Shown: one piece after another, positions 1-64,000 of the stretch
Position numbering within the stretch: position 1 is the stretch's first letter
Layout: the number at the start of each line of letters is the position of its first letter
NCBI RefSeq assembly: GCF_002252985.1
Contig: NZ_NHPJ01000131.1
Location: forward strand, 1-64,000
Direction of reading: 5' to 3'
Source: Halorubrum halodurans
Lineage (GTDB): Archaea > Halobacteriota > Halobacteria > Halobacteriales > Haloferacaceae
DNA: 64,000 bases
Made by a program: the position numbers and the translations under genes
Notes under the pieces: generated by a model
The model's database searches: none
Told to the model about the DNA's origin: nothing
What the model saw: the letters and a program-made list of their open reading frames with translations, nothing else

Positions 1-970
1 GCTCGCGGCGGGCGTCGGGGAGTTCGGGGATCGGGATCGACTCCTTCCAGTCGGCCACCTCCAGCGCGGGGAGGTCCGCCTCCCGGAAGTAGCGGTAGTC
101 CTTCTCGGCCTCCTTCGAGCGCATCGAGACGGTGACGCCGCGCGCCTCGTCCCAGTGGCGCGTCTCCTGTTCGATCTCGCGGCCGCGACGGAGGACGTTG
201 CGCTGGCGGGTGATCTCGTAGGCGAGCGCCCGCTCCGCGCCCTTGTGGCTCGAGATGTTCTTCACCTCGGCGCGGTTGGCGTCGGCGAGGACCTCCTCGG
301 GGACGGCGCCGTCCTCCTCCAGTTCGTCCGCGTCGACGAGCGAGACGTTGGCGTCGACGCGGAGGCTCCCGTCCCGCGTCGCGTCGAAGACGCCGAGGTA
401 CTCGAGGACCTCCTCGAGCTTCGCGAGGAACGCGCGCGTCTCGGCGGGTGACCGGAAGTCGGGCTCGGTGACGACCTCCATCAAGGGGGTCCCCGCGCGG
501 TTGTAGTTCACGAGGGTGTGGGTCGCCGACTCGATCGAGCCGCCGGCGTGCTGGATGCTGCCCGGATCCTCCTCGAGGTGCGCGCGGGTGATCCCGATGG
601 TGCGGCGCTCGCCGTCGACGGACACCTCCAGTTCGCCGTCGGCGCAGATCGGCGCGTCGTACTGGGTGAGCTGGAAGTTCTTCGGCAGGTCGGGGTAGTA
701 GTAGTTCTTCCGGTGGAACGTGGTCGTCTCGGGGATGTCGGCGTCGAGCGCCTTCCCGATCTTCACCGCGCTCTCGACGGCGGCCTCGTTGAGGACCGGC
801 AGCGCGCCCGGCAGCCCGAGACAGGTCGGGCAGGTGCGCGTGTTCGGCTCCTCGTCGTCGGCCGGCTCCGTCGAACAGCCACAGAAGACCTTGGTGTCGG
901 TCTCGAGCTGGACGTGGACCTCCAGCCCGATCACGACCGCCCGCTCCTCGGTTGCGGCCCGTGTGCTCAT
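1..970 (-). CDS. gatB: Asp/Glu-tRNA amidotransferase subunit B (partial, 3' end outside window)
   Basis: This is the first 323 residues of GatB, the subunit of the GatCAB amidotransferase that activates Glu-tRNA(Gln) or Asp-tRNA(Asn) for transamidation in the cytoplasm. The minus-strand reading starts MSTRAATEERAVVIGLEVHV and continues with the typical cradle-domain stretches: a CGC(S) and CPTC cysteine pattern, GLPGALPVLN, HRKNYYYPDLPKNFQ, and EEDPGSIQHAG. The C-terminal YqeY-like tail lies beyond the left edge. The ATG is at 968-970. A weak TATA-like element (ATTTAGG on the minus strand, near 996-1003) sits about 28 nt upstream and suggests a leaderless transcript. Identification is certain; only completeness is unknown. 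Confidence 0.95.
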   Translation of the reverse strand, partial: MSTRAATEERAVVIGLEVHVQLETDTKVFCGCSTEPADDEEPNTRTCPTCLGLPGALPVLNEAAVESAVKIGKALDADIPETTTFHRKNYYYPDLPKNFQLTQYDAPICADGELEVSVDGERRTIGITRAHLEEDPGSIQHAGGSIESATHTLVNYNRAGTPLMEVVTEPDFRSPAETRAFLAKLEEVLEYLGVFDATRDGSLRVDANVSLVDADELEEDGAVPEEVLADANRAEVKNISSHKGAERALAYEITRQRNVLRRGREIEQETRHWDEARGVTVSMRSKEAEKDYRYFREADLPALEVADWKESIPIPELPDARRE

Positions 971-1134
971 TAGCGGGTCGTTGCGGGCGGGCCACCTAAA
1001 TCGTGTCGGCACGGGCGGACGCGAGGGTTCGGCGGGATCGAGGGTTCTGCGGGAGCGAGACGTCGGGGTCGGCCGCGGCCGACCCCGGCGACGGTTCCGC
1101 AAACCCTTATGCTCGCGCGGGCGACTCCCGAGGT

Positions 1135-1830
1135 ATGGGCGAGCTCCCGGACGACTTCGACTGTACCGTGACCAACTGGGAGTACATCTACGGGCTCTGT
1201 CGGAACGTCTCGAACGCGGTGAAGCGAGCCGACTTCGAGCCGGACGTCGTCGTCGCGCTCGCCCGAGGGGGCTGGTTCGCCGGCCGCTGTATCTGTGACT
1301 TCCTCGGACTCGACGACCTCACGAGCCTCAAGATGGAACACTACGTCGGCGCGGCCGACAAGTCGGACGAGCCGCAGATCCGCTACCCGATGCCGGAGGG
1401 CAGCGTCGAGGACAAGGACGTGTTGATCATCGACGACATCGCCGACACCGGCGGGTCGATCCGCCGCGCCGAGGAGTATGTCGAGGAGCGCGACGCCGGC
1501 ACGGTCCGCACCGCGACGCTCCAGCTTCTCGGCACCTCCGAGTTCGACCCCGACTTCGTCGGCGAGCGGCTCGAGACGTGGACGTGGGTCGTCTACCCGT
1601 GGAACTTCATCGAGGACATGATCGACATCATCGCGGGCGCGATGGAGCGCGCCGACGCGACGACGTTCGACCGGGAGGCGGTCCGACACCATCTCGAGGC
1701 CGACCACGGGGTCGGCCGGATCGAGATGGAGGTCGCCCAACCCGGCCGGCTCGACGAGGTGCTCGCGGAGATGGAGCGCCGAGAGGTGATCGAGACGGTC
1801 GGCGAGGAGACCTGGACGCTCGCGGAGTGA
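1135..1830 (+). CDS. PRPP-dependent phosphoribosyltransferase
   Basis: This 231-residue protein is a type I phosphoribosyltransferase, a family that moves phosphoribose from PRPP to a purine or related base. The PRPP-binding loop reads VLIIDDIADTGGS around residues 96-108, and an early VALARGGWFAG stretch (40-50) matches the pyrophosphate-loop region. Residues from about 175 to the end form an extra basic/acidic helical extension that may be a small winged-helix-like domain. I chose ATG 1135 rather than upstream in-frame codons because a TATA-like CTTATG lies at about 1105-1110, placing transcription start at the ATG. It is 3 nt before the next gene, so the two are probably co-transcribed. 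The base substrate (guanine, xanthine, hypoxanthine) cannot be read from the sequence. Confidence 0.85.
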   Translation: MGELPDDFDCTVTNWEYIYGLCRNVSNAVKRADFEPDVVVALARGGWFAGRCICDFLGLDDLTSLKMEHYVGAADKSDEPQIRYPMPEGSVEDKDVLIIDDIADTGGSIRRAEEYVEERDAGTVRTATLQLLGTSEFDPDFVGERLETWTWVVYPWNFIEDMIDIIAGAMERADATTFDREAVRHHLEADHGVGRIEMEVAQPGRLDEVLAEMERREVIETVGEETWTLAE

Positions 1831-1833
1831 TCG

Positions 1834-2517
1834 ATGGACGCGACCGACGACGGCGGCGACGCTCCCGACCCTGACGCCCTCGACGTCCTCCTCGACGCGT
1901 ACGCGCTGAAAGACGAGGGGCGGACCGGCTGGCAGCTCCGCGGCGTCGACGACCCGGAGTCGGTCGCCGCACACTCCTGGGGCGTGGCGTATCTCGTATT
2001 GGCGCTCGGCGACCGCTTTCGCGACGACCTGCCCGGCGTCGACCTCGACCGGGCGCTCCGGCTCGCCGTCGTCCACGACGTCGCCGAGGCGGAGACGGGC
2101 GACGTGGCGACGCGGGCGGACTCGACGGCGGACCGGGTCGACCGCGAGGAGAAGGCGGCGACCGAGCGCGCCGCGATGGCCGACCTCGCCGGGCCGCTCC
2201 CCGACCGCGTCCGCGAGGCGTGGGAGGCGTACGAGGCGCGCGAGACGCCGGAGGCGGTGCTCGTCAAGGAGTGTGACCTCCTCGACACCTGCCTCCAGGC
2301 GATCGTCTACGAGCGCGACGGCCGGTACGACCCCGCGGACGGCGAGCCGGACGCGTTCGCGGAGTACGACGCCCTCGAGGAGTTCTTCGCGACGACGGCG
2401 CCGCGACTGCGGACGGCGACCGGCCGGACGCTGTTCGAACGGCTCAGGGAGCGATACCGGACGGTTCGGCGTCGCTCCGACGGGTCGGGCCCGGACGGTC
2501 CCCCCGGAGCGGAATAG
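1834..2517 (+). CDS. HD-domain hydrolase, YfbR/HDDC2-like 5'-deoxynucleotidase
   Basis: The 227-residue product has the HD phosphohydrolase metal site: ESVAAHSWG (His47), VVHDVAEAETGD (His81-Asp82, with Glu and Asp following), and a distal KECDLLD aspartate. This pattern fits the YfbR/HDDC2 group, which removes phosphate from deoxynucleoside monophosphates. The first 15 residues are acidic and disordered-looking, and the C-terminal tail is Arg/Ser/Gly rich. It begins 3 nt after the phosphoribosyltransferase stop. A salvage/dephosphorylation pairing of the two is an inference from this spacing. Substrate specificity is not visible. Confidence 0.8.
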   Translation: MDATDDGGDAPDPDALDVLLDAYALKDEGRTGWQLRGVDDPESVAAHSWGVAYLVLALGDRFRDDLPGVDLDRALRLAVVHDVAEAETGDVATRADSTADRVDREEKAATERAAMADLAGPLPDRVREAWEAYEARETPEAVLVKECDLLDTCLQAIVYERDGRYDPADGEPDAFAEYDALEEFFATTAPRLRTATGRTLFERLRERYRTVRRRSDGSGPDGPPGAE

Positions 2518-2568
2518 CAAGTCAGTTAACGTCGAACCCGGTACTCTCCGTGAGACGGAGCCTCACGC

Positions 2569-3966
2569 ATGTCCGACCACACCGACCTCATCGTCATCGG
2601 CGGGGGAATAAGCGGTGCATCGCTTCTGTACACGGTCTCGAAGTTCACCGACGTCGAGGACGTCACGCTGATCGAGAAGGAGCCCGAGATCGCGGCGGTG
2701 AACTCCCACCACACGAACAACTCCCAGACGCTCCACTTCGGCGACATCGAGACGAACTACACGCTCGAGAAGGCCGAGGAGGTCAAGGAGGGCGCGGAGC
2801 TGCTCGCCGGGTACCTCGAGAACGTCGACCCCGACCGCGAGATGCACAGCAAGCGCAGCAAGATGGTGCTCGCGGTCGGGAGCGAGGAGGTCGCGGAGCT
2901 CGAGGCCCGCTACCACGACGAGGGGTTCGGCGAGCTCTTCCCCAAGCTCGAGCCGATCGGCCGCGAGGAGATCGCGGAGATCGAGCCGAAGGTCGTCGAG
3001 GGGCGCGACCCCGACACCGAGCTCATGGCGCTCCAGACGCCCGACGGCTACGTCCTCGATTACGGCATGATCGCGGAGTCGTTCGTGGAGGCCGCCCGCG
3101 CCGAGGAGGGCGTCTCGGTCCACCTCGGAACCACGGTGACGACCGTCGACGAGGGCGGCGACGGCTTCACGGTCGAGACCGACGACGGCGACTTCGCGGC
3201 CGACGCGGTCGCCGTCGCCGCCGGGTCACACAGCCTCCAGTTCGCCCAGGAGATGGGGTACGGCGAGGACATGTCGCTGCTTCCCGTCGCGGGGAGCTTC
3301 TTCCTCGCCGACGACCTGCTGAACGGGAAGGTGTACACCCTCCAGATGAAGAAGCTGCCCTTCGCGGCGGTCCACGGCGACGCCGACGTCCACGACGGGA
3401 GCGTCACGCGCTTCGGCCCGACCGCGAAGCTCGTCCCGGCGCTCGAGCGCGGGGAGCTCTCGACGGTGGGTGACTTCGCCGACGTCTTCGGCTTCACCCC
3501 GTCCTCGTTCCTGAGCTACGCGAACATCCTCGCCGATAAGATCCTGTTCCCGTACGTGGTCCGGAACCTGGTGTACGACCTGCCGGTCGTGGGGAAACGG
3601 CAGTTCCTCCCGCACGTCCGGAAGGTCGTCCCGAGCGTCGACGTCGAGGACATCGACCGCGCGAAGGGGTACGGCGGGGTCCGCCCGCAGATCGTCGACA
3701 CCGACGCCAAGACGCTCGACATGGGCGAAGCGAAGATCCACGGCGACGGGATCCTGTTCAACATCACGCCCTCGCCGGGGGCGTCGACGGCGCTGAAGAA
3801 CGCGATGGTCGACACGCGAACCGTCCTCGAGTTCCTCGATACGGACTACTCCTTCGACGAGGAGGCCTTCCGCGCGGAGACGATCGACAACTTCCCGCGG
3901 CTCGACGAGGGGGCCGACGCGGCCGCCTCGGGCGAGGGTTCGACCGCCGTCGAGGCGGACGACTGA
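2569..3966 (+). CDS. mqo: FAD-dependent malate:quinone oxidoreductase, epsilonproteobacterial (H. pylori) type
   Basis: The 465-residue protein starts with an FAD-binding Rossmann motif, IVIGGGISGASL (residues 8-19). Its body carries stretches I recognise from the Helicobacter/Campylobacter Mqo group: NNSQTLHFGDIETNYT, LPVAGSFF, GKVYTLQMKKLPFAAVHGD, VGKRQFLPHVRKVVPS, YGGVRPQIVD and FNITPSPGAS near the C terminus. Members oxidise malate to oxaloacetate and pass electrons to the quinone pool at the membrane. The last 40 residues are an acidic Ala/Glu tail added in this lineage. The gene stands alone, about 50 nt after the HD hydrolase. Related FAD enzymes such as L-2-hydroxyglutarate oxidase are the main alternative. 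Confidence 0.82.
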   Translation: MSDHTDLIVIGGGISGASLLYTVSKFTDVEDVTLIEKEPEIAAVNSHHTNNSQTLHFGDIETNYTLEKAEEVKEGAELLAGYLENVDPDREMHSKRSKMVLAVGSEEVAELEARYHDEGFGELFPKLEPIGREEIAEIEPKVVEGRDPDTELMALQTPDGYVLDYGMIAESFVEAARAEEGVSVHLGTTVTTVDEGGDGFTVETDDGDFAADAVAVAAGSHSLQFAQEMGYGEDMSLLPVAGSFFLADDLLNGKVYTLQMKKLPFAAVHGDADVHDGSVTRFGPTAKLVPALERGELSTVGDFADVFGFTPSSFLSYANILADKILFPYVVRNLVYDLPVVGKRQFLPHVRKVVPSVDVEDIDRAKGYGGVRPQIVDTDAKTLDMGEAKIHGDGILFNITPSPGASTALKNAMVDTRTVLEFLDTDYSFDEEAFRAETIDNFPRLDEGADAAASGEGSTAVEADD

Positions 3967-4062
3967 ACGGGACCGCCCGACCGAGTTCGTCGCGGAGCGA
4001 TCTCCCGGCGAACGCGTCGCGGAGCGACACGCGTAAGGCACCGCCGCGTGGATCCGGGTCAC

Positions 4063-4206
4063 ATGACCGACGATGACGACGCGGAGCGAGACGCCGTCGC
4101 CGGCACCCGTCTCGCCCGTCGCTGGCGGGCTCTCGACCGCGGCTGGCAGGCGCTGTGTCTGGGGCTCGCGATCGTTTTCGTCCATCTCGTGATCTATCCG
4201 GTCTAA
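4063..4206 (+). CDS. 47-residue single-span membrane peptide, coupled to the YeiH-like gene
   Basis: This short frame encodes MTDDDDAERDAVAGTRLARR followed by a Trp/Arg-rich amphipathic stretch and one hydrophobic segment (about residues 31-47, ending LVIYPV). The stop codon TAA overlaps the next start in TAATG, so translation of the two is probably coupled. The acidic N terminus and C-terminal helix suggest a small membrane-anchored peptide with the N terminus in the cytoplasm. I know no family name for it. Support comes from its codon use, the exact junction with the following gene, and an otherwise empty gap. It may be an accessory subunit of the transporter. Confidence 0.6.
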   Translation: MTDDDDAERDAVAGTRLARRWRALDRGWQALCLGLAIVFVHLVIYPV

Positions 4207-5201
4207 TGACGATCCTCGACGACCTTCGGCCGTACGTTCCCGGACTGGCGCTGCTCGGCGGCGGCGCGCTGTTCGCGACGCTGCTCGGCGGGGCGGTGTC
4301 GGGGCTCCAGCCGCTCGTCGTCGCGGTCGCCGCCGGCGTCGTCGCCGCGAACACCGTCGGCACGCCGGCCGCCGCCGAACCGGGCGTCGCCCTCCACAAG
4401 CTCGCCCTGGAGACCGGGATCGTCCTGCTCGGCGCGGCGATCGCGATCGAGGAGCTGGCCGCGGCCGGGCCCACGGTCCTCGGCCTCGTGGTCGTCGCCG
4501 TCGCCGGCGGACTCCTGCTCTCGGAGGCGGTCGCGCGCGGCCTCTTCCGGATCGGGGGAACGACCCCGTCGCTTCTGGCGGCCGGCGCGAGCGTCTGCGG
4601 CGTCTCCGCCGTCGTCGCCGTCGGCCGGGTGCTCGAGGCGCGCGGGGCGGCGCTCACCTTCGCGGCCGCGACGGTGCTCCTCTTCGACGCGGTCACGCTC
4701 GTGGCGTTTCCCCTCGCGGGCGAGTGGCTCGGGCTCACCGCCCGCCAGTTCGGCGTGTGGGCGGGGGTGAGCATGTTCTCCACCGGGCCGGTCGCGGCCG
4801 CGGGGTTCGCCCACTCGACCGAGGCGGGCCAGTGGGCGACGGTGACGAAGCTCGCGCGCAACTCGCTTCTGGGCGGCGTCGCCGTCGCCTACTCGGTCGC
4901 GTACGCGGCGCGCTCCGCGACGGACCCGGAGGCCCGCGAGCTGTGGGCGGAGTTCCCGAAGTTCCTGCTCGGCTTCCTGCTCGTCGCCGCGATCGCCAAC
5001 GGCGGGCTGCTCTCGTCCGCCGCGATCGACTCGATCACCGCCGTCTCCGACGGGCTCTTTCTCGTCGCGTTCGTCGGGCTCGGGCTGTCGATCCGGGTCC
5101 GCGAGCTCCGGTCGGTCGGCCTCGCGCCGGTCGGCGTCGTCCTCGTCCACCTGCTCGTCGTGAGCGCGCTGGCGCTCGTGGCGGTGCGGACGCTCCTCTG
5201 A
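4206..5201 (+). CDS. YeiH/UPF0324-family membrane protein (putative sulfate or anion exporter)
   Basis: The 331-residue product is almost entirely hydrophobic with about ten predicted helices. Diagnostic stretches of the YeiH (Cons_hypoth698) family are visible: a Gly/Ala-rich first helix, LHKLALETGIVLLGAAI, GASVCGVSAVVAVG, MFSTGPVAAAGFAHS and the KLARNSLLG loop. YeiH relatives are called putative sulfate exporters, but experimental support is thin. ATG 4206 is preferred over upstream codons because it matches the family N terminus and overlaps the stop of the 47-residue peptide gene. The transported substrate is unknown here. Confidence 0.85.
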   Translation: MTILDDLRPYVPGLALLGGGALFATLLGGAVSGLQPLVVAVAAGVVAANTVGTPAAAEPGVALHKLALETGIVLLGAAIAIEELAAAGPTVLGLVVVAVAGGLLLSEAVARGLFRIGGTTPSLLAAGASVCGVSAVVAVGRVLEARGAALTFAAATVLLFDAVTLVAFPLAGEWLGLTARQFGVWAGVSMFSTGPVAAAGFAHSTEAGQWATVTKLARNSLLGGVAVAYSVAYAARSATDPEARELWAEFPKFLLGFLLVAAIANGGLLSSAAIDSITAVSDGLFLVAFVGLGLSIRVRELRSVGLAPVGVVLVHLLVVSALALVAVRTLL

Positions 5202-5298
5202 GCGGCACGGCCGCGGACCGTGGGTCGGTGGCCGGACCGCGGGCCGCGCGGTCGGTCCGTTTCAGGTCCTATAAGTGGCGAGCGGGCCGATCCCGGAT

Positions 5299-6177
5299 AT
5301 GAGCACGATCGGCTTCATCGGCGGCAGCGGGATCTACGAGGCGCTTCCCCTGAACGACGTGCGTGAGGTCGAGTACGACACGCCGTACGGCGAGCCGAGC
5401 GACGCGGTCACGATCGGCGAGTTCGCCGACACGGGCCGGGAGGTCGCGTTCCTCCCGCGGCACGGCTCGAACCACGGCGTCTCGCCCACCGACCTCCCGT
5501 ACCGCGCGAACATGTACGCCCTGAAGCGGGCGGGCGTGACCCACGTCTTCGCGTCGAACGCGGTCGGCAGCCTCAAGGAGGAACTCGAGCCCGGCACGCT
5601 CGTCGTCCCCGACCAGATCTACGACCGGACCAAGCGACGCGACCTCTCCTTTTACGGCGACGGCGTCGTCGTCCACCAGCCGTTCGCGGACCCGTACAGC
5701 CCCGAACTCGTCGACCACCTGACCGCGGCCGCCGAGTCGGCCGTCGGCGGCGACGGCGACGACGCCCCGCCCGTCGTGAAGGGCGGCACCTACGTCTGTA
5801 TCGAGGGGCCGCAGTACTCCACGCGCGCGGAGTCGGAGTTCTACAAGAGCCAAGGCTGGGACCTCGTCGGCATGACCGCGATCCCGGAGGCGAAGCTGGC
5901 CCGCGAGGCCGAGATCGCGTACGCGACGATCGCGGGCGTCACCGACTACGACGTCTGGAAGGCGGACAGCGAGGTGACGCTCGAGGAGGTGCTCGAGAAC
6001 GCCGAGCGGAACCAGGCGGCGATCAAGGCCGCCGTCGAGGAGGCGGTCCGGACGCTCCCGGAGGACCACACGTGCGAGGCACACACCGCGCTCGAGGGCA
6101 CGGTCAACACGCCGACGGAGGCGATCCCCGAGGCGACCAGAGACCGCGTCGAGCCGCTGCTCGGCGAGTACCTGTAA
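5299..6177 (+). CDS. mtnP: S-methyl-5'-thioadenosine phosphorylase
   Basis: This 292-residue enzyme of the PNP/MTAP family 2 cleaves methylthioadenosine with phosphate to adenine and methylthioribose-1-phosphate, part of methionine salvage. Visible motifs are IGFIGGSGIYEA at the N terminus, FLPRHGSNHGVSP, SNAVGSLKEE, VCIEGPQYSTRAESEFY and MTAIPEAKLAREAEI. The start at 5299 is fixed by a TATA-like CCTATAAG at 5268-5275, about 26 nt upstream, giving a leaderless message. A closely related purine nucleoside phosphorylase activity cannot be excluded from sequence alone. No other methionine-salvage gene is adjacent. Confidence 0.9.
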   Translation: MSTIGFIGGSGIYEALPLNDVREVEYDTPYGEPSDAVTIGEFADTGREVAFLPRHGSNHGVSPTDLPYRANMYALKRAGVTHVFASNAVGSLKEELEPGTLVVPDQIYDRTKRRDLSFYGDGVVVHQPFADPYSPELVDHLTAAAESAVGGDGDDAPPVVKGGTYVCIEGPQYSTRAESEFYKSQGWDLVGMTAIPEAKLAREAEIAYATIAGVTDYDVWKADSEVTLEEVLENAERNQAAIKAAVEEAVRTLPEDHTCEAHTALEGTVNTPTEAIPEATRDRVEPLLGEYL

Positions 6178-6270
6178 CCCGTCCACGCGACACCCTCCGG
6201 TCGGCACGCGGTGCGGTGCCGTGCGGTCGGCGACGGGAGCGTGCGTCGCCGGGGCTGACGTCCCTCCCGG

Positions 6271-7514
6271 TCAGTCGTCGAACACGTTGAACGTGAACTC
6301 CTCGTCGGAGTCGCGGGTCAGCCGCTCGGCGCCGTCGTGGCCGCTCAACGCGCCCTCGTCCATCGTCTCGTGGACGGACTCGACCGTCTCGGGCGTCACC
6401 TTCTCCGTCACCTCGAACGTCGTCACCGGGGAGACGAGCCCCCACAGCGCGCCGACCGAGTGCGCGAGGAAGGCGACGGGCGTCAAGAGGAGATACAGCG
6501 GCCACGTGAGCGGGTGTTTGTCGTACGCCGCCGCGCCGACGAGCGTGTAGACGAAGAGGACCCCGAACAGCGCGATCGACGCCGTCCGGTACCACTCCAT
6601 CCCCGGCGCCGTGCCGGGGAAGACGGCGGCGGCGAACACGAGAACCGGGACCAGCGGGGAGAGCGACCACGCGATGACTCGGGTGTAGTAGACGGGGCGG
6701 TACCTGAGCGGGAGCAACCCGCCGTCCGCGCGCGTGCCCGAGATCCACCGGCGGCGCTGCTTGGCCATCGCCCGCAGCGACGGGGCGCCTGGTTGCGGAA
6801 CCGCACGTCGAGCACGGCGAAGGAGACGCCCACCTCGTCCGCGGCCCGCCAGATGAAGTTCGTGTCCTCGGTGATCGTCGCGGCGTCCCACGTGATCGAC
6901 TGCTCGAGCGAGCGGCGGACCGCCACGCCGCCGCCCCACGCGTACAGCGGGTAGCGAAGCCGGTGGAACGCGAACTGCTCGTACTGGTAGCCGACGCGGA
7001 AGATCTCGCTCAGGTACGCGATCCGCGAGCCCGTGTACAGCGGCTTCTCCGTGAACTGGACCACGTCGGCGTCGGGCAGCCCCTCGAAGCCGGCCATGAT
7101 CGTGTCCTCGTCGAGGTAGAGCACGTACTCGCGCTCGCAGGGGACGTTCCGGCGCGCCCACTCGACCGCCCGTCCCTTGTTCGTCGCCACACACTCGAAC
7201 TCCTCGGGGACGACGTGGACCGCGGCGCCGTCGACGTCGATCGGCGCCTCGGCGATCACCCGCACGTCGTCGAGCCCGTCCGGGACCGCGTTCACGTTCG
7301 CCTGGACCACCGGCTCCGCGTCGATCGTCAGTATCCGGACCTGGACGTCCTCGTACCCCCACGCCACCTCCTCGGGGTCGACGCGGCCGCCTCGGGCGAG
7401 TACCGTCGCCTCGAGGATCCACCAGACCGCCGACAGCCCGTACAACGCCAGGGCGATCCACAGCGCGACGACCACGGCGGCGAGCGCGGGATCGGTCGCG
7501 ACGAACTCCCTCAC
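6271..7514 (-). pseudogene. Family 2 membrane glycosyltransferase, split by a -1 frameshift
   Basis: The minus strand encodes a membrane glycosyltransferase in two frames. The N-terminal part (start 7514) has one membrane helix, a Rossmann-like nucleotide-sugar fold, the metal-binding YLDEDT motif, and ends at VLDVRFRNQAP. The C-terminal part continues in another frame as PSLRAMAKQRRRWISG, which contains the Q..RW motif of processive enzymes, followed by about four helices and an acidic tail. The junction is at the four G bases 6782-6785 (CCCC on the coding strand). One extra C would restore AP-PSLRAMAK and a single protein of about 414 residues. Either a genuine disrupted gene or a consensus error is possible. 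Product sugar and acceptor are unknown. Confidence 0.8.
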
Positions 7515-7596
7515 GACGTCACCTGTATTCGGGTCGATAATGAGCGTGTCGGCGGGAACCCGCGATCGGGCCGACGGGATCCGGGGCGACGCCGGT

Positions 7597-8595
7597 TCAG
7601 TCCGCGAGCGCCTCGCTCTCGCCCGCGGCCGCCGCGGGGTCGCCGATCCAGAGGTCGCCGAACAGGTCGTCCTGGCGGAGTCGGACGCTTCCCCGGTGGG
7701 CCATGAACAACAGCGCGAGGAACGTCATGAACGGCCGGCCGCCCGCCGACTCCACCTCGGCGAACAACACCTCCGCGCGCCCGCCCTCGAAGTGCGGGCG
7801 GAGGGCGGCCTCCACCTCCCCTATCACCTCCTCGATGTCCTCGTCGTGGGTGCGGTCGGTCGCCTCCCCGGCGGTCGGCTCGCCGTCACGGCGGAACTCG
7901 TCGCCGGCGTGGTAATCCAGCGTCTGGGTCCCCCGGCCGTAGCCGCTCGGCGACTCCGAGGTGTCGTACTCGCGGGACTCCTTCCACCAGGAGTCGCGCT
8001 CGGCCTCGCGCAGCTCGCGGACCAGCTCGTCGAGCGTCTCCGGCGACCCGCGGGTGTTCTTGCGGTCGAGCCGGCGGTCCATCTCCGCCTCCAGCCGATC
8101 GACGGGGTCGAACTCCGGGTCCGCGGGGTCGGCGGCGCCGCCCTGCATCGCCAGCTCCCACGGCTCCGGCTCCTCCCCGTCGTCCTCGTCGTCCTCGGCG
8201 AGCATTCCGTCGCTCTTCATCCGCAGCAGGACGCTCGCGTAGAACAGCGCGCGGCCCGTCGTCCGGAGGTCCGTCTCGTCGAGCCTCTCGAGGAAGGCGT
8301 CGGTCACCCGGACGATGTCGATGTCCCACGGCTCGATCTCGCCCTCCTCCGCGAGCTGGACGAGCAGCTCGACGGGTTCGACCTCGTCCTCGTCCTCGTC
8401 CGTGTCGGCGGAGGCCGCGGAAGCGACGTCGGCGGCCGCGGCGGAACCGGCGTCGGCCGCACCGTCGGCCGAGGGGACGTCGCCCTCGTCGCCCTCGTCG
8501 CCGAACGTCGGCGTCGCGCCGTCGCGGTCGCTCGTCAGGTCCAGATCGGGGACGCCGCCGCCCGCCCCGGCGTCGGCCGAGCCGTCGTCAGTCAT
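7597..8595 (-). CDS. scpA: Segregation and condensation protein A (kleisin)
   Basis: The 332-residue product matches ScpA, the kleisin subunit that bridges SMC heads in prokaryotic condensin. After an acidic low-complexity N terminus (about residues 1-85), the core begins PVELLVQLAEEGEIEPWDID and continues through a helical domain with RALFYASVLLRMKSDGML. The C-terminal winged-helix region is recognisable as FLALLFMAHRGSVRLRQDDLFGDLWI. Its ATG overlaps the end of smc by 8 nt, so the two are translated from one message. No scpB is present in the window; many archaea lack it. Confidence 0.9.
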   Translation of the reverse strand: MTDDGSADAGAGGGVPDLDLTSDRDGATPTFGDEGDEGDVPSADGAADAGSAAAADVASAASADTDEDEDEVEPVELLVQLAEEGEIEPWDIDIVRVTDAFLERLDETDLRTTGRALFYASVLLRMKSDGMLAEDDEDDGEEPEPWELAMQGGAADPADPEFDPVDRLEAEMDRRLDRKNTRGSPETLDELVRELREAERDSWWKESREYDTSESPSGYGRGTQTLDYHAGDEFRRDGEPTAGEATDRTHDEDIEEVIGEVEAALRPHFEGGRAEVLFAEVESAGGRPFMTFLALLFMAHRGSVRLRQDDLFGDLWIGDPAAAAGESEALAD

Positions 8596-11500
8596 CCGCG
8601 CTCACCTCCGTCTCCTCGTCGCCGTCCCCGCCGAACCGCATCCCGGTCACGGCGGAGAGGTTGTCGCCCTGCATCGTGACGCCGATGGCGCGGTCCGAGC
8701 GCTCCAAAAGCGCCGAGCGGTGCCCGACCACGACGAACTGGGCGTCGGCGGCCAGCTCCTCTATCATCTCGCCGACCCGCTCGGCGTTGACCGCGTCGAG
8801 GAAGGCGTCGATCTCGTCGAGCGCGTAGAACGGGGCGGGGTTGTGCCGCTGGACCGCGAAGATGAAGGAGAGCGCGGTCAGCGACTTCTCCCCGCCGCTC
8901 ATCGCCTCGAGCCGCTGGACCGGCTTGTCCGCCGGCTGGGCCTTCATCGTCAACCCCTCCTCGAAGGGGTCCTCGGGGTTCTCCAGGAGGAGCTCGCCGC
9001 TGCCCGCCGACAGCCGCGAGAAGATGTCCCGGAAGTGGTCGTTTATCGACTCGAACGTCTCCATGAACGTCGCCTTCTTCTCGGCCTCGTACCCCTCGAT
9101 CCGCTCCGTGATCGCGTCGCGCTCCTCGGCCAGCACGTCCCGCCGCTCCTGAAGCGTCTCGAGCTCGGCTTCGACCTCCTCGTACTCGTCTATCGCGAGC
9201 ATGTTGACCGGCTCCAGCGCCTCCATCTCGGCTTCCACCTCCTCGATCCGCGACTCGACCTCGTCGATGTCGGGGACCGCCTCGGGGTCGTACTCGCCGA
9301 CCTGCGACTCCAGCTCGTCGATCTCCCACTCCAGGCGGTCCCGCCGGTCCGTGAGATCGGAGAGCTCGGACTCCGCGTCGGCGACGAGCGAGCGCTGCTC
9401 GTCGCGCTTCCGGGTCGCCTCCCGGATCTCCTTGCGGAGGTCCTCGCGGTCCGCCTTCAGGTCCGCGATCTCCGCCTCCAGCTCCGCTATCGACTCCCGT
9501 TTGGCCTCCAGCGTCTCCTCCTTCTCGGCGATGGTCTCCTCGTGGTCGGCGATCGCCTCCTCGGCCTCGCTCTTCCTGTTCTGGGCCTCCTCGACCGTGT
9601 CGTGGAGGTCGTCGACGGCCTCCTCGGCGTACTCCTTCTCGAGCTCCAGCTCGTTCTGCCGGGCGTCGAGGTCGTCCATCCGGTCCTCGAGGTCGGCGAT
9701 CTCCTCGCGGATCCCGTCTGCCTCCTCGGAGAGCTCCGGAATCTTCGAGTCGGCGAGTTCGGCCTCGATCTCCTCGACGTCGGCCTCCAGCCGGTCGACG
9801 TCCGCGTCCAACGCGTCGATCGTCTCGTCGATCCCGTTCATCTCCTCGTCGACCGACTCCCGTTCCGCGCGGAGCTCCTCGAGCTTCGTCTCCAGCTCCT
9901 CGATCCGGGCCTCGGTCTCCGCGAGTTCCTCCTCGGCGCGTTCGACGTCACCCTCCAGCGACCGGACGCGGTCCGCGGCGTCCGCCTTCCGCTCGCGGGC
10001 GTCCTCGATGTCGGCGTCCAGCCCGTCGATCGCGGACTCCAGCTCGCGCCGCTCGTCCTCCAACTCGCCGATCGCCTCGGCGAGCCGCTCGAGCTTGCCG
10101 CCGCCGGACTTCGTGAACGCGTACCGGGAGCCGCCGCCGGATCCCCCCGTCATCGCGCCCGACTTCTCGACGAGGTCGCCGTCGAGCGTGACCATCCGGT
10201 AGTCGCCCATCAGATCGCGGGCGGTCGCCATGTCCTCGACGACGAGCGTCGAGCCGAGCACGTACGAGAATATCGACTCGTACCGCGCGTCGTACTCGAC
10301 GAGGTTCCGTGCGAAGTCGACGACGCCCGGCATCGAGGGTTTTCGGGGGAGACCGCGGTCGTCCATCTTCGTGATGGGCAGGAACGTCGCTCGTCCCGCG
10401 TTCCGCCGTTTGAGGTAGTCGATACACGTCGAGCCGACGCCGTCGTCGTCGACGACGACGTTCGCGAGCCGCCCGCCGGCCGCGGTCTCACACGCCTCGG
10501 CGTACTCCGCCTCGACGGAGCCGAGCTCGCCCACCGCGCCGTGGACGCCGTCGATGCCGCCGTTCTTCACTTCGGTCACCGCCCGCGGCCAGGAGGTGTC
10601 GCCCCGCTCGCTCGCGGCGGCCTCCAGCTTCGCGTACTCGTTCTGCTTCTCGCGGAGGTCGTCCTCGACCGCCTCCAGCTCCTCCTTCCGTTCGGCCTTC
10701 TCGGCGAAGAGGTCGGCGACGACGTCCTCGATCTTCGACTCGTTCTTCTCGGCCTTGTCGAGCTCGCCGCGGAGCTCGGAGATCCGGGCTTTCAGGTCGG
10801 GGACCTCCTCGCGGGCCGCATCGAGGTCGGCGCGGGTCTCCTCGACCGCGTTCGAGCGCCGGCGGGCCTCGTCGAGCAGCCGGTCCTTCTCGCGCTGGTG
10901 GCGGTTCTTCTCCTCGCGGAGGGACTCGAGCCGCTCCTTCTTGTCGGCGAGCTCGTCCTTCAGCTCGTCGAACTCGGTGTCCGCCCCCTCGATCTCGGCT
11001 TCCACCTCCGCGAGCGCCGACCGCTTCGTCGCGAGCTCCGATTTGAGCGACGCCTTCTCGACTTTCGTCTCCCGGATCTCCGACTCGAGGTCGGCTATCG
11101 TCTCCTGTTTGCGGTCGATCTGGACGAACGCGTTCCGCCGTTCCGTCTCGGCGTCGTCGGCGCGCTCCTCGGCCGCCTCGATCTTCCCCTCGAGCCGGGA
11201 GATCTCGCCTTTGATCTCCTCGATCTCCGACCGGATGGCGATCTGTTCGTCCTCGCCTTTGGTCTCGATCTCGTGGTTGAGGTCGGCCAGGTCCTCCTCG
11301 AGGCGGGTGACCGTCCCCCGTCTGGTGTCGAGTTCGACGCGGAGCTCCTCGAGTTCCGCCTCGGCGGCCTCGATCTCCGCTTCGACCTCGGCGAACGAGT
11401 CGCGTTTGTCCTCGAGCTCCGAGGCCTTCCGGTAGCCGCGGTACTGTTCGACCTCCTCGCGGAGCGACCGGTACTCGAGAGCGGTCTCGCGTTCCTCGGA

Positions 11501-12175
11501 GAGCCGGTCGAGCCGATCCTCCTTCTCCTCGATCCGGAGGTCGGCCTCCCCGATGCGGTCTTTCACCGTGTCGAGCTCCTCGAAGGCGGCCTCCTTCTTC
11601 TCGTCGAACTCCGCGACGCCCGCGATCTCGTCGAGTATCCCCCGGCGCTGGTAGGGGGTCATGTTGATGATCTCGGTCACGTCGCCCTGCATGACGACGT
11701 TGTAGCCCTCCGGCGTGACGCCGGCGGCCGCGAGCAGGTCGCGAACGTCGGAGAGGTTCACGGAGCGCCCGTTGAGGTAGTAGTACGAGTAGTAGTTCTC
11801 CTCGGTCTCCTTCACCCGCCGTTTGATCGTGATCTCCGAGACGTCGCCGACGTTCTCGGAGCCGGCCGCCGAGACGACCTGCGAGCGGTCGAGCGTCCCG
11901 TCCTCGTTGGACAACACGACCGTGACGGACGCCTCCTTCGGGCCGCCGGCGCTCTCGCCGTCGTCGTGGCCGGGGTTGTAGATGAGGTCGGTGAGCTTCT
12001 TGGCTCTGATCCCGCGGGTGCGCGCCAGGCCGAGCGCGAAGAGGACCCCGTCGATGATGTTCGACTTCCCGGAGCCGTTCGGTCCAGTGACGACCGTGAA
12101 GTCCTCGTAGAAGGGGATCCTCGTGGTCCGCCCGAAGCTCTTGAACCCGTCCAGGACTACTTCTGTGATGTGCAT
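8588..12175 (-). CDS. smc: Chromosome segregation ATPase SMC
   Basis: This 1195-residue protein is a full-length SMC. The N-terminal ATPase head has the Walker A motif GPNGSGKS at residues 31-38. Two long Glu/Arg-rich coiled-coil arms flank a hinge around residues 520-650, with the typical Gly-rich hinge signature GAMTGGSGGGSRY just after it. The C-terminal head shows the ABC signature MSGGEKSL and Walker B PFYALDEIDAFLD. SMC organises and segregates the chromosome. It lies between a small coiled-coil gene (20 nt upstream) and scpA (8-nt overlap) and shares one promoter with them at about 12677-12684. Confidence 0.97.
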   Translation of the reverse strand: MHITEVVLDGFKSFGRTTRIPFYEDFTVVTGPNGSGKSNIIDGVLFALGLARTRGIRAKKLTDLIYNPGHDDGESAGGPKEASVTVVLSNEDGTLDRSQVVSAAGSENVGDVSEITIKRRVKETEENYYSYYYLNGRSVNLSDVRDLLAAAGVTPEGYNVVMQGDVTEIINMTPYQRRGILDEIAGVAEFDEKKEAAFEELDTVKDRIGEADLRIEEKEDRLDRLSEERETALEYRSLREEVEQYRGYRKASELEDKRDSFAEVEAEIEAAEAELEELRVELDTRRGTVTRLEEDLADLNHEIETKGEDEQIAIRSEIEEIKGEISRLEGKIEAAEERADDAETERRNAFVQIDRKQETIADLESEIRETKVEKASLKSELATKRSALAEVEAEIEGADTEFDELKDELADKKERLESLREEKNRHQREKDRLLDEARRRSNAVEETRADLDAAREEVPDLKARISELRGELDKAEKNESKIEDVVADLFAEKAERKEELEAVEDDLREKQNEYAKLEAAASERGDTSWPRAVTEVKNGGIDGVHGAVGELGSVEAEYAEACETAAGGRLANVVVDDDGVGSTCIDYLKRRNAGRATFLPITKMDDRGLPRKPSMPGVVDFARNLVEYDARYESIFSYVLGSTLVVEDMATARDLMGDYRMVTLDGDLVEKSGAMTGGSGGGSRYAFTKSGGGKLERLAEAIGELEDERRELESAIDGLDADIEDARERKADAADRVRSLEGDVERAEEELAETEARIEELETKLEELRAERESVDEEMNGIDETIDALDADVDRLEADVEEIEAELADSKIPELSEEADGIREEIADLEDRMDDLDARQNELELEKEYAEEAVDDLHDTVEEAQNRKSEAEEAIADHEETIAEKEETLEAKRESIAELEAEIADLKADREDLRKEIREATRKRDEQRSLVADAESELSDLTDRRDRLEWEIDELESQVGEYDPEAVPDIDEVESRIEEVEAEMEALEPVNMLAIDEYEEVEAELETLQERRDVLAEERDAITERIEGYEAEKKATFMETFESINDHFRDIFSRLSAGSGELLLENPEDPFEEGLTMKAQPADKPVQRLEAMSGGEKSLTALSFIFAVQRHNPAPFYALDEIDAFLDAVNAERVGEMIEELAADAQFVVVGHRSALLERSDRAIGVTMQGDNLSAVTGMRFGGDGDEETEVSADD

Positions 12176-12195
12176 GGCGGGATACGACGCCCGGC

Positions 12196-12651
12196 TTACG
12201 CGACGATGATGTCGCTGTCGTCGGACTCCCCGTCCTCGGCGTCGCCCCCGTCCGCGTCGGCGGACCCGCCGTCTCCCGCGGCCGCCTCGGGTACGGGCTC
12301 CTCGCCGTTCACGGCGGGCGAGTCGGCGGTCGCGCCCTCGGACTCGTCGCCGCCCGGTCCGTCCGCGTTCGACGGGCCGCCGGTGCGCTCGACGACCTCG
12401 ACGTGGTCGTCGGAGTGCGTTCGGCGCTCCGCCCCGGCCGGGGTCGACGCGTCGGACGCGTCCGAGGGTTCCTCCGCGGACGGCGACGCCTCGGGCGCGG
12501 CGGCGTCCGTCTCCGCGTCGACCGTGACCTCCTGGGCGTCCTCGAGCTGCCGGACGCGCTCCTTCATCTCGACGAGCTCCTCGGTGAGCCCGTTGACCGC
12601 CGCCTGCAGCTCCGCGACCTGCCGTTCGAGGTCCTCGACGCGATTGCTCAT
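12196..12651 (-). CDS. Small coiled-coil protein heading the smc operon
   Basis: The 151-residue product starts MSNRVEDLERQVAELQAAVN and forms a clear leucine-heptad coiled coil over residues 2-45. The rest is an acidic, Ala/Asp/Glu/Gly-rich low-complexity region ending DDSDIIVA. No enzymatic motif is visible and I do not recognise a named function. Its position directly before smc (20 nt) on the same message suggests it works with or near condensin, for example as an oligomerising or membrane-independent adaptor, but this is inference. ATG 12651 is placed 26 nt from a minus-strand TATA box TTTATAC (12677-12684), supporting a leaderless start. Confidence 0.75.
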   Translation of the reverse strand: MSNRVEDLERQVAELQAAVNGLTEELVEMKERVRQLEDAQEVTVDAETDAAAPEASPSAEEPSDASDASTPAGAERRTHSDDHVEVVERTGGPSNADGPGGDESEGATADSPAVNGEEPVPEAAAGDGGSADADGGDAEDGESDDSDIIVA

Positions 12652-12686
12652 GTGCTCACGTATGCCCGCGCGAAGCGTATAAACCT

Positions 12687-12716
12687 GTGTCAGACACACG
12701 TGTGACCACATCACAC
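12687..12716. promoter_or_regulatory. Overlapping palindromes upstream of the smc-operon TATA box
   Basis: Three inverted repeats overlap directly upstream of the minus-strand TATA box at 12677-12684: GTGTCAGACAC (12687-12697, perfect), CACACGTGTG (12695-12704, perfect) and GTGTGA...TCACAC (12700-12716, 6-bp arms). The position just beyond the BRE/TATA suits an archaeal activator or a repressor that blocks TFB. The regulator is unknown. Confidence 0.5.
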
Positions 12717-12897
12717 GGCGATGGATCGGAACGGGATCGAGGCCGGGTCGACGGCTCGCTCGAGCCGTCCGACGGACCGGCGAACCGGGGGCGTTCCGCG
12801 CGTCCCGAGATCCGCGGACGGCGGCGGGACGACGCCCGTCAGTCGTCCGTCGGACGCGGAGGAAGATACTTGTACCAGCCATCGCAATCGATAGCCG

Positions 12898-13476
12898 ATG
12901 AGCAAGATCACCTTCCGGGCCGGCGACGACCTCGTCGAGCGGCTGGAAGCGTGTGAGGCCTCGAAAAGCGAGGTGATGCGCGAGGCGCTTCGGGCACATC
13001 TCGACGGCCCGACGGAGGGATCCGACGGCGGCGTGGACACGGCGCTCTCCGACCGGATCGACGACCTGATCGCCGACCGGATCGACGCGGCGTTGGACGA
13101 CCGCCTGGGATCCGCGGACCGCCGGCACCGCGAAGACGCGTATACGCCGTCTACACCCGGCGAGATCAACGTAAACGTCACGCTCGACGCCCCTGGTGGG
13201 GACGACGACGACGTGCGTGTGACAGGGGAGACGGAACCGGAGACAGAGGGGGACGCGCGTAAGACACGCGCCGATCGCGCGGTGCAAACGGTCGAAAACG
13301 TCTGCGGCGGATGTGGCGAAAACGTCCCGGAAAGGCATGTATACTGCCCGAACTGTGGCGAGAAGCAGTCGCATCGTGCCTTCTGTGAGTGCGGCGACGA
13401 GGTCCGCACGGACTGGGCGTTCTGTCCCGGCTGCGGCCGTCGAACCCCCGCTGCGGACGTGTTGAACGACCGCTGA
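12898..13476 (+). CDS. cdrL: CdrL-like regulator: ribbon-helix-helix domain plus double zinc ribbon
   Basis: The 192-residue product begins with a CopG/Arc-type ribbon-helix-helix (residues 2-35, KITFRAGDDLVERLE ... SEVMREALRAHL). A disordered acidic linker follows. The C-terminal 60 residues hold four metal-ligand pairs: C136/C139, C150/C153, C163/C165 and C176/C179, typical of a double zinc ribbon. In Halobacterium and Haloferax the equivalent gene, cdrL, lies directly upstream of cdrS-ftsZ2 and its protein controls that promoter. The order here is the same, which is the main reason for the name. A TATA-like GATACTTG near 12863-12870 precedes the ATG by about 28 nt. Confidence 0.82.
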   Translation: MSKITFRAGDDLVERLEACEASKSEVMREALRAHLDGPTEGSDGGVDTALSDRIDDLIADRIDAALDDRLGSADRRHREDAYTPSTPGEINVNVTLDAPGGDDDDVRVTGETEPETEGDARKTRADRAVQTVENVCGGCGENVPERHVYCPNCGEKQSHRAFCECGDEVRTDWAFCPGCGRRTPAADVLNDR

Positions 13477-13524
13477 TCGGCGAAAACGGGCGTTTGAGTG
13501 CTGTATACGGACGTTCACTCGTCT

Positions 13525-13680
13525 GTCTTACGACCGTCGTTAATTTTATAAGGGTAGCCTCGGTGACTACAATCGCGTAAGACGACCGTCTTACAGCCGG
13601 CGTCCGACGAGGGAACGTCCCCGCGGTCGGGCGGTTTCGGGCTGTAAGACGCACGGCGTGTGTCGTGGGCGTCGTCTTAC
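13525..13680. promoter_or_regulatory. Array of GTAAGAC/GTCTTAC sites before cdrS-ftsZ2 (candidate CdrL/CdrS operators)
   Basis: The gap between cdrL and cdrS holds five heptamers: GTCTTAC at 13525-13531, GTAAGAC at 13577-13583, GTCTTAC at 13588-13594, GTAAGAC at 13644-13650 and GTCTTAC at 13674-13680. The middle pair forms GTAAGACGACCGTCTTAC, an 18-bp palindrome with only the two central bases mismatched. A strong TATA box TTTTATAA is at 13544-13551, so the expected transcription start (about 13576) falls at this palindrome. The leader to cdrS would be about 120 nt, unusual for this genome. Repression by a ribbon-helix-helix protein is the natural reading. Confidence 0.7.
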
Positions 13681-13695
13681 CGGGGGAATACAACA

Positions 13696-13875
13696 ATGGA
13701 GCGTGTGACACTACGGATCCCGAAACAGCAGATCGACGAGGTCGAACAGATGGTCGAGACGGGTGAGTTCCCGAACCGGAGCGAGGCGATCCGGTCGGCC
13801 GTCCGCGACATGTTGAGCGAACAGGACGGCGAGCGCGAGGAGCGCGGCCGCAACCGCAGCTGGGCCAAGGTGTAG
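13696..13875 (+). CDS. cdrS: Cell division regulator CdrS (short ribbon-helix-helix protein)
   Basis: This 59-residue protein is a minimal ribbon-helix-helix DNA-binding protein: the beta strand [12 protein letters not shown], helix 1 [15 protein letters not shown], turn and helix 2 [16 protein letters not shown], then a short basic tail. In haloarchaea CdrS is a global regulator of cell division and is co-transcribed with ftsZ2, as here (4 nt gap). The start is chosen at ATG 13696 because the conserved strand begins there. Probable operators lie in the 170 nt upstream. Confidence 0.92.
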
Positions 13876-13879
13876 ATCG

Positions 13880-15088
13880 ATGCAGGATCTCGTCCAGGAC
13901 GCCCTCGACAACGCGGAAGCGGAGAAGCGAGAGATGGACGCCAACATGGACGACGACGAGTTCGGGGACCCCCGGATCGTCATCGTCGGTGCCGGCGGCG
14001 CCGGCAACAACACCGTCAACCGCCTATACAACATCGGCGTCGACGGCGCCGACACCGTCGCGATCAACACGGACAAACAGCACCTCAAGATGATCGAGGC
14101 CGACACCAAGATCCTCGTGGGCAAGTCGCTCACGCAGGGGCTGGGTGCCGGCGGCGACCCCAAGATGGGCGAGCGTGCGACCGAGATGGCCCAGGGGACG
14201 ATCAAGGAGGTGCTCGGCGACGCCGACCTCGTCTTCGTCACGGCCGGGATGGGCGGCGGCACCGGCACGGGCGCGGCCCCCGTCGTCTCGAAGATCGCCA
14301 AAGAGCAGGGCGCGATCGTCGTCGGGATGGTCTCGACGCCGTTCAACGTCGAGCGCGCCCGCACGGTGAAAGCCGAGGAGGGGTTGGAGAGCCTCCGCAA
14401 CGAGGCCGACTCGATCATCGTCCTCGACAACAACCGCCTGCTCGATTACGTCCCGAACCTGCCGATCGGCAAGGCGTTCTCCGTGATGGACCAGATCATC
14501 GCGGAGACGGTGAAGGGGATCTCCGAGACGATCACCCAGCCGAGCCTCATCAACCTGGACTACGCCGACATGTCCACCATCATGAACCAGGGCGGCGTGG
14601 CCGTCATGCTCGTCGGCGAGACCCAGGACAAGAACAAGACGCAGGAGGTGGTCAACGACGCGATGAACCATCCCCTCCTCGACGTCGACTACCGCGGCGC
14701 CTCCGGCGGGCTCGTCCACATCACGGGCGGCCCCGACCTCACGCTGAAGGAGGCCGAGGGGATCGCGAACAACATCACCGAGCGGCTGGAGGCCAGCGCC
14801 AACGTCATCTGGGGCGCTCGCATCCAGGACGAGTACAAGGGGAAGGTCCGCGTCATGGCGATCATGACGGGCGTCCAGAGCGCGCAGGTGCTCGGCCCGT
14901 CGACCCAGAAGCAGGCCGACAAGTCCCGCGCGGCGGTCGACACCGACGACCTCGGCGACTCCCGGTCGCGGGCGGCCGAGGCGACGAACGGCGTTCAGGG
15001 ATCCGGCGGCTCCGAGCGTGCCGCCTGGGAGTCCGACGGCGGCACCGAGCCCGTGGAGAAGAACAACGGCCTCGACGTCATCCGCTGA
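13880..15088 (+). CDS. ftsZ2: Cell division GTPase FtsZ2
   Basis: The 402-residue product is the second archaeal FtsZ paralogue, which forms the mid-cell ring and is needed for constriction. The N-terminal extension (residues 1-30, [20 protein letters not shown]) is typical of FtsZ2. The tubulin signature GMGGGTGTG is at residues 123-131, with the T7-region residues in [15 protein letters not shown]. The C-terminal tail after the core is acidic and ends NNGLDVIR. Placement 4 nt after cdrS and close to ncsA repeats the gene order known from Haloferax. Expression should follow the cdrS promoter. Confidence 0.97.
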
Positions 15089-15112
15089 GGCGGCACTCCC
15101 GGAACGGTCCGT

Positions 15113-15125
15113 TCACCGCGTTTTT
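15113..15125 (+). terminator. T-tract terminator after ftsZ2
   Basis: A TTTTT run at 15121-15125 follows GC-rich sequence 33 nt after the ftsZ2 stop, just before the convergent end of ncsA. Archaeal polymerases stop at such runs without needing a hairpin. Confidence 0.4.
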
Positions 15126-15143
15126 CGCTCGCTCGAGCCGGAG

Positions 15144-16139
15144 CTACGACGCCGCCTCGATCGACTCGAGCAGCCGGCACTTCCGACACACCTCGCGGCT
15201 GGTCGTCGAGCCGCACCGTGAACACTCGCGAAGCGACCGGCCGTCGCCGTCGTCGCGGTCGGTTCCGTCGTCGTCGTCGCGATATCGCTCGGCGGCGATC
15301 CCCGACAGCTCCTCGTAGCCGGCCATGATCGAGTGGCGCGTGCCGGGGTGGTTCTCCTCGAGGTCGTGGATCAGCGACTGGATCTCGCCGCGGTACGCCT
15401 CGGCGGCGTGGGGACACTCGGCCATGTGGACCGGGAGGTCGCGGACGTGACAGTAGAGGGCGATCTCCTTTTCAGGCACGTCCCGCAGCGGCTTGGCGCG
15501 CGGGACGAACGCGTCGGTCTCGCCACGCTCGTCGAAGGGGCCGAGCGAGGCGTCGAAGTGTTTCGCGACCTGCCGGACGTCGCCCTCGAGGACGTTCATC
15601 AGCGCGGTCTGTGCCTCGTCGTCGAGGTTGTGGCCGGTGAGCAGCTTGTCGGCGTCGAACTCCTCGGCGTATCGCTCGAGCACGTCCCGGCGGAACACGC
15701 CGCAGTACGCACACGGGGCCATGTCCTCCGGGTCCGTCTCGACCACGTCGTCCATGCGGACGCCGAACTCGTCGTCGTAGGAGACGACCTCGTGGCGGAT
15801 CGAGCGGCCCTCGGCGAGCTCGACGCAGGCGTCGAGGCTCTCGTCGCGGTACCCCTCGATCCCCTCGTGGATCGTGAGCGCGAGCATCTCGACGCGCGGG
15901 TCCGCCCCGAACACGTCCTCGAGCACGTGGGTGAGGACCACGCTGTCCTTCCCGCCCGAGAGCCCGATCACCCACCGGTCCGGCTCGTCGGGAGTCGCGT
16001 CGGGGTCGAGCAGTCCGTCCTCCCGGATCCGACGCTTCACGCGCTTCTCCACCGAGCGACAGAGGTGCTCGCCACAGAGGTGCGCCCCCGAGTAGGCGGC
16101 GTGGTGGATCGCGTCGGTCCCGCACTTGTCACACTCCAT
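15144..16139 (-). CDS. ncsA: tRNA 2-thiolation enzyme NcsA (Ncs6/TtuA family)
   Basis: The 331-residue protein is an ATP pyrophosphatase that adenylates a wobble uridine for 2-thiolation, using a ubiquitin-like SAMP as sulfur carrier in haloarchaea. It has an N-terminal zinc finger (CDKCG ... CGEHLC), the PP-loop SGGKDS at residues 61-66, a catalytic CAYCG pair near 141-144, and a C-terminal double CxxC zinc finger (CSRCG, CRKC). A low-complexity Asp/Arg insert precedes the last finger. It is convergent with ftsZ2, a gene order shared with Haloferax volcanii. Confidence 0.9.
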   Translation of the reverse strand: MECDKCGTDAIHHAAYSGAHLCGEHLCRSVEKRVKRRIREDGLLDPDATPDEPDRWVIGLSGGKDSVVLTHVLEDVFGADPRVEMLALTIHEGIEGYRDESLDACVELAEGRSIRHEVVSYDDEFGVRMDDVVETDPEDMAPCAYCGVFRRDVLERYAEEFDADKLLTGHNLDDEAQTALMNVLEGDVRQVAKHFDASLGPFDERGETDAFVPRAKPLRDVPEKEIALYCHVRDLPVHMAECPHAAEAYRGEIQSLIHDLEENHPGTRHSIMAGYEELSGIAAERYRDDDDGTDRDDGDGRSLRECSRCGSTTSREVCRKCRLLESIEAAS

Positions 16140-16206
16140 CGGTGTCCGGTTGCGGACGCGCGGGGATACCGGTTTCGGGGCGGAGGAGGCGGCCGGACCG
16201 GCGGAC

Positions 16207-16917
16207 TCACCGAACCCCCGCCGATCCCTCGCGAACGACCGCCCGAAGCGTCGGGGCGTGGGCCTCCCGCGACCGCGACGAGAAGAGCTCGTGGCCGCCG
16301 TCGTAGAGGACGGTGCGGTCCGCGGGGATCCGGTCTCCGACGCGCCGCGGGTCGACGATCGGGTCCGTCAGCGTACAGACCGCCACCGCGTCCGGATCCG
16401 GATCGATCCTCGCGAGGCCGGCCTGTGCCCGGCGGGCCTCCCGCAGGAACGTCGGGGCCGCGCGGTCCGGCCCCTCCCGTAGCTGTCGGTCCGTCGCGAG
16501 CTCGCCGAGCGCGTCGCGATCGGCAGTTCCGGCCGGGACGACCGATCTGCGCGTCGGGACCCGGCAGATCGCGTCGAGAAGCGGCCCGGTCGACTCCGGC
16601 GACATCCCCCACCACGGGCTGAGGTACGTCCGGGTCGCGGGCGCGTGGGACCCGCGGAGGTACGCGCCGATCAGCCCCCCGGTAGAGTGACCGACGAGCC
16701 GGTACTCGTCCAGGTCGGCGACGTGCTCGCGAACCGGAGCCAGATACTCCCGCTCGAACGAGGAGACGACCGTCGGGATCTCGATCGCGTGGACGTACGA
16801 GTCGGCCGCGAGCGTCTCCAGCAGCCAGCGCACGTTCTCGTGGTCCGGCCGGTTCCCCCAGCCGAGCAGGCAGACGAGGTCCGGATCCTCGGGGTCCCCG
16901 ACGGTCTCGGTTCGCAT
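16207..16917 (-). CDS. Alpha/beta hydrolase
   Basis: The 236-residue product has the nucleophile elbow GHSTGG (Ser at about residue 78), an acid candidate in LTDPIVDP, and a C-terminal catalytic His in YDGGHELF. These are the triad positions of the alpha/beta hydrolase fold. No signal peptide or lid domain is evident, so it is probably a soluble esterase or thioesterase-like enzyme of unknown substrate. ATG 16917 matches the start of the fold (VCLLGWGNRPDHENVRWLL); longer in-frame extensions upstream are out of character. Confidence 0.75.
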   Translation of the reverse strand: MRTETVGDPEDPDLVCLLGWGNRPDHENVRWLLETLAADSYVHAIEIPTVVSSFEREYLAPVREHVADLDEYRLVGHSTGGLIGAYLRGSHAPATRTYLSPWWGMSPESTGPLLDAICRVPTRRSVVPAGTADRDALGELATDRQLREGPDRAAPTFLREARRAQAGLARIDPDPDAVAVCTLTDPIVDPRRVGDRIPADRTVLYDGGHELFSSRSREAHAPTLRAVVREGSAGVR

Positions 16918-17037
16918 ACCGCCGGAACGGCCCCGCGGAACAAAAGCGTGACACCCACGTCGTTCGGGACCGACAACCTCCCGCGAGTTGGTCCGCGTTC
17001 CGACACGCGTTTGCCCCCGGCCGCGCGTCGATACGAC

Positions 17038-17556
17038 GTGAGCGACTCCTCGACCGGGATCGACCGCGACCCGGAGCCGCGGCCGATCGATCCGGACCCC
17101 CCGGCCGAGAGCCTCCGAACCCGCCTGTGGCGGCACGCGTTCAACCTCCTTCCCGCCTACCGCGGGACCGGCGGCCGCGTCGACCACATCGGCGCGGCGT
17201 GGCGGTACGTCCGCGTGCGGATCCCGTTCAACTGGCGGACGCGGAACGGCCTCGGCGTGACCTTCGGGGGGAGCCTCTACGGCGCGCTCGATCCGGTGTA
17301 CATGACCATGCTCAGGCGGGTCCTCGGCGACGGGTTCACCGTCTGGGACAAGTCGGCCGCGATCGAGTTCATCGAACCCGGCCGCGGGACGCTGTACGCG
17401 GAGTTCGAGCTCGCGCCCGACGAGGCCGACGCGATCCGGGAGGCGCTCGCGTCCGGGGAGTCGACGGACCGCGAGTACGCGGTCTCGCTCGTCGACGAGG
17501 CGGGGACCGTCCACGCGACCTGTCGGAAGACGCTGTACGTGCGCCGCGACGAGTGA
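17038..17556 (+). CDS. DUF4442 hot-dog protein (putative thioesterase)
   Basis: The 172-residue product contains the DUF4442 core: a central helix GVTFGGSLYGALDPVYMTML preceded by strands VRVRIPFNWRTRN and followed by KSAAIEFIEPGRGTLYAEFEL. DUF4442 belongs to the hot-dog fold, whose members are usually acyl-CoA thioesterases. The start is GTG 17038, the only sensible in-frame codon before the conserved region; a Pro/Asp-rich N terminus of about 28 residues results. The gene diverges from the alpha/beta hydrolase and converges on the receiver-PAS gene 25 nt later. Confidence 0.75.
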   Translation: MSDSSTGIDRDPEPRPIDPDPPAESLRTRLWRHAFNLLPAYRGTGGRVDHIGAAWRYVRVRIPFNWRTRNGLGVTFGGSLYGALDPVYMTMLRRVLGDGFTVWDKSAAIEFIEPGRGTLYAEFELAPDEADAIREALASGESTDREYAVSLVDEAGTVHATCRKTLYVRRDE

Positions 17557-17580
17557 GCCGGGAGCGAGAGCGTCTCCGGC

Positions 17581-18363
17581 TCAGTCGTCGGCGGTGACGC
17601 CCGACCCGCCGCGCTCCGACACCGAGATGAGGAGGCGTCCGTCGCTCGTCGTGCTCACCATCTTCGACTCGGGGAACGTGCTCCCGTCCGCCCGGAGCCC
17701 GATGCTCCGTCCGGTCCATCGGTCGCTCTCCATGACGGCCGGGAGCACGTCGGTCCGGATGTGTTCGACCTCCTCGGCGGGGTGGAGCCGCTGCCAGCGC
17801 TCGCCGACCAGGTCGTCGGGGTCGTAGCCGTACAGGTCGCCGTACTCCCGGCCGACGTACTCGAAGGTGCCGTCCGGCGCGACCGTACAGACGCCGTCGA
17901 ACGAGATCGCCTCCCGGTCGACGCCGGCCTCGGTGCCGTCCCCGTCGAAGCCGCCGTCGTCGCCCGCGTTCCGGTCCGCGTCGACCGCGTGTTCGACCCG
18001 GCGGACGAGCGCCGTGTACGCCTCGCTGCCGCCGCGTTTCCCCACGTAGTCGGTGACGCCGACGCGGACCATCTCGGCCGCGATCTCGTCGGGCCCCGTC
18101 CCCGAGAACAGCAGGAACGGCAGCTCCGGACGCGTCTCGCGCGCCGCCGAGAGGAGCTGAACGCCGGTCCGGGCGGGCATGTCGTAGTCGGCGACGACGC
18201 AGTCGAACGCCTCCGCACGGATCCGGTCGAGCGCCGCGTTCGCGTCGGTCTCGACGGCGGTCTCGCAGTCGAGCCCGCAGCCTCGCTCGAGGTACGTCCC
18301 GACGAGCGCCGCGAGTCCGGGTTCGTCGTCGACACAGAGCACGCGAAACGGGTCATCGGTCAT
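17581..18363 (-). CDS. Receiver-PAS response regulator without output or kinase domain
   Basis: The 260-residue product has an N-terminal receiver domain (residues 6-125) with acidic pocket VDDE (11-14), phosphoacceptor Asp59 in VVADYDMP, and the conserved Lys in VGKRGG. A PAS domain follows (about 145-255, ending SKMVSTTSDGRLLISVSE). There is no histidine kinase, HTH or other effector, a layout common among haloarchaeal signalling proteins. It probably works with a separate kinase through protein contacts. No partner kinase is adjacent; the nearest is at 23.7-25.2 kb. Confidence 0.85.
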   Translation of the reverse strand: MTDDPFRVLCVDDEPGLAALVGTYLERGCGLDCETAVETDANAALDRIRAEAFDCVVADYDMPARTGVQLLSAARETRPELPFLLFSGTGPDEIAAEMVRVGVTDYVGKRGGSEAYTALVRRVEHAVDADRNAGDDGGFDGDGTEAGVDREAISFDGVCTVAPDGTFEYVGREYGDLYGYDPDDLVGERWQRLHPAEEVEHIRTDVLPAVMESDRWTGRSIGLRADGSTFPESKMVSTTSDGRLLISVSERGGSGVTADD

Positions 18364-18460
18364 GTCCCGGTCTCCGCCGAGGCGACCTAAACCGCTTGCT
18401 CCCCGCTATTCAGTTCTGATAGCGACGGCGCACCCGGCCGGGAGGCGAGGGCGCGACCCG

Positions 18461-19414
18461 TCAGGCGGTCGCGCCCGCGACGAGGCTCTCGCGAACGGTC
18501 TCGAGGAAGCGGTTCGGGTGTTCGACGTGCGGCAACAGCGCGGCGCGATCGAAGACGACGAGCCGCGCGCCCGAGGCGTCCGCGAGATCGCGGCCGTCCG
18601 AGAGCGGGCTCACGTCGGCCTCGCGGCCCCACACGATCGTGGGGGGTACCTCGAGGTCGGCGAGCGCGGCCGCCAGGTCGACGTCGCTGTTGAGGTACCC
18701 CGACACGAACGACGCCGGCGCGAACCGCGCGTTCTCGACGTGGCTGGTCCGCCACTCGTAGTCGACCCACTCCTCGGCGGGGGCGTCGGGGTCGTAGTAG
18801 CCGTGGTCGGCGTTGAAGTACCGGATCGAGGGCTTCGAGGCGATCAGGTTGAAGGCCGCCGAACCGACGAGCGGCGACCGGAGCAGCTCCCGGAGCCAGG
18901 GCTTCGGCGGGCTCGGTCCGGCGACGGCCGTGGGACAGACGCCGACGAAGCCGCTCGCCTCGAGGTCACCCCTCGCGGAGTCGCCCGCGAGCGCCCCGGC
19001 CGCGTACGCCGCCGACAACGACGAGGCGACCACGGCGGGCTCGTCGAACTCGGCGAGGAAGTCCCCGACGAAGTCCTCGTACAGCGCCGCCGAGTACCGG
19101 AGCGGCGGACGGTCCGACCGCCCGTAGCCCGGCAGGTCGGGCGCGACGACGTGGTGGTCGGCGGTGAGGTCGCCGAAGACCTCGCGCCACTCCCCCGAGG
19201 AGCCGGCGGCGTTGATCCCGTGGAGGAGCACGAGGTCGGGATCCGCCGGGTCGCCGCCCTCGGTGTACGCGACGTCCATCCCGCGCCAGCGGAAGGTGCC
19301 GTCGTCGCCGACGAGCGGCGACTCCAGTTCGCCCTCGTAGCGGAGGCCGACGTTCGCCGCCGCCATCGCGCCGACGCCGAGGAGGGCCGTCCCGGCGAGG
19401 TTCCTGAGTCTCAT
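18461..19414 (-). CDS. Alpha/beta hydrolase with N-terminal membrane segment
   Basis: The 317-residue product begins MRLRNLAGTALLGVGAMAAA, a single hydrophobic segment that could anchor it in the membrane. The hydrolase core shows the oxyanion region LVLLHGINAAGSSGEW, PDLPGYGRSD, a Ser elbow ASSLSA instead of the usual GxSxG, WGREAD for the acid strand, and a His in LLPHVEHPN. Family relatives include haloalkane-dehalogenase-like and esterase enzymes; the substrate is unknown. A TATA-like element (TATAAG on the minus strand, about 19438-19443) lies 24-30 nt upstream of the ATG. Confidence 0.8.
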   Translation of the reverse strand: MRLRNLAGTALLGVGAMAAANVGLRYEGELESPLVGDDGTFRWRGMDVAYTEGGDPADPDLVLLHGINAAGSSGEWREVFGDLTADHHVVAPDLPGYGRSDRPPLRYSAALYEDFVGDFLAEFDEPAVVASSLSAAYAAGALAGDSARGDLEASGFVGVCPTAVAGPSPPKPWLRELLRSPLVGSAAFNLIASKPSIRYFNADHGYYDPDAPAEEWVDYEWRTSHVENARFAPASFVSGYLNSDVDLAAALADLEVPPTIVWGREADVSPLSDGRDLADASGARLVVFDRAALLPHVEHPNRFLETVRESLVAGATA

Positions 19415-19445
19415 GGAATCCCGTTGGTTCGCCGGCGACTTATAT

Positions 19446-20669
19446 TCACGTGGAGTCGTCGCCGGGCTCGTTCGGCTTCCCCGGCCACCCGTCGGCCGGG
19501 TCGTCGCGGTCCTCGAGACACGCCGCGATCGGGTCGACGATCCCGGCCGCGACGCCGTACGGATCCGCCTCCTTCCGTCGGACGTGGTCCGCGAGCGCCT
19601 CGATCCCGCCCCGGCGCTCGATCGCCTCGGTCGCGAGCGCGCCGACGTCCGCGCGCACCAGCGTCCGGATCTCCTCGGCGTACCGCCGCCGTCTGGTCCG
19701 AGTCAGCTCGCCGGACTCGCGGAGGTGGGCCGCGTGCGCGTCGAACGCGGCGATCAGCTCCTCGACGCCCTCGCCCGTCTCCGCGACGGTTCCCAACACT
19801 TCGGGGGTCCAGCCGGAGGCCTCGGCGTCCTCGCGGTCGACGGTCGCCTCCGGGGAGTCGGCACCCGCCGAGCCCTCGGCGTCCGGGACGCCGGGGCCGG
19901 GCGGGCCGTGATGGCCCGCGTCGGCTCCGGGGGTCGCGGTCGAGCCCTCCCGTCTGTGGACCATCTCCTCCAGCTCCGCGAGGGCGCGCTCCGCCCCGTC
20001 CACGTCGGCCTTGTTGACGACGAAGACGTCGCCGATCTCCAAGATCCCCGCCTTCAACGTCTGGACGTCGTCGCCGGAGCCGGGCTGGACCAGCACCGCG
20101 ACGGTGTCCGCGGTGCGGACCACGTCCACCTCGTTCTGTCCGGCGCCCACCGTCTCGATGACGACCACGTCCTTCCCGAAGGCGTCGAGCGCCTTCACCG
20201 CGTCCGCGGTCGCCATCGAGAGCCCGCCCAGTTGGCCGCGCGCGCTCATCGACCGGAAGAACACGTCCATGTCGCCGACGTTCGAGGCCATCCGGATCCG
20301 GTCGCCGAGCACCGCGCCGCCGGAGTACGGCGAGGAGGGGTCGACGGCCACGACCCCGACGGTGTCCCCGCGGTCGCGGTAGGCGGCCGCGAGCTTGTCG
20401 ACGAGCGTGGACTTGCCCGCGCCGGGCGCGCCCGTCACGCCGATCACGTCCGCCCCGCCCGTGTGGTCGTACAGCGCCGAGACGAGCCCGCGGTATCCGG
20501 GCTCCCGCTCCTCGATCCGGGTGATGACGCGGGCGAGCGCCCGATGCTCCCCGGAGAGGAGCCGCTCGAGGAGGGCGGCGTCGCCGTCGCGGAGCGCGAC
20601 CGTTCGGTCGGGAGCGTCGGCTCCGTCCCCGGTCGAGCCCGCCCCCTGGTTCGCGTCGGGCCCCTCCAT
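19446..20669 (-). CDS. meaB: Methylmalonyl-CoA mutase chaperone GTPase MeaB (ArgK family)
   Basis: The 407-residue G3E GTPase protects and reactivates B12-dependent methylmalonyl-CoA mutase. The Walker A region is GVTGAPGAGKST at about residues 77-88, followed by the switch VVAVDPSSPYSGGAVLGDR, VVIETVGAGQNEVDV and the base-recognition VVNKAD. A Pro/Gly/Glu-rich insert of about 50 residues (around 245-300) interrupts the C-terminal helical arm and looks disordered. The ATG directly abuts the stop of the upstream cobalamin-binding subunit gene, so the pair is one operon. The large mutase subunit is not in this window. Confidence 0.92.
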   Translation of the reverse strand: MEGPDANQGAGSTGDGADAPDRTVALRDGDAALLERLLSGEHRALARVITRIEEREPGYRGLVSALYDHTGGADVIGVTGAPGAGKSTLVDKLAAAYRDRGDTVGVVAVDPSSPYSGGAVLGDRIRMASNVGDMDVFFRSMSARGQLGGLSMATADAVKALDAFGKDVVVIETVGAGQNEVDVVRTADTVAVLVQPGSGDDVQTLKAGILEIGDVFVVNKADVDGAERALAELEEMVHRREGSTATPGADAGHHGPPGPGVPDAEGSAGADSPEATVDREDAEASGWTPEVLGTVAETGEGVEELIAAFDAHAAHLRESGELTRTRRRRYAEEIRTLVRADVGALATEAIERRGGIEALADHVRRKEADPYGVAAGIVDPIAACLEDRDDPADGWPGKPNEPGDDST

Positions 20670-21089
20670 CTACTCGCGGTCCGGGACGTTGTTCCGGACG
20701 AACTCGATCGTCTCCGCCATCGGCGTCCCCGGCCCGAACACCTCCGCGACGCCGAGGTCCTTCAGCTCCGCCACGTCGTCCTCGGGGACGATCCCGCCGA
20801 CGAGGACCAGGGTGTCCTCGAACGCGCCGTACTCTTCGAGCCCGTCTATCACCTTCGGCACGAGGGTGTTGTGCGCCCCCGAGAGGATCGAGATGCCGAG
20901 GACGTCGACGTCCTCCTGGACCGCGGCCTGGACGATCTCCTCGGGCGCCCGGTGGAGCCCCGAGTAGACCACCTCGAAGCCGGCGTCGCGGAACGCCCGC
21001 GCGATCACGTGTGCGCCCCGGTCGTGGCCGTCGAGTCCGACCTTCGCGACCAGACACCGCACGGTCCGCTCTCTCCCTTCGACGCTCAT
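20670..21089 (-). CDS. mcmA2: Methylmalonyl-CoA mutase cobalamin-binding subunit
   Basis: The 139-residue protein is the stand-alone B12 domain of a two-subunit methylmalonyl-CoA mutase. The base-off signature is DGHDRG in [16 protein letters not shown], followed by [17 protein letters not shown] and [11 protein letters not shown], the typical Rossmann-like cobalamin fold. It would act in the methylaspartate or propionate routes with a separate catalytic subunit. ATG 21089 is preferred; a GTG five codons upstream (21104) is the alternative. The stop abuts meaB. Confidence 0.9.
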
Positions 21090-21231
21090 ACCCGCACCTG
21101 GCACGCGTGACCGTTTGACTCTAACGGCCCGCCGGGGTCGGCCGCGTCCGCGATCCCCGGCCGATTCGCCGGATCCCGCCGAGCGCTCCCGAACGACGCC
21201 GATAAACCGTCCGCGGGCCTACGGGGACCAA

Positions 21232-22005
21232 ATGAGCGGCAAGGACGACTACTACAACCGGTCGAAACAGCAGGGGTATCGGAGCCGCGCCTCCTACAAG
21301 CTGAAACAGCTCGACGAGGACGCGGACCTCCTCTCGTCCGGCGACACCGTCGTCGACCTCGGCGCCGCGCCGGGCGGCTGGCTCCAGGTGGCCGCGGAGG
21401 CGGTCGGAGAGGCGGGCACCGTCGTCGGCGTCGACCTCCAGCGGATCGACGAGTTGGCGGACCACGACGTCGAGACGATCCGCGGCGACATGACGGAGGA
21501 GCGCACCCGCCACTACCTGCGCGAGGCGGTCGGGGAGGCGGGCGCCGACGTCGTCGTGAGCGACATGGCCCCGAACATGACCGGCGAGTACTCGCTGGAT
21601 CACGCCCGGTCGGTCCACCTCGCACGCCAGGCGTTCGACGTGGCCGAGGAGCTGCTCGCGCCCGGCGGTGACTTCGTCGTGAAGGTGTTCCAGGGCGAGG
21701 ACCTCGACGCGTTCCGCGACGAGGTCGCCGCGGAGTTCCAGTACGTCCGGACCGTCTCGCCGCCCGCCTCGCGCGACTCCTCCTCCGAGGTGTACCTCGT
21801 CGCCAAGGGGCTCACCGCCGCCCCCGTCGAGGAGGGCGACCGGATCGAGGTCACCGTCGAGGAGGTCGGCGACGAGGGCGACGGCATCGCGTACGTCGAG
21901 GGGTACTCGCTGTTCGTCGGCGACGCCGCCCCCGGCGAGACGCTCGCGGTCGCCGTCACCGACGTCAAGCCCCGGTTCGGCTTCGCCGAGCGGGTCGAGG
22001 AGTGA
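21232..22005 (+). CDS. rlmE: 23S rRNA (uridine-2'-O-) methyltransferase RlmE with TRAM domain
   Basis: The 257-residue FtsJ-family enzyme methylates the 2'-OH of a uridine in the 23S rRNA A loop. The SAM pocket is VVDLGAAPGGWLQVA. The K-D-K-E tetrad is visible as the Lys of SYKLKQLD, Asp in SDMAPNM, Lys in VVKVFQG and Glu in SEVYLVAKG. A C-terminal TRAM RNA-binding domain (about residues 200-257) is a haloarchaeal addition. ATG 21232 follows a TATA-like GATAAA at 21201-21206. Confidence 0.92.
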   Translation: MSGKDDYYNRSKQQGYRSRASYKLKQLDEDADLLSSGDTVVDLGAAPGGWLQVAAEAVGEAGTVVGVDLQRIDELADHDVETIRGDMTEERTRHYLREAVGEAGADVVVSDMAPNMTGEYSLDHARSVHLARQAFDVAEELLAPGGDFVVKVFQGEDLDAFRDEVAAEFQYVRTVSPPASRDSSSEVYLVAKGLTAAPVEEGDRIEVTVEEVGDEGDGIAYVEGYSLFVGDAAPGETLAVAVTDVKPRFGFAERVEE

Positions 22006-22009
22006 CGCG

Positions 22010-22516
22010 TCAGTCGCTCGCCGGCCGCCTCCGCCACTCCCGCAGCGTGAACCGGTCGTGGTCGGTCTCCGAGCACACCTCCCACTCCGTTTCGTCCCAC
22101 TCGGGGTATCGCGTGTCACCGTCGTAGCGTCCCTTCACGTGGCTGAGCGCCATCCCGTCGAGATACGGCTGGAACAGCCCGTAGATCGCTCCGCCGCCGA
22201 GAACGTAGACGGCGTCGTCCGCGAACTCCCCGCTCTCGACGATCCCGCGGGCCGCCTCGCGAGCCGTCTCGACCCCGTCGACGACGACCGCGCTCGGCAC
22301 GTCCACCGCCTCGACGCTCCGGCTCACGACGATCTGGCGGCTGCCGGGCAGGTCGTCGCGCATCGAGTCGAAGGTGCGCCGCCCGAGGATGACGGGGGAG
22401 TCCGCGACCCGCTCTCGGTACTGGCGGACGTCGGCCTCGATGTGCGGCCAGGGGACCTCGCCGTCGTCGCCGATCACGCCGTTCTCCGCCACCGCCGCGA
22501 CGCTGACGAGTCGCAT
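22010..22516 (-). CDS. folA: Dihydrofolate reductase
   Basis: The 168-residue product is a DHFR that makes tetrahydrofolate with NADPH. Motifs include [21 protein letters not shown] at the substrate site, [10 protein letters not shown], the NADPH loop and [11 protein letters not shown], with the family C-terminal strand pair. The ATG at 22514-22516 is supported by a minus-strand TATA box TTTATACC (about 22536-22545). Haloarchaea often carry two paralogues (hdrA/hdrB); which one this is cannot be told. It converges with rlmE with only 4 nt between. Confidence 0.88.
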
Positions 22517-22612
22517 ACCCGTCGGTGGGACGCGACGGTATAAAATCACGCGGCCGGGGACGCGGCGTCGCGCCGGTCGGGACGCGGCGCGGGGTCGGCT
22601 CCGTGCGTCCGC

Positions 22613-23629
22613 CTACTCCGCGAGGCCGAGCAGGTCGAACGGGTAGCCGTTGTCGTTGTCGTCGGCCTCCTCGTAGACGACGCGGGCGGCCGCGACGTCC
22701 TGGATCGCGAGGCCGGTCGAGTCGAAGACGGTGACGCCGGTCACGCCGTCCTCGCCCGTCCCCCTGGCACCCGCCCGTCCCGCGCGGTTCCCGACGACGA
22801 TCTCGCCGATCTCGCCGTAGACGTCGTCGTCGCCGAGGACGCCCGCGGCGTACGGGACGTTGATCTCGCCGGAGTGGGTACACTGCGCGTGGTCGTCGAT
22901 GACGACCGTCGCGTCGAGAAGGAGATCGTCGGCCAGCTCGTGTTTGCCCTCGGCGTCGGCACCCATCGCGTTGACGTGGGTGTGCTCGCCCACGTCGTCG
23001 GGGCCGACGATCGGGTCCTCGACGGGGGTCACCGTCGAGAGCACGTCGCAGTGGCCCGCCTCCGAGATCGAGCCCGCGCGCACGTCGAAGCGGTCCTCGA
23101 AGGCGTCGATGAAGTTCGCCACGCGCTCCTCGTCGAGGTCGCTCACGACGACCTCCTCGATGTCGCGCACCGCGGCGATCGCCTCGAGCTGCGTGTACGC
23201 CTGGACGCCCGCGCCGACGATCCCCATCGAGCTCGCGTCCGGAACCGCGAGGTGGTCGGTCGCGACGGCGGCGGCCGCGCCGGTCCGCTTCATCGTGAGC
23301 TCGGTCCCGTCCATGATCGCGAGCGGGAAGGCGGTCTCCGGGTCCGAGTAGATCATCGTCCCCATCACGGTGGGGAGGTCGTGGTCGTCGGGGTTGTCCG
23401 TGTGGACGTTCACCCACTTGATCCCGGCGGCGTCCCAGTCCCCGGCGTCCATGTACGCCGGCATCGACCGGAAGTCCCCGTTGTACTCGGGCAGGTCGAT
23501 GTACGACTTCGGCGGCATCTGGGCGTCGCCGCGCTCGTAGGCGGCGAACGCGCCCTCGACCGCCTCGATGACGCGATCCATCCGCGCGTTCTCGTCGACG
23601 TCGTCGCCGTTGAGGAGCAGCGTCTGCAT
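22613..23629 (-). CDS. Ornithine cyclodeaminase / archaeal alanine dehydrogenase family protein
   Basis: The 338-residue protein belongs to the ornithine cyclodeaminase/mu-crystallin family of NAD(P)-dependent enzymes. Features are GIKWVNVHTDNP, the catalytic-region MKRTGAAAAVATDHLA, a Rossmann nucleotide site GIVGAGVQAYTQLEA, and VTVFDSTGLAIQDVA near the end. Members act as alanine dehydrogenase, ornithine cyclodeaminase or ketimine reductase; the specific reaction is not resolved. A TATA-like minus-strand CATAAGTA occurs near 23653-23660, suggesting a leaderless start. A paralogue is at 35958-36956. Confidence 0.85.
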   Translation of the reverse strand: MQTLLLNGDDVDENARMDRVIEAVEGAFAAYERGDAQMPPKSYIDLPEYNGDFRSMPAYMDAGDWDAAGIKWVNVHTDNPDDHDLPTVMGTMIYSDPETAFPLAIMDGTELTMKRTGAAAAVATDHLAVPDASSMGIVGAGVQAYTQLEAIAAVRDIEEVVVSDLDEERVANFIDAFEDRFDVRAGSISEAGHCDVLSTVTPVEDPIVGPDDVGEHTHVNAMGADAEGKHELADDLLLDATVVIDDHAQCTHSGEINVPYAAGVLGDDDVYGEIGEIVVGNRAGRAGARGTGEDGVTGVTVFDSTGLAIQDVAAARVVYEEADDNDNGYPFDLLGLAE

Positions 23630-23736
23630 GTCGCAACTCTTTCCGGAGGGGTACTTATGCGTGCTGAAGCAGTCCGAGGCCCCGAGGGAGTCGGTCGCGG
23701 CTGGGGAGCCGCGTGACCGGGGGCGGGCGTCCGCCG

Positions 23737-25197
23737 CTACGACTCGGGACCCGCCGGCTCCGGCCCGTCGCAGTCCGCCGGTTCGAGATCGGTGCCGGTG
23801 ATCTCGAACCGGGCACCCCCGTCGGATCCCGTCACGACCTCGATCTCCCAGCCGTGTGCCGCGACGACCTGGTCGACGATCGCGAGCCCGAAGCCGCTGC
23901 CGTGCTCCGAGGTGGTGTGGCCCCGCTCGAAGACCGTCTCACGCTCCGACTCCGGGATCCCCGGCCCGTCGTCGGCGACGTAGAAGCCGTTCCGCCCATC
24001 GAGGACGCCCACGGTGACGGTCACCGACTCGCCGCCGTGGTCGAGGGCGTTACGCAGGAGGTTCTCGAGCGCCTCCCCGGTCCGGTCCGGATCACACCGG
24101 AGCGTCCCGGACCCGACGATCTCGAGGGTCGCCTCCGGCAGGAGGAGGTTCTCGCTCGCGGATCGAACCAGCGACTCGAACGGGACCGCCGATCGCTCGT
24201 CGATCGCCGCCCCCCGCTTCGCGAGCGTGAGCAGGTCGTCGATGAGCTCGTCCATCCTCGCGAGCGCCCGAGCGGTGGTCTCGAGGCGGGGATCGTCCCG
24301 TTCCTCCCTCGCGAGGTCGACGTTCCCGTCGGCGACGTTCAGGGGGTTCCGCAGGTCGTGCGCGACCGTCGACGCGAACTGCTCCAGCTGCTCGTTCTTC
24401 TCGACGAGGCTCGCCTCGTAGTACTTCCGGTCGGTGACGTCCCGGCTGAACCCGCTGATGAAGTCGACGTCGCCCCGCTCGTCCGTGACGGGGATGCACC
24501 GCGACTCGACCCACGACTGGAGCTCCGCGGACGTGTTCACGCGGTACTCGATCCGGACGTGGTCTCCCGCCGAGGCGCGCCCCATCGCCCGCTCGACGCG
24601 GTCGACGTCCTCGTCGTTTATCCGGTCGAGGAACGACCGCGGCTCCGCCCGGAGCGCCTCGACCGGCTGGCCGAAGACGGACTCGTACGCGGAGTTGATG
24701 AAGTGGAGCTCCCGCCAGTCCGCCGAGAAGATCCACAGCGCGTCGTCGGTCGCCTCGGCGACCGACCGGAGCTGTCTGGACGTCCGGTCGATCCGTCGTT
24801 GGGTTCGCTCGTGCTCGACCGCGGAGAGCACCTTTCGCGCCAGAAGCGGGGAGGGATCGCCGATCGCCCGGTGGATGACGTAGTCGGTGACGCCGGCGGA
24901 GATGGCCTCGCTCGCGACCTCCTCGTCGCCCGTCTCGGTGAAGAGGACGAACGGGATCTCCTCGCCGTCCCGCCGGATCGACCGGAGGTACTCGACGCCG
25001 GTCCGGTCCGGCATGTGGTGGTCGCTCACGATACAGTCCACGTCGCTCCGCGACCGGATCCGCTCGGCCGCGTCGACCGACTCGGCGGTCCGCACGTCGA
25101 GACGGTCGTTCTCGCGCTCCAGCCGCCGGGAGACGAGATCGCGGAGGTCGGCGTCGTCGTTGACGTAGAGTACGGAGACGGCGGTCGCCCCAGTCAT
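23737..25197 (-). CDS. Hybrid receiver-PAS-histidine kinase
   Basis: The 486-residue protein contains an N-terminal receiver (residues 6-128, phosphoacceptor Asp59 in IVSDHHMPD), a PAS domain (about 140-258, ending with the PAC-like DVTDRKYYEASL), a HisKA dimerisation helix with phospho-His280 in TVAHDLRNPLN, and a HATPase_c domain with N box LLRNALDHGG, G1 DDGPGIPESE and G2 GSGFGLAIV. There is no membrane segment, so it senses an intracellular signal. Unlike typical hybrids the receiver is N-terminal, a common haloarchaeal order. ATG 25197 gives the intact receiver. Confidence 0.88.
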   Translation of the reverse strand: MTGATAVSVLYVNDDADLRDLVSRRLERENDRLDVRTAESVDAAERIRSRSDVDCIVSDHHMPDRTGVEYLRSIRRDGEEIPFVLFTETGDEEVASEAISAGVTDYVIHRAIGDPSPLLARKVLSAVEHERTQRRIDRTSRQLRSVAEATDDALWIFSADWRELHFINSAYESVFGQPVEALRAEPRSFLDRINDEDVDRVERAMGRASAGDHVRIEYRVNTSAELQSWVESRCIPVTDERGDVDFISGFSRDVTDRKYYEASLVEKNEQLEQFASTVAHDLRNPLNVADGNVDLAREERDDPRLETTARALARMDELIDDLLTLAKRGAAIDERSAVPFESLVRSASENLLLPEATLEIVGSGTLRCDPDRTGEALENLLRNALDHGGESVTVTVGVLDGRNGFYVADDGPGIPESERETVFERGHTTSEHGSGFGLAIVDQVVAAHGWEIEVVTGSDGGARFEITGTDLEPADCDGPEPAGPES

Positions 25198-25339
25198 TGC
25201 GCCGAGTCGTCGTCGTCGGCACAAGACGTTTGGGGGCCGATTATCACGACGCGGAGCGCCCTCGACCGACGGAACCCGCCGGGTCGGCGGACGGCTCGGC
25301 GCGGTCGGCGGTGTGACGATCGGCGGCGCGGCTGTCGAC

Positions 25340-25360
25340 GTCACGACGGTCGGGAAAAAA
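25340..25360 (-). terminator. T-tract terminator after the thermosome gene
   Basis: The coding strand of the thermosome gene runs into GC-rich sequence and then TTTTTT (25355-25360 read on the minus strand), about 80 nt after the stop. This is the clearest T run in the 243-nt gap. The rest of that gap (25198-25440) shows no gene. Confidence 0.4.
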
Positions 25361-25440
25361 CGCCGGCGCGGGGGTCGGGAAGCGGTGGTCGTCGGCGGTG
25401 CGGCGGTCGACGGGGTCGCGTGGGCGCTACCTGCCGAAGC

Positions 25441-27102
<1,662 letters not shown>

Positions 27103-27217
27103 ACAGCGTTCGATTGTTTGTGATTCTATATAAACCTATCGCAAACGGCTCCGCCGCGCGCGTCGGCGGAGTCGCGGCCGCGGACGACGAAACCTGCCGA
27201 CGGCACGCCCGTAAACC

Positions 27218-27239
27218 GAGAATAGTGTTGACTATTCTC
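27218..27239. promoter_or_regulatory. Perfect 9-bp-arm inverted repeat between thermosome and pseudokinase genes
   Basis: GAGAATAGT (27218-27226) and ACTATTCTC (27231-27239) are exact reverse complements around GTTG. It is AT-rich in a GC-rich setting. It lies 116 nt upstream of the thermosome ATG, and about 40 nt upstream of a plus-strand TATA box TTTATAA at 27279-27285. It looks like a dimeric regulator site. Confidence 0.55.
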
Positions 27240-27348
27240 ATGGATTTTCCCCGACGGACGCGACCGGGAGCCGGCCGCTTTATAACTCCCGTATCACTCG
27301 TGAGATCGATGCCTACCCGTTATTAGGCGGCGCCGAAAACGACGGCGT

Positions 27349-29877
27349 ATGGACCGGTTGGAGGGCCCCGTGGAGGGACGAAACGGGACGTGGTCGGTCG
27401 GCGACCGCGTCGACGAGACCCCCCGGTGGACGACGTATCGCGGGACGGACGAGGAGGGATCGCCGGTCGCGATCCGGACGCCGACCGGGACGGTCCCGAG
27501 CGACCGGTACGACCGGTTCGACTCGCTCGCCCGCCAGTGGGGGACCGTCGACGAGCGACGAACCGTCCGCGGCCTGCTCGACTGGGGGACCGACCCCGAG
27601 CCGTGGGTCGCCGTCGAGTACGTCCCCGACGAGCTCGAGGCGTGGGCCGCCGGAACCACTCTCGAGACCGCGCGGGCGTGCGACCCGCGGACGCGGGTCG
27701 AACTGCTCTTCGACGTCTGCGAGGTGCTCCGGACCTACTCCCGGTACGGCTCGACGCCCTGTCACCTCGCGCTCCACCCCGACTGTCTCTCCTTCCGGGC
27801 CGACGCCGACGGGCCGGTCGCGGTCGTCGACGACTGGGGACTCAGCCGGCTCGTCGAGGACCCCCCGACGACCCCGTACACCGCGCCCGAGCAGCTCGCG
27901 GGCGACCACGCCTCGAAGCGAACGGACGTCTACCGGATCGGCGCGCTCGCGGCCGCGGCGCTCGGCTCCGGCTCGCCCTTTCCCGGCGTCGACGCCGACG
28001 ATCCGACGGCGCTGGCCGACGCGATCCGCGAGGGGATCGACGCCGACGCGCTCGGCGACGACTTCCCCGAGGGGGCCGTGCGACCGGTCGGCCGGGCGAC
28101 CGAGGGCGATCCGGCCGACCGATTCGCGACGACGTACCCCCTCGGACGGGACCTCCTCGACGCCGTCCCGGTCGTCGACACGAGCGACCGCGAGGCCGAC
28201 GCGCTCGCCGCGACCGTCGCGCCGACGCCCGAGGAACCGGACGCCGACGAGTCGGACGCGGGGACGGAGGCCGAGGGCGCGGCCGCGGCGGAACCCGCGG
28301 CCGCGACGGACGACGACGACGGCGGGGATCCGGACGGCGAGGCGGCCGGGACCGGAAGCGCCGAGAGCGGCGACGGGACGGGGGCCGCGGCGGAGCCCGC
28401 GGACGCGACTGCCTCCGGCTCCGACGGCGGCGGCTCCAGACGGTCGTTCCTCAAGTACGGGATCGGCGCGTTCGCGCTCGCCGGCGTCGGGGCGGGCGGG
28501 CTCGTCGCGATGGATCGGAACGAGCCGGCGCTTCGGGCCGTCGAGGACGGAACGGGGACGTCCGGCTCGGACTCCGGATCCGGGACCGATACCGGCACCG
28601 AATCGGAGACTCAGTCCGGACCGGAACCGGAAGCGGAGGCGGCGACCGAGGTCACTGGCGGGACCGTCACCGTCGACGCCCGGTACTCCCAGTGGCTACA
28701 GGACCTTCCGGAAGCGATCGACGAGTCGGACGTTCCCGACGCCGTCGACGTGGAGGTCCGTTCCGACGACGACGGCACCAGACCGATCGACGAGATCCTC
28801 TCCCGGATCGAGGCCGGCGAACCGAACCCGGACGTGTTCCTCGTCAGCGGCTGGGAGCTCGGGCGGGTCTTCTCGAGGGACGCGACCGAGCCGCTCTCGG
28901 CACACGCGGACACCCACCGGATCGGGGAGGTGATCGACGGGACGTTCCCCGCCCTCGACGTCGTCGCGCGGCACCCCGGAGACGGCGAGGCACACGCGCT
29001 GCCGTACTCGTTCATGCCGCAGGCGGTCGTCTACCGGCGGCCGCGGTTCCGGGAGGCCGGGATCGACGACGAGGGGTGGATGACCGAGCCGCCGACCTGG
29101 TCCGACTGGTCGCGGGCGGTCGCCACCGCCCGGCGGGACGCCGGGTTCGTCTGGAGCGGCCGGCCGCAGCGACTCCCCTCGACGTTCACCGGCGTGCTGG
29201 CCGGGTTCGGCGGGTCCTACTACGAGCGGGGGGAGACGGCGCCGGCGAACGACGCCACGGTGGCGATCGGGGACGGATCCGGCGTTCGCGCGGCGAACGT
29301 CCTCCACGACCTCGCGCTCGGCGGCGGCAGGGCCGACCCGCCCGTCGAGCAGACGTCCCCCGAGGCGGTGCTCGACTACGGCTTCGGCGAGGTGATGAAC
29401 CGGTTCCTCGCCGGGGACGCCGTCGCCGCACTGCTCCCGCTCACCGTGGCGGTCGGCCGTTCGGGCGACGTGGACCCCGAGACGCTCGGCGTGATGCCGC
29501 TGCCCACGGGGTCGGCGGGGTCGCGGACGACGCTGTACGGCCAGTACGTCGCCGTCAACCCCAACACGGAGCTGCTCGGCGAGGCGCTCGCGGTCGCTCG
29601 GGGGTTCCGGTCGGCGGCCGTCGGATCGCTGCTCGTCGCGAACGGGCGGCTCCCCACGATGAACGGGGACCCGTTCTCCGTGGACGACGCGGCGTCGTCC
29701 CCGTACGCGCCACACGAGCCGGCGATCCGGTTCATGGCCGAGAACGGGATCCACGAGCCGCCGACGGCGACGTGGTTCGGAGAACGGTCGAGGATCGGCG
29801 AGGTGCTCCGTCGGGGGATCAGGGAGGACCCGAGGGGGGCACTCAGCGAGCTGACGTCGATCCTCGGCGAACAGTAG
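27349..29877 (+). CDS. Receptor-like fusion: pseudokinase, Tat-like membrane segment, extracellular solute-binding domain
   Basis: The 842-residue protein joins three parts. Residues about 12-270 resemble a Ser/Thr kinase: PVAIRTP (beta-3, Arg43 in place of Lys), HLALHPDCL at 139-147 (HRD Asp replaced by Ala141, Asn by Cys146), DDWG at 161-164 (metal Asp kept) and TAPEQLAG at 178-185. Loss of the catalytic Asp argues for a pseudokinase. An acidic linker (280-362) leads to SRRSFLKYG and a hydrophobic run to about 388, a twin-Arg-like signal or anchor. Residues about 440-842 form a family 1 ABC sugar-type binding protein (INSDVFLVSG-like strand, SFMPQAVVYRR, PPTWSDW, LYGQYVAVNPN). No permease or ATPase is adjacent. 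Cytoplasmic kinase-like and outside binding domains are inferred. A TATA-like GTTATTA (27319-27325) supports ATG 27349. Confidence 0.75.
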   Translation: MDRLEGPVEGRNGTWSVGDRVDETPRWTTYRGTDEEGSPVAIRTPTGTVPSDRYDRFDSLARQWGTVDERRTVRGLLDWGTDPEPWVAVEYVPDELEAWAAGTTLETARACDPRTRVELLFDVCEVLRTYSRYGSTPCHLALHPDCLSFRADADGPVAVVDDWGLSRLVEDPPTTPYTAPEQLAGDHASKRTDVYRIGALAAAALGSGSPFPGVDADDPTALADAIREGIDADALGDDFPEGAVRPVGRATEGDPADRFATTYPLGRDLLDAVPVVDTSDREADALAATVAPTPEEPDADESDAGTEAEGAAAAEPAAATDDDDGGDPDGEAAGTGSAESGDGTGAAAEPADATASGSDGGGSRRSFLKYGIGAFALAGVGAGGLVAMDRNEPALRAVEDGTGTSGSDSGSGTDTGTESETQSGPEPEAEAATEVTGGTVTVDARYSQWLQDLPEAIDESDVPDAVDVEVRSDDDGTRPIDEILSRIEAGEPNPDVFLVSGWELGRVFSRDATEPLSAHADTHRIGEVIDGTFPALDVVARHPGDGEAHALPYSFMPQAVVYRRPRFREAGIDDEGWMTEPPTWSDWSRAVATARRDAGFVWSGRPQRLPSTFTGVLAGFGGSYYERGETAPANDATVAIGDGSGVRAANVLHDLALGGGRADPPVEQTSPEAVLDYGFGEVMNRFLAGDAVAALLPLTVAVGRSGDVDPETLGVMPLPTGSAGSRTTLYGQYVAVNPNTELLGEALAVARGFRSAAVGSLLVANGRLPTMNGDPFSVDDAASSPYAPHEPAIRFMAENGIHEPPTATWFGERSRIGEVLRRGIREDPRGALSELTSILGEQ

Positions 29878-29906
29878 GAGGGCGGTCCGATCGAGTCGCC
29901 GGGGGG

Positions 29907-30077
29907 CTACTCGGCGGCCGGCTCGCCGGGCTCGTCGAGATACTCCGAGTCGACCGTCTCGAGCGTCGGCTCCGGCGGTTCGTCGTCGGCCTCGAGCTCC
30001 CGTCGGGCGAGGTGGTCTTCGAGCTGCTGGCGTTTCCCTCTCCCCTTCCGTTCGCGACCCGATTTCGTGTCTGGCAT
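29907..30077 (-). CDS. Small charged protein of unknown function
   Basis: The 56-residue product has a very basic first half (MPDTKSGRERKGRGKRQQLE) and an acidic second half ending EPGEPAAE. This basic-then-acidic pattern occurs in small haloarchaeal conserved proteins, but I know no function. It is convergent with the pseudokinase/solute-binding gene, 29 nt away. ATG 30077 is the only good start. Confidence 0.65.
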   Translation of the reverse strand: MPDTKSGRERKGRGKRQQLEDHLARRELEADDEPPEPTLETVDSEYLDEPGEPAAE

Positions 30078-30263
30078 CGTCAACCGTGTCAACACTACCC
30101 ACACACATGAAGGTTGTGTCCGTCCGTTGAAACACCGCGGCGCGGGAGCGGGCTCCGGAGCGGCGCCGGGAGGGGAGCAGGCCCGCGGTCGCGCGGGGGC
30201 ACTCCCCTCAGTCTCGGTTTTCGACGAACGGCTCGCTCCGCTCGCCGTGTCGTTCGTGGAAAA

Positions 30264-30345
30264 CGCCAGGAGAGGGATTTGAACCCCCGATCCCGGAAGG
30301 GAACACGCTTTCCAGGCGTGCGCCTTACCACTCGGCCATCCTGGC
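30264..30345 (-). tRNA. tRNA-Ser (GGA)
   Basis: The minus strand folds as a class II tRNA: acceptor GCCAGGA pairing with TCCTGGC, D arm GCCGAGTGGTAAGGC, anticodon stem with loop CTGGAAA (anticodon GGA), a long variable arm rich in CCC/GGG, and T arm with GGTTCAAATCC. The discriminator base is G and CCA is not encoded. Serine identity follows from the anticodon, long variable arm and G73. No intron is present. A TATA-like TTAACA (minus strand, about 30370-30376) overlaps the stop codon of the upstream gene. Confidence 0.97.
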
Positions 30346-30372
30346 TCGTTCGGACGTAATCCGGTGGGACTG

Positions 30373-30660
30373 TTAAGTCCTTCTTTTCGCCCCCCGTCGA
30401 GCGATCCGGTGTTCCGCGACGTATGCCAGCGCGAGAGTGGCTCCGGCCACGGTCGCGGCCAGGCCGAACAGCCACGCGTATCCGAAGGGGAGCGAGCCGC
30501 CGACGAGGAGGTATCCCTGCGCGGCGACGAGGAACGCGAACCCGCCGATCGCTCCCCACAGCGCCGCCGAACGCAGCCGGTTCCGCCTCGTGGCGGGACG
30601 CCCCGGCGCGTCGCCGGCGGGCGCGCCGTCCCGATCACGCTCCTCGCCGCCCCCGCTCAT
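30373..30660 (-). CDS. Two-helix small membrane protein
   Basis: The 95-residue product has an Arg/Gly-rich N terminus (about 28 residues) and two hydrophobic helices, AALWGAIGGFAFLVAAQGYL and AWLFGLAATVAGATLALAYV, then a basic tail RRGAKRRT. It is 2 nt after the RidA gene and so belongs to that transcript. I do not recognise a family with known function. Its stop codon lies inside the likely promoter of the tRNA-Ser gene. Confidence 0.7.
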   Translation of the reverse strand: MSGGGEERDRDGAPAGDAPGRPATRRNRLRSAALWGAIGGFAFLVAAQGYLLVGGSLPFGYAWLFGLAATVAGATLALAYVAEHRIARRGAKRRT

Positions 30661-30662
30661 CT

Positions 30663-31043
30663 CTACTCCACGCTCGCGACCGCCTCGATCTCGACGCCGA
30701 CGCCCTTCGGGAGCGCGCCGGCCTGGACCGCCGATCGCGCCGGCGGCGCGCGGTCGAAGTAGTCGGCGTACACCTCGTTCATCTCCTCGAAGTCGTCGAT
30801 GTCGCCGAGGAAGACCGTCGTCTTGAGCACGTCCTCCGGCTCCGCGCCCGCCTCCGCGAGGACCGCCAGCAGGTTGTCGAGCGCCTGCTCGGTCTGCTCG
30901 GCGATCGGGGCGTCCGCGAGGAGTTCTCCCTCCGGCGTCAGCGGGATCTGCCCGGCGGTGAACACGAGGTCGCCGTTCGTCGTCGCCTGGCTGTACGCGC
31001 CGACCGCCTCCGGGGCCGCGTTCGTGTGGATGATCTCCGACAT
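30663..31043 (-). CDS. ridA: RidA-family enamine/imine deaminase
   Basis: The 126-residue protein is a RidA (YjgF/YER057c/UK114) member that hydrolyses reactive 2-aminoacrylate and related imines. Signature stretches are GAYSQATTNGDLVFTAGQIPLTPEGEL, QTEQALDNLLAVL, VLKTTVFLGDIDDFEEMNEVY, and the catalytic Arg in PPARSAVQ, with VEIEAVASV at the end. Length matches the family. It precedes a small membrane protein gene by 2 nt. Confidence 0.93.
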   Translation of the reverse strand: MSEIIHTNAAPEAVGAYSQATTNGDLVFTAGQIPLTPEGELLADAPIAEQTEQALDNLLAVLAEAGAEPEDVLKTTVFLGDIDDFEEMNEVYADYFDRAPPARSAVQAGALPKGVGVEIEAVASVE

Positions 31044-31136
31044 GCGTCGACCCTTCGACGCGGATCACTAAGTGTGTCGGGGACGCGGCCGATCCGACCG
31101 CCGAGCATAATAGCGTCGAGTGGTAACGTACCACAT

Positions 31137-31541
31137 ATGTCGGTGGCACTGCTCGCCGCGCTGCTGGCGGGGATGCTCCTGATCAACGTGGCGGTCGCGT
31201 GGACGCTCGCCCGCCGGGAGCGCGGTCCCGGCGACGCGCCCGACGCGGAGGGGACGCCGGGGGACGACGATCACACCGGGTTCGACGCGGTGCTCGCCAA
31301 GCGGCGGACGCCGCCGACCGACGGCGACGACGCGCCGGCCGACGCGCGCTCGCCGCCCGCGGACCCGGCGATCGACGACCCGCCGCCGCTCGAGACCGAC
31401 GAGGAGACGGTCGTCTGTGGGAACTGCGGCGCGAGGAACCGGTCGGGGTACCGCTACTGCCGCTGGTGCGTCCGGTCCGCCCTCGTCGACGACGGGCCGG
31501 GGCGCGGCGACGCCGCCGGGGCGGCGCGTCGGCCGCTGTGA
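31137..31541 (+). CDS. Membrane-anchored zinc-ribbon protein
   Basis: The 134-residue product starts with one membrane helix (residues 3-25, ALLAALLAGMLLINVAVAWTL), continues with an acidic disordered region, and ends in a zinc ribbon VCGNCGARNRSGYRYCRWC. This layout is common among haloarchaeal small proteins of unknown role. ATG 31137 is supported by a TATA-like CATAATAG at about 31105-31112. It diverges from ridA. Confidence 0.78.
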   Translation: MSVALLAALLAGMLLINVAVAWTLARRERGPGDAPDAEGTPGDDDHTGFDAVLAKRRTPPTDGDDAPADARSPPADPAIDDPPPLETDEETVVCGNCGARNRSGYRYCRWCVRSALVDDGPGRGDAAGAARRPL

Positions 31542-31570
31542 GCCGGGCGCCGCGAGCCGGCCCGAGCCGA

Positions 31571-31882
31571 TCAGCGTTCCCGCCTCGCCGCGCGTCCGAG
31601 GTGCTCCTCGACGGCCTCGACCTTCCGGTCGGCCGTCGTCTCGACGGTCCGCTTGTCGTCGATCTTCAGGAACGTCGAGACGCGGTCGCCGTCGACCGCC
31701 CGATGGGCGGCCCCGACGGCGTCGAGCAGCGTGTCGACGTCGTCGGCCTCGATGGTGGTCCCCATCGGGTTCGTCTCGTAGCTCACGTCGAAGTCGTCGA
31801 GGGCCGCCACCGCCTCGGCGACCTCCTCGGCCATGCTCCCTTCGATCACCGGCGCGACGCTCAACAGGGCGACGACGGTCAT
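31571..31882 (-). CDS. MTH1187/YkoF-type thiamine-binding protein (UPF0045)
   Basis: The 103-residue product matches the MTH1187 fold: VVALLSVAPVIEGSMAEEVAEAVAAL, the central YETNPMGTTIEAD loop and a paired helix/strand with VSTFLKIDDKR. Family members bind thiamine or similar small molecules. Start ATG 31882 fits the conserved N-terminal strand. No thiamine genes are adjacent. Confidence 0.82.
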   Translation of the reverse strand: MTVVALLSVAPVIEGSMAEEVAEAVAALDDFDVSYETNPMGTTIEADDVDTLLDAVGAAHRAVDGDRVSTFLKIDDKRTVETTADRKVEAVEEHLGRAARRER

Positions 31883-31959
31883 GCGTCGGCGTACGCGGTT
31901 CGGGGGCATAAATGGCACACCCGGCCGCTCCCGTCGGGGCCCGACGCGTTCCGGTTCCG

Positions 31960-32895
31960 CTACCCGTCGAGCGCGTCCCGGAGGAAGGAGAGCTGGTGGC
32001 CGACCGCCGGCTCGAAGTCGGCCCCGAACGGGGAGAAGTGGTCCGCGGGCATCGAGACGACCGTGCCGCGTCGGAGGTCCTCGGCCGCCTCCCGGACCGA
32101 CTCGATCGGGACGACCGGGTCGTCGGTGCCCGCCAGAAGCAGCGTCGGCGCGTGGATCTCCGCGAGCCGCTCGCCCGGTCGGTAGCCGACGAGCCGCAGC
32201 AGCGACCGGGCCGGCGTCTCGTTCCGCCAGGTCGACTCCCGGTCGACGAGGTCGAGGTAGCCGCGCTTCGTTCCCGGCTCGGTGATCGCCGCGAGCTCGT
32301 CGGTCCCGCCGACGATCGGGACCGTCCGGCCGCGACCGAGCCGGTGGCCGAGCAGGTCGCGGAGACCCGCCAGCCCCGACCGGACGAGGTACCCGGCGCC
32401 GCGGGCCGAGGCGACGGCGCGCGCGTCGAGCAGGGGCGTCACCGCGATCACGGCGTCGACGTCCCGGCGCTCGGCCGCGAGCGTCAGGACGTGTCCCGCC
32501 GACAGCGACGCGCCCCAGAGGACCCGCTCCCGGCCGACCGCGTCGACGCGGTCGAGCCGGTCGAGCGCGCCCGCGTAGTCGGCGCGCTGTCGACCCGGAT
32601 GGACCGACCGGGAACCGCCGTCGGAGTCGCCGAACCCGCGGTAGTCGAAACAGAACGCGGCGTAGCCGGCGTCGGCGAACCGCTCGGCGACCGCGGGGTA
32701 GCCGAAGCTCCGCTCCGCGCCGAGCCCCGGTGCCATGACGACGACCGGCGGACCGTCGTCGCCGCTCGGGAGGTACAGCGTCCCCCGACAGGTCTCCCCG
32801 TCGACGTCGAACGAGAGGTCGCGCGTCGAGAAGGACTCGCGGGGCGGCCGGGCGAGCCGCCGCTGGGCGCGGTTCACCGGGTCGCGTCGGGTCAC
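31960..32895 (-). CDS. Alpha/beta hydrolase (dienelactone hydrolase/acyl-peptide-esterase-like)
   Basis: The 311-residue protein contains the hydrolase features VVVMAPGLGAERSFGY, DYRGFGDSDGGSRS, nucleophile elbow WGASLSAG, acid site GTDDPVVPIES and His in PADHFSPFG. It is likely a cytoplasmic esterase of unknown substrate. The start is GTG 32895 because its GTGA overlaps the TGA stop of the upstream gene, a standard coupling signal; the alternative GTG is six codons later. Confidence 0.8.
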   Translation of the reverse strand: MTRRDPVNRAQRRLARPPRESFSTRDLSFDVDGETCRGTLYLPSGDDGPPVVVMAPGLGAERSFGYPAVAERFADAGYAAFCFDYRGFGDSDGGSRSVHPGRQRADYAGALDRLDRVDAVGRERVLWGASLSAGHVLTLAAERRDVDAVIAVTPLLDARAVASARGAGYLVRSGLAGLRDLLGHRLGRGRTVPIVGGTDELAAITEPGTKRGYLDLVDRESTWRNETPARSLLRLVGYRPGERLAEIHAPTLLLAGTDDPVVPIESVREAAEDLRRGTVVSMPADHFSPFGADFEPAVGHQLSFLRDALDG

Positions 32896-33299
32896 GGCGT
32901 CCGGTCCTCCTCGATCTCTCCGTCGGCGTCGGCGTCGGCGTCGCCGCCGTCCCCGACGTGCGTGAGCGTTTCCAGGACGCGCGTCGAGAACTCGGTCTCG
33001 GTCAGATCGTCGGCGAGAAGCCCCTCGAACCAGGCGGGCTCGGCGGTCCACGTCCCGAGCGGGTCGCCCGGCGAGCGGATCACGGTCGCCTCGACCCGGA
33101 CGGGATCCCACGCGTCCGCCTCCGCGCGGTCGATGAGGGCGTTCAGCGCCCGCCCGATCTCGCGGCGGTGGACCTCGCGGCCGGGGAAGGCGGTCATGTA
33201 CGTCACCTCGAGAGGGTCGCCGGCGTCGATCGACTCGACGCTGATGCCGTAGCTTCGGAGGGCCGGTTCGACCCCGCTCGTCGGCTCGTCGTCGCTCAT
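32892..33299 (-). CDS. Conserved haloarchaeal protein of unknown function, coupled to the hydrolase
   Basis: The 135-residue product contains an alpha/beta segment (YGISVESIDAGDPLEVTYMTAFPG, RRVHREIGRALNALID-like helices, VRVEATVI) that resembles a small two-layer fold, and ends in an acidic repeat DADADADGEIEED. I do not recognise the family. A minus-strand TATA-like ATTTATCC (33319-33326) is 21-27 nt from the ATG. It overlaps the following hydrolase gene by 4 nt. Confidence 0.7.
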   Translation of the reverse strand: MSDDEPTSGVEPALRSYGISVESIDAGDPLEVTYMTAFPGREVHRREIGRALNALIDRAEADAWDPVRVEATVIRSPGDPLGTWTAEPAWFEGLLADDLTETEFSTRVLETLTHVGDGGDADADADGEIEEDRTP

Positions 33300-33633
33300 A
33301 CCGGTGGGTCGGCCGGACGGGATAAATCGGTACCGGCGCGCCGCTCCGGGAGCGGTTCGAGCGGGGACGCGGTCGAGAACGCGAGCGGAAAGCCGCTGAC
33401 GGGGGCCGTCGGCTGTGACGGCCGATATCGGCTCTGTCAGAGGCACACGATTGTCCCGCGCGGCCGGGAGGATCTACACCGGCACGGGGCATAAACGCTC
33501 GGTGAACGATCTTTCAGTCATCTGTTTTACAATCGAAGGGTGCCGGACGATCCGTCGCCCGCCGGGCGGGACGCGCCCGGTGCGTCCCCGCATCTCCGAC
33601 ATGATTTATACTCCCTCCGAGGGAACGATCGGT
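33300..33633. other. Intergenic stretch, 334 nt, two divergent promoters
   Basis: Apart from the leftward TATA-like box near 33319-33326 and the rightward TATTTATAC-like box at 33604-33611, I see no gene, tRNA or clear repeat here. A short AT-richer patch around 33505-33540 carries no recognisable motif. Confidence 0.5.
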
Positions 33634-34767
33634 ATGCTCCGGGCCGCGCTGGCGACGCCGCTTCGATCCGCGGACGCGGCCGGAACGCTGATCGTCGGGA
33701 CGGTGCTGACGCTTCTCGCGTGGGTCCTCACGCCGCTTTGGGTGATCGGGACGCTCTCCGCGCCCGTCCTCGTCCTGGCCGCGCCGATCGCGCTCGCGCC
33801 GGCGTTCATCGGGCGGGGGTACCTCCTGCGGGTGGTCGCCGTCGGGATCGGGGCGGCCGACGAGGCCGGGACCGGCTCCCGGATCGGGTCCGCGGCGGAC
33901 GCCTCCCCCGAGGCCCCGCCGTTCGTTCGATGGGGGCGGCTCTACCGCGACGGGGTCGCCTCCGCGCTGCTCACCGCCGCGTACCTCCTCCCGCTCGTCG
34001 TCGGACTGGCCGCGGTCGGGGTCGCCGGCGCGTTCGTCGAACTCGGTCGGGTGGATCCGGCGCCGGTCGCGGAGTCGGTCGCGGGAACGGACCCGGCGGG
34101 CGTCGCCGGCGTCGACGCGGCGGTGCCGCCCGCTGCGCCGGTGTACGGGATCGTCGGCGCCTTCGTCGCCGTGGTCTCGCTCGCGTACCTGGTCGCGTTC
34201 GCGTACGTCAGGCCGGCGGCGCTCTCCGCGCTCGCCGCCGAGGGTCGGCTCCGCGACGGGCTCCGGCCGGCCGCGGTCGGCAGCGTCGCGCTCTCGGGGG
34301 AGTACGCCGTCGCGTGGTCGCTGGCGATGGTCACGCTGCTCACCGGATACGTCCTCGCGGCGCCGTTCGTTCCGCTCCTCGTCGGGGTCGGCGGCGTGTT
34401 CGCGGTTCGGGTCGTCGTCCACACGCTGTACGGTCTCGGGGCGGGGGACGTGATCGAGCACGCGCGATCGTCGGTTCCGGCCGCCGACCCCGTCGCCGAC
34501 GCGGAGGCGCCGGACGAGTCGGCGGCCGGGTCGCCCGCAACCGAGGTCCCGCCCGAGGCCGACCCGGCGGTCCAGACCGGACGGTCCGTCCCCGGAACCG
34601 CGGCCTCGGTGCCCGAGGCGGTCGGCGCCGTCGACCTCGACTCCCTCGTCGACGGCGGCGGTGACGGGAACGACGATCGCGACGGGACCGGCCCCGCCGC
34701 CGACCGCGACGAGGCGGGAGGCGGCGCCGACCGCGACGCGGCCGACGCGTTCGACTGGGGGCCGTGA
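33634..34767 (+). CDS. DUF4013 membrane protein
   Basis: The 377-residue protein has about six hydrophobic segments in residues 20-260 and begins MLRAALATPLRSADAAGTLIVGTVLTLLAW, typical of haloarchaeal DUF4013 proteins. Conserved elements include PAFIGRGYLLRVV near the second helix and an ALSALAAEGRLRDGL loop. The last 100 residues are an acidic Pro/Ala/Asp-rich tail. Function is unknown. ATG 33634 fits a TATA box ATTTATAC at 33604-33611, 23-30 nt upstream. Confidence 0.8.
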   Translation: MLRAALATPLRSADAAGTLIVGTVLTLLAWVLTPLWVIGTLSAPVLVLAAPIALAPAFIGRGYLLRVVAVGIGAADEAGTGSRIGSAADASPEAPPFVRWGRLYRDGVASALLTAAYLLPLVVGLAAVGVAGAFVELGRVDPAPVAESVAGTDPAGVAGVDAAVPPAAPVYGIVGAFVAVVSLAYLVAFAYVRPAALSALAAEGRLRDGLRPAAVGSVALSGEYAVAWSLAMVTLLTGYVLAAPFVPLLVGVGGVFAVRVVVHTLYGLGAGDVIEHARSSVPAADPVADAEAPDESAAGSPATEVPPEADPAVQTGRSVPGTAASVPEAVGAVDLDSLVDGGGDGNDDRDGTGPAADRDEAGGGADRDAADAFDWGP

Positions 34768-34867
34768 GCGCCCGGCGACGCCCCCGTCGGGCCGGAGCCG
34801 CCGACCGCGGGGCCGCGCGACCGGGACGGAAGCCAAGAGTTGATACCCTCCCGATCGAACGCCGGGT

Positions 34868-35935
34868 ATGCGCATCTCCGAGCGGGGCTACGGCGAGGAG
34901 GGCCGGGAACGGCTCACGCTCGTCCCCGAGAACGTCGATGACCTCTGGCACCTGTCGCACGTCCTCGAGCCGGGCGACCGCGTCGAGGGCGACACCACCC
35001 GCCGGATCCAGCGGGACGACGACCGGATGCGGGACACGGGGGGCCAGCGCGAACACCTCTTCGTGACCCTCGAGGTCGACGACGTCGAGTTCGCGCGCTT
35101 CGCCAACCGGCTGCGCGTCTCGGGGGTCATCGTCGCCTGCTCGCGGGAGGACCAGCTCAACGCCCACCACACGATCAACGTCGAGGAGCACGACGAGGTC
35201 ACGGTGGAGAAGCACTTCAAGCCGGACCAGACGGAGCGGCTGGAGGCGGCGACGGAGGCCGCGGAGAACCCCGACGTCGCCATCGCGACCGTCGAGGAGG
35301 GCGCGGCGTACGTCCACACGGTCCAGCAGTACGGCACCGAGGAGTACGCCTCGTTCACGAAGCCGACGGGGAAAGGCGAGTTCTCCCGGCCGCGCGAGGA
35401 GCTGTTCGCCGAGCTCGGCGAGGCGCTCGCCCATCTCGACGCCGACGCCGTGATCCTCGCGGGGCCGGGGTTCACGAAGCAGGACGCCCGCGACTACATC
35501 GCCGAGGAGCACCGCGACCTGGCCGACCGGATCACCGTCGTCGACACTTCGGCGGCCGGCGACCGCGGCGTCCACGAGGTGCTCAAACGCGGCGCGGTCG
35601 ACGAGGTCCAGAAGGAGACGCGGATCTCCCGCGAGGCGGCGCTCATCGACGAGCTCACGGAGAACATCGCGACGGGCGCGAAGGCCACCTACGGTCCCGA
35701 GGACGTGGCGGAGGCCGCGGAGTTCGGCGCGGTCGAGACGCTGCTCGTCGTCGACGACCGGCTCCGCACCGAGCGGCAGGGCGAGGGCGACTGGGCGATC
35801 GACGTCAACGAGGTGATCGAGTCGGTGGAGCGACGGGGCGGCGACGTGGTCGTCTTCTCCGCCGACTTCGCTCCCGGCGAACAGCTCTCGAACCTCGGCG
35901 GCATCGCCGCCGTCCTCCGGTACCGCCTCCAGTAG
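34868..35935 (+). CDS. pelA: mRNA surveillance protein pelota
   Basis: The 355-residue product is archaeal pelota, the eRF1-like factor that, with aEF1A/ABCE1, releases stalled ribosomes. The N-terminal Sm-like domain starts [22 protein letters not shown], followed by [16 protein letters not shown]. The central domain has [18 protein letters not shown] and the C-terminal domain [30 protein letters not shown]. Length and order fit the family. A TATA-like GTTGATAC is at about 34837-34844. Confidence 0.95.
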
Positions 35936-35957
35936 CGGGCGCGTGCGGCGCGGCTCC

Positions 35958-36956
35958 CTACCGTCCCGTCAACGCCTCGCTCGCGGGCGCGAACTCGATC
36001 GTCTGTCCTCGCCCCTTCTCGCTCGCCCGCTCGTAGAGCATGTGGGCGGCCGCGACCGTCTCGACGCCCGTCCCGCCGGAGTCGAAGACGGTCACCTCCT
36101 CGTCGCCCGTCCGTCCCGGATGGGTGCCGGCGACGACGTCGCCCAGTTCGGCTTCGATCCCGTCCTCGTCGACCAGTCCCGCCTCGAGCGCCGCGAGGAA
36201 CGAGCCGGCGTCGCGCGTGGCGCGGTCGCGGAGGTCGGGGACGTACGTCGCGCGCGCGACCAACTCGGGCGGCAGCTCGTTCTTTCCGGGAGCGTACTGT
36301 CCCATCGCCGTGACGTGCGTGCCCGGATCCACGTCGGCGTCGTCGATCACCGGGTCGCTCGCGGTCGTCGCCGTGATCACGACGTCCGCGCCCGCCAGCG
36401 CCTCGCTCGCGCTCCCGACCGCCTCGACGGCCGCGTCGAGCCGGTCGTCGAACTCCGCCGCGAACGACTCGCGGTTCTCGGCCGTCGGCGAGAAGACGCG
36501 AACCGCCTCGAACCGGCGGACCGTCGCGGCCGTCCGGAGCTGGCCGCGCGCCTGCGAGCCGCTGCCGATCACCGCGACCTCGGTCGCGTCCTCGCGGGCG
36601 AGCGCGTCCACCGCCACCGCGCCCGCCGCGCCCGTCTTGAAGGGGTTCATCGACGCGCCGTCGAGGAGCGCCAGCGGCTCGCCCGACGCCGCGTCGAACA
36701 CCGGCGTCATGAACCACGCGTCGCGCTCCCCGAAGCCGGCGGAGTAGGTGTACCCGCCCATCGCGCCCGTCTCCGGGAGGAGCGCGACGTAGGTCGTGAG
36801 CATCCCCGGCGGGTCGTCGCTGCCGAGCTTCGTTCGCGGTTCCGCCGGGGCGCCCTCGCCGATCTGGCGGTACCCCTCGCGGACGGCCGCGACGTAGTCC
36901 GCCGGCTCCGCGAGGTCGTCGACGTCGGCGCTCGTGAGAAACAGCGTGTCGGTCAT
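35958..36956 (-). CDS. Ornithine cyclodeaminase/mu-crystallin family protein (second paralogue)
   Basis: The 332-residue enzyme has the family layout: an N-terminal catalytic half with NPFKTGAAGAVAVDALA, a nucleotide-binding motif VIGSGSQARGQLRTAA, and FDSGGTGVETVAAAHMLYE at the end. It probably reduces or cyclises a small amino acid with NAD(P)H. It shares modest similarity with the protein at 22613-23629, so the two are old paralogues. The stop is 23 nt from convergent pelA. Confidence 0.83.
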   Translation of the reverse strand: MTDTLFLTSADVDDLAEPADYVAAVREGYRQIGEGAPAEPRTKLGSDDPPGMLTTYVALLPETGAMGGYTYSAGFGERDAWFMTPVFDAASGEPLALLDGASMNPFKTGAAGAVAVDALAREDATEVAVIGSGSQARGQLRTAATVRRFEAVRVFSPTAENRESFAAEFDDRLDAAVEAVGSASEALAGADVVITATTASDPVIDDADVDPGTHVTAMGQYAPGKNELPPELVARATYVPDLRDRATRDAGSFLAALEAGLVDEDGIEAELGDVVAGTHPGRTGDEEVTVFDSGGTGVETVAAAHMLYERASEKGRGQTIEFAPASEALTGR

Positions 36957-37003
36957 GTCTCCCCCATCGGGCGGGGGTGACTAAACGGTACAGGACGCGG
37001 CGA

Positions 37004-37255
37004 TCAGTCCGAGCCGGAGCCGGCGAGGGGCCCGGCGGCGGAGCGGGAGCCGGCGCCGCCGGCGGCGTCGGCGGTCCGAGCCGCGTCGTCGAGGGGAGCC
37101 CGCACGAACATCGCGTGGCCCATGAGCGCCACCGCGATGCCCGCGCCCACGGGAACGGCCGCCGTCAACGACAGCCCGACCAGGTTCAGGAAGGCGGTTA
37201 CACCGATCAGGGCGGCCGGAATGAGTCCGAGGACGTAGTCGTAGTACCTACTCAT
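37004..37255 (-). CDS. Small two-helix membrane protein
   Basis: The 83-residue product has two hydrophobic helices (YVLGLIPAALIGVTAFLNLVG and AAVPVGAGIAVALMGHAMFV) followed by a Gly/Ala/Ser-rich tail ending SGSD. I recognise only a generic haloarchaeal membrane protein. Its promoter has a minus-strand TATA-like AATTATACC (37283-37291) and an unusual set of inverted repeats between 37257 and 37354, which suggests tight regulation for such a small gene. Confidence 0.75.
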   Translation of the reverse strand: MSRYYDYVLGLIPAALIGVTAFLNLVGLSLTAAVPVGAGIAVALMGHAMFVRAPLDDAARTADAAGGAGSRSAAGPLAGSGSD

Positions 37256-37256
37256 G

Positions 37257-37354
37257 GTCCGTACGAATCTACGGACGCAGCCGGTATAATTCTTTGGTGT
37301 ACCCACGAAGTAGTTTCCCTCGTGAAACGAGAGAACCACCTCATAACTTATGAG
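37257..37354. promoter_or_regulatory. Three inverted repeats in the promoter of the small membrane gene
   Basis: Three separate inverted repeats lie in 98 nt. GTCCGTA-CGAATC-TACGGAC (37257-37276) is perfect and sits directly before the ATG at 37255. TTCCCTCGT-GAA-ACGAGAGAA (37315-37335) has 8 of 9 matching arm positions. CTCATAACTTATGAG (37340-37354) is perfect around one central base. The TATA-like box (37283-37291) lies between the first and the others. The remaining gap to 37470 is GC-rich with no gene. Confidence 0.6.
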
Positions 37355-37470
37355 CGGCCGAACGGCCCGCCCCGCTTCCCGTCGCTCGCCGGTTCGATCC
37401 TCGCGGCGTCGCCGGCGATCGCCCCGCGGCGGGGGGCCGACCGCGAAGCGTTCGAGACTCCTCGCTCGGC

Positions 37471-37833
37471 TCACTCGCCGAGCACGCCGCCGACCGCGCC
37501 CGCGAGCGCGGAGTCGATCGCGAACAGGAACGTGAGGAGGAGTCCGACGACGAGGACGCCCGCGCCGCCGAGCAGCCCGCCGAGCGGACCGCCCGCCAGC
37601 CCGAGCAGTCCGCCGAACGCGGCGAGCAGCAGCGTGACGACGACCCCGCTCACGGAGCCGGCGAGCAGGCCGTGCCACGTCCCCGACAGCAGGCCGCCGC
37701 CGGCGACGTAGCCCGCGACGAACCCGCCGATCAGTCCGGCACCCACGTGGCCGACCACGGGCGCGAACGTCGCCAGCAACCCGGCGATCACGGTGACGAC
37801 GAACCCGTAGCCGACGGCGCGCCAGTCGGTCAT
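37471..37833 (-). CDS. DUF5518-type membrane protein
   Basis: The 120-residue protein is built of four Gly/Ala/Leu-rich helices, starting MTDWRAVGYGFVVTVIAGLL and including GLIGGFVAGYVAGGGLLSGTWHGLLAGSVSG, the pattern of haloarchaeal DUF5518 proteins. Function is unknown. A TATA-like minus-strand AGTATTTATC lies near 37854-37863, about 25 nt from the ATG. Confidence 0.75.
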   Translation of the reverse strand: MTDWRAVGYGFVVTVIAGLLATFAPVVGHVGAGLIGGFVAGYVAGGGLLSGTWHGLLAGSVSGVVVTLLLAAFGGLLGLAGGPLGGLLGGAGVLVVGLLLTFLFAIDSALAGAVGGVLGE

Positions 37834-37881
37834 GCCCGCTCGTAGCCGACCCGGCGATAAATACTCGCCGTCGTTCGCCTT

Positions 37882-37957
37882 CCGTATTATTAAATATTTC
37901 CTGTATATTATGAACAAGTTATAAATATACGGCGAAATATGGCAGATGGATTAATAA
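37882..37957 (+). promoter_or_regulatory. AT-rich promoter of the Zn/Cd ATPase with inverted repeat
   Basis: A strikingly AT-rich block precedes the P-type ATPase gene. It contains GTATATT (37903-37909) and its complement AATATAC (37924-37930), 14 nt apart, then the TATA box TTAATAA (37951-37957), 25-31 nt from ATG 37982. The inverted repeat, about 20 nt upstream of the TATA box, is well placed for a metal-responsive activator. The regulator is unknown. Confidence 0.5.
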
Positions 37958-37981
37958 CCGTGGCTCGGCTAGGCGTCACCA

Positions 37982-40435
37982 ATGAGCGAACGTAACGGAA
38001 CGGCCGACGTCGACGGCGACGGCGCCGAGATCCGACTCACCGTCCCCGACATGGACTGCTCGTCCTGTGCGGGGAAGGTCGAGGGGGCGCTCGACCGCGC
38101 GGGCGTGCTCTCGGTCGACACGCGGCCGACAACCGGGATCGTCGTCGTCACCCACGACCCGGCGGTGCTCGACGCCGACGCGGTCGTCGCGGCGGTCGAG
38201 GGCGCGGGCTACGACGTCGCCGACGCGGACGCGGACACGGTCGCCGACGACCTCTGGCGGAGCCCACGGGCGATCGCGACCGCGGTCGGCGGCGCGTTCC
38301 TCGCGGTCGGGCTCGTCCTCGAGTGGCTCCTCCCCGGAGCGAACCCCGTCCTCGCCACCGTCGACGGGGGCGTCGGCGTCCTCGGTCCGTGGGAGGTCTC
38401 GGGCGCGTCGATCGCCTACCTGGTCGCGATCGCGGCCGCGGCCCCGCCGATCCTCCGGAACGGCTACTACTCGCTGCGGGGACTGAGCCTCGACATCGAC
38501 CTCCTGATGTCGATCGGCGTGGTCGCCGCCCTCCTCATCGACCTCCCGTTCGAGGCGGCGACGCTCGCGGTGCTGTTCTCGACCGCGGAGCTGCTGGAGC
38601 GCTTCTCGATCGACCGCGCGCGCACCTCGCTGCGCGAGCTCATGGAGCTGTCCCCCGACGAGGCGGTCGTGATCCGTGACGGCGCGGAGGAGACCGTGCC
38701 GGCCGCGGCGGTCGCGGTCGGCGAACGACTGGCGGTCCGGCCCGGCGACCGCGTCCCCCTCGACGGCGTCGTCCGCGAGGGATCGGGGGCCGTCGACGAG
38801 TCGCCGATCACCGGCGAGTCGGTGCCCGCGGAGAAGGAGCCGGGCGACGAGGTGTACGCCGGCTCGATCAACGAGGCGGGCTACCTCGAGGTCGAGGCGA
38901 CCGCGCCGGCCGGCGAGTCCACCATCGCGAAGGTGGTCGAGCTCGTCGAGGCCGCGGACGGCGAGGCGACCCGTGCCGAGCGGTTCGTCGATCGCTTCGC
39001 GGGCGTCTACACCCCGGTCGTCGTGCTCGCGGCGGTCGCGACGGTCGTCCTCGGCACCGTCGTCGTCGGCGGCCCCGCGGAGACGTGGTTCGTCCGCGGG
39101 CTCACCCTGCTCGTGATCGCGTGTCCGTGCGCGTTCGTCATCTCGACGCCAGTGAGCGTCGTCTCCGGCGTCACCGCCGCCGCGCGAAACGGCGTCCTGA
39201 TCAAGGGCGGCGAACACCTGGAGGCCGCGGGCGACGTCGACGCCGTCGCCGTCGATAAGACGGGGACGCTCACGACCGGCGAGCTCGCGGTCACCGACGC
39301 CGTCCCGCTCGGCGGGACCGACGTCGACGACCTGCTCGCGTGCGCGAGCGCGCTCGAGCGGCGGAGCGAACACCCCGTCGCGGAGGCGATCGTGGCGTAC
39401 GCCGCGGAGCGCGACGCCGTCGACGCCGGGAGGGGCGACGCCGACCGCGACGTGACCGGCTTCGAGGCGCTCGCCGGGAAGGGCGTTCGCGCGACGCTCG
39501 ACGGCGAGATCCACTACGCCGGCAAGCCGTCGCTGTTCGAGGAGCTCGGATTCGACCTGGGTCACGCCCACGTCCGGACCGACGGGGGACGCCTCGAGCG
39601 GTTGGACGAAACCGGCGCGGTCGACGAAATCGGATCGTCGGACGGCACCGACCGGCTCGACGACCCCGAGCCCTGTGAGCACGGCGAGTACCTCGATCTC
39701 GCCGGCGAGACGATCCCCCAGCTCCAGGCCGCGGGCAAGACGGTCGTGCTCGTCGGCACCGAAGAGCGGCTGGAGGGCGTCATCGCGGTCGCGGACGCGG
39801 TCCGGCCGGAGGCGGCGTGGGCCGTCGACCGGCTCCACGCGCTCGGGATCGAGCGCGTCGTGATGCTCACCGGCGACAACGAGCGGACCGCCCGCGCGAT
39901 CGGCGAGGCCGTGGGCGTCGACGAGGTGCGCGCCGAGCTGCTCCCGGAGGAGAAGGTCGAGGCCGTCCGTGAGATCGGCGCGGAGGGCGACGGCGGCGTG
40001 GCGATGGTCGGCGACGGGATCAACGACGCCCCCGCGCTGGCGGCCGCGGACGTGGGGATCGCGATGGGCGCGGCCGGCACCGACACCGCCCTCGAGACCG
40101 CGGACGTGGCGCTCATGGCCGACGACCTGACCCGACTGCCCTACGTGATCGACCTCTCGGCGCGGGCCGGGCGGACGATCCGGACGAACATCGGCGCGTC
40201 GCTCGCCGTGAAGGCCCTCCTCGCGGTCGGCGCGCCGTTCGGATACGTCACCGTCGCGATGGCGGTGATCGTCGGCGACATGGGAATGAGCCTCGGCGTG
40301 ACCGGCAACGCGCTCCGGCTCGGCGGGATCGACCCCGCGGAGCCGACGGAGGCGAGCGAGTCGCCGGCGTCGACGAACCCGGCGGGGACGAGCGAGTCGC
40401 CGGAGCCGACCGCCTCGGCCGAAGCGGCGAAGTAG
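37982..40435 (+). CDS. zntA: Heavy-metal P1B-type ATPase, predicted Zn2+/Cd2+/Pb2+ exporter
   Basis: This 817-residue pump has one N-terminal metal-binding domain (CSSC at 26-29), eight predicted helices, TGES at 277-280, CPC at 381-383 in helix 6, the phosphorylated Asp425 in DKTGT, SEHP at 462-465 and GDGIND at 677-682. Helix 7 carries Lys744 (NIGASLAVK) and helix 8 Asp766 (VGDMGMSLG), the P1B-2 signature for Zn/Cd/Pb rather than copper. An acidic insert with CEHGEY (about 535-570) interrupts the ATP-binding domain and may bind metal. It exports metal from the cytosol. The C-terminal 35 residues are a Ser/Pro/Glu tail. Confidence 0.9.
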   Translation: MSERNGTADVDGDGAEIRLTVPDMDCSSCAGKVEGALDRAGVLSVDTRPTTGIVVVTHDPAVLDADAVVAAVEGAGYDVADADADTVADDLWRSPRAIATAVGGAFLAVGLVLEWLLPGANPVLATVDGGVGVLGPWEVSGASIAYLVAIAAAAPPILRNGYYSLRGLSLDIDLLMSIGVVAALLIDLPFEAATLAVLFSTAELLERFSIDRARTSLRELMELSPDEAVVIRDGAEETVPAAAVAVGERLAVRPGDRVPLDGVVREGSGAVDESPITGESVPAEKEPGDEVYAGSINEAGYLEVEATAPAGESTIAKVVELVEAADGEATRAERFVDRFAGVYTPVVVLAAVATVVLGTVVVGGPAETWFVRGLTLLVIACPCAFVISTPVSVVSGVTAAARNGVLIKGGEHLEAAGDVDAVAVDKTGTLTTGELAVTDAVPLGGTDVDDLLACASALERRSEHPVAEAIVAYAAERDAVDAGRGDADRDVTGFEALAGKGVRATLDGEIHYAGKPSLFEELGFDLGHAHVRTDGGRLERLDETGAVDEIGSSDGTDRLDDPEPCEHGEYLDLAGETIPQLQAAGKTVVLVGTEERLEGVIAVADAVRPEAAWAVDRLHALGIERVVMLTGDNERTARAIGEAVGVDEVRAELLPEEKVEAVREIGAEGDGGVAMVGDGINDAPALAAADVGIAMGAAGTDTALETADVALMADDLTRLPYVIDLSARAGRTIRTNIGASLAVKALLAVGAPFGYVTVAMAVIVGDMGMSLGVTGNALRLGGIDPAEPTEASESPASTNPAGTSESPEPTASAEAAK

Positions 40436-40496
40436 CCGGGAGACGAGTCCGGCCGCGGTCAGCTTTAACAGCGCGCCACGCGTACCGGCCGCCGGG

Positions 40497-41492
40497 ATGC
40501 CCTCCGAGAGCCGCTCCGCCGAGGCGGTCGAGACGGCCGAGACGGCCGAGCGAACCGAGGCCGCCGCCGAATCGACGGGCGACGCGAACCCGCGGACGGC
40601 CGAGTCGGCGTCGGTCCCCGAGCCGATCGAGTGGGGTCCGGTACGCCACGATCGGCTCCGGTCGCTCGCGCTCGGCGTGAGTCTCGTCGTCGCCGTCGGC
40701 GTCCTCCTCGTCGTCGGGATCGTCGCCGTCGCCGCGGCGGACGCGGGGTGGACCGCGGCGACCGGCGGCGGGTTCGGCGGGGGCGGCGACCTGTGGGTGC
40801 TCGCCGTGCTGTTTCTCGTCGGCGGGCCGTTCTCGCTCCTGTACCTCCTGATCGCCTACGACCGGTCGACGGGGGAGACGCGGGAGCGGATCCGGTCTGC
40901 GGTCGGCGACTACTCCCTCTCGCGGGAGTCGATCCGGCCCGCGTGGGTGCTCGCTGGCGTGGTCCCGTTCGGCGCGCTCTGGGTGTGGGGCCCCTCGCCG
41001 GCCGAGATCGGGCTGTTCTACCTCTTCCCGCTGGTCTGGTTCCTGCCGGTCGTCGTCGTCGGCTCGAAGGGAACGTCGGTCCGGCTCGACCCCGCGGAGC
41101 GCGTCGTCGAGCGGACGGACCACACGCACGACCGGAGCCGGTCCGACGACCTCGAGTGCGTGATCCGGACCCGTCGGATCGACCTGCCGTGGACGACGCT
41201 GTTCCTGCTGGCGTACCGCGGGAACGCCTGGTATCGGTCGACGCCGTGGCTGTTCGTCCCGAGCGAGCGGGCCGACGCGGTCGAGCGGGCGCTCGAGGCG
41301 GTGCTCGACCGCTCTCCGGGACCCGACCGCGCGAGCCTGCCCGAACGGGTCACCCTCACGATCCTCGGGAGCAGCTCGCTCGTCGTCGGCCTCGCGATGT
41401 CGATCGCCGGGGCGGACGGCGGCGGGCTCGCGTTGGGGCTGCTCTCCGCGCCGTTCACCCTGCTGTTCCTGGCGCTCGCGGCCCGGCTGTGA
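40497..41492 (+). CDS. Multi-span membrane protein of unknown function
   Basis: The 331-residue product has an acidic, Ala/Glu-rich N terminus (about 55 residues), two helices (LALGVSLVVAVGVLLVVGIV, LWVLAVLFLVGGPFSLLYLLI), two more around residues 150-190, a soluble middle region with WTTLFLLAYRGNAWYRSTPWLFVPSERA, and two C-terminal helices. I recognise no family. A TATA-like CTTTAACA is at about 40463-40470. It follows the metal ATPase by 61 nt but has its own promoter. Confidence 0.7.
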   Translation: MPSESRSAEAVETAETAERTEAAAESTGDANPRTAESASVPEPIEWGPVRHDRLRSLALGVSLVVAVGVLLVVGIVAVAAADAGWTAATGGGFGGGGDLWVLAVLFLVGGPFSLLYLLIAYDRSTGETRERIRSAVGDYSLSRESIRPAWVLAGVVPFGALWVWGPSPAEIGLFYLFPLVWFLPVVVVGSKGTSVRLDPAERVVERTDHTHDRSRSDDLECVIRTRRIDLPWTTLFLLAYRGNAWYRSTPWLFVPSERADAVERALEAVLDRSPGPDRASLPERVTLTILGSSSLVVGLAMSIAGADGGGLALGLLSAPFTLLFLALAARL

Positions 41493-41559
41493 CGCCCGCG
41501 GACGCGGCGTGATCACCCCCACCGGACGACTCAAATAGCCGCACACCCTACCCGAGGAC

Positions 41560-41859
41560 ATGGACCGCAAGCGGCTGGAGCGGACGTTGGCCGAGGAGTT
41601 CGGGGGAACCGCCGCGGAGCGGCGCGCGGTAGCCAGGGCCGCCAACGACCTCGCCGACTCGGGCAAACCCTCCGCCGACCGCGGCCACGCGCTGAGCGTT
41701 CCCGGCGTCGTGCGGCACCTCTCGGACGCGCCGGACGGCTCGTCGCTCGTCGAGCGCTGGAACTGGTGGCTGGGCGCGCTGGAGACGGCCTACGGCGGCT
41801 ACGACTACTTCACCGTCCGGTTCGTCGAGGACGACGAGGAGGCCGGACTCCGGCGGTAA
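41560..41859 (+). CDS. Conserved haloarchaeal 99-residue protein
   Basis: The product is helical at the N terminus (MDRKRLERTLAEEFGGTAAE ... RRAVARAANDLADSG) and has an aromatic C-terminal half WNWWLGALETAYGGYDYFTVRFVE. No catalytic motif is visible. A TATA-like CAAATAGCC at 41531-41539 lies about 21-29 nt upstream. Similar small proteins are conserved in haloarchaea, but I know no function. Confidence 0.7.
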   Translation: MDRKRLERTLAEEFGGTAAERRAVARAANDLADSGKPSADRGHALSVPGVVRHLSDAPDGSSLVERWNWWLGALETAYGGYDYFTVRFVEDDEEAGLRR

Positions 41860-41925
41860 GGCTGGGACGCCACGCTCGACTCCGGGGAAAGAGGCTATTT
41901 GGATGGGGGGTGTCTCCCCCGGTAG

Positions 41926-43434
41926 ATGGACGACCGAACGATCGACGACTTCGACCTGCTGGAGACGACGGTCGGCGAGATTCACGCCGGCTTCGAGGCG
42001 GGGACGCTGACGGCCGAGGGACTCGCCGAGGCGTACCTCGACCGGATCGCGGCGCACGCCGACGACCTCAACGCGGTCCTGACGGTGAACGAGGCGGCGG
42101 TCGACCGCGCTCGGGAGCTCGACGACCGGTTCGCGGCCGACGGTCCCGTCGGGCCGCTCCACGGGATCCCGACGGCGATCAAGGACAACCACGACACCGC
42201 CGACATGCCGACGACGGCGGGGTCGGAGCTGTTCGCGGCGTTCGTTCCCGACGAGGACGCGTTCGTCGTCGAGCGGCTGCGGGAGGCCGGCGCGGTGATC
42301 CTCGCGAAGACGAACCTCCAGGAGCTCTCCTTCGGGGTCGACTCCGTGAGCTCGCTCGGCGGGGAGACGCGGAACCCGTACGCGCCCGACCGGCGACCCT
42401 CGGGCTCGAGCGGCGGGACCGCCGCGGCGATCGCGAGCAACCTCGCGGCGGTCGGCACCGGAACGGACACCTGCTCGTCGGTGCGCTCGCCGCCGGCGTT
42501 CACGAGCCTCGTCGGCCTCCGCCCCACGCGGGGGCTCGTGAGCCGTACGGGGCTCGTCCCGCTCTCGGCGACGCAGGACACCGCGGGGCCGATCACCCGG
42601 ACCGTCGCCGACGCGGCGCGGACGCTCGAGGCGATGGTCGGCTACGACCCGGACGACCCGGTCACGGCGCTCGGCGTCGGCGAGGTGCCGGCGGAGGGGT
42701 ACGCGGCGCACCTCGACGCCGACGGGCTCGAGGGCGCGCGGATCGGCGTCGCGCGCGACCTATTCGAGGTGTCCGACCCCGAGAACCCGGCGGCGGACAC
42801 CGCGGAGGCGGTCGTCTCAGTCGTCGAGTCCGCGATGGACGAACTCGAGGCGGCGGGCGCGACCCTCGTCGACCCCGTCGAGGTCGTCGACGGCGACTTC
42901 CTGGACTCCGCGCGGGTCGTCAACAAGGAGTTCGAGCGCGACTTCGACGCGTACCTCGCCGCGCACGGGGACACGCCCGTCGACTCGCTGCGGGAACTGG
43001 CCGAGAGCGGGACGATGGCCCCGAGCGTCGCGGAGCGCGTCCTCGACGGCGGGATCCTCGGCGTCGCCGAGGGGGTAGACGACGACCCCGAGTACCATCG
43101 GGCGCTCGCGCGCCGGGAGACGATCCGGACCGAGACGGTGAACCGGCTCGTCGCAGAGGACCTCGACGCGCTGGTGTACCCCCCCTCGATGGCGCTGCCG
43201 GTCGCGATCCCCGATCACCAGCCGTTCTCGGAGATGCGGTGTGAGCTCTCGGCCCACACCGGGCTCCCCTCGATCGTGCTGCCCGCGGGGTTCGCCGATG
43301 CCGAGGGCGGCGAGGCGCTCCCGGTCGGGTTCGAGCTCCTCGGCCGGCCCTTCGCCGAACCGCGACTCCTCGAGCTCGGGTACGCCTACGAGCGGGCGGC
43401 GGAGCCCCGTCGTCCGCCGGAGCGGTTCGCGTAG
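41926..43434 (+). CDS. Amidase (amidase-signature family)
   Basis: The 502-residue enzyme has the Ser-cisSer-Lys triad framework: Lys86 in PTAIKDNHD, SGSSGGTAAAIA at 159-170 (cis-Ser region), and a nucleophile Ser185 in TDTCSSVRSP. The usual GG before the nucleophile is replaced by Cys-Ser, a variant seen in a subset of amidases. It probably hydrolyses an aliphatic or aromatic amide; it is not the GatA subunit, which has a different motif and length pattern. It stands alone with a TATA-like TATTTGG at 41895-41901. Confidence 0.85.
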   Translation: MDDRTIDDFDLLETTVGEIHAGFEAGTLTAEGLAEAYLDRIAAHADDLNAVLTVNEAAVDRARELDDRFAADGPVGPLHGIPTAIKDNHDTADMPTTAGSELFAAFVPDEDAFVVERLREAGAVILAKTNLQELSFGVDSVSSLGGETRNPYAPDRRPSGSSGGTAAAIASNLAAVGTGTDTCSSVRSPPAFTSLVGLRPTRGLVSRTGLVPLSATQDTAGPITRTVADAARTLEAMVGYDPDDPVTALGVGEVPAEGYAAHLDADGLEGARIGVARDLFEVSDPENPAADTAEAVVSVVESAMDELEAAGATLVDPVEVVDGDFLDSARVVNKEFERDFDAYLAAHGDTPVDSLRELAESGTMAPSVAERVLDGGILGVAEGVDDDPEYHRALARRETIRTETVNRLVAEDLDALVYPPSMALPVAIPDHQPFSEMRCELSAHTGLPSIVLPAGFADAEGGEALPVGFELLGRPFAEPRLLELGYAYERAAEPRRPPERFA

Positions 43435-43546
43435 GCGGCCGACCTCCCGATCCGACTTCCGCCCGCGAGCGCCCGTGAGCGTTTTACTTTCAGTTTCACT
43501 CCGCGGTTGGCTCGGTTATAGGGGCGTCGCGTACGAAGCCGTACGT

Positions 43547-43744
43547 ATGAGCGTGTCATCGGAGGACCGGCCGCGGTACGCGTCGCCGACGCGCGTGGAC
43601 GTCACGGAGTGTCGAACCGACCGCATCGCCGACCGGATCCGATCGAACCGGGTCGCCGGCGGCGAGGTCCACCTGGAGCGCCGCGGCGGGCGGACGTACC
43701 TCGTGGCGACGCCGACGGAAGGGACCGCGTCGCGGTCGCGGTAG
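43547..43744 (+). CDS. Small protein of unknown function (65 residues)
   Basis: The product, MSVSSEDRPRYASPTRVDVT followed by ECRTDRIADRIRSN and a beta-strand pair EVHLERRGGRTYLVATPTEG, looks like a small alpha/beta domain. No known family is recognised. A TATA box GGTTATAGG at 43514-43522, 25-33 nt before the ATG, supports expression. Confidence 0.65.
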   Translation: MSVSSEDRPRYASPTRVDVTECRTDRIADRIRSNRVAGGEVHLERRGGRTYLVATPTEGTASRSR

Positions 43745-43787
43745 GGGACCGGAACGAAGCGGGGAGGCGGAGAACCGAGCCCCGGCG

Positions 43788-44855
43788 TCAGTCGTCCGCG
43801 GCGATCGGGTTACGGGCGTCGTCGCCGGACGAGAGGAGGCTCTCCAACCCGACGCCGAGCGCCTCGTTCGTCCGCTCCACCGACTCGGCCGCGGGGAGGT
43901 CCGTGGTCAGCGCGCGGATCGCGTCGACGTTCTCGGGGACCACGTCCGCCTCCTGGTGGACGTTCTCGAAGAGGTACAGGTCGCGCCCGGAGACGTTGAT
44001 CGACTCCTCCCAGACGCAGTTCTCCCAGAGGTCGCCGCGGGGCCGGCCGCGGTCCATCGCGTACTCCTTCAGTTTTCCGGCCCCGTCGATGCCGGCCGCC
44101 TCGGGAACGGTGAAGATCCGAGGTTCGTCGGCGAGCAGGTCGCGGACCGCCTCCGTCGTCGGCGCCTCGCCGAGCGTGACGTTGACGCTATGCGTGTGCA
44201 TCGCGGTCACCGGGGCCTTCAGCGCGGCGGTGTCGACGGGGACGCCCGACAGGACGGTGTTCACGTCCGGACCGTGGTGGGAGGGGACGGTCATCGGGTC
44301 GGGTATCACGTCGTTTATCGGGCCGCGCCCGGTCTCGCTCGGGTCGCCGCCGCGGCGGACCAGCGTGACGCGGGCCTTCTCGACGCCGTAGGTCTCCTTC
44401 AGCGGCGCGAGCAGGCGGGCGAGCCCCGTGGTGTTACACGAGACGACGCGCAGGGTGTCGGCCCCCCGGCCGGCCTCGAAGTTCGTCCGGGCGTTGAAGG
44501 AGGCGTCGGCCACGTCGGCGTCCTCGCCGCCCTGGAAGATCGCGGGCGTGTCGTGTGCCGCGTACACCGAGCGGTTCCGTGCGCCGATCCCGGAGGGTGT
44601 ACAGTCGACGACGACGTCGACGGCCTCGAGCAGGTCGGGGAGCGTGCCGGCGATCCCGACGCCCGCGGACTCGAACTCGCCCGCGCGGTCGGCGATCGCC
44701 GCGTAGAGGTCGTACCCGCGCCGGATCGCCGCCTCGGCCTCGTAGTTGGGCTTCGTCTTCGTGACGCCGACGAGTTCCATGTCGGGCTGGGCCGCGACCG
44801 CGTCCGCGACGCGTTTCCCGATCGTCCCGTAGCCGTTGACGCCCACGCGTATCAT
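43788..44855 (-). CDS. gapB: Type II (archaeal) glyceraldehyde-3-phosphate dehydrogenase
   Basis: This 355-residue enzyme is the archaeal type II GAPDH that haloarchaea use mainly in gluconeogenesis, reducing 1,3-bisphosphoglycerate. The Rossmann motif is [16 protein letters not shown], the catalytic Cys140 lies in VVSCNTTGL, and [10 protein letters not shown] and GPDVNTV follow. The C-terminal 15-20 residues ([14 protein letters not shown]) extend beyond the usual end. The ATG at 44855 follows a minus-strand TATA-like CAATTATG (44880-44888). A palindromic site upstream could bind a TrmB-type regulator. Confidence 0.93.
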
Positions 44856-44901
44856 ATCTTTACGTCCACCGCGACCTGTCATAATTGTTTCGAGGTTTTT
44901 C

Positions 44902-44995
44902 CATAGAAATTAACTACTCTATGAGTAACGACTCCGTTAATTCGCGCCACCGCGGTCTTACAACCTTATTACGTAAGGGAGTAATAATAGAGTAA
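44902..44995. promoter_or_regulatory. AT-rich control region between gap and the aminopeptidase gene
   Basis: TACTC-TAT-GAGTA (44915-44927) is a perfect 5-bp-arm palindrome about 27 nt upstream of the gap TATA box, nested in CATAGA...TCTATG (44902-44923). Further right lie CCTTA...TAAGG around TTACGTAA (44964-44978) and two more GAGTAA copies at 44979-44984 and 44990-44995. TACT/AGTA half sites recall those reported for haloarchaeal TrmB, but the spacing here is shorter. Confidence 0.45.
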
Positions 44996-45118
44996 TCGGC
45001 CGCATGCGCGCTCGATAGACCGATACTCGCTCTCTTCCGAATCGAGCTCGCGGATCGACCCCGCGGATCGGCCGGAGGGATGGCAAGGACTAACGCCCGC
45101 GACGACCCACGACGTGAC

Positions 45119-46069
45119 ATGAGCGATCACCTCGCGGAGGCGGCCCGGACCGCCGTCGACCAGTGTCTGGACGTGAGCGCGGACGAGTCGGCGGTCGTCG
45201 TCACCGACGACGAGCGCGAGCCGATCGGGGAGGCGCTGTACGCGGCCGCGGCCGCGGCGACCGACGACGCGACGCTGCTGAAGTACCCGCCGAGCGACCA
45301 ACACGGGACCGAGCCGCCCGCGCCGGTCGCGGCCGCGATGCGCGAAAGCGACGTCTTCCTCGCGCCCACGACGAAGAGCCTGAGCCACACCCGCGCCCGC
45401 GGCGCCGCCTGCGAGGCCGGCTCCCGCGGCGCGACGCTTCCGGGGATCACGGAGGACGTGTTCGTCACGGGGCTCGACGCCGACTACGCCGCCATCGACG
45501 CCGCCTGCGACCGCGTGCTCGACGCGGTCGCCGACGCCGAGGAGGTTCGGGTCACGTCGCCGGCGGGGACCGACATCACCTTCGGGATCGGCGACCGCGA
45601 GTGGCTCGCGGATACGGGGATGGTCCACGAGTCCGGCGACTTCTCGAACCTGCCGGCCGGCGAGGTGTTCGTCGCGCCGGAGACCGCCACCGGCACCTAC
45701 GTCGTCGACGGGACGATGATGCCTCACGGGCTGCTCGAGGAGGGACGCGAACTCACGTTCGAGGTCGAAGACGGGCTGGTCACCGCGATCGACGACGACG
45801 CGATCCGTGCCGACGTCGAGGCCGCCGCCGAGGAGGTCGGCGACGCCGCCTACACCCTCGCCGAGCTCGGGATCGGCACCAACGTCGGCGTCGAGTCGCT
45901 CGTCGGGTCGGTTCTCCTCGACGAGAAGGCGGCGGGGACGGTCCACGTCGCGATCGGCGACAACGCCGGGATCGGCGGGGAGACCGACGCGCCGCTCCAC
46001 CTCGACGGGATCCTCAGGGAGCCGACGGTCTACGCGGACGGCGAGGCGGTCACGCTACCGATCCCCTGA
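45119..46069 (+). CDS. M29-like aminopeptidase
   Basis: The 316-residue product resembles the aminopeptidase T/M29 group. Recognisable parts are SDVFLAPTTKSLSHTRAR, the metal-ligand region around FSNLPAGEVFVAPE and GTYVVDGTMMPHG, and a C-terminal HVAIGDNAGIGGE ... PLHLDGILREP. M29 enzymes remove N-terminal residues using two metal ions; the substrate is not defined. ATG 45119 is preferred over codons further upstream because a TATA-like ACTAACG is near 45089-45095. Confidence 0.78.
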   Translation: MSDHLAEAARTAVDQCLDVSADESAVVVTDDEREPIGEALYAAAAAATDDATLLKYPPSDQHGTEPPAPVAAAMRESDVFLAPTTKSLSHTRARGAACEAGSRGATLPGITEDVFVTGLDADYAAIDAACDRVLDAVADAEEVRVTSPAGTDITFGIGDREWLADTGMVHESGDFSNLPAGEVFVAPETATGTYVVDGTMMPHGLLEEGRELTFEVEDGLVTAIDDDAIRADVEAAAEEVGDAAYTLAELGIGTNVGVESLVGSVLLDEKAAGTVHVAIGDNAGIGGETDAPLHLDGILREPTVYADGEAVTLPIP

Positions 46070-46083
46070 ACGCGGTCGAAGGG

Positions 46084-47040
46084 TCACTCCGCGACCGCCA
46101 GCGCGACGCCGGCGACCCCCCGAACGCCGATCACCTGGTGTCGCCACCCGTCGCCCGCGTCGACACACAGCGTCCCGGCGTCGGTGACGGCGACGGAGAG
46201 CCCCGGCCCGTACCCGAGCGCGACCGGGCGCTCCTCGACCGGCAGGTCGGCGACGCGCCAGGCGTCGGCGTCCCAGCCCGCGTCGCTGGCGCTCCCGACC
46301 GTGTCGCCTCCCGCGTCCTCGCGGACGAGGAGGTCGCCGTCGACGACCGCGAGCGCGTGTCCGTCGCCGTCGGCGGCGACGGCGGTCGCGTCCCCGCCGC
46401 TCGCCGCCATCCACCCGTTCCCGAGCCAGTAGAGCCCGTCCGCCGTCGCGGCCAGGGGGACCCCCGCGCCCGCGACGTCGCGGGCGTCCGCGAGCCCGAC
46501 GGACTCGAGCGCGGGACGGTCTCCGCCGGAGTTCGCCGTCCCGACGACCCGGTGAACCCCGTCGCCCGCGGCGATGAGCGGCCCGTCGACCGCGCGGGGA
46601 TCGTCCACGTCGCCGATCCGGGTCGACGCGGCGCCGGCGGCGTCCCCGTCGACGCCGTCGACCCCGATCCGGCGGATCCCGCCCGCCGCGTCGGCCGCGA
46701 GGAACGCCCCGGCGTGGACGCCCACCGCGACCGCGGGACCGACGCCGGCGGCCGCGAACCCGTCGGGCTCGGCCGCCCCCGGCTCGTCGTCGCCGATCGG
46801 ACCGACGAGGACGTCCCCGTCGGTCGCGACCGCCAGGAGGTCCGCGGCGTCCGGCCGCGCGAGGACCGCGACGTCGCGGGCGGGATCGCGGGTCGCCAGC
46901 TCGAACTCCCCGACCTTGTCGCCGGAGATGGCGACCCGGACGACGCCGGTCCCGGTCGCGACGTAGGCGTCCGTGCGGCCCGCGGAGCCCGCGTACACGC
47001 GCTTCTCCTCGATCGAGATGTCGTCCTCGGCGGGTGCCAT
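46084..47040 (-). CDS. HVO_0234-type beta-propeller protein
   Basis: The 318-residue protein is made of repeated short strand units such as AYVATGTGVVRVAISGD, DVAVLARPDAADLLAVATDGDVLVG and HALAVVDGDLLVRED, consistent with a beta-propeller of the haloarchaeal HVO_0234 family. It probably serves protein binding; no enzymatic site is visible. The start at 47040 has a TATA-like minus-strand CTTATGTG near 47063-47070. It diverges from the gate-domain gene. Confidence 0.7.
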   Translation of the reverse strand: MAPAEDDISIEEKRVYAGSAGRTDAYVATGTGVVRVAISGDKVGEFELATRDPARDVAVLARPDAADLLAVATDGDVLVGPIGDDEPGAAEPDGFAAAGVGPAVAVGVHAGAFLAADAAGGIRRIGVDGVDGDAAGAASTRIGDVDDPRAVDGPLIAAGDGVHRVVGTANSGGDRPALESVGLADARDVAGAGVPLAATADGLYWLGNGWMAASGGDATAVAADGDGHALAVVDGDLLVREDAGGDTVGSASDAGWDADAWRVADLPVEERPVALGYGPGLSVAVTDAGTLCVDAGDGWRHQVIGVRGVAGVALAVAE

Positions 47041-47172
47041 CGGGGAGGGGTTCTCGACCGGGACACATAAGCCGCGCGGGCCGTTGCGAGGGGCGGACCC
47101 GCGGGTCCTCGGCGTGACCGTCCCCGCGTCCGTTCCGACGGCCATTTGCCGGACGGCGACGTACCGCCCCGC

Positions 47173-48156
47173 GTGAACTCGGTCGTCGTCGAACTCGCCG
47201 GGCTGCTCGCCGAGGTCCTCCCGCGGCTCGCGCGGATCGCCGCGTTCATCGCCGCCGGGGTGTTCGTCGCCAACGTCGCCGTCGCCTTCGGGCTGATCCG
47301 GTACGTGGCCGGCCTCTCGGGGTACCTCACGCGGCCCGCGAACCTCCCGGACGAGGTGGGTACCGCCATCCTCACGACGGCGGCGTCGACGACCGCCGGG
47401 TACGCCACGCTCGCCGAGTACCGCGAGTCGGGGCTGCTCGACGACCGCGCCACGCTCGTCGCCGTCGTCATCAACACGTTCTTCGGGTTCGTCCAGCACG
47501 TGTTCACCTACTACGTCCCCGTCCTGATCCCGATCCTCGGGGCGACGACGGGCGTCCTCTACGTCTCCGCGCGCGCCGGCATCGCGCTCGCGATCACGGT
47601 CACGGGCGTGTTCCTCGGCGGGATCCTCGTCTCCGAGCGCGACGTGGACCGGTCGGCGCTCGCCGAGGTCGACGCCGCCGGCCCCGACGCCGACGACCGG
47701 ACCCGCGAGGAACGCGTCCGCGAGGCCGCCGAGAAGTCGTGGTCGACGCTCCGGCGGATCGTCCCCCGGCTGGCGGTCGTGTACACGCTCGTGATCGCGT
47801 TCGTGGCCACCTACGACGTGGAGTCGCTGACGGCGGTCGCGGAGCCGCTCACGGGCGCGGTCGGGCTCCCGAGCGCCGCGGTCCCCGTGATCGCGGTGTA
47901 CACCCTCGATACGACCGCCGGCGCGGTCACCATCCAGCCGCTCCTCGACGGGACGTTCACGCCGCGAACCGCGGTCGCGACCCTGCTCATCGGCGGCATC
48001 CTCTCCTTCGCCGTCTCGACGTTCCGGCGCTCGATCCCGTTCCAGTACGGGATCTGGGGGGCGTCGTTCGGGACGAAGGTGATACTCGTCAACACGGCGT
48101 TGAAGCTCGTCTTCATCTCGCTCACCGTCGCGCTGCTCCTCGTTCCGCCGTGGTGA
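47173..48156 (+). CDS. Nucleoside-recognition (gate) domain membrane protein
   Basis: The 327-residue protein has about eight helices and the gate-domain arrangement of nucleoside transporter/spore-maturation-like proteins: AAFIAAGVFVANVAVAFGLI, an ILTTAASTTAGYATLAEY loop, FFGFVQHVFTYYVPVLIPI and a second half with AVPVIAVYTLDTTAGAVTIQPLLDG. A soluble charged loop sits at about residues 160-195. The substrate is unknown. GTG 47173 is chosen over an upstream TTG because it begins the first helix and has a TATA-like element at about 47143. Confidence 0.8.
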   Translation: MNSVVVELAGLLAEVLPRLARIAAFIAAGVFVANVAVAFGLIRYVAGLSGYLTRPANLPDEVGTAILTTAASTTAGYATLAEYRESGLLDDRATLVAVVINTFFGFVQHVFTYYVPVLIPILGATTGVLYVSARAGIALAITVTGVFLGGILVSERDVDRSALAEVDAAGPDADDRTREERVREAAEKSWSTLRRIVPRLAVVYTLVIAFVATYDVESLTAVAEPLTGAVGLPSAAVPVIAVYTLDTTAGAVTIQPLLDGTFTPRTAVATLLIGGILSFAVSTFRRSIPFQYGIWGASFGTKVILVNTALKLVFISLTVALLLVPPW

Positions 48157-48213
48157 GAGCGTGGGCCGTCGCCGACGCCGCTACTGACGCCGATGACGCC
48201 GACGACCGGCGGG

Positions 48214-49500
48214 TCACTCCCCCGCCGCGGCCGCCGCCGCCCCGTCCCGGATCCCGTCGCGGTAGCGGGCCACGATGACGACCGTCGCGACCGCGGCGAG
48301 CACGGCGAAGGCCCCGACGAGCGTGAACGTCCCGCGGTAGCCGGTCGACTCGATGAGCGCGCCGAACAGCGGCGGCGCGACCGTGTTCCCGATCATGATC
48401 CCGATCGTCACGACCGCGAAGTTCCGTCCGATGTCGCCGCGCGCCGACAGCAGGTCGGCGAGCTTGTCGCGGGCGGGGAGGCCGATGCTCCCGAGGCTCC
48501 CGGCGAGGATCCCGATCCCGACCGCGACGAGCGGCGGAGCGAGCTCCGACGCCAGCGCGAAGACGGCGACGCCGACGAGCAGGTACGCGACCGCGAGGAT
48601 CGGGCCCGGCCGGAACCGGTCGGCCAACACCCCGCCGGCGAGTATCAGGGCCGCGCCGGCGACGAACATCGCCGTGAGCGAGAGGCTCGCGATCCCGGAG
48701 GCGACGCCGTACCCGTCCTCCAGGAACACCACGAGGTACGAGGAGACGCCCCAGAACGCCGTCGACGCGAGCAGCGCGACCACGCCGAGCCCGAGGATCG
48801 GCCGCGACGCGCCGAGCGCGCGGAGCTCCTCGCGGATCCGGGCGAGCCGGGAGGTCGCCCCCGTGCGCGCGTCGTCGGCGTCGGGGTTCGGCCGCGTCAC
48901 CTCGTCGCTCACGTGTCTGGCGAGCACGTAGCAGGCGATCGTGCCGTAGACGGCCCCGACGGCGGCGATGAGCCCGAAGGCGTGTCGCCACGTCGCGCCG
49001 GGCAGCGACGTGACCCCGAGGATGACCACGGGCGGGGCGGCGAACCCGAGGTTCCCGGCGAAGCCGTGCGCGCTGTAGGCCTTCCCGCGGAGGTCGGCGC
49101 TGCTGGCGTCCGAGAGCAGCGGGAAGTGTGCCGGGTGGTGGCCGGCGATGCCAGCGCCCAGCACCGCCTGCCCGACGAGGAGGACCTCGAAGGTGGGCGC
49201 GACCGCGAGGATCCCCGCGCCGAGCGCGCCGAGCCCGAGACAGCACGCGAGCGTGACGACGCGGTCGTAGTTGTCGGAGAGGTAGCCGTACGGCAGCTGG
49301 AGGGCAGTGTTGACGAACGCCTGGACGCCCATCGCGACGCCCAGCGCCGCGAGCCCCACGTCGAAGTCGGCGGCGAGCGTCGCCAGGATCGGCGGGAACA
49401 ACACGAGATACAGGTGGTTCACGACGTGTGACCCGCTCACGAGTCCGACCACGAGGGCCGTCTCACGGGGCACGGAATCGAACCCGAGGCGGTCGAACAT
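48214..49500 (-). CDS. Major facilitator superfamily transporter
   Basis: The 428-residue protein has 12 predicted helices. The MFS loop 2-3 motif is GYLSDNYDRVVTLA, followed by AGHHPAHFPLLSDAS, reminiscent of the fosmidomycin-resistance (Fsr) subgroup, and a second-half GGVLADRFRPGP. A long cytoplasmic loop (about 200-225) divides the halves. It would export or import a small molecule with cation coupling; the substrate is not defined. It lies convergent to the gate-domain gene. Confidence 0.83.
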   Translation of the reverse strand: MFDRLGFDSVPRETALVVGLVSGSHVVNHLYLVLFPPILATLAADFDVGLAALGVAMGVQAFVNTALQLPYGYLSDNYDRVVTLACCLGLGALGAGILAVAPTFEVLLVGQAVLGAGIAGHHPAHFPLLSDASSADLRGKAYSAHGFAGNLGFAAPPVVILGVTSLPGATWRHAFGLIAAVGAVYGTIACYVLARHVSDEVTRPNPDADDARTGATSRLARIREELRALGASRPILGLGVVALLASTAFWGVSSYLVVFLEDGYGVASGIASLSLTAMFVAGAALILAGGVLADRFRPGPILAVAYLLVGVAVFALASELAPPLVAVGIGILAGSLGSIGLPARDKLADLLSARGDIGRNFAVVTIGIMIGNTVAPPLFGALIESTGYRGTFTLVGAFAVLAAVATVVIVARYRDGIRDGAAAAAAGE

Positions 49501-49583
49501 CTACCGATCCATCGCGAGATCCGGAGAAAACGGTACCTCAATCGGCCGGCGTTGCCGAGGAGTGGTCCGTCGGCTACGAGTCC

Positions 49584-53393
<3,810 letters not shown>

Positions 53394-53443
53394 GCGGGAC
53401 GTCCGCCGTGACGTGGGGGGATATCCGCCGGAACACGGCCCGC

Positions 53444-53748
53444 TCAGCCGTCGGCCCGCTCCGCGAGGACGACGAGCGCGATCGCCGCCTCGACCGCCCG
53501 CGGCGAGACCTCCCGCGAGCCGTCGAACCGGGCGACGTCGCCGGCGCTCAGCTCGTGCTCCTCGCCGCCGACTCGCAGTTCGACGACCCCGTCGACCACG
53601 TAGAGGAGGACCCGCCTGTCGGGATGGGTGTGCGCGGGAACCGACTCGCCCGCCTCGAGCCGGAGACGGACCGTCTTCGGCTCGAGGCGGGGAAGACGGC
53701 GGCGTGTGGCGTCCCGTCGAGCTCCGCGAGGGACTCGACGGTCGTCAC
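53444..53748 (-). pseudogene. Small cupin protein, split by a -1 frameshift
   Basis: From GTG 53748 the minus strand encodes MTTVESLAELDGTPHAAVFP, a typical start of a haloarchaeal cupin. The body continues in another frame as RLEPKTVRLRLEAGES, then VPAHTHPDRRVLLYVVDGVV, EHELSAGDVARFDG and ends ERADG at 53444. The break is in the four G bases 53689-53692 (CCCC on the coding strand); one more C would join FPRLEPKTV. Cupins of this size bind a metal through the HTH...H residues. The restored protein would have about 101 residues. It borders the DUF2249 module and may belong to it. Confidence 0.75.
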
Positions 53749-53871
53749 TCCGACCCCTCCCGGTCGGCCGGAGCGGTTCTCGACCGTCCCACGCGCGGCG
53801 GTCGGCGTCGCGAGTCCGCGGTTCGGTTCGTCACGGCCGACCGGAGGGGCGGCGACGAGGAGTCAGTGATC

Positions 53872-53885
53872 CCGAACCGGTTCGG
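53872..53885. promoter_or_regulatory. Palindrome CCGAACCGGTTCGG, first site of the DUF2249-module regulon
   Basis: This 14-bp perfect palindrome ends 39 nt before ATG 53925, directly upstream of the position expected for BRE/TATA (a weak CGATACG at 53894-53900). It matches the sites at 54786 and 55392. Confidence 0.7.
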
Positions 53886-53924
53886 CTCAAGGCCGATACG
53901 CCCGGTCGCCCTCACGGCGATCGC

Positions 53925-54158
53925 ATGCCGACGCTCGACGTCCGCGAGATCCCGCCGATGAACCGCCACGATCGGATCCACGAGGTGTTCGGGGCCATGG
54001 AGCCCGGAGAGGCCCTGACGATCGTCAACGACCACGAGCCGAAGCCGCTGTACTACGAGATGGCCGCCGAGGTACCCTCCTTCGACGAGGACGGATACGA
54101 GGTGCGCCGGGAGGCGGAAGACGAGTTCGTCGCGACGTTCCCGAAGGTCGACGCGTAG
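53925..54158 (+). CDS. DUF2249 protein (copy 1)
   Basis: The 77-residue product begins MPTLDVREIPPMNRHDRIHE and continues FGAMEPGEALTIVNDHEPKPLYYEM, the DUF2249 core, an alpha/beta fold related to the TusA/SirA group. Many DUF2249 proteins sit near respiratory and nitrogen-oxide genes, but the activity is unknown. The conserved HEPKPLYY segment probably forms the binding face. It is monocistronic, with a palindromic site 39 nt upstream of the start. Confidence 0.85.
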   Translation: MPTLDVREIPPMNRHDRIHEVFGAMEPGEALTIVNDHEPKPLYYEMAAEVPSFDEDGYEVRREAEDEFVATFPKVDA

Positions 54159-54220
54159 CGACCGGCGGCGCGGCCGCCGGGTCTCGCTCCGGCCGGCGCG
54201 ACGGGCGTCGCCCCGCGACG

Positions 54221-54484
54221 CTACGCGGTCTCGAGTTCGAGGAGCATCCCCACCGTCCGGCCCGTCTCCCGGTTCCTCCGTCCGGACTCCGCGAGCGCGG
54301 CCGTCGGTCCCGCGATCAGCTCGTCGACCAGGCTCGCCGCGAGCGCGCGAACGGTCTCCCGCTGCTCGGCGGTGAGCGTCCCGCGCGACTCGAGCGCGGA
54401 GATCGCCGCCTCGCGCTCGCGCCGTTCGATCCGGGCCGCCCGCCGCCGGAGTCGACGGAGCCGGTCGCGGTCGGTCTCAGGCAT
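54221..54484 (-). CDS. GlutR C-terminal-dimerisation-like small protein
   Basis: The 87-residue product is Arg-rich and helical: RDRLRRLRRRAARIERRERE, then LTAEQRETVRALAASLVDELIAGPTAAL. The second part resembles the C-terminal dimerisation domain of glutamyl-tRNA reductase (HemA), but without the catalytic or NADP domains. It overlaps the preceding DUF2249 gene by 8 nt. A role linked to haem or to protein dimerisation is only a guess. Confidence 0.7.
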   Translation of the reverse strand: MPETDRDRLRRLRRRAARIERREREAAISALESRGTLTAEQRETVRALAASLVDELIAGPTAALAESGRRNRETGRTVGMLLELETA

Positions 54485-54749
54485 GGCGTATCTCGACGTA
54501 CCACACCTCGGAGCCGTTCTCCCGGTCCGCCGTCGCCTCGCGTTCGAACCCGCGGCGGTCGAGGACGGCGTACAGCGGTTCGGGCTCGAAGCCGTTCACC
54601 AGCAGGAGCGACTCGTCGGCCGGGAGCCTCTCGAGTTCCGCCACGATGTGCTCGAACGGTTCCCCGTCGACGTCGCGGACGTCGAGCGTCCGGTCCGCCT
54701 CGGGTCGGCCTCCGCCGGGTCGTCCCGTCTCGGATCGGTCCGTGCGCAT
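54477..54749 (-). CDS. DUF2249 protein (copy 2)
   Basis: The 90-residue product has a variable N terminus (about 20 residues) and the DUF2249 core TLDVRDVDGEPFEHIVAELE ... ESLLLVNGFEPEPLYAVLDRRGF and a final strand SEVWYVEIRHA. It heads the leftward two-gene unit with the GlutR-like protein. Its start lies 36 nt from the shared palindrome at 54786-54799. Confidence 0.85.
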   Translation of the reverse strand: MRTDRSETGRPGGGRPEADRTLDVRDVDGEPFEHIVAELERLPADESLLLVNGFEPEPLYAVLDRRGFEREATADRENGSEVWYVEIRHA

Positions 54750-54785
54750 ACCGGATCCCCGAACGGGACCGTGCTAGCCGTTCCC

Positions 54786-54799
54786 CCGAACGTCTTCGG
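54786..54799. promoter_or_regulatory. Shared palindrome CCGAACGTCTTCGG in the divergent promoter
   Basis: The site is centred in the 87-nt gap between divergent genes, 36 nt from ATG 54749 (minus) and 37 nt from ATG 54837 (plus). Outer arms CCGAA/TTCGG are perfect. One bound dimer could serve both promoters. Confidence 0.7.
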
Positions 54800-54836
54800 G
54801 AGGAGGCGTAGGTGGACCGGTGCCGTACCCTGCGGC

Positions 54837-55364
54837 ATGCGTGGGATCCCCTCACCGTTCGGCGGCGACGAGGCGTCCTTCGACGGCTACGACGAGTTCG
54901 TTCCCGACCGGCTGCCGGAGCCCGGTCCGTTCCTCGAGGGACACGACGTCCTGGAGGGACCGGACCACGCCGCGTTCCATCGGCTCACGCGGGCGCTCTT
55001 CGAGGAACGGACGGTGTACGACGTGACGTTCGACTACAACCTCGCTCGGCTGAACCTGGACGCCGGACATCCGGACGCGGGGTACCGCTACGCGAGGGAG
55101 TCCGGCGATCCGGCGACGCTGCGCGCGGAGTTCACGCCGACGACGCCCTTCTGTCCGCAGACGCACACGCTCACCGTCGGCTCGTTCAGGGCCTGGAACG
55201 GCCACACGGGCCGCCACGAGTACGACCTCGTCCGGGTGCGGGCGGCCCCGACGCACGACCGGAGCGCCGCGATCAACGAGCGGCTCGCCGCGGCCGAGGA
55301 GGCGTTCCGCGAGACGGGGGACGCGACGGTCGCGTCGACCGATCCGAACGACGCGCCGTCTTGA
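54837..55364 (+). CDS. Unknown Cys-containing protein of the DUF2249 module
   Basis: The 175-residue product starts MRGIPSPFGGDEASFDGYDE and has an alpha/beta core with FTPTTPFCPQTHTLTVGSF and YDLVRVRAAPTHDRSAAINERL. The CPQTH motif in a loop recalls DUF59/iron-sulfur-assembly-type proteins that use a single loop cysteine, but I cannot confirm that. No signal peptide or membrane segment is visible. It is divergent from the leftward pair and shares its palindromic site. Confidence 0.7.
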   Translation: MRGIPSPFGGDEASFDGYDEFVPDRLPEPGPFLEGHDVLEGPDHAAFHRLTRALFEERTVYDVTFDYNLARLNLDAGHPDAGYRYARESGDPATLRAEFTPTTPFCPQTHTLTVGSFRAWNGHTGRHEYDLVRVRAAPTHDRSAAINERLAAAEEAFRETGDATVASTDPNDAPS

Positions 55365-55391
55365 GCCCGGACGCCCGCGGTCGGGGCGGAC

Positions 55392-55405
55392 CGGAACATC
55401 TTCGG
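55392..55405. promoter_or_regulatory. Palindrome CGGAACATCTTCGG, third site of the module
   Basis: This near-palindrome ends 37 nt before ATG 55443, the same spacing as the other two sites. Positions 3-6 and 10-14 (GAAC, TTCGG) are shared with them. Confidence 0.65.
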
Positions 55406-55442
55406 GTGAACGCACTGGTGTGTCGACGCCGTACCGCGGGAC

Positions 55443-55829
55443 ATGCCCGACGTCACCGCGATCCTCGACCGGACGGGCGTCCCGGCGGACCGGGAGCGCG
55501 AGACGCTCGACGCGCGGGACCTCCCGCCGCCGCGGCCGCTCAGGGACACCCTGGAGCGGCTCGCGGCGCTCGACGACGACGTCGCGTTGATCCAGTTCAA
55601 CGACCGCCGGCCGCGGCACCTCTACCCGCGGCTGGACGACCGGGGGTACCGCCACGAGACCGTCGAGGACGGCGGGACGGTCGTGACCGCGATCTGGACC
55701 GACCGGGACGCGGACGGATCGGCGGCGGCCGGGGGCGACTCGACCGCCGGCGACGACGTGCCGGCCGGAGACGACCCGGCCGCCGGCGACGACCCGACCG
55801 ACGGGACGAACCGGACGGGAGAGAGGTGA
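55443..55829 (+). CDS. DUF2249 protein (copy 3) with repetitive acidic tail
   Basis: The 128-residue product has the DUF2249 core: ERETLDARDLPPPRPLRDTL, LAALDDDVALIQFNDRRPRHLYPRL and a final strand TVVTAIWTD. The conserved HEPxPLYY segment is altered to DRRPRHLYP, with Arg/His replacing the acidic residue. After residue 90 a disordered tail repeats AGDD-type units. It is 3 nt before the 12-helix membrane protein gene and forms an operon with it. Confidence 0.82.
   Translation: MPDVTAILDRTGVPADRERETLDARDLPPPRPLRDTLERLAALDDDVALIQFNDRRPRHLYPRLDDRGYRHETVEDGGTVVTAIWTDRDADGSAAAGGDSTAGDDVPAGDDPAAGDDPTDGTNRTGER
55823..55829 (+). promoter_or_regulatory. Shine-Dalgarno GAGGTGA fixing a GTG start
   Basis: GAGGTGA complements the 16S rRNA 3' end and lies 3 nt before GTG 55833. 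It overlaps the stop of the upstream gene. It favours GTG 55833 over ATG 55878, where no such signal is seen. Confidence 0.55.
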
Positions 55830-55832
55830 CGC

Positions 55833-57209
55833 GTGGGCGCCGTACCACGGGGGATCGACGCGGACCGGCGGCCCCCGATGACGGTCCCGTTGCGCCACTT
55901 CCTCGTCGCGCTCGCGCTGCTCGTCGCGGGCGTCGTGGTCGGCGCGGGGGCGTCCGCCGGCGTGGCTCCCGGACTCGCTCGGCTGGCGCACCTCCACCTC
56001 CTCCTGGCCGGCTGGGTCTGCGTCACGATCATGGGCGCGATGACGCAGTTCGTCCCGGTCTGGTCGGGCGTCCCGCTCCACTCGCGCCGGCTCGCGGACG
56101 CCCAGCTCGCGCTCGTCGTCGTGGGCGTGGCCGGGATCGCCGGGGGGCTCCTCCTCGCCCGCCCGGCGTGGGTCGCCCCGTTCGGGCTCGCGGCGCTCGC
56201 CGGCTTCTGGACGTTCGCGTACAACGTCGGCCGGACGCTCCGGCCGGTCGAGCGCTACGACGTCACCGAGCGCCACTTCCTCGTCGCGCTCGGGTTCGTC
56301 CTCGCGCTGTCCCTGCTCGGCGTCCTCCTCGCGGTCGGGTTCACCACGCCGGCGTTCGCCCGAGTCGGCGTCGAGCGAACGGGGGCGGTCGGGGCGCACG
56401 CGACCGTCGCGGTCTTCGGCGCGGTCCTGACGACCGTGTACGGAGCCCTCTACCAGCTGGCGACGATGTTCACGCAGACGTCGCTCCGCGGGATCGACCA
56501 CGGCCTTCGGCGCGTCGAGGAGGTCGCCCATCCCGTCGGCGTCGTCCTCCTCGCGATCGGCCGGCTCGTCGCGAACGCACCGGTCGCGCGGACGGGCGGG
56601 GTACTCGTGGTCGCGGCGGCCGTCGCGGTCTGTGTCGTCCTCGCGCGGCGGCTGTCGGAGACGCGCGTGGATCCGACGCCGATGCACGCGCGGTACGCGG
56701 TCTTCGTCGCCGCGCTCGGGCTGTGGGCGCTCCTCGCGCTGCCGGCGTGGGCGGCCGACCCGCTGGCCCGCGAGCACCTCCTCGGGGCCGCGGGCGCCGG
56801 CCACCTGCTCGTGCTCGGCGCGATCGGGTTCGTCGTGTTCGGGACGCTCTACCACGTCGTCCCGTTCGTGGTGTGGGTCCACCGGTACAGCGACCGGCTG
56901 GGCGTCGAGCCGGTGCCGATGGTCGACGACCTCTACGACGACCGGCTCGCCGCCGTCGACGGGGTCCTGCTGTGCGTCGGGACGGCGCTGGTCGTCGGGG
57001 CGGACCTGCTCGGGATCGGCGGCGTCGCGTCGGCCCTCGGCGGGCTGTCGGTCGCGGCCGGGGTCGGCGCGTTCGTCCTCAACGTCCTCTCGGTGGTCGT
57101 CCGCCACGGAACGCGACCGATCGATCGGCTCCTCCTCGGATCGCTGTCGCCCCGGCGGGCGGCCGGCGACGATCCGGTCGACCCCGGCGACGCCTCCGGC
57201 GACGGGTGA
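55833..57209 (+). CDS. 12-helix membrane protein resembling haem-copper oxidase subunit I relatives
   Basis: The 458-residue product has twelve predicted helices with conserved histidines inside them: AHLHLLLAGWVCVTIMGAM (helix 2), VGAHATVAVFGAVLTTVYGAL (helix 6) and GHLLVLGAIGFVVFGTLYHV (helix 10). Histidines placed in helices 2, 6 and 10 are typical of cbb3/NOR-like subunit I families, so a haem or copper role is plausible, but I see no complete catalytic set. The start is GTG 55833 by its Shine-Dalgarno; ATG 55878 is the alternative. It is co-transcribed with the third DUF2249 gene. Confidence 0.72.
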   Translation: MGAVPRGIDADRRPPMTVPLRHFLVALALLVAGVVVGAGASAGVAPGLARLAHLHLLLAGWVCVTIMGAMTQFVPVWSGVPLHSRRLADAQLALVVVGVAGIAGGLLLARPAWVAPFGLAALAGFWTFAYNVGRTLRPVERYDVTERHFLVALGFVLALSLLGVLLAVGFTTPAFARVGVERTGAVGAHATVAVFGAVLTTVYGALYQLATMFTQTSLRGIDHGLRRVEEVAHPVGVVLLAIGRLVANAPVARTGGVLVVAAAVAVCVVLARRLSETRVDPTPMHARYAVFVAALGLWALLALPAWAADPLAREHLLGAAGAGHLLVLGAIGFVVFGTLYHVVPFVVWVHRYSDRLGVEPVPMVDDLYDDRLAAVDGVLLCVGTALVVGADLLGIGGVASALGGLSVAAGVGAFVLNVLSVVVRHGTRPIDRLLLGSLSPRRAAGDDPVDPGDASGDG

Positions 57210-57218
57210 CCCGTCCCC

Positions 57219-58151
57219 TCAGACCACGCGGTTCACGAGCGACTCCCCCGCGATCGCGCGACGACGGTTCTCGCGCACGAGGTCGGCGATCCGCCGGTAG
57301 TAGTCGCGGGTCGCGGCCGCGGCGTGCGGCGTGACGATCACGTCGTCGCGGTCCCAGAAGGGGGAGTCCTCGGGCAGCGGCTCCGTCTCGAAGACGTCGA
57401 GGGCCGCGCCCGCGAGGCGGTCCGCCTCGAGTTCCTCGAGCAGTGCCGCCTCGTCGACGACGCCGCCGCGGGAGACGTTCAAGAGGTACGCGTCGTCCGC
57501 CATCGCCGCCAGCACGTCGGCCCCGATCAGGCCCCGCGTCGCCTCGGTCAGCGGGGTGGCGACGGCGACGAACCGCGCGTCCGCCACGGCGGTCTCGATC
57601 TCTGCCGGCGTGTACACCTCGCGGACGTGCTCGACGGGGGTCGGCGTCCGACGTACCCCGACGACGTCCATCCCGCAGGCGTCGGCGCGGGCGGCGATCC
57701 CCCGGCCGAGCGTCCCGAGGCCGACGACGCAGAGCGACTCGCCGGCGAGCGTGAACGGCTCGTCCCACGCCGGATGCGTCCACTCGCCGTCCCGCCCGCG
57801 GTCGCGGTAGCGGTGGAGCCGGCGGGCGAACTGGATCATGTAGCCGAGGACGGTCTCGCCGACGGCGTCGCCGTGGATCCCGGTGCTGTTCGTGAGCCGT
57901 ATCCCCCGCGACTCGAGTTCGTCGAACGGGAACCGGTCGACGCCGGCCTGGATCGAGTGGATCCACGAGAGCCCCGCCGACAGGAACGCGTCCTCGTACG
58001 CGAACGTCACCAGCGCGTCGCACGCCTCGAGGTCGGTCCCGGAGCCGACGACGCGGACCTCGGAGCCGTCCTCCGAGTCGAGGGGCTCGCGAAGGACGGT
58101 CGGCGGAAAGATCAGGTCGACCGACTCGTGGATGCCGAGGGTGAACGTCAT
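57219..58151 (-). CDS. D-isomer-specific 2-hydroxyacid dehydrogenase
   Basis: The 310-residue enzyme has the NAD-binding motif VVGLGTLGRGIA and the catalytic triad: Arg in LNVSRGGVVDE, Glu in ETEPLPEDSP and His in VTPHAAAATRD. It interconverts a 2-oxoacid and a D-2-hydroxyacid with NAD(P)H; the substrate is undefined. The ATG at 58151 begins MTFTLGIHESVDLIF. A TATA-like minus-strand CTATTTG is near 58178-58184. It is convergent with the 12-helix membrane protein, 9 nt away. Confidence 0.88.
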   Translation of the reverse strand: MTFTLGIHESVDLIFPPTVLREPLDSEDGSEVRVVGSGTDLEACDALVTFAYEDAFLSAGLSWIHSIQAGVDRFPFDELESRGIRLTNSTGIHGDAVGETVLGYMIQFARRLHRYRDRGRDGEWTHPAWDEPFTLAGESLCVVGLGTLGRGIAARADACGMDVVGVRRTPTPVEHVREVYTPAEIETAVADARFVAVATPLTEATRGLIGADVLAAMADDAYLLNVSRGGVVDEAALLEELEADRLAGAALDVFETEPLPEDSPFWDRDDVIVTPHAAAATRDYYRRIADLVRENRRRAIAGESLVNRVV

Positions 58152-58227
58152 GCGACCGGCTACCGACAGCGGGGACAAATAGGTTGCTCCGGCGTCGGCG
58201 GATCGCTCAACTCAGGGTATGCTCTTA

Positions 58228-58383
58228 TCAAAAATAGGCCCTCAGAACGAACATAACGACGAACGCGCTAACTGCACCCACTAATCCGACTTCAACTGAG
58301 CTGTCGCCAAGGACGACAAGTCCAATTAACGTGCCGATGGCGATGGCGAAACCAGATACGAGAGGACGACGAATGTTGGCCAT
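58228..58383 (-). CDS. 51-residue two-helix membrane protein in an AT-richer patch
   Basis: The product, MANIRRPLVSGFAIAIGTLI followed by a short polar turn and VGAVSAFVVMFVLRAYF, forms two helices and a short basic start. The codons and surrounding DNA (about 58200-58470) are clearly less GC-rich than the rest, suggesting different origin. No family is recognised. Expression is unproven, as no good TATA box is obvious. Confidence 0.55.
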   Translation of the reverse strand: MANIRRPLVSGFAIAIGTLIGLVVLGDSSVEVGLVGAVSAFVVMFVLRAYF

Positions 58384-58566
58384 TGTGGCACGTCTTCTGC
58401 CGACATTGAAAGTGGTTCCGAGTAATGAGAGCCTCCAATGCGCTCCGATTGTCAATACGCACTGGAGATACGACGATCGGCTCCGACGAGAACGGTCCCG
58501 TCGATCCCGCCGCGTCGACCATCGGTTTGATGACGAGCCGAGCGAACCCTCCGAGCACGCGTCCCC

Positions 58567-59253
58567 ATGCGAGTGTTCAGATCGCCGGAGAGCCGCCGAC
58601 GGACCCTCCTCGTAGCCGTCGGGCTGTTCGTCGCGTTCGCCGGGGCCTCCGTGCTCGTGCGCGAGTACGCCCCCTTCCTCACCGACGGTGCCGAGCTACG
58701 GGCGTTCGTCGCCGGGTACGGGCCGCTCGCGCCGCTCGTCTTCGTCGCGATCCAGGCCGCACAGGTGGTCGTGGCGCCGATCCCCGGACAGGTGATCGGG
58801 TTCGCGGGCGGCTACCTGTTCGGCGCGCTCCTCGGCACCGTCTACAGTCTGGTCGGCGTCGCGCTCGGGAGTTCGATCGCGTTCTGGCTGTCCCGCCGGT
58901 ACGGTCGGCCGTTCGTCGAGGCCGTCGTCCGAACGGACGCCATGGACCGGTTCGACGCGTTCGTCGGCGAGGCCGGCCTACCGGGCCTGTTCCTCGCGTT
59001 CCTGATTCCGGGACTGCCCGACGACCTCCTCTGTTTCGCGGGCGGGCTGACGGACGTTAGGCTCCGCCGGCTCGTCGCCGTCATGGTCGTCGGTCGGACG
59101 CCGGCGTACGTCGTCGTCACCCTCTCCGGATCGAGCCTCGCGAACGGTGACCTCCGAGCGTCCCTCGTCCTGCTCGCGGTGCTCGTCGGATCCGCCGTGG
59201 TGGGGTACCGGCGCCGCGAGCGGATCCTGTCCGCGCTCGAGCGGCTCGGGTGA
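58567..59253 (+). CDS. VTT-domain (TVP38/TMEM64, DedA-like) membrane protein
   Basis: The 228-residue protein has about six helices. The VTT signature spans GYGPLAPLVFVAIQAAQVVVAPIPG-type sequence, then GYLFGALLGTVYSLVGVALGSSIAFWLSRRYGRPFVE, and a second half with LFLAFLIPGLPDDLLCFAGGLTD. Relatives act in lipid scrambling, selenite uptake or membrane homeostasis. The precise role here is unknown. Confidence 0.85.
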   Translation: MRVFRSPESRRRTLLVAVGLFVAFAGASVLVREYAPFLTDGAELRAFVAGYGPLAPLVFVAIQAAQVVVAPIPGQVIGFAGGYLFGALLGTVYSLVGVALGSSIAFWLSRRYGRPFVEAVVRTDAMDRFDAFVGEAGLPGLFLAFLIPGLPDDLLCFAGGLTDVRLRRLVAVMVVGRTPAYVVVTLSGSSLANGDLRASLVLLAVLVGSAVVGYRRRERILSALERLG

Positions 59254-59304
59254 TCCGACCGCCGGCCCGCCAGGTTTTACCGCGCCGGGGGTGCTACGTG
59301 GGGT

Positions 59305-59883
59305 ATGCCAAAGTACTCGACGGGCGGCGGAGGCGGCGACGACGACGGCGACGCCTGCGAGCTCTGCGGACGCGAGACGGGCAACCTCCAGCGGGCGAAC
59401 GTCGCGGGCGCACGCCTGCTCGTCTGCTCGAACTGCCGCCCCCACGACGACTCGAGACGGGGGTCGGGCGGCGGCGGTGGCGGCTCCGGCGGCGGACGCG
59501 GCGGGAGCGGCTCCGGCGGTGGCGGCTCCGGCAGTCCCGGCGGCGCGGACGGGAGCGACGGCCCGCGCAGCCGCACACAGGAGATCGCCAACAAGCAGGC
59601 GAAGATGTACGACGCCGCGACGGGCGACTCCTCCCACTGGGAGGAGGAGGGGACGAACTACGAGGAGGACCGGCTCCCGTACCTCGTCTCGGGCTACGGC
59701 GACGTGACGACGGAGGCGCGGCAGGAGGCGGGACTCACCGTCGAGGAGCTGGCCGCGGAGCTCGGGATCGACGAGGACGACCTGCTGGCGATCGAGGACG
59801 GGCGGGCGGCGACCGCCGGCGTCGGCGGCTCCGTCGTCCGCGCGGTGGCCGAGCGCCTCGACGTGACGCTCGTCGACGAATGA
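59305..59883 (+). CDS. mbf1: Archaeal multiprotein-bridging factor 1 (aMBF1)
   Basis: The 192-residue protein has an N-terminal zinc ribbon (CELCG ... CSNC), an extraordinarily Gly/Ser-rich linker (about residues 50-83), and a C-terminal Cro-like helix-turn-helix: ARQEAGLTVEELAAELGIDEDDLLAIEDG. aMBF1 binds the ribosomal small subunit and may influence translation or transcription. Most orthologues have a shorter polar linker. It precedes the HD gene by 63 nt, and they may share a message. Confidence 0.9.
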   Translation: MPKYSTGGGGGDDDGDACELCGRETGNLQRANVAGARLLVCSNCRPHDDSRRGSGGGGGGSGGGRGGSGSGGGGSGSPGGADGSDGPRSRTQEIANKQAKMYDAATGDSSHWEEEGTNYEEDRLPYLVSGYGDVTTEARQEAGLTVEELAAELGIDEDDLLAIEDGRAATAGVGGSVVRAVAERLDVTLVDE

Positions 59884-59946
59884 CCCCCGTCGACGAACGA
59901 AGGGCGGGACGAACGAAGGCGGGCGACGAATGAGGACGGTCGACGA

Positions 59947-61170
59947 ATGAACGCGATCAAGGACAGCGTTCACGGTCACGTCCGGCTGGACCCGGTCGCG
60001 ACCGAGCTGATCGACACGCCGGCGTTCCAGCGGCTGCGCCACATCAAACAGCTGTCCACGGTTCGGCTCGTCTATCCCTCCGCGAACCACACCCGCTTCG
60101 AGCACAGCCTCGGCGTCTACCACCTCGCCCGGCAGGCGCTCGACGGTCTCGGTCTGGACCCCGACACCGCCGCACACGTCCGGGCGGCCGCGCTGCTCCA
60201 CGACGCCGGCCACGGCCCGTACGGCCACCAGACCGAGGGGATCATCCGGCGGCGGACCGGCCGCGACCACGACGACGTCGAGTGGCTCCTGACCGATCCC
60301 GACCGGGAGGTCACTCGCGTCCTCGAGCGCAACGGCCTCGATCCGGAGCGGGTGACGGCGTTGATCGCGGGCGAGGGCGGCGTCGGCGCGCTCGTCTCGG
60401 GGGAACTCGACGTCGACCGCATGGACTACCTCGTGCGCGACGCCCACCACACGGGCGTCCCCTACGGCACCGTCGACACCGGGCGGCTGGTGAACGAGCT
60501 CCGGCTCGTCGGGGGCGGGAACCGTCCGGACGGCGGGGGGAGCGACGCCGACCCCGACCCCGCGAGCGCCGACCTCGTGCTCGCCGAGGGGAACGTCGCC
60601 ACCGCGGAGAGCCTGCTTTTGGCCCGATCGCTGATGAACGCGGTCGTCTACCGCCACCACGTCTCCCGCGTCGCCGGCGCGATGCTCGAGCGCGCCTGCG
60701 AGCGCTACCTCGACCGGACGGAGACGGACGTCGAGCGCTTCCGACGGATGGCCGACCACGACCTGCTCGTCGAACTCCGCGAGCACGTCCCGGAGCTCGG
60801 CCGGCGGATCGAGCGGCGCGACCTGTACAAGCGGGCGGTGTGGGCCGGGCTGGGCGAGGTGCCCGCCGGCACCGTCGACGCCGACCACGCGGCGGCGCTC
60901 GCGGCCGAACGCGAGATCGCCGACCGCGCGGGCGTCGACCCGAAGCGCGTCGTCGTCGACGTCCCGTCGCGACCGGGGCTCAAGGAGTCCGACTCCGCCG
61001 TCGTCGTCGACGGGATCACCCAGCGGCTGTCGGACGCCTCCGAGCTCGTCGCCGGGATCCGGGCGGCGGAGCGCGGTCGCTGGCGGCTCGGCGTGTACTG
61101 TCCCGCCGAGCACGTCGACGCGGTTCGCGAGGCCGCCCGCGGCGTGCTGGGCCTCCGGATCGCCGAGTGA
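59947..61170 (+). CDS. SAMHD1-like HD-domain phosphohydrolase (copy 1)
   Basis: The 407-residue protein begins MNAIKDSVHGHVRLDPVATE and contains the HD metal site: HTRFEHSLGVYHLAR, LLHDAGHGPYGH and SGELDVDRMDYLVRDAHHTGV (distal Asp). The architecture matches COG1078 dNTP triphosphohydrolases related to SAMHD1, which cleave dNTPs to nucleoside and triphosphate. The C terminus has a less conserved helical region. A paralogue lies 0.6 kb downstream (61796-63037), separated by an oppositely directed Usp gene, so the pair is a local duplication. Confidence 0.85.
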   Translation: MNAIKDSVHGHVRLDPVATELIDTPAFQRLRHIKQLSTVRLVYPSANHTRFEHSLGVYHLARQALDGLGLDPDTAAHVRAAALLHDAGHGPYGHQTEGIIRRRTGRDHDDVEWLLTDPDREVTRVLERNGLDPERVTALIAGEGGVGALVSGELDVDRMDYLVRDAHHTGVPYGTVDTGRLVNELRLVGGGNRPDGGGSDADPDPASADLVLAEGNVATAESLLLARSLMNAVVYRHHVSRVAGAMLERACERYLDRTETDVERFRRMADHDLLVELREHVPELGRRIERRDLYKRAVWAGLGEVPAGTVDADHAAALAAEREIADRAGVDPKRVVVDVPSRPGLKESDSAVVVDGITQRLSDASELVAGIRAAERGRWRLGVYCPAEHVDAVREAARGVLGLRIAE

Positions 61171-61201
61171 TCGGAACGCGTATCGGTTCCGCGCGCGACG
61201 C

Positions 61202-61603
61202 TCACTCGGCCGTCGGCTTCGGGACCGTGATCACGGGGCGGTCGCTCGAGAGGATCACGTCCTGGGTGACGCTCCCGAAGACGGCCTTCCCGCTCGGGCG
61301 GCGCTTCCGCCCGGAGACGCAGATCGCGTCGGCGTCGACGTCGTCGGCGGCGGCGACGATCTCGGGACCGGGATCGCCGCTCGCCTCGTGGTGAGCGACC
61401 GTGACGCCCGCGTCCGCGAGCGCCTCGCGGGCGCGCCTGACGGCCGCGAGCTGGTTGACCGACGCCCCCTCGGGGTTGTCCGTGAACACGTGACAGAGGT
61501 GGGCGGTCACGTCGGCTTCCGCGCCGGGGAGGTCCGCGACCGCGCGCGCCTGGGCGGTCGCTCGCGCCTCGTCGTCGTCGATGGCGATGAGCACGTCGTA
61601 CAT
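61202..61603 (-). CDS. Universal stress protein (UspA family)
   Basis: The 133-residue protein has the Usp fold: MYDVLIAIDDDEARATAQAR, a central helix region, VDADAICVSGRKRRPSGKAVFGSVTQDVIL and PVITVP at the end. The G-S-V-T portion belongs to the nucleotide-binding loop, though the first glycine pair is loosely kept. It lies between two HD genes on the opposite strand. A minus-strand TATA-like TTTATTATC at about 61626-61634 is about 25 nt from the ATG. Confidence 0.88.
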   Translation of the reverse strand: MYDVLIAIDDDEARATAQARAVADLPGAEADVTAHLCHVFTDNPEGASVNQLAAVRRAREALADAGVTVAHHEASGDPGPEIVAAADDVDADAICVSGRKRRPSGKAVFGSVTQDVILSSDRPVITVPKPTAE

Positions 61604-61670
61604 ACTCCACGCTCGATCGCGGGGGATAATAAACGGTGCCGACGGTTCTCGCGCCCGTCGACGGTTGCGA

Positions 61671-61724
61671 CGACACCCACGGCCGCACCGACACCCACGG
61701 CCGCACCGACACCCACGGCCGCAC
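61671..61724 (+). repeat. Three tandem 18-bp repeats upstream of HD copy 2
   Basis: CGACACCCACGGCCGCAC is repeated exactly three times at 61671-61688, 61689-61706 and 61707-61724, with a decayed fourth copy after it. It lies between the Usp start and the HD gene start, upstream of the TATA box of the latter (TTTTTAACC near 61767-61775). Confidence 0.85.
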
Positions 61725-61795
61725 CGACGCCGACGGTCCCGTTCCCGATCGGTCCCGACGCCCGCGTTTTTAACCGATCCCGACGAAGGGCCCGC

Positions 61796-63037
61796 ATGAC
61801 CACGGTCAAGGACACCGTCCACGACCACATCGAGATCGACGGCGTCGCCGCCGCCCTCCTCGACACGCCGGCCGTCCAGCGGCTGCGCCACGTCAAACAG
61901 CTCGGCACCGTCCAGCTCGTCTACCCCTCCGCGAACCACACCCGCTTCGAGCACAGCCTCGGCGTCTACCACCTCGCCCGACGGGCGCTCGACGGTCTCG
62001 GCATCGAGGGGCGGCAGGCCGACCGGATCGAGGCGGCCGCGATGCTCCACGACGTCGGGCACGGCCCGTTCAGCCACAACCTCGAGTCGCTCACGTACCG
62101 CCGGACGGGGAAGTACCACGACGACGTCGCGGAGCTGCTCGCGGGCGGCGAGGTGGGCGCGGTCCTCCGCGATCACGACCTCGATCCGGAGGAGGTCGCC
62201 GGGATCGTCGCCGGCGAGGGGACGTACGCCGGCCTCGTCTCGGGGGAACTCGACGTCGACCGCATGGACTACCTCGTGCGCGACGCCTACCACACGGGCG
62301 TCCCCTACGGGACCATCGACACCGAACGGTTCGTCCGGGAGCTCACCTTCGTCGAGGGGGTCGGATCCGGGGGTGACTCCCCCGCCCTCGTCCTCGACGA
62401 GGGGAACGTCCAGACGGCGGAGAGCCTGCTGCTCGCGCGCGCGCTCATGAACCCGGTCGTGTACACCCATCACGTCGCGCGGATCTCGAAGGCGATGTTG
62501 CGCCGGGCGGCCGCGGAGCTCCTCGAGGCGACCGCGACGACCGCGGCCGAGCTGCGACGGATGGACGATCACGACTTCCTGGCGGCGATCCGTGACTGCC
62601 CGGCGACGGCGGAGCTCTCGCGGCGGTACGACGAGCGCGACCTCTACAAGCGGGCGGTGTGGGCGGAGTACGACGACGTCCCCGACCGCGTCCACGACGC
62701 CGACCACGCGACCGAGCTGGCGCTCGAACGCGAGATCGCGGCGGAGGCCGGCGTCGCCCGCGAGGACGTGATCCTCGACGTCCCCGCGGAGCCGTCGATG
62801 CGCGAGTCGACCGCGCGGGTGACGGTCAACGGCGAGGTGCGACGGCTCGAGCGGCAGTCGCCGCTCGTCTCCGCGCTGCGGGTCGTCCAGCGGAACCAGT
62901 GGCGGCTCGGCGTCTACGCGCCGGACTCCGCGACGGACCGGGTCGGCCGGGCGGCCGCCGGCGTGCTCGATCTCGACCCGGACGCGCTCGTGATCGAGGT
63001 GCGGAAGGCGATGCCGACGACGCTCGACGAGTTCTGA
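61796..63037 (+). CDS. SAMHD1-like HD-domain phosphohydrolase (copy 2)
   Basis: The 413-residue product starts MTTVKDTVHDHIEIDGVAAA and carries the same HD residues: HTRFEHSLGVYHLAR, MLHDVGHGPFSH and SGELDVDRMDYLVRDAYHTGV. It is a paralogue of the 59947-61170 protein. Two stretches of more than 50 nt are identical in both genes while the rest diverges. The ATG is placed at 61796 by its promoter (TTTTTAACC at 61767-61775). Substrate is presumed a dNTP. Confidence 0.86.
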   Translation: MTTVKDTVHDHIEIDGVAAALLDTPAVQRLRHVKQLGTVQLVYPSANHTRFEHSLGVYHLARRALDGLGIEGRQADRIEAAAMLHDVGHGPFSHNLESLTYRRTGKYHDDVAELLAGGEVGAVLRDHDLDPEEVAGIVAGEGTYAGLVSGELDVDRMDYLVRDAYHTGVPYGTIDTERFVRELTFVEGVGSGGDSPALVLDEGNVQTAESLLLARALMNPVVYTHHVARISKAMLRRAAAELLEATATTAAELRRMDDHDFLAAIRDCPATAELSRRYDERDLYKRAVWAEYDDVPDRVHDADHATELALEREIAAEAGVAREDVILDVPAEPSMRESTARVTVNGEVRRLERQSPLVSALRVVQRNQWRLGVYAPDSATDRVGRAAAGVLDLDPDALVIEVRKAMPTTLDEF

Positions 63038-63113
63038 GCGCCGGCGCGGGGGGCGGCGGTCGCGGTCGGGTCGCGGGCGACGGGGTCAAGCCGATCGCGA
63101 CCCTAGCCCGGAC

Positions 63114-63578
63114 ATGGTCGCGTTCTCGCTTCTCGCCGGCCTCGTTGTCGGCCCGACGGTCGGACTGCTCGCGACGCTCGCGATGGATCCCGTGATGGCG
63201 CGGCTCCCCGAGGGGGAGACCGCGCCGAAGGTCGCCGCGAGCGTGCTGACGGGGACCGCCGTCGACGACGCCCCGGACCGGCTCGCCGCGTGGGTCCACT
63301 ACGTCGCCGGCGGCGGCTCCGGACTGCTGTTCATCGGCCTCGCGGCCGGGATCGAAACGCTCGGTGCGGGACCGGCCGTGGCGCTCGCGGCGGCGGCGGT
63401 CGTCATGCTCGGCGCGATGACGGGGTTCTTCGCGCTCGTTCCCCTCCCGCGGGCGACGGGGCTTCCGCGTCAACGACTGCGTCGGGTCCGGCGGGACTGG
63501 ACCGTCTCGGCGGCCGCGTACGTCGTCGCCGCGGCCCTCCTCCTCGGCGTCGCGGCCGCGCTCGGGGCGGGGGCGTGA
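63114..63578 (+). CDS. Four-helix membrane protein of unknown function
   Basis: The 154-residue product starts MVAFSLLAGLVVGPTVGLLA and has four hydrophobic segments, with a charged loop (MARLPEGETAPKVAAS) after the first and ATGLPRQRLRRVRRDW before the last. I recognise no named family. It stands between the HD gene and tdk in the same direction, with a TATA-like element unclear. It may share a message with tdk. Confidence 0.72.
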   Translation: MVAFSLLAGLVVGPTVGLLATLAMDPVMARLPEGETAPKVAASVLTGTAVDDAPDRLAAWVHYVAGGGSGLLFIGLAAGIETLGAGPAVALAAAAVVMLGAMTGFFALVPLPRATGLPRQRLRRVRRDWTVSAAAYVVAAALLLGVAAALGAGA

Positions 63579-63646
63579 TCGGTCGCCGTGCTCCGGGAGC
63601 CGGCCGGAGAGAAACCGTTTAGTCGCTGGATCGACCCGCTGTGTTC

Positions 63647-64000
63647 ATGCACGCGATCACCCAGTCCGGGTGGGTCGAGGTCATCTCCGGCTCGATGTTC
63701 TCGGGGAAGACCGAGGAGCTGCTCCGCCGGCTGCGCCGCGCGGAGATCGCCGGCCAGTCGGTCGCCGTCTACAAGCCCGCCGTCGACGACCGCTACGGCG
63801 AGACCACGATCGGCACCCACAACGGCCGCCAGTGGGACGCGACCGTGGTCGACAACGAGGGTGACGGCCCGCTGGCGATCCTGGACCGTCCCGACGCCGA
63901 GGTCGTCGCCGTCGACGAGGCCAACTTCTTCTCGGACGCGCTCGTCGAGGTCTGTAACGCGCTCGCCGACCGCGGCTCGCGGGTGATCGTCTCGGGGACG
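63647..64000 (+). CDS. tdk: Thymidine kinase (partial, 3' end outside window)
   Basis: The visible 118 residues start MHAITQSGWVEVISGSMFSG and carry the P-loop SGSMFSGKTEELLRRL, VYKPAVDDRYGE and the Walker B-like VVAVDEANFFSD of TK1-type thymidine kinase, which phosphorylates thymidine with ATP. The lasso and zinc-binding C-terminal part lies beyond the right edge. A TATA-like CGTTTAGT at about 63616-63623 precedes the ATG by 23-30 nt. Confidence 0.93.
   Translation, partial: MHAITQSGWVEVISGSMFSGKTEELLRRLRRAEIAGQSVAVYKPAVDDRYGETTIGTHNGRQWDATVVDNEGDGPLAILDRPDAEVVAVDEANFFSDALVEVCNALADRGSRVIVSGT

Follow-up and report, generated by a model that had tools for sequence, protein, structure and literature searches.

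Three palindromes of the form CCGAA-N4-TTCGG, found in a 64-kb stretch of Halorubrum halodurans DNA (hereafter the window, which is contig C6 of a host genome of 3.3 Mb in 143 contigs), very probably act as operators of a haloarchaeal denitrification or low-oxygen regulon, in which a Bat-type HTH_10 activator would switch on leaderless promoters. The first palindrome, CCGAACCGGTTCGG (53872..53885), ends 39 nt before ATG 53925. The second, CCGAACGTCTTCGG (54786..54799), lies 37 nt from ATG 54837 on the plus strand and also 36 nt from the divergent ATG 54749 on the minus strand, and so faces both directions. The third, CGGAACATCTTCGG (55392..55405), which carries one mismatch, ends 37 nt before ATG 55443. 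These putative operators, to which no strand is assigned, had been described in an earlier note on this DNA, and its sequences, coordinates and distances, including the double role of the middle copy, are exact. The pattern CSGAACNNNTTCGG matches only these three places in the 64-kb window, where 0.27 matches are expected; in 100 shuffles, the count never came up to that of the real sequence. Downstream of the sites, a T-A pair at -28/-27 can be read in the sequence before ATG 53925 (53897-53898), while the T-A at the same distance before 54837 (54809..54810, plus strand) is the main TATA remnant there and falls in columns conserved among orthologues. A CCGTACC string before 54837 (54823..54829, plus strand) holds the A at -10 that column conservation marks, and an identical string is present at 55429-55435, before 55443.

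Three of the genes behind these sites encode DUF2249 proteins (PF10006, cut-off 29.5 bits), namely a 77-aa protein (53925..54158, plus strand, 81.1 bits), a 90-aa protein divergent from 54837 (54477..54749, minus strand, 54.3 bits) and a 128-aa protein with a low-complexity C-terminal tail (55443..55829, plus strand, 52.4 bits). The end of the 54749 gene is overlapped by a gene for a small protein with a GlutR_dimer-like domain (54221..54484, minus strand; PF00745 32.9 bits, cut-off 22.9), and one transcript is therefore expected for both; homologues of the GlutR-like protein are repeatedly found beside a DUF2249 gene. On the other side of the middle palindrome lies a gene for a conserved Cys protein of 175 aa with a FCPQTHTLTIGSFRAWNG-type core (54837..55364, plus strand), which has no match in Pfam or NCBIfam. 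Its family is strongly conserved and present in 104 of the 170 family genomes, and served as the marker in the co-occurrence comparisons below. The FCPQ and FRAWNG core is invariant in this protein and its relatives.

The last gene encodes a COX1-like multi-helix membrane protein with 12 TM helices (55833..57209, plus strand; PF00115 23.6 bits, below the cut-off). In its homologues, the reading frame begins 15 codons ahead of the position equivalent to ATG 55878 (MTVPL), and the corresponding codon in the window, GTG 55833, is probably the true start. As this GTG immediately follows the stop of 55443, the 12-TM gene likely shares the 55392 promoter and is probably co-transcribed with 55443. 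Homologues elsewhere often carry their own site at 36 nt, and no operator of its own was found at the right place for the 12-TM gene within the window; the half-site at 55806-55819 (ACGAACCGGACGGG) was dropped as a candidate, being mis-spaced for both possible starts. The 55443 protein has a repetitive GDD/PAG-rich tail (window 55700-55829); at this position, many homologous 12-TM genes carry a promoter of their own. The proposal that one common factor controls all of these genes, for the DUF2249 proteins, the GlutR-like protein, the Cys protein and the 12-TM protein, is supported as far as the shared operator is concerned, with the 12-TM gene probably served through the 55392 promoter.

The site and its distance from the start codon are conserved across haloarchaea. 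When 22 orthologous 54837 promoters were aligned by their ATG, positions -50 to -37 gave CGAACATNTNCGGG and were almost invariant in most columns, the upstream flank was unconserved, and the other conserved positions were A at -33, TA at -28/-27, C at -13, A at -10 and T at -1. A leaderless promoter whose TATA box is weak would be expected to look like this. The alignment was replicated with 51 orthologous 54837 promoters, taken from named genomes that belong to many genera, in which the site was kept at exactly the same position in 45 and was free of mismatches in 20. For the 53925 orthologues, a CGAAN4TTCG-like site was found 38-40 nt before the ATG in all 30 loci, the window's own included, and most homologues of 54749, 55443 and the 12-TM gene have a site at 36-37 nt (both in a 15-mer register), with the site of the 54749 orthologues lying at 36 nt.

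The spacing was also evident when all open reading frames (ORFs) downstream of sites were counted with a matrix trained on 54837 promoters only. ORF starts peaked at 36 nt (55 starts) in 20 clusters together with this genome, and the single-gap peak reached 152 in 80 named loci, which span Halorubrum, Haloferax, Halobellus, Haloarcula, Natrinema, Natrialba, Natronomonas, Halococcus and others. Of the 417 ORF starts that follow a site in the latter set, 246 fell in the 4-nt window of 35-38 nt, whereas column-permuted matrices giving the same number of sites placed only 4-14 starts there, which contradicts a random placement of the motif. The promoter of 54837 itself contributes to this peak, because the loci were chosen for holding that gene; the other gene families in the census are independent of the choice. 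A pattern search in 52 Halorubrum genomes, with the gap left free between 22 and 52 nt, likewise gave one gap that exceeded every other. The fixed distance and the single-gap peak in orthologous promoters bear out the earlier placement of the site at the activator position upstream of a weak TATA box. Two-way use of one site by divergent genes was seen at 18 places in the examined loci, some of which are mutual copies. Among the named loci L291-L370, cupin, ThiS-like and PaaB-like families, the start of an HMA-domain P-type ATPase gene and a COX1-family oxidase were also found repeatedly behind the motif, at a distance of about 35-37 nt, which suggests a wider low-oxygen regulon.

Sites of the same kind are present elsewhere in the host genome, which was scanned by pattern searches and in selected stretches, a procedure by which weaker regulon members may be missed. 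Perfect CCGAANNNNTTCGG occurs at 12 places in the 3.3-Mb genome, and two of the ten other perfect places lie on contig C29, 42 and 36 nt before DUF2249 genes. With up to one mismatch, CCGAANNNNTTCGG is found at 222 places compared with 62 for the reversed control (3.6 times), and because the one-mismatch pattern is so much commoner than its control, near matches alone are weak evidence. Contig C29 encodes a copper nitrite reductase, NirK (TIGR02376 358.6 bits), as well as a molybdopterin NarG/NarH-type pair. Sites at or near the canonical distance on this contig precede paralogues of the window's Cys protein (4036, minus strand) and 12-TM gene, two DUF2249 genes (2236 and 7578), a DtxR-like gene (7024) and a peroxiredoxin gene (7933). 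The DtxR-like protein (C29:7024-7506; L046) matches PF01325 and has a Cys-rich N-terminus, VCGCTRPTAC; in some Halorubrum its gene is conserved next to the cluster. The gene norB on contig C24 (PF22085 176 bits) carries CGAACATGTTGG within the 36-37 nt spacing, and a ThiS-like gene (contig C69) and a small conserved gene (contig C67) have sites at 36-37 nt; in other genera, sequence-matched relatives of the latter two again have the motif.

Among the matching genome sites (norB, the DUF2249 paralogues and the DtxR-like gene), most are on contig C29, together with nirK and narGH. Sites had been anticipated before nitrite and NO reductase genes, which holds for norB, at canonical spacing, but not for nirK (C29:9046), where a site at the canonical distance is absent and the only matches found, about 170-200 nt upstream, are weak. 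With nirK and narGH on the site-rich contig C29, a site before norB and a published motif in a relative, the link between the site regulon and denitrification suggested in the earlier note is well supported, by linkage here and by the published work.

That work concerns Haloferax mediterranei, for which one study reports a denitrification motif, CGAAYATDKTYG, in the promoters of nar, nirK, nor and nos, and a reduced activity of the nos and nor promoters when the motif is mutated (PMC10062603). A similar motif is cited there for six genera. According to a second study, the motif precedes genes induced under denitrification, which include two DUF2249 genes and a bacterioopsin-activator gene (PMC11218638). 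The motif (e.g., CGAACATGTTCG) and the window sites are both semi-palindromes of the CGAAC-N2-GTTCG type with a 2-bp spacer, so that the impression of a shorter spacer in the window has to be corrected (PMC10062603). Each window site has two inverted CGAAC-type arms and a 2-bp spacer, and since both are equal to those of CGAAYATDKTYG, the window sites are operators of that kind. Compared by eye with the strict 12-letter CGAAYATDKTYG consensus, each window site departs at two positions (53872 at 6-7, 54786 at 6 and 8, and 55392 at 1 and 8); orthologous sites match the consensus better than the window sites do, and orthologous promoters include exact CGAACATGTTCG-type sites. The motif is therefore one already published in H. 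mediterranei, and what is found here is a new operon set of a known kind of regulon.

As for the protein that binds these sites, the balance of evidence leans towards a short Bat-type HTH_10 protein, encoded at C29:18127-18765, with a paralogue at C69:8178-8792. Its HTH_10 domain is clear (PF04967 54 bits, cut-off 23.1), and its GAF/HTH_10-associated BAT domain scores below the cut-off (PF15915 19.0 bits, cut-off 25.8). The regulator is present in 98 of the 104 genomes with the 54837 marker gene, and in 66 of 67 outside Halorubrum (Fisher p about 1e-18 for co-occurrence, uncorrected for phylogeny). In 12 of the 20 clusters examined, its gene falls inside the same 20 kb, and in all 12 the motif lies within 200 nt upstream of the regulator gene, mostly at 38-48 nt. 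Motif-like sites are also present in the promoter of the gene at C29:18127-18765, and the paralogue on C69 has only a weak motif match, at 91 nt. Besides the canonical site, loci L262, L267 and L269 carry a second CGAA-type palindrome 2-9 nt before the start of the Bat-type gene, which would suit negative autoregulation. No Bat-type match at E <= 1e-35 was found in the well-assembled Halorubrum genomes G110, G118 and G142, which keep the marker and the sites, and the regulator is present in 16 genomes that have neither the marker nor a 53925-type DUF2249 gene.

It is rather unlikely that the same operator and regulon are instead governed by NarO or a DmsR-type Cys regulator. In favour of such a protein, the denitrification contig encodes two HTH_10 proteins with DmsR_N-like N-termini, one of them just upstream of nar, and NarO has been described as activating denitrification genes in H. 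volcanii, while a similar motif is cited for several genera (PMC10062603, citing Hattori 2016). However, with one of these two C29 proteins as the query, NarO/DmsR-type homologues were detected in 27 of 170 genomes (E <= 1e-15), compared with 104 for the marker, and outside Halorubrum they showed no significant association. H. mediterranei, moreover, uses the motif although NarO is reported to be absent from it (PMC10062603). The threshold of E <= 1e-15 may miss divergent NarO proteins, as Haloferax genomes gave no match although NarO was described in that genus, and for this reason the likelihood of NarO was only lowered. With this caveat, a NarO/DmsR-type protein was set aside as the general binder, its homologues being distributed far more narrowly than the sites, and the assignment to NarO in the earlier note is not supported in that form. 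The Bat-type HTH_10 regulator is the better candidate.

It is very improbable that the same operator is bound by the Cys-rich DtxR-like protein (C29:7024-7506), which would then respond to iron or NO and act as a repressor or an activator. Its gene sits between the 12-TM and DUF2249 paralogues and has the motif at 37 nt, as is also the case in 11 named loci for the motif, but close orthologues (over 240 bits) are confined to about ten Halorubrum genomes, far fewer than have the sites; too narrowly distributed for a general binder, the protein looks like a member of the regulon. Finally, the view that the sites are not operators but structural elements or CGAA/TTCG-rich palindromes that arose by chance is hardly credible, since the abundance of such palindromes in this GC-rich genome (the 222 places counted above), most of the near matches lying away from promoters, is outweighed by the fixed spacing, the conservation across genera and the shuffle and permuted-matrix controls.

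Taken together, sequence, position, conservation, gene families, linkage and co-occurrence, which form the basis of this analysis, are consistent with the following mechanism for the Bat-type reading. Each site would lie at about -50 to -37, centred near -44, immediately 5' of a very weak BRE/TATA region, with the transcript starting at or beside the ATG. A dimeric activator bound to the site would recruit TFB/TBP to a promoter that might otherwise be almost silent, and activation rather than repression would be the mode of control in H. halodurans. As the site is two-fold symmetric, the 54786 copy could drive transcription equally well in both directions, from the 54749-54484 promoter and from the 54837 promoter. 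The products, i.e., three DUF2249 proteins and the GlutR-like, Cys and COX1-like proteins, may be accessory, sensing or redox proteins serving nitrite or NO respiration or detoxification, and the activator would most likely be the Bat-type HTH_10 protein at C29:18127-18765 or its paralogue at C69:8178-8792.

In a broader and more tentative picture, which we consider possible but somewhat short of probable, a haloarchaea-wide Fnr-like low-oxygen/NO regulon might be run by a short Bat-type HTH_10 subfamily through a fixed palindrome at -44, leaderless promoters and two-way sites, with feedback in some species through a second site over the start of the regulator gene itself, and with DUF2249, Cys and COX1-like proteins rather than the reductases as its most conserved core. 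The fixed spacing and cross-genus conservation provide a portable operator definition, narrow the core targets down to a few genes of unknown function, and point to one testable regulator other than the assumed NarO. The window is also a compact test bed, as one of its palindromes lies between two divergent promoters.

Several known systems resemble the one proposed here. In Bat (bacterioopsin activator) promoters of haloarchaea, an activator site lies directly upstream of a weak TATA region, and its sequence differs from the window palindromes. The activator site adjoining a weak TATA box and the HTH_10 domain of the candidate regulator are shared with this system, whereas the candidate differs from Bat-type regulators in being short (213 aa), in its sub-threshold BAT match and in that Pfam detected neither a PAS nor a GAF domain in it. 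Relative to H. mediterranei, where the sites are reported 66-79 nt from the ATG instead of the fixed 36-39 nt found here, the strict spacing, the operons of the 54837 Cys protein, the 12-TM protein and the GlutR-like protein, and the two-way site are new; the available parts of PMC10062603 and PMC11218638 contain no description of these operons or of a two-way site, and the latter, a 2024 study, called the H. mediterranei regulatory network completely unknown. The NarO regulon of Haloferax volcanii is alike in its low-oxygen activation of denitrification genes and its HTH_10-type regulator (PMC10062603, PMC11218638, for the work of Hattori et al. 2016), and unlike in that NarO-type homologues do not track the sites across genera. 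The Thermus drpAB genes offer a further parallel, as a DUF2249 protein is induced with nitrate respiration, although that system is bacterial and is controlled by another regulator, DnrT (PMC6282519).
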